Shown here: positions 1 to 7,950 of the stretch, one piece after another
Layout of the letters: each line of letters opens with the position of its first letter
Numbering within the stretch: position 1 is the first letter of the stretch
DNA from: Conexibacter sp.
GTDB taxonomy: Bacteria; Actinomycetota; Thermoleophilia; Solirubrobacterales; Solirubrobacteraceae
Direction: 5' to 3'
Assembly: GCA_025964295.1 (NCBI GenBank)
Contig: JAOPZD010000204.1
Span: 1 to 7,950, forward strand
DNA length: 7,950 nt
Program-made: the position numbers and the translations under genes
Notes under the pieces: generated by a model
The model's input: only the letters and a program-made list of their open reading frames with translations
Told to the model about the DNA's origin: nothing
Databases searched by the model: none

Positions 1-1208
1 ATCGACCTTCGCGAGGTTGAGCTGGCCAGTGACAGCCTCAGCGACCAGCGCTTCCCGATAACTCATCAGCACGTTGCCGAGGTCGCGATATTCAGTGACG
101 AGCTGATCGGGAACTCGTCGCTCATCAGCGATCCGTGCAACTAGGTGACGTTGCTCATCGAGGGCAATGTGAGGAAGGGTCAGGTCCTTGACCAGTCCGT
201 GATTCAACTTGGGCATTGAGCTCGAGGAGCCAGCGGCGGAGGCCTTGATCTCTTCGCGGACGCGCTGAGATCCAAGTGCAAGTGCGACGTACTCCGCATC
301 CCAGGAGCCCGTGTTGATCTTCAGCCGGTAGAGCAAGTCGGACAGCATGAGTTTGGGACCAACCTGACGCACCACCGCGCAGCTACCGACGAGGTCGCGG
401 GTATTGGCTCGCGACATGAGGACGTCACCTACACGCACCTCAAGTTCGGGTCGCGGACTCAAGTCCGCGGACAGCGCTTTGTGTTCATCGCGGAATCTTC
501 CGCCATTCACGCACCCGAGCTTGAGGACACCCCATTCGCCAGAGCCGACATTCCGGTCGTCGCACACTGGGCTCCAGCCTTGCTCAATCCCGAGCAACGC
601 GAAACGAAGGCGGCAGCGAGATTCGGCCAGCGTCATGGCATCGAACATCGCGGCAACTGTGCGGGCTACCGCATCCCGTGCTTCTTCGAGTTCGTGCGTT
701 AGTTCATCAATCCGCGCGCACTCACGGTCGAGGAAGTCCGCAATGCGTACCTGCTCCTTGAGCGGTGGTACGGGTTCCGGAGGTTCAAGATTCCGTCGAC
801 GGCCAGCCCGGGCTGGGCAGCAGCGACCGAGTACTGCCCGAGGTCCATTGCCGCGAACAAATGCGCAAGCCAACGAGGATCCGTCCCGCTCGCGGGAGCC
901 GCTACGACAGCGTGCTCTGACGCCCAGAATCTTCCTCGGACCAAATGGACGTTGCCGCACAACGCACCTTGCCGGCCGATGAGCACAAAGGTCCCGTCAT
1001 GCGTCCAATCGCCGCAACGTCCTCGGAGACCATTCCCCCCGTAAACCGGGAACTCGCCAGAGTCGGTGAGCTCCTCGGCCGTGATTCCTTCACCGCTGCG
1101 CATTGAGCAGCACCGCTTGATGGGAGCAACCTCCCAGCCGGGTGGGAGCTGCGCTGGCCAGGGCAGATGCGTGGACCTGCGAGCTGCGAAAAGCGTATCC
1201 CACGTCAC
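1..1208 (-). pseudogene. hsdS: Type I restriction-modification specificity subunit HsdS, frameshifted and cut by window edge
   Basis: HsdS supplies sequence recognition for the type I methyltransferase and restriction complex. The GTG start at 1208 overlaps the hsdM stop (GTGA), and GAAGAGG lies 7 bases upstream. In the first frame residues 1-144 form target-recognition domain 1, from LPPGWEVAPIKR to QPGLAVDGILNLR. The frame then runs into unrelated sequence and stops at 699. From about 777 the next frame restores the expected protein: PVPPLKEQVRIADFL and a helical central spacer, then a second recognition domain (GEWGVLKLG, VRVGDVLMSRANTRDLVGS), then LPHIALDEQRHLVARI and a closing helical region ending VTGQLNLAKVD at base 1. 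Both halves are intact HsdS sequence, so one base appears to be lost around 777-779. Restored length would be slightly over 400 residues, normal for the family. The lesion could be a real inactivation, a phase switch or a sequencing error. The second half has visibly less GC-rich third positions than hsdM. Confidence 0.85.
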
Positions 1209-3208
1209 ACGAGCACCTCTTCAAGCAGCTGGCGGATCCGCGCCTCGCGTTGCCGCAGTTCGGTCTTGATCTCTTCGCTGGGTCGCGGCGGCGTGTAGCT
1301 GTAGAAGACTCGGGTGAACGGGATCTCGTAGCCAACCTTGCCAACTGGGTCAGCGACCCAGGCGTCGGGTACATGCGGGTGCACCTCGCGGGCAAGGTAG
1401 TCGTCGACGTCCTCGGTGAGCGGGACGTTTTCGGTGTCGCGTAGCCCCGTGTCGGCCACGACCTTCCCCTTGGCATCTAGGGTCGTCTCGGCATCCGGAT
1501 CACGGACCATGCAGCGGGCCGCGAGCGCCTTGAGCAGCGGCGCGCCCGGCTTAGCGATGCCAGCCGCAACGAGCGTCCCCTTGAGCAACAACCGACACGC
1601 ATGCTCTGACTCGAAGGTTTGCGCGGGAAGTACCTCAAGCCCGGTGATGGCAGTCGCACGCGCCGCGTCGTCAAGCTTGGCAAGTGTTTTATCTTCGGCC
1701 AGTCCAGACCAAGTGCCCGCACCGATCTCCCAACGCGCGCGGAGCGGTCGGTCGACGGTAATGGTGCGGTAGCCGAAGTGCTCAACTGGGACGAGCTTGA
1801 CGAGATCGCCTTCTTCAAGGGCGCCGTGCAGGCGTGTGATCGAGGAAATGTGGTCGTCGTTGAGCATGCGGCGCTTCTCGCCGAGGCTCTTACGCATCTT
1901 CGTCCACTGCCCGCGAGCGTCGATGAGCTGCACGACGCCTTGTCGTTCGGGACTCTTACGGTTGGACAGCAGCCACACGTAGGAGGCGATGCCGGTGTTG
2001 TAGAAGAGCTGCTCGGGGAGTGCCACGACTGCTTCGAGCAGGTCGTTCTCGAGCACGTAGCGGCGGATCTCCGATTCGCCAGAACTGGCCGCGCCGGTGA
2101 AGAGCGGCGAGCCGTTGTGGACGATGGCGACGCGGCCGCCGCCTTTCTCGGGCTCGCGCATCTTGGAGATCAGGTGAAGCAGGAAGAGCAGCTGACCGTC
2201 TGACTTGCGCGGCAGTCCAGGACCAAAGCGGCCGTCAAAGCCGTGAGTCTCGTGTTCCTCGCGGACGGTCTCCTCAACCTTGGACCAGTCCACGCCGAAG
2301 GGCGGGTTGGCGATGGCGTAGTGGAAGCGTTCCCCGCGGTGACCGTCCTCCGACAGTGAGTTGCCGTGAACGATATGGGTGGCGTTCTGGCCCTTGATGA
2401 GCATGTCGGCCAGGCAGATGGCGTAGGACTCGGGGTTGAGCTCCTGGCCGTAGAGGAGGACCTCAGCGCTCGGGTTGTATCGGTGGATCTGCTCCTCCGT
2501 CTCCGACAGCATCCCGCCGGTTCCGCAGGCGCAGTCGAAGACCTGCCGGCGGACGCCGGGCTGACGGAGAACGTCCTCGTCGCCGTCGAGCAGCAGGTTG
2601 ACCATCAGCCGCACGACCTCTCGCGGGGTGTAGTGCTCGCCGGCCGTCTCGTTGGAGGCCTCGGAGAAGCGCCGGATGAGCTCCTCGAAGATCGCGCCCA
2701 TGTCCGCGTTCGAGACCCGGTCCGGGTGCAGGTCGACCTCACAGATGCGCCCGATGACCTTGTAGAGCAGGTTGGCGTTCTTCAGCCGGTCGATGTGCGT
2801 GTCGAACTCGAACTTGTCGATGGCCTGCCTGGTGAGGGCTGAGTAGCCGTCGATGTAGGCACGGAGGAGATCGGCGATGTTGCCCGGGTCGTCCAGTAGC
2901 TGATGGAAGCGCAGGCGGTGGCGGTTGAAGAAGTCTTGGCCGGCGGCCGCACGAAGCGCCAGCTCGAGGTTCTCCACGCCGGCGGCCTCCAGCTTCGCCG
3001 CCTGCTCGATCACCGCGTCGCGGGTCGGCTCCATCATCTGGTCGAGGCGGCGCATGACGACCAGCGGCAAGATGACCTTGCCGTAATCAGCCTGCTTGTA
3101 GTCGCCGCGGAGAAGCTCGGCTACGCCCCAGATGAGGTTCGCGTGATTTCGGACGTCGGCGCTCATTGCGCCGTCCGTTCGCCGGTCGGCGTCGTCTTGA
3201 TCTGCCAT
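1205..3208 (-). CDS. hsdM: Type I restriction-modification DNA methyltransferase subunit HsdM (N6-adenine)
   Basis: HsdM is the S-adenosylmethionine-dependent N6-adenine methyltransferase subunit of a type I system; it works with HsdS to protect host sites. The 667-residue product has the N-terminal helical HsdM domain (NHANLIWGVAELLRGDYKQ, residues about 21-39). The SAM-binding motif I is DCACGTGG (225-232), and the catalytic motif IV is NPPF (301-304) within IANPPFGVDW. GEHYTPREVVRLMV (190-203) is also typical of HsdM. The C-terminal 300 residues are longer than in the classical EcoKI type but common in this subfamily. I chose the ATG at 3208 because GGAAGG sits 6 bases upstream; an in-frame GTG at 3259 would add 17 residues without such a site. 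The stop codon overlaps the hsdS start by four bases, so the two are probably translationally coupled. No frameshift or missing motif was seen. Confidence 0.96.
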   Translation of the reverse strand: MADQDDADRRTDGAMSADVRNHANLIWGVAELLRGDYKQADYGKVILPLVVMRRLDQMMEPTRDAVIEQAAKLEAAGVENLELALRAAAGQDFFNRHRLRFHQLLDDPGNIADLLRAYIDGYSALTRQAIDKFEFDTHIDRLKNANLLYKVIGRICEVDLHPDRVSNADMGAIFEELIRRFSEASNETAGEHYTPREVVRLMVNLLLDGDEDVLRQPGVRRQVFDCACGTGGMLSETEEQIHRYNPSAEVLLYGQELNPESYAICLADMLIKGQNATHIVHGNSLSEDGHRGERFHYAIANPPFGVDWSKVEETVREEHETHGFDGRFGPGLPRKSDGQLLFLLHLISKMREPEKGGGRVAIVHNGSPLFTGAASSGESEIRRYVLENDLLEAVVALPEQLFYNTGIASYVWLLSNRKSPERQGVVQLIDARGQWTKMRKSLGEKRRMLNDDHISSITRLHGALEEGDLVKLVPVEHFGYRTITVDRPLRARWEIGAGTWSGLAEDKTLAKLDDAARATAITGLEVLPAQTFESEHACRLLLKGTLVAAGIAKPGAPLLKALAARCMVRDPDAETTLDAKGKVVADTGLRDTENVPLTEDVDDYLAREVHPHVPDAWVADPVGKVGYEIPFTRVFYSYTPPRPSEEIKTELRQREARIRQLLEEVLV

Positions 3209-3214
3209 CTCATG

Positions 3215-3220
3215 CCTTCC
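3215..3220 (-). promoter_or_regulatory. Ribosome binding site of hsdM
   Basis: On the minus strand GGAAGG lies 6 bases before the ATG at 3208. This good Shine-Dalgarno match decides the hsdM start in favour of 3208 over the in-frame GTG at 3259. Confidence 0.7.
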
Positions 3221-3223
3221 ACG

Positions 3224-3243
3224 GTGCGTCACACGTGACGCAC
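3224..3243. promoter_or_regulatory. 20-bp palindrome just upstream of hsdM, candidate operator
   Basis: GTGCGTCAC and its exact reverse complement GTGACGCAC flank a 2-base spacer. The element sits 16-35 bases ahead of the hsdM start, between its ribosome binding site and the upstream XRE regulator gene. The two-fold symmetry with 9-bp arms fits a dimeric repressor site. The obvious candidate ligand is the XRE protein encoded directly upstream, but nothing in the sequence proves it. A hairpin in the hsdM leader is the alternative reading. Confidence 0.55.
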
Positions 3244-3288
3244 TCGACGCTGTTCTCACGTCCGATCCGCCGAGGCGGAGGTCGCATC

Positions 3289-3317
3289 ATCCTGTTGATA
3301 CCTGACACGGACCGCAA
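3289..3317 (-). promoter_or_regulatory. Weak candidate promoter for hsdMS
   Basis: On the minus strand TTGCGG (3317-3312) is separated by 17 bases from CAGGAT (3294-3289). The spacing is right but both hexamers match the sigma-70 consensus only about half-way. It lies in the 152-base gap between the regulator and hsdM, upstream of the 3224-3243 palindrome. Read-through from the regulator gene is an equally good explanation for hsdM expression. Confidence 0.2.
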
Positions 3318-3360
3318 CAGCGGCTCCCCGTTCGGCTGGTCACGGGCTCAGCGATGGTGT

Positions 3361-3672
3361 TCAGTGCTTCTTGCGGGCGAGCTTCATGTCACGAACCTTT
3401 GCGACGCGCGACGCGCCTGGCGGTTTGGCGGCATCGGCCCGGAACGACGTCCACTCCCAGTCCCCGTCGACGAGATCATCGAGGGTCACGCCAAGGACGA
3501 CTGCGCAGTTGCGCATCACCCGAAGATCCACACGGTAGGCGGGCTCACCAGGCTGGCGTCGCTTTTCGATCTTCCCGATGGTGCGCCGCGAGGTCCCAAC
3601 CAGCACGGCCAGCTGCTCAGGCGAGAAACCTTTTTGCTCGCGTAGAAGCGCGAGCATGCTGGGGTGGCGCAA
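3361..3672 (-). CDS. XRE/Cro-family helix-turn-helix transcriptional regulator
   Basis: A small DNA-binding protein of 98 or 103 residues. Near the N-terminus it has the pattern LLREQKGFSPEQLAVLVGTS followed by RRTIGKIEKRR, which is the XRE-type helix-turn-helix with its recognition helix. A second conserved portion, VMRNCAVVLGVTLDDLVDGDW, completes the five-helix domain, and the C-terminus is basic (VAKVRDMKLARKKH). The frame is closed by a TAG at 3693-3691. The start is either TTG at 3672 or ATG at 3657; neither has a clear ribosome binding site, so the message may be nearly leaderless. The gene lies 152 bases upstream of hsdM on the same strand, and a 40-bp palindrome sits directly in front of it. 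By position and size it resembles a controller (C) protein of restriction-modification systems, which bind their own promoter; that role here is inference. Confidence 0.85.
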   Translation of the reverse strand: MRHPSMLALLREQKGFSPEQLAVLVGTSRRTIGKIEKRRQPGEPAYRVDLRVMRNCAVVLGVTLDDLVDGDWEWTSFRADAAKPPGASRVAKVRDMKLARKKH

Positions 3673-3699
3673 GTCGGCGATAACGCCAACCTAACCACA

Positions 3700-3739
3700 T
3701 CGGACGCTTCGTTCCGAGTTCTCGGAACGAAGCGTCCGA
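3700..3739. promoter_or_regulatory. 40-bp near-perfect palindrome between divergent transcription units, candidate operator
   Basis: The 19-base arm tcggacgcttcgttccgag (3700-3718) is followed by two bases (tt) and then by its exact reverse complement (3721-3739). It lies 28-43 bases upstream of the two possible XRE starts on one side and 38 bases upstream of gene A on the other. This is the only non-coding stretch between the two divergent units, so a bound regulator could act on both. The arms are longer than a single XRE dimer site needs, so paired dimers are possible. Alternatives are a cruciform, a recombination site or a palindromic mobile repeat. I saw no second copy in the window. Confidence 0.7.
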
Positions 3740-3769
3740 GCCCTTCCACCGAAGCTCGTCCCGGATCTA

Positions 3770-3789
3770 GTCAGGACATGACTCCTGAC
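3770..3789 (+). promoter_or_regulatory. Inverted repeat enclosing the start codon of gene A
   Basis: GTCAGGA (3770-3776) and TCCTGAC (3783-3789) are exact reverse complements with a 6-base spacer that contains the ATG at 3778-3780. In RNA this could form a short hairpin holding the start codon in its loop, and in DNA it could be a small operator. The AGGA lies only one base before the ATG, too close to work as a normal ribosome binding site. Confidence 0.4.
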
Positions 3790-4428
3790 CTTTCCCCCGC
3801 CGCCGCCGAGTTCAACGAACTCCTGCCGCGGCTCACCGCCGACCCGGACGGCCACCCCGACATCCTGGAGATCGCGGCCGCCGTCGCTACCACCTCCAGG
3901 GCGCTCTTCCACCCCGACGACGACAGCACCCCGGACTACTTCCGGGCCAGCATCTTCGGAGAGCCGGTCCTTCGCCCTTCGCACGCGGTAGCGCGGGCCT
4001 CAAGCCAGCTCCCGATGGAGATTCACCAGCCCGTGCTGTTCCGCGTGGCACTCGCGGAGTACGCGCCCATTCCCGCAGCCGTCGGCAGGGAAGCGTGGAA
4101 AGCAGCTTTCGTCGTGCCGAGCCTGCATGCCCAGGACGGGCCGTGGCGGCCACTGGGCTTCGGCCGGCACCTCGCAGATTTCGGTGTCGCCCGCCTCCTG
4201 GCCGTCACCCTCGGCGGCTTGGTCTGGTCCGACGACGTCGGCGAGTCGGTGTCGGTTGTTGTCGATTTGCCGCACGTGCAGGGCGAACGTGTGTTCGCTT
4301 TTGTTCCGTCCGGATGGTGTCGGAAGCTTCCTTCCGACAACGACCTCCACTCCATGTCCCGCATGAACACGAACATCCCGCAGCCCCCGACCACGGACGA
4401 CGATGGCGCCGTCGGCGGTGGGTTCTGA
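3778..4428 (+). CDS. Hypothetical protein, first gene of a DDE-transposase-linked operon (gene A)
   Basis: I do not recognise this 216-residue protein. Codon third positions are almost all G or C up to about 4240, which supports real coding. The product is soluble-looking, with no signal peptide or clear membrane segment. It has an acidic N-terminal third, a central WKAAFVVPSLHAQDGPWRPLGFGRH stretch split by positions 107-131, a hydrophobic ARLLAVTLGGLVW segment (about 137-149) and a low-complexity tail rich in T, D and G. The ATG at 3778 is preferred because the open frame before it crosses the 40-bp palindrome and the regulator gene. The stop overlaps the gene B start as TGATG, which points to coupled translation. 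The last 180 bases also carry a LexA-type box and a hairpin, and bases 4240-4330 have less GC-rich third positions. Gene A is therefore probably overprinted by a control region for gene B. Confidence 0.7.
   Translation: MTPDLSPAAAEFNELLPRLTADPDGHPDILEIAAAVATTSRALFHPDDDSTPDYFRASIFGEPVLRPSHAVARASSQLPMEIHQPVLFRVALAEYAPIPAAVGREAWKAAFVVPSLHAQDGPWRPLGFGRHLADFGVARLLAVTLGGLVWSDDVGESVSVVVDLPHVQGERVFAFVPSGWCRKLPSDNDLHSMSRMNTNIPQPPTTDDDGAVGGGF
4267..4295 (+). promoter_or_regulatory. Weak candidate internal promoter for genes B to D
   Basis: TTGCCG (4267-4272, four of six consensus bases) is separated by 17 bases from TGTGTT (4290-4295, three of six). It lies inside the end of gene A and overlaps the LexA-type box at 4284-4297, which is where LexA usually acts. 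The match is weak on its own; the overlap with the box is what makes it worth noting. Confidence 0.25.
4284..4297. promoter_or_regulatory. Candidate LexA (SOS) box inside gene A, upstream of gene B
   Basis: The 14-mer CGAACGTGTGTTCG fits the CGAAC-RNRY-GTTCG consensus for LexA in Bacillus and actinobacteria at every position. The symmetry extends one base further on each side (G at 4283, C at 4298). It lies 130 bases before the gene B start, in a segment whose third codon positions are less GC-rich than the rest of gene A. LexA binding here would place the transposase-like gene and its downstream partners under DNA-damage control. Chance occurrence of such a palindrome in coding DNA is possible. 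Confidence 0.5.
4318..4339 (+). other. Nine-bp stem-loop before gene B
   Basis: TGTCGGAAG (4318-4326) pairs perfectly with CTTCCGACA (4331-4339) around the four-base loop CTTC. It sits 20 bases after the LexA-type box and 89 bases before the gene B start, within gene A. No run of T follows, so it is not a standard terminator. It could be a leader structure, an attenuator or a second protein-binding site. Confidence 0.5.
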
Positions 4429-6194
4429 TGCGCAGCCGCAGGCCGAAGCCCTTCGAAGCGAAGCTCCGCAAAGACCCGCTCGCCTACGACCGCCAGGTCC
4501 AGGTGTGGGCCGAGCGACTGCTCGGCGGGGTCGCCGCCGATCTCGACGACCCAGCCCACCGCGAGGCGCTGGAGTTCGTTCTTGCCGAGGTCTCGCGCCG
4601 CCGGCACGCCTCCGGGAAGACGGCAGCGCTGACCTTGCAGCAGCGGATCCAGGACTCCTTCCTCAAGCATCTTGAGCGCTACAGCCCCGTCTGCGCCGCC
4701 CCTGAGCTCGATGACGAGATGGAGGATCTACGCCTCGTGCTCGAGATGCCGCGCCTGCAGCAGCTGTGGTGCGAGTGGCCGGACCCGCCCCGCGGCCGGT
4801 CGGGCCCGGCCAGCAACTTCGGCTCCGCCAAGGCGACGCTCATCGTCTTCGGCTGGACGGAGGCCGGCGACCTTGAGGAGGCGTACCACCGCCTCTTCAA
4901 CCGCCCGCAGCTGCGGATCCTCTTCGAGTCTCTGGAGCGGATGCGCCACGGCCGTGCGGTTCCCCATCTGCCCGGCATGGGCGTCACGGCCGCGGAGCTT
5001 GAGATGAAGAGCTACCCGACCATCGCCCGGCAGCTGCCGCTTGTCGCGAACACGCTGCTGCCGCTCGTCGCCCAGTGCCGCATCGACCTGCTGCAGGAAC
5101 TTGCCGGCTACTTCCCCAACGCGCCCATCGGCGAGGTCCTGTCCATCGACGGCACCGACCACCCGTTGTGGATCCCGCAGCGCGGCTACGACAAGGACGA
5201 TCCCCGAGAGCAGGCGCTGCGCGACCGCGTCCCTAACGCTCGCTTCCGTGCCTGGGGCGAGGACAGCGCGGGCCCTGGCGGCAAGAAGGAGCTGAAGTCC
5301 GGCGACAAGGTCACCGTCAACGCGTTCAAGAAGAAGTGGCGTGGCGACTACGAGCTGCCGCTGTGCGAGCTCGTCACGGGCCTGCCGACCGTCCGCCACG
5401 CGCAGACCATCAACGAGCACTTCGCCCTCGTGCCGTTGATGAGCGACCTCTTCCGCCTCTACCCCTCCATCCCCCTGCAGATCGTTGCCGGCGACTCGGG
5501 TTTTGACTACGCCGCCTCCTACCGGCTGCTCACCGCCGGCTACGGGGTCCAGGGCTGCTTTGCGCTGCACGACGAGCGCGGCGACCAGCAGTTCCCGGAG
5601 GGCACCTCGAAGAACGGCAGCGTCTGGGGCACCGACTCTAAGGGTCGCCTGTACTGCGGCAAGTGCCGCAAGCCGATGGAGCTCCGCGAGCAGAACCTCT
5701 ACCCGCGCCGCTACAAGGTCGACGGCAAGGTGGTGCCTGACCCGGTAACCGGGGAGCTACTGAACCTGTTCCCCGGCAAGGAGAACGAACCCGACAAGCA
5801 CCGCGTGCGGGCCGAATGCCCTGAGCACGGTCGCCCCAGCGTCTCCATGTCAGCCAACTGGAAGCTGCTCGGCGGCCTGCCGCACTACCCGGAGGGCCGC
5901 CCTGACCTGTACGGCAAGCGCCTGGCGATCATGGCCCGCCGCTCGATGTCGGAGTGCTACAACGCCCGGCTGAAGACGGCTCGGCGACTGTGCACGAGCG
6001 GCCCGGATCGCACCCGCCACAACGACGAGCGCACTCTCAACGCGCTGCTGGAGGTCGCCGCGCTCAGCTTCGTGGCCCAGCAGGTCTACTCCGAGCGCTG
6101 CCTTCGCGGAATCCCCGGCCGCTTCGGGCTGCCCGCAACCGGCAGGACCCCGCCGTCCTCATCAGCCGTCGGTGCCCCGGAGGTCGCAGCGTGA
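4428..6194 (+). CDS. DDE transposase-like protein with an internal zinc finger (gene B)
   Basis: A 588-residue protein whose layout matches an RNase H-fold DDE transposase. The first aspartate is in VLSIDGTDHPLWIP (D241), the second in QIVAGDSGFDYAASY (D356), and the glutamate in RRSMSECYNARLK (E509), the usual E-x2-N-x2-LK pattern. A helical, charged N-terminal 230 residues may hold DNA-binding and dimer contacts. Between D356 and E509 lies C410-x2-C413 with C464-x2-H467, a probable zinc finger inserted in the catalytic core. The ATG at 4428 overlaps the gene A stop (TGATG), with GGTGGG five bases upstream. The stop overlaps the gene C start. The frame is undamaged and all three acidic residues are present, so it may be active, yet I found no terminal inverted repeats around it. 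The family assignment rests on motifs read by eye; I cannot name an IS family. Confidence 0.75.
   Translation: MRSRRPKPFEAKLRKDPLAYDRQVQVWAERLLGGVAADLDDPAHREALEFVLAEVSRRRHASGKTAALTLQQRIQDSFLKHLERYSPVCAAPELDDEMEDLRLVLEMPRLQQLWCEWPDPPRGRSGPASNFGSAKATLIVFGWTEAGDLEEAYHRLFNRPQLRILFESLERMRHGRAVPHLPGMGVTAAELEMKSYPTIARQLPLVANTLLPLVAQCRIDLLQELAGYFPNAPIGEVLSIDGTDHPLWIPQRGYDKDDPREQALRDRVPNARFRAWGEDSAGPGGKKELKSGDKVTVNAFKKKWRGDYELPLCELVTGLPTVRHAQTINEHFALVPLMSDLFRLYPSIPLQIVAGDSGFDYAASYRLLTAGYGVQGCFALHDERGDQQFPEGTSKNGSVWGTDSKGRLYCGKCRKPMELREQNLYPRRYKVDGKVVPDPVTGELLNLFPGKENEPDKHRVRAECPEHGRPSVSMSANWKLLGGLPHYPEGRPDLYGKRLAIMARRSMSECYNARLKTARRLCTSGPDRTRHNDERTLNALLEVAALSFVAQQVYSERCLRGIPGRFGLPATGRTPPSSSAVGAPEVAA
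6179..6183 (+). promoter_or_regulatory. Ribosome binding site of gene C, inside gene B
   Basis: A full GGAGG lies seven bases before the GTG at 6191. It is the best Shine-Dalgarno match in the operon and fixes the gene C start at the GTGA overlap rather than at earlier in-frame codons inside gene B. Confidence 0.75.
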
Positions 6195-6955
6195 GCGGCC
6201 AGCCAACGGTCCAGGAGTTCGTCGAGATCATCGACGAACTCGTCGACGGCTACGCCGACCACCTCCTCGGGTGTCCCATGCTCAGCCGGGAGCTGCCCTG
6301 CGACTGCGGCTACCGCGCCCTGCTCGGCCGTGCCGAACACGGGCGACAGGCCGCCGGAGCACCGCCGTGCCAGCACCCCGACACCACGTGGCATACCGGA
6401 GCAAGCGCGGCGGCTCGCCCTGGTGCTGAGTTCTGTCGCCGCTGCGGAGCCAGCCGACCGGACGCCGGCGACCCGTGGCGGCAGACAGGAAGCCCAGCGG
6501 GCCGGCCCATGGTCGTCTGGGTCTCCGACGAGGCGTGGGAGTCGGGACTCACGGAGGCGCGCGGCGTCTTCGTCTGGGGCGAGTTGCGGCGCCTGGTGCG
6601 CAGCGCACGCGAAGAGGTACGCAACGGCAACCACGAGCGAGCCGCCCGGCTGTTGACGTCGGCACGCTGCACGAGCCTGATCGCGCCAGACGCTCTCATG
6701 CCCGATACCCCGCACCCACCAGATGAGCTCGACGACGACGCTGCCGAACCTGGGTACGAGCGAGCCGCCGCCGATGCCCGGTGCCGCAGAGACGTCCAGG
6801 CGCACGAACCGTGCCGCCATCGCCGCTTCCAGTTCGTGCAGACCCCAGGGGTCGTGGCGGCCTGGGTCGGGTGGGAGCTCTGCCACGACTGCGGCGCGAC
6901 CCGCAGCGTCGACGGCGACCACACCGGAGCATGGCGACCGTCGGAGACCGTGTGA
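6191..6955 (+). CDS. Protein with duplicated CxH...CxxC zinc modules (gene C)
   Basis: This 254-residue protein is not one I can name. It carries two similar cysteine/histidine modules. Module 1 is C60-x-H62, twenty residues, then C82-x2-C85 in FCRRCGASR. Module 2 is C208-x-H210, twenty-one residues, then C231-x2-C234 in LCHDCGATR. Each would bind one zinc ion through three cysteines and a histidine, as in zinc ribbons or treble clefs that grip nucleic acid or protein. A further cluster, C28, C37 and C39, lies near the N-terminus. Between the modules is a segment with WVSDEAWESGLTEARGVFVW and a helix rich in arginine and glutamate (about 129-155), then an acidic linker. GTG at 6191 is well supported by GGAGG and by the four-base overlap with gene B. 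The stop in turn overlaps gene D. Context suggests an accessory DNA- or protein-binding partner of the transposase-like protein. Confidence 0.75.
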   Translation: MSGQPTVQEFVEIIDELVDGYADHLLGCPMLSRELPCDCGYRALLGRAEHGRQAAGAPPCQHPDTTWHTGASAAARPGAEFCRRCGASRPDAGDPWRQTGSPAGRPMVVWVSDEAWESGLTEARGVFVWGELRRLVRSAREEVRNGNHERAARLLTSARCTSLIAPDALMPDTPHPPDELDDDAAEPGYERAAADARCRRDVQAHEPCRHRRFQFVQTPGVVAAWVGWELCHDCGATRSVDGDHTGAWRPSETV

Positions 6956-7152
6956 CTTCCCGTTCTGATGATCCGCCCCACCCGGGGCGCCTCCCGATCA
7001 AAGCCGGGGATCGCGGTCGCCCCGTCAGCGACGACGCGGTGGGGGTCGGCACCGTTCTTAGTTGCTTCCATCCCACACACGTCGACGGTCGACTGGAACA
7101 ATGGCTCAAGCGAGCTGCGCCTCGCCGCAACCTGGTAACGACGACGGCCTGA
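6952..7152 (+). CDS. Small protein, last gene of the operon (gene D)
   Basis: A 66-residue frame starting with GTG in a GTGA overlap with the gene C stop, the same junction type as between B and C. GGAG lies five bases upstream. The product, MTSRSDDPPHPGRLPIKAG at the start and DGRLEQWLKRAAPRRN near the end, is polar and basic at the C-terminus. It contains one cysteine (LSCFHPTH) and has no membrane segment. I recognise no family. Support comes from the overlap pattern, the ribosome binding site and GC-rich third positions. A longer frame through this stretch begins upstream, inside gene C, but those earlier starts would read gene C out of frame. A chance frame remains possible because it is short. 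Confidence 0.5.
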   Translation: MTSRSDDPPHPGRLPIKAGDRGRPVSDDAVGVGTVLSCFHPTHVDGRLEQWLKRAAPRRNLVTTTA

Positions 7153-7245
7153 CCAGTCATGCGCGGGGCACGCCTTTTCGAGCCGGCATCTCCCGGCCCA
7201 GCCGAGCGTCCCTTTCGGCGAGCCGAGCCGCGTACGGCAGTAGGC

Positions 7246-7270
7246 GCTGATCAGGCGCAATCCTGACAGC
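7246..7270. terminator. Weak stem-loop between convergent genes
   Basis: GCTG-A-TCAGG (7246-7255) can pair with CCTGA-CAGC (7262-7270) around a six-base loop, giving nine pairs with one bulged A. It lies between the end of gene D and the end of the opposing small gene, overlapping the stop of the latter. No T-tract follows on either strand, so termination is only a positional guess. Confidence 0.25.
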
Positions 7271-7538
7271 CCGGAAGGGTTGCCAGCTGGTCCCGGCTCG
7301 CTAGCTGATGGTTGCCGAGCCCGGCGTGATGACAGTCGGACGTGTGCAGCATCCGAGCGCTCTTCATCGCGACGTAAGTCTGCTTGGAAGTCGCAGGGAG
7401 GTTCGGCGCTCGGCGCCCGGGTCGGGCAGCCGGAGCCTTATCCGCGTTCAAGGTGCCCTTCGGCCCGAGCGCTCCAAGACGTAACTCCTGCTCCTTGAGA
7501 CGCTTCTTCTCGGCGGAACTCACGTAGCGCTGGCTCAC
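7251..7538 (-). CDS. Small hypothetical protein with a C-terminal CHH...CxxC motif
   Basis: A 95-residue protein read convergently to the operon. It begins MSQRYVSSAEKKRLKEQELRL, a charged helix, continues through a proline- and arginine-rich linker (APAARPGRRAPNLP), and ends with MLHTSDCHHAGLGNH and LPGCQDCA. The final part has C69 with two following histidines, then C91-x2-C94. This resembles small zinc-binding units in which an H/C pair is closed by a C-terminal CxxC. The start is GTG at 7538, with only a weak AGAAG upstream. Third codon positions are mostly G or C. I cannot assign a family, and 98 bases separate its stop from gene D. It may be a cargo gene of the island or an orphan. Confidence 0.5.
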   Translation of the reverse strand: MSQRYVSSAEKKRLKEQELRLGALGPKGTLNADKAPAARPGRRAPNLPATSKQTYVAMKSARMLHTSDCHHAGLGNHQLASRDQLATLPGCQDCA

Positions 7539-7716
7539 AGGGCACTTCTACCAGAGGCCAGCTGACACCTCGCCGGCACGGCTTCGACCGTCTACGGGCT
7601 GCGGCCCGAACGATCGCTGCAGCCTATGTCTGCACTAATCCGCGGCCGCGTGGACCCGGTCAGCCGGCAAGTTCAGCTGCCGTCTTCGGACCAAGAATTT
7701 CTGGGCCTATGGGGGC

Positions 7717-7814
7717 GAACTCGAGAACAGTGAAGCCCGCTGTGGGGCGGGCTCCAAAAGGCACTCATATGCAGGGAGTTCTTGGCACACGAACTTGAGA
7801 ACGAACGCGAGAAC
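7717..7814. repeat. Three copies of the 12-mer GAACNNGAGAAC
   Basis: Copies are GAACTCGAGAAC at 7717-7728, GAACTTGAGAAC at 7791-7802 and GAACGCGAGAAC at 7803-7814. The last two are in direct tandem. Each copy is preceded by C, and ten of twelve positions are fixed. They stand immediately downstream of the pilC stop, the last one 9 bases away. They may be binding sites for a regulator or recombinase; their place at the junction between the accessory genes and pilC makes a recombination role thinkable. Confidence 0.6.
7734..7753 (-). terminator. Possible terminator downstream of pilC
   Basis: AGCCCGC (7734-7740) pairs with GCGGGCT (7747-7753) around a six-base loop. On the minus strand the stem is followed by TCACTGTTC, a weakly T-rich tail. 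It is 70 bases past the pilC stop and in the right direction. The stem is short and the tail poor, so confidence is low. Confidence 0.35.
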
Positions 7815-7823
7815 AACCCTGCC

Positions 7824-7950
7824 CTACTTGATCGAGTCGTACACCTTGAACAGCGGCAGGTACATCGAGATGACGATGAAGCCGACCATGCCCCCGACGA
7901 CGACGATCATCACCGGCTCCAGGATCGAGGTCAGCGACTTGACGGCCGCC
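7824..7950 (-). CDS. pilC: Type IV pilus inner-membrane platform protein PilC / type II secretion GspF family, 3' end only
   Basis: Only the last 41 residues are in the window; the gene enters from the right edge. The product reads AAVKSLTSILEPVMIVVVGG, then MVGFIVISMYLPLFKVYDSIK, and stops at TAG (7826-7824). This is the characteristic C-terminus of PilC/GspF proteins: the LEP motif, then the last membrane helix, then the MYLP segment. PilC sits in the cytoplasmic membrane, where it couples the assembly and retraction ATPases to pilin polymerisation. It is a core pilus gene and marks the edge of the accessory region. No pilin gene follows in the available sequence. Confidence 0.95.
   Translation of the reverse strand, partial: AAVKSLTSILEPVMIVVVGGMVGFIVISMYLPLFKVYDSIK

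Follow-up and report, generated by a model that had tools for sequence, protein, structure and literature searches.

Gene B, in the 7,950-nucleotide stretch of DNA analysed here (the window), may encode a transposase-derived DNA enzyme of the DDE_Tnp_1 superfamily that is kept in restriction/defence islands, a tentative reading to which we give a probability of about 0.45. We favour it because the D-D-E triad of the protein is conserved to remote relatives and the gene has a dN/dS of 0.29, because B has one match in each of two genomes and is found in Paraconexibacter algicola at the same pilC site with its gene order retained, because genes for one XRE subfamily and for type I methyltransferases recur beside cousin DDE genes, and because a remote relative of B lies near PifA-like, OLD-like and type IIG genes. 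Under this reading, B would serve the island by processing DNA, cutting or joining it at the DDE site, and would not be driving an active insertion sequence. A domesticated DDE enzyme working with restriction–modification (RM) genes would exemplify, in bacteria, the capture of a transposase for DNA defence or DNA processing, with the P. algicola relative providing a named organism for testing.

Gene B and the locus around it

The host is an actinobacterium related to Paraconexibacter. The window opens with hsdS for the type I specificity subunit (1..1208, minus strand), which is split over two overlapping frames, 699-1208 matching Methylase_S at 28.6 bits (cut-off 22) and 1-960 at 14.4 bits, below the cut-off. 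The hsdM frame for the type I methyltransferase (1205..3259, minus strand) matches N6_Mtase (206 bits), HsdM_N (84 bits) and MTase_I (864 bits), and the true start of the gene probably lies inside it. An XRE-family regulator gene (3361..3657, minus strand; HTH_31 36.7 bits, cut-off 27; PADLOC Control_protein, E 9e-4) is co-directional with hsdM and divergent from gene A; the initial annotation, which correctly placed the A–D genes facing a type I RM locus, had not included this gene between hsdM and A. On the plus strand, gene A (3778..4428; 216 aa, no family), gene B (4428..6194; 588 aa), gene C (6191..6955; 254 aa) and ORF D (6952..7152; 66 aa, no family) are joined by a TGATG junction with a 1-nt overlap (A/B) and by GTGA junctions (B/C and C/D), with coordinates as first annotated. 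The 3′ end of a pilC-like gene (7824..7950, minus strand) forms the chromosomal flank of the island and adjoins a conserved stretch (7704..7823) with repeats of type GAACTYGAGAAC that is common to P. algicola. The pilC-side motif TTCTCGAGTTCGCCCCC was rejected as an island-bounding repeat, as it is present in a single copy in genome G573 with up to 2 mismatches.

A Pfam search of B at E ≤ 1 returned no match to PF01609 (DDE_Tnp_1). However, the PF01609 cut-off is passed by three remote relatives of B (L149, L152 and L159) and reached by a fourth (L090), two others (L085 and L086) lying below it. Because remote relatives pass the model, we regard B as a very divergent DDE transposase-like enzyme, though it has no Pfam match of its own. 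The acidic residues D241, D356 and E509, whose numbering had been given correctly, are invariant in three close relatives and in L085 and L086. In the alignment, D241 and D356 are present in 7/7 proteins and E509 in all 6 that reach that position, L090 having both aspartates and ending before the glutamate. Residues C410, C413, C464 and H467 fall between D356 and E509. Protein searches with B found three relatives (64–78%), and further searches returned the same four proteins. Nothing useful came from a PDB search by sequence, from scans of genome contigs and viral contigs with B, or from tblastn of B in plasmids and phages and of two remote relatives in plasmids, and PADLOC assigned 0 families to A, B, C and D at E ≤ 1. 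Counted against the favoured reading is that the function and fold of B are predicted, the AlphaFold model built from 4 sequences having a mean pLDDT of 38.6.

We consider it improbable that B is left over from an ordinary old insertion sequence which landed by chance beside the RM genes, and has no functional link to its neighbours. Such a remnant would fit the PF01609 superfamily and the enrichment of mobile elements in defence islands described in an excerpt of PMC5379612. However, B is an intact gene, purifying selection acts on it (dN/dS 0.29, with 0.18 for HsdM), in the window it overlaps the genes before and after it, and the XRE subfamily is seen again next to cousin DDE genes.

Conservation at the pilC site and the search for signs of mobility

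The closest relative of B is found in P. algicola, where the B protein is 78% identical, HsdM is 81% identical and the gene order next to pilC matches that of the window: hsdM, XRE, A′ and B. Gene A is barely conserved (A′ encodes 137 aa), and C and D are missing, their place being taken by an unrelated gene whose DUF5677 match is sub-threshold. Beside B in G586, the third genome, no gene resembling A or C was seen, and the gene coupled to the stop codon of B differs from that in the window. The absence and replacement of C and D and the weak conservation of A in P. algicola leave hsdM, XRE and B as the stable parts of the locus, and the four-gene A–D operon is, as judged by sequence comparison, not a conserved unit. 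Another 15 pilC loci lack the hsd/B arrangement; in two of these, less than 1 kb of sequence is available past pilC.

The codon scores of the individual frames were +25 for A, +10 for C, −14 for D and +215 for B, the last of these coming from a gene that was itself in the training set. ORF D, initially counted as the fourth gene, is probably not a gene and was discarded on its codon score, the lack of a family and the lack of a P. algicola counterpart. The duplicated zinc modules attributed to C hold as a repeated C-x-H ... C-x-x-C-G module that can be read directly from the sequence, with Pfam zinc-ribbon models matching below the cut-off (14.9 bits against 25). Gene C appears to be lineage-specific, with no counterpart in P. 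algicola, in phages or plasmids (tblastn) or, after inspection, in 232 genomes of the order; a candidate in genome G526 was rejected as an apparent composition match, since it covers the start of an ABC-permease-like gene, which is PstC-like by eye, and the sequence shortly before it. A and C may be interchangeable co-translated partners that aim or restrain B.

Searches about 0.6–0.8 kb to each side of B found a best ungapped inverted pair of 11 nt in the window, equalled by 31/60 shuffles, and of 10 nt in P. algicola, equalled by 54/60. Among ungapped pairs in these flanks, no inverted repeat bracketing B exceeded chance, in agreement with the lack of flanking terminal inverted repeats noted at first; longer imperfect pairs (25–31 nt, 74–81%) exist, the chance comparison having covered ungapped pairs. 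Several copies of B per genome, as in a classical insertion sequence, were not found in G573 or G586, each with one match.

These observations bear on the main rival, which we regard as possible, namely an atypical low-copy transposon that has B as its transposase and restriction/defence genes as its cargo or target, with short or imperfect ends, XRE acting as a repressor, and HNH_repeat-type or A-type proteins helping in the choice of target. Membership of the DDE_Tnp_1 superfamily agrees with such a transposon, as do several features of the cousin loci described below. The lack of above-chance inverted repeats around B in the window and P. algicola, the single match per genome and the shared location in the two species, between which B is 78% identical at the protein level, argue against it, and so do the different genes coupled to the stop codon of B in the window and G586, which leave no room for a transposon end directly behind B. 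If B nevertheless belonged to a transposon, this would be a regulated, low-copy element without ordinary ends.

Because B is conserved, has a single match, lacks above-chance inverted repeats and lies beside restriction/defence genes, a domesticated DNA-processing module remains a live reading. It had been put forward in the initial annotation for the four-gene operon; what stands is a conserved, transposase-like B beside RM/defence genes, and the operon as a unit is unsupported. The outcome named there as speaking against the module was B homologues alone between terminal inverted repeats and target duplications, with A, C and D not conserved beside them; we found the lack of conservation and not the repeats.

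B shares its D-D-E residues with DDE_Tnp_1 transposases and differs from them in its co-translated neighbours, the lack of above-chance inverted repeats and the single match found per genome. Tn7-like and Tn5053-like transposons combine an integrase-core transposase with TnsC/TniB and TniQ partners. The window resembles them in having a DDE-type protein apparently co-expressed with accessory proteins, one of which carries Cys/His modules; however, Pfam and NCBIfam matches of A–D at E ≤ 1 included no integrase-core, TnsC/TniB or TniQ family, and A, C and D are unconserved partners.

A palindrome between the XRE gene and gene A

The 120-bp divergent gap between the XRE gene and A contains a perfect 40-bp palindrome (3700..3739; arms of 19, centre of 2), which the initial annotation did not mention. 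The longest arm in 200 mononucleotide shuffles of the window was 12. In P. algicola, the same gap contains a different perfect palindrome with an arm of 14. Within its own 58-kb surroundings this palindrome is not exceptional (two others have arms of 13, and 1/12 shuffles reach 14); its weight rests on position (0/200 shuffles of the gap). A perfect palindrome is kept at the flank of the XRE gene while its sequence changes between the two species. It is not a dispersed repeat in P. algicola, where it occupies a single site with up to 3 mismatches, nor a general feature of the DDE family, since nothing comparable was found among 16 intergenic stretches in 14 other loci; the best of these by shuffling (L200) had 10 bp per arm and was reached by 2/200 shuffles.

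We propose the window palindrome as a candidate operator, to which XRE would bind and so control how strongly the hsd operon and A-B-C are expressed. RM controller proteins such as C.Csp231I reportedly pair a small HTH protein with a palindrome beside RM genes, an arrangement seen again in the window, although here the system is type I, a divergent DDE operon lies opposite, and the predicted site is one long perfect palindrome. An excerpt of PMC12255303 describes RptR, a repressor of type I RM islands that binds repeated 6-bp TAGCTA palindromes. As far as that excerpt goes, the likeness lies in gene context, a small regulator gene beside hsdM with palindromic DNA in front, whereas the window has one palindrome of 40 bp, and the two species differ in its sequence.

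Cousin DDE loci in Thermoleophilia

A cousin DDE family, remotely homologous to B (hhalign 73%), is patchily distributed in 21/299 Thermoleophilia genomes, and 13/23 of its loci are split or partial. Ordinary-looking transposases also caught by the A2 profile (G442:C66 and G594, by eye) were excluded from the cousin set together with the short matches found in G115 and G534, and 16 of the 23 loci were examined (leaving out G519, G233, G558, G592, G492, G509:C163 and G525). The patchiness and the many split copies favour the low-copy transposon, and are counted against a kept enzyme as also expected of transposons. A transposon would likewise account for a stretch of some 6 kb that contains DDE and HNH_repeat-type genes and is about 99% identical between G461 and G478, with an internal gap, and for the HNH_repeat-type gene that adjoins 13/18 DDE loci (a count including nine profile seeds picked by eye) against 0/12 control loci. 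No window ORF matches the profile of this partner gene at 1e-4 and Pfam is empty for A, so A was rejected as an HNH_repeat-type protein.

Turning back to the enzyme kept in restriction/defence islands, the XRE subfamily of the window lies beside 6/18 DDE loci (three being profile seeds) against 0/12 control loci, and a type I methyltransferase gene (PF02384) occurs within 5 kb of the DDE gene in 4/27 loci against 0.11 expected (3/26 without G573). Also counted against that enzyme are the remoteness of the B–cousin homology, the position of B below the PF01609 cut-off and the lack of PF18780 and PF02384 near most of the 27 DDE loci.

A broader proposal, which we consider doubtful, is a Thermoleophilia gene-set family of XRE, a DDE_Tnp_1-derived enzyme and, in the cousins, an HNH_repeat-type DNA-binding protein, which would settle beside type I RM systems and either supply a second DNA effector, derived from a transposase, or act as a module for targeted integration; the window would then represent a divergent branch with A and C in place of the HNH_repeat partner. 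A limited literature search met no such family. Whether B is a kept enzyme or a transposase, the grouping of XRE, HNH_repeat-type and DDE genes is seen in several genomes, in some cases next to type I RM genes. The remote relative of B that lies near PifA-like, OLD-like and type IIG genes is found in genome G351.

Identity of the transposase-like gene

B (4428–6194, + strand) alone yielded no meaningful NCBIfam, PADLOC or Pfam match and a single PHROG match, to a family of unknown function (E = 0.009). A protein search with B (5.8 billion sequences, 7,995 candidates scored) retrieved four proteins, namely B and three relatives that are 78, 74 and 64% identical to it; the closest, from Paraconexibacter algicola, bears the UniRef name transposase. 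Searches of IMG/VR, of plasmids and of phages gave no relative, nor did a scan of GTDB 220 contigs. Whole-genome searches recovered the P. algicola copy, a full-length 29% relative in genome G586 and short remote matches in G351, G717 and G760, with matching genomes numbering 1 of 396 at the phylum, 3 of 299 at the class and 4 of 232 at the order level (overlapping sets).

The initial annotation had read B as transposase-like from D241, D356 and E509, and the comparison bears this out: both aspartates were conserved in all seven aligned proteins and E509 in the six that reach that far. The remote B relatives L149, L152 and L159 passed the PF01609 (DDE_Tnp_1) cut-off, which L090 reached and L085 and L086 (from G351) fell below. 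The conserved D/D/E residues and these matches identify B, as judged from sequence, as a very divergent DDE transposase-like enzyme. C410 was also conserved in all seven proteins, C413 and C464 only in the four close ones, and H467 in those four and L085. The AlphaFold prediction for B had a mean pLDDT of 38.6.

Defence islands are described as enriched in mobile elements (PMC5379612). Searches of open-licence PMC papers gave nothing on DDE transposases domesticated in defence islands or in anti-phage defence systems and nothing joining the homing endonuclease associated repeat with a transposase, and for domesticated transposases with antiphage activity yielded only reverse transcriptase work; given this restricted scope, the silence is weak evidence of novelty.

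The restriction–modification island and the proposed operon

In the window, hsdS (1–1208), hsdM (1205–3259, − strand) and an XRE-family regulator gene (3361–3657, −) are followed, across a divergent 120-bp gap, by A (3778–4428), B, C (6191–6955) and D (6952–7152), all on the + strand, and by the 3′ end of a pilC-like gene (7824–7950, −). The overlaps joining A to D, as initially annotated, are exact. Codon scores were +25 for A, +10 for C and −14 for D (+215 for B, which was part of the training set), and on these scores D is not taken as a gene and C is weakly supported as one. Between D and pilC lies a 95-aa ORF (7251–7538, −) with a sub-threshold Pfam match to DUF6233 and no match in the P. 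algicola locus (L084). ARAGORN detected no tRNA in either the window or L084. The hsdS of the window is divided between two overlapping frames vs a single 423-aa frame in P. algicola, which may reflect either a sequencing error or a truly inactive or phase-varied gene.

The P. algicola order is hsdM (81%), XRE, a 137-aa counterpart of A (A′), B (78%), an unrelated gene matching DUF5677 below threshold, and pilC. DNA similarity to the window is confined to 1204–3185, 4278–6197, 7704–7949 and parts of hsdS. A and A′ are related (alignment score 104, against at most 53 in 500 shuffles) and strongly diverged (dN 0.58, dS 0.71), and dN/dS between the two loci was 0.29 for B and 0.18 for HsdM. Neither C nor D has a counterpart at this locus, and C has no real relative among 232 genomes of the order. 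In P. algicola, too, an open frame follows B from a GTGA at its stop, although the gene caller favours an ATG approximately 87 nt beyond. B has other neighbours in G586, namely a divergent MT-A70 gene upstream and, overlapping by 4 nt downstream, a 101-aa gene without a Pfam family. On this comparison the proposed four-gene operon is not a conserved unit: of the partners expected to stay beside B, only A persists in P. algicola, in diverged form.

Neither B nor HsdM was present at any of 15 further pilC loci from this family (L124 and L126 show <1 kb beyond pilC, and L123, L128 and L130 approximately 5 kb), which identifies the window and P. algicola as carrying one common island at one place. 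The P. algicola copy of the island spans approximately 40 to 59 kb of contig C2 and contains a VapBC-like pair (by eye), two HNH_repeat proteins, an OLD-like protein, HsdR, a RAMA-domain protein (PADLOC candidate PDC-S14), HsdS, HsdM, XRE, A′ and B. The reported absence of flanking terminal inverted repeats also holds for ungapped pairs, since the best of these across B, of 11 nt (window) and 10 nt (P. algicola), were matched by 31 of 60 and 54 of 60 shuffles, respectively; longer, imperfect inverted pairs (74–81%) are present in the window. Repeats of type GAACTYGAGAAC lie beside pilC in a stretch conserved in both species (window 7717–7814; L084 13196–13293), one and then two in tandem with identical spacing, and might be an attachment or regulatory site.

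The XRE regulator and the adjacent palindrome

The XRE/A gap holds the longest perfect palindrome of the window (40 bp, 3700–3739; arms 19, centre 2), with 200 mononucleotide shuffles reaching an arm of 12 at most. The P. algicola XRE/A′ gap holds another palindrome of unrelated sequence (arms 14, centre 4), found at a single place in that genome and matched by 0 of 200 shuffles of the gap; its 58-kb surroundings contain two others with arm 13, and arm 14 was reached by 1 of 12 shuffles. Nothing comparable occurred in 16 intergenic stretches of 14 other loci. The two XRE proteins have themselves diverged (score 83; best of 500 shuffles, 50), and we infer that regulator and palindrome may be a coevolving regulator–operator pair. 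C.Csp231I is reportedly a small RM repressor with a palindromic site. Another, RptR, which represses type I RM islands, likewise has palindromic sites (PMC12255303).

Cousin DDE loci and the possible role of B

Using two remote relatives as query (A4), we found cousin DDE matches in 21 of 299 Thermoleophilia genomes at 1e-10. They form 23 loci: ten have a single long match, and in 13 the match is split or partial, in some cases owing to contig ends. B is remotely related to these cousins (hhalign probability 73%, E = 3e-5, 114 columns). Across 18 inspected loci (16 of the 23, G586 and G351), an HNH_repeat-type neighbour-gene profile matched 13, nine of which were its seeds, chosen by eye for adjacency; the others were L190, L197, L202 and L086, with L202 approximately 99% identical to L201 and hence not independent. 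The profile gave no match in 12 control loci (164 kb, taken from the pilC set) or among the window ORFs, and one in the P. algicola island, to a gene 13.5 kb from B. Because Pfam PF18780 (HNH_repeat) itself has matches next to the DDE gene in just two genomes, G544 and, below cut-off, G351, the name depends on L159, L086 and similarity to them. An XRE profile was built from five proteins, those of the window, P. algicola, L192, L198 and L200; it further matched L197 (1e-28), L195 (1e-27), L199 (1e-14) and, weakly, L085 (6e-4), and none of the 12 control loci. The DDE gene has an HsdM-type gene nearby in G544, G514, G478 (contig C2) and P. algicola (G573); within 5 kb, a distance picked after the loci had been seen, PF02384 (N6_Mtase) matched at 4 of 27 DDE loci (25 genomes) against 0.11 expected (Poisson P = 6e-6), or 3 of 26 without G573 (P = 2e-4).

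The leading reading, to which we give a probability of roughly 0.45, is that B is under XRE control and acts in the service of the island, not of its own spread. XRE would repress both divergent promoters through the palindrome; once repression is lifted, the hsd operon and A-B-C would be expressed together, and the DDE site of B could then cut or join DNA, with the Cys/His stretch of B and the co-translated partners possibly directing it. One match per genome, the common place, purifying selection and the lack of recognisable ends favour such service, whereas the patchiness and decay of the cousins count against it. B could instead, somewhat less probably, be the transposase of an unusual low-copy transposon; that it is an ordinary remnant seems unlikely.

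The remote relative in G351 lies in a dense defence island (L086 5391–18001) of HNH_repeat genes, the B-like DDE gene and PifA-like, OLD/GajA-like and type IIG genes. G461 and G478 share a near-identical block (approximately 99%; L201 3008–9016, L202 3104–8649) of ArsR-like and metal-ATPase-like genes (both by eye), the cousin DDE gene and an HNH_repeat-type gene; one of the two genomes lacks 463 bases of the DDE region. In G576 (L190 520–3389), a candidate DUF1156-type DNA methylase gene (by eye) lies approximately 3 kb from the cousin DDE gene.
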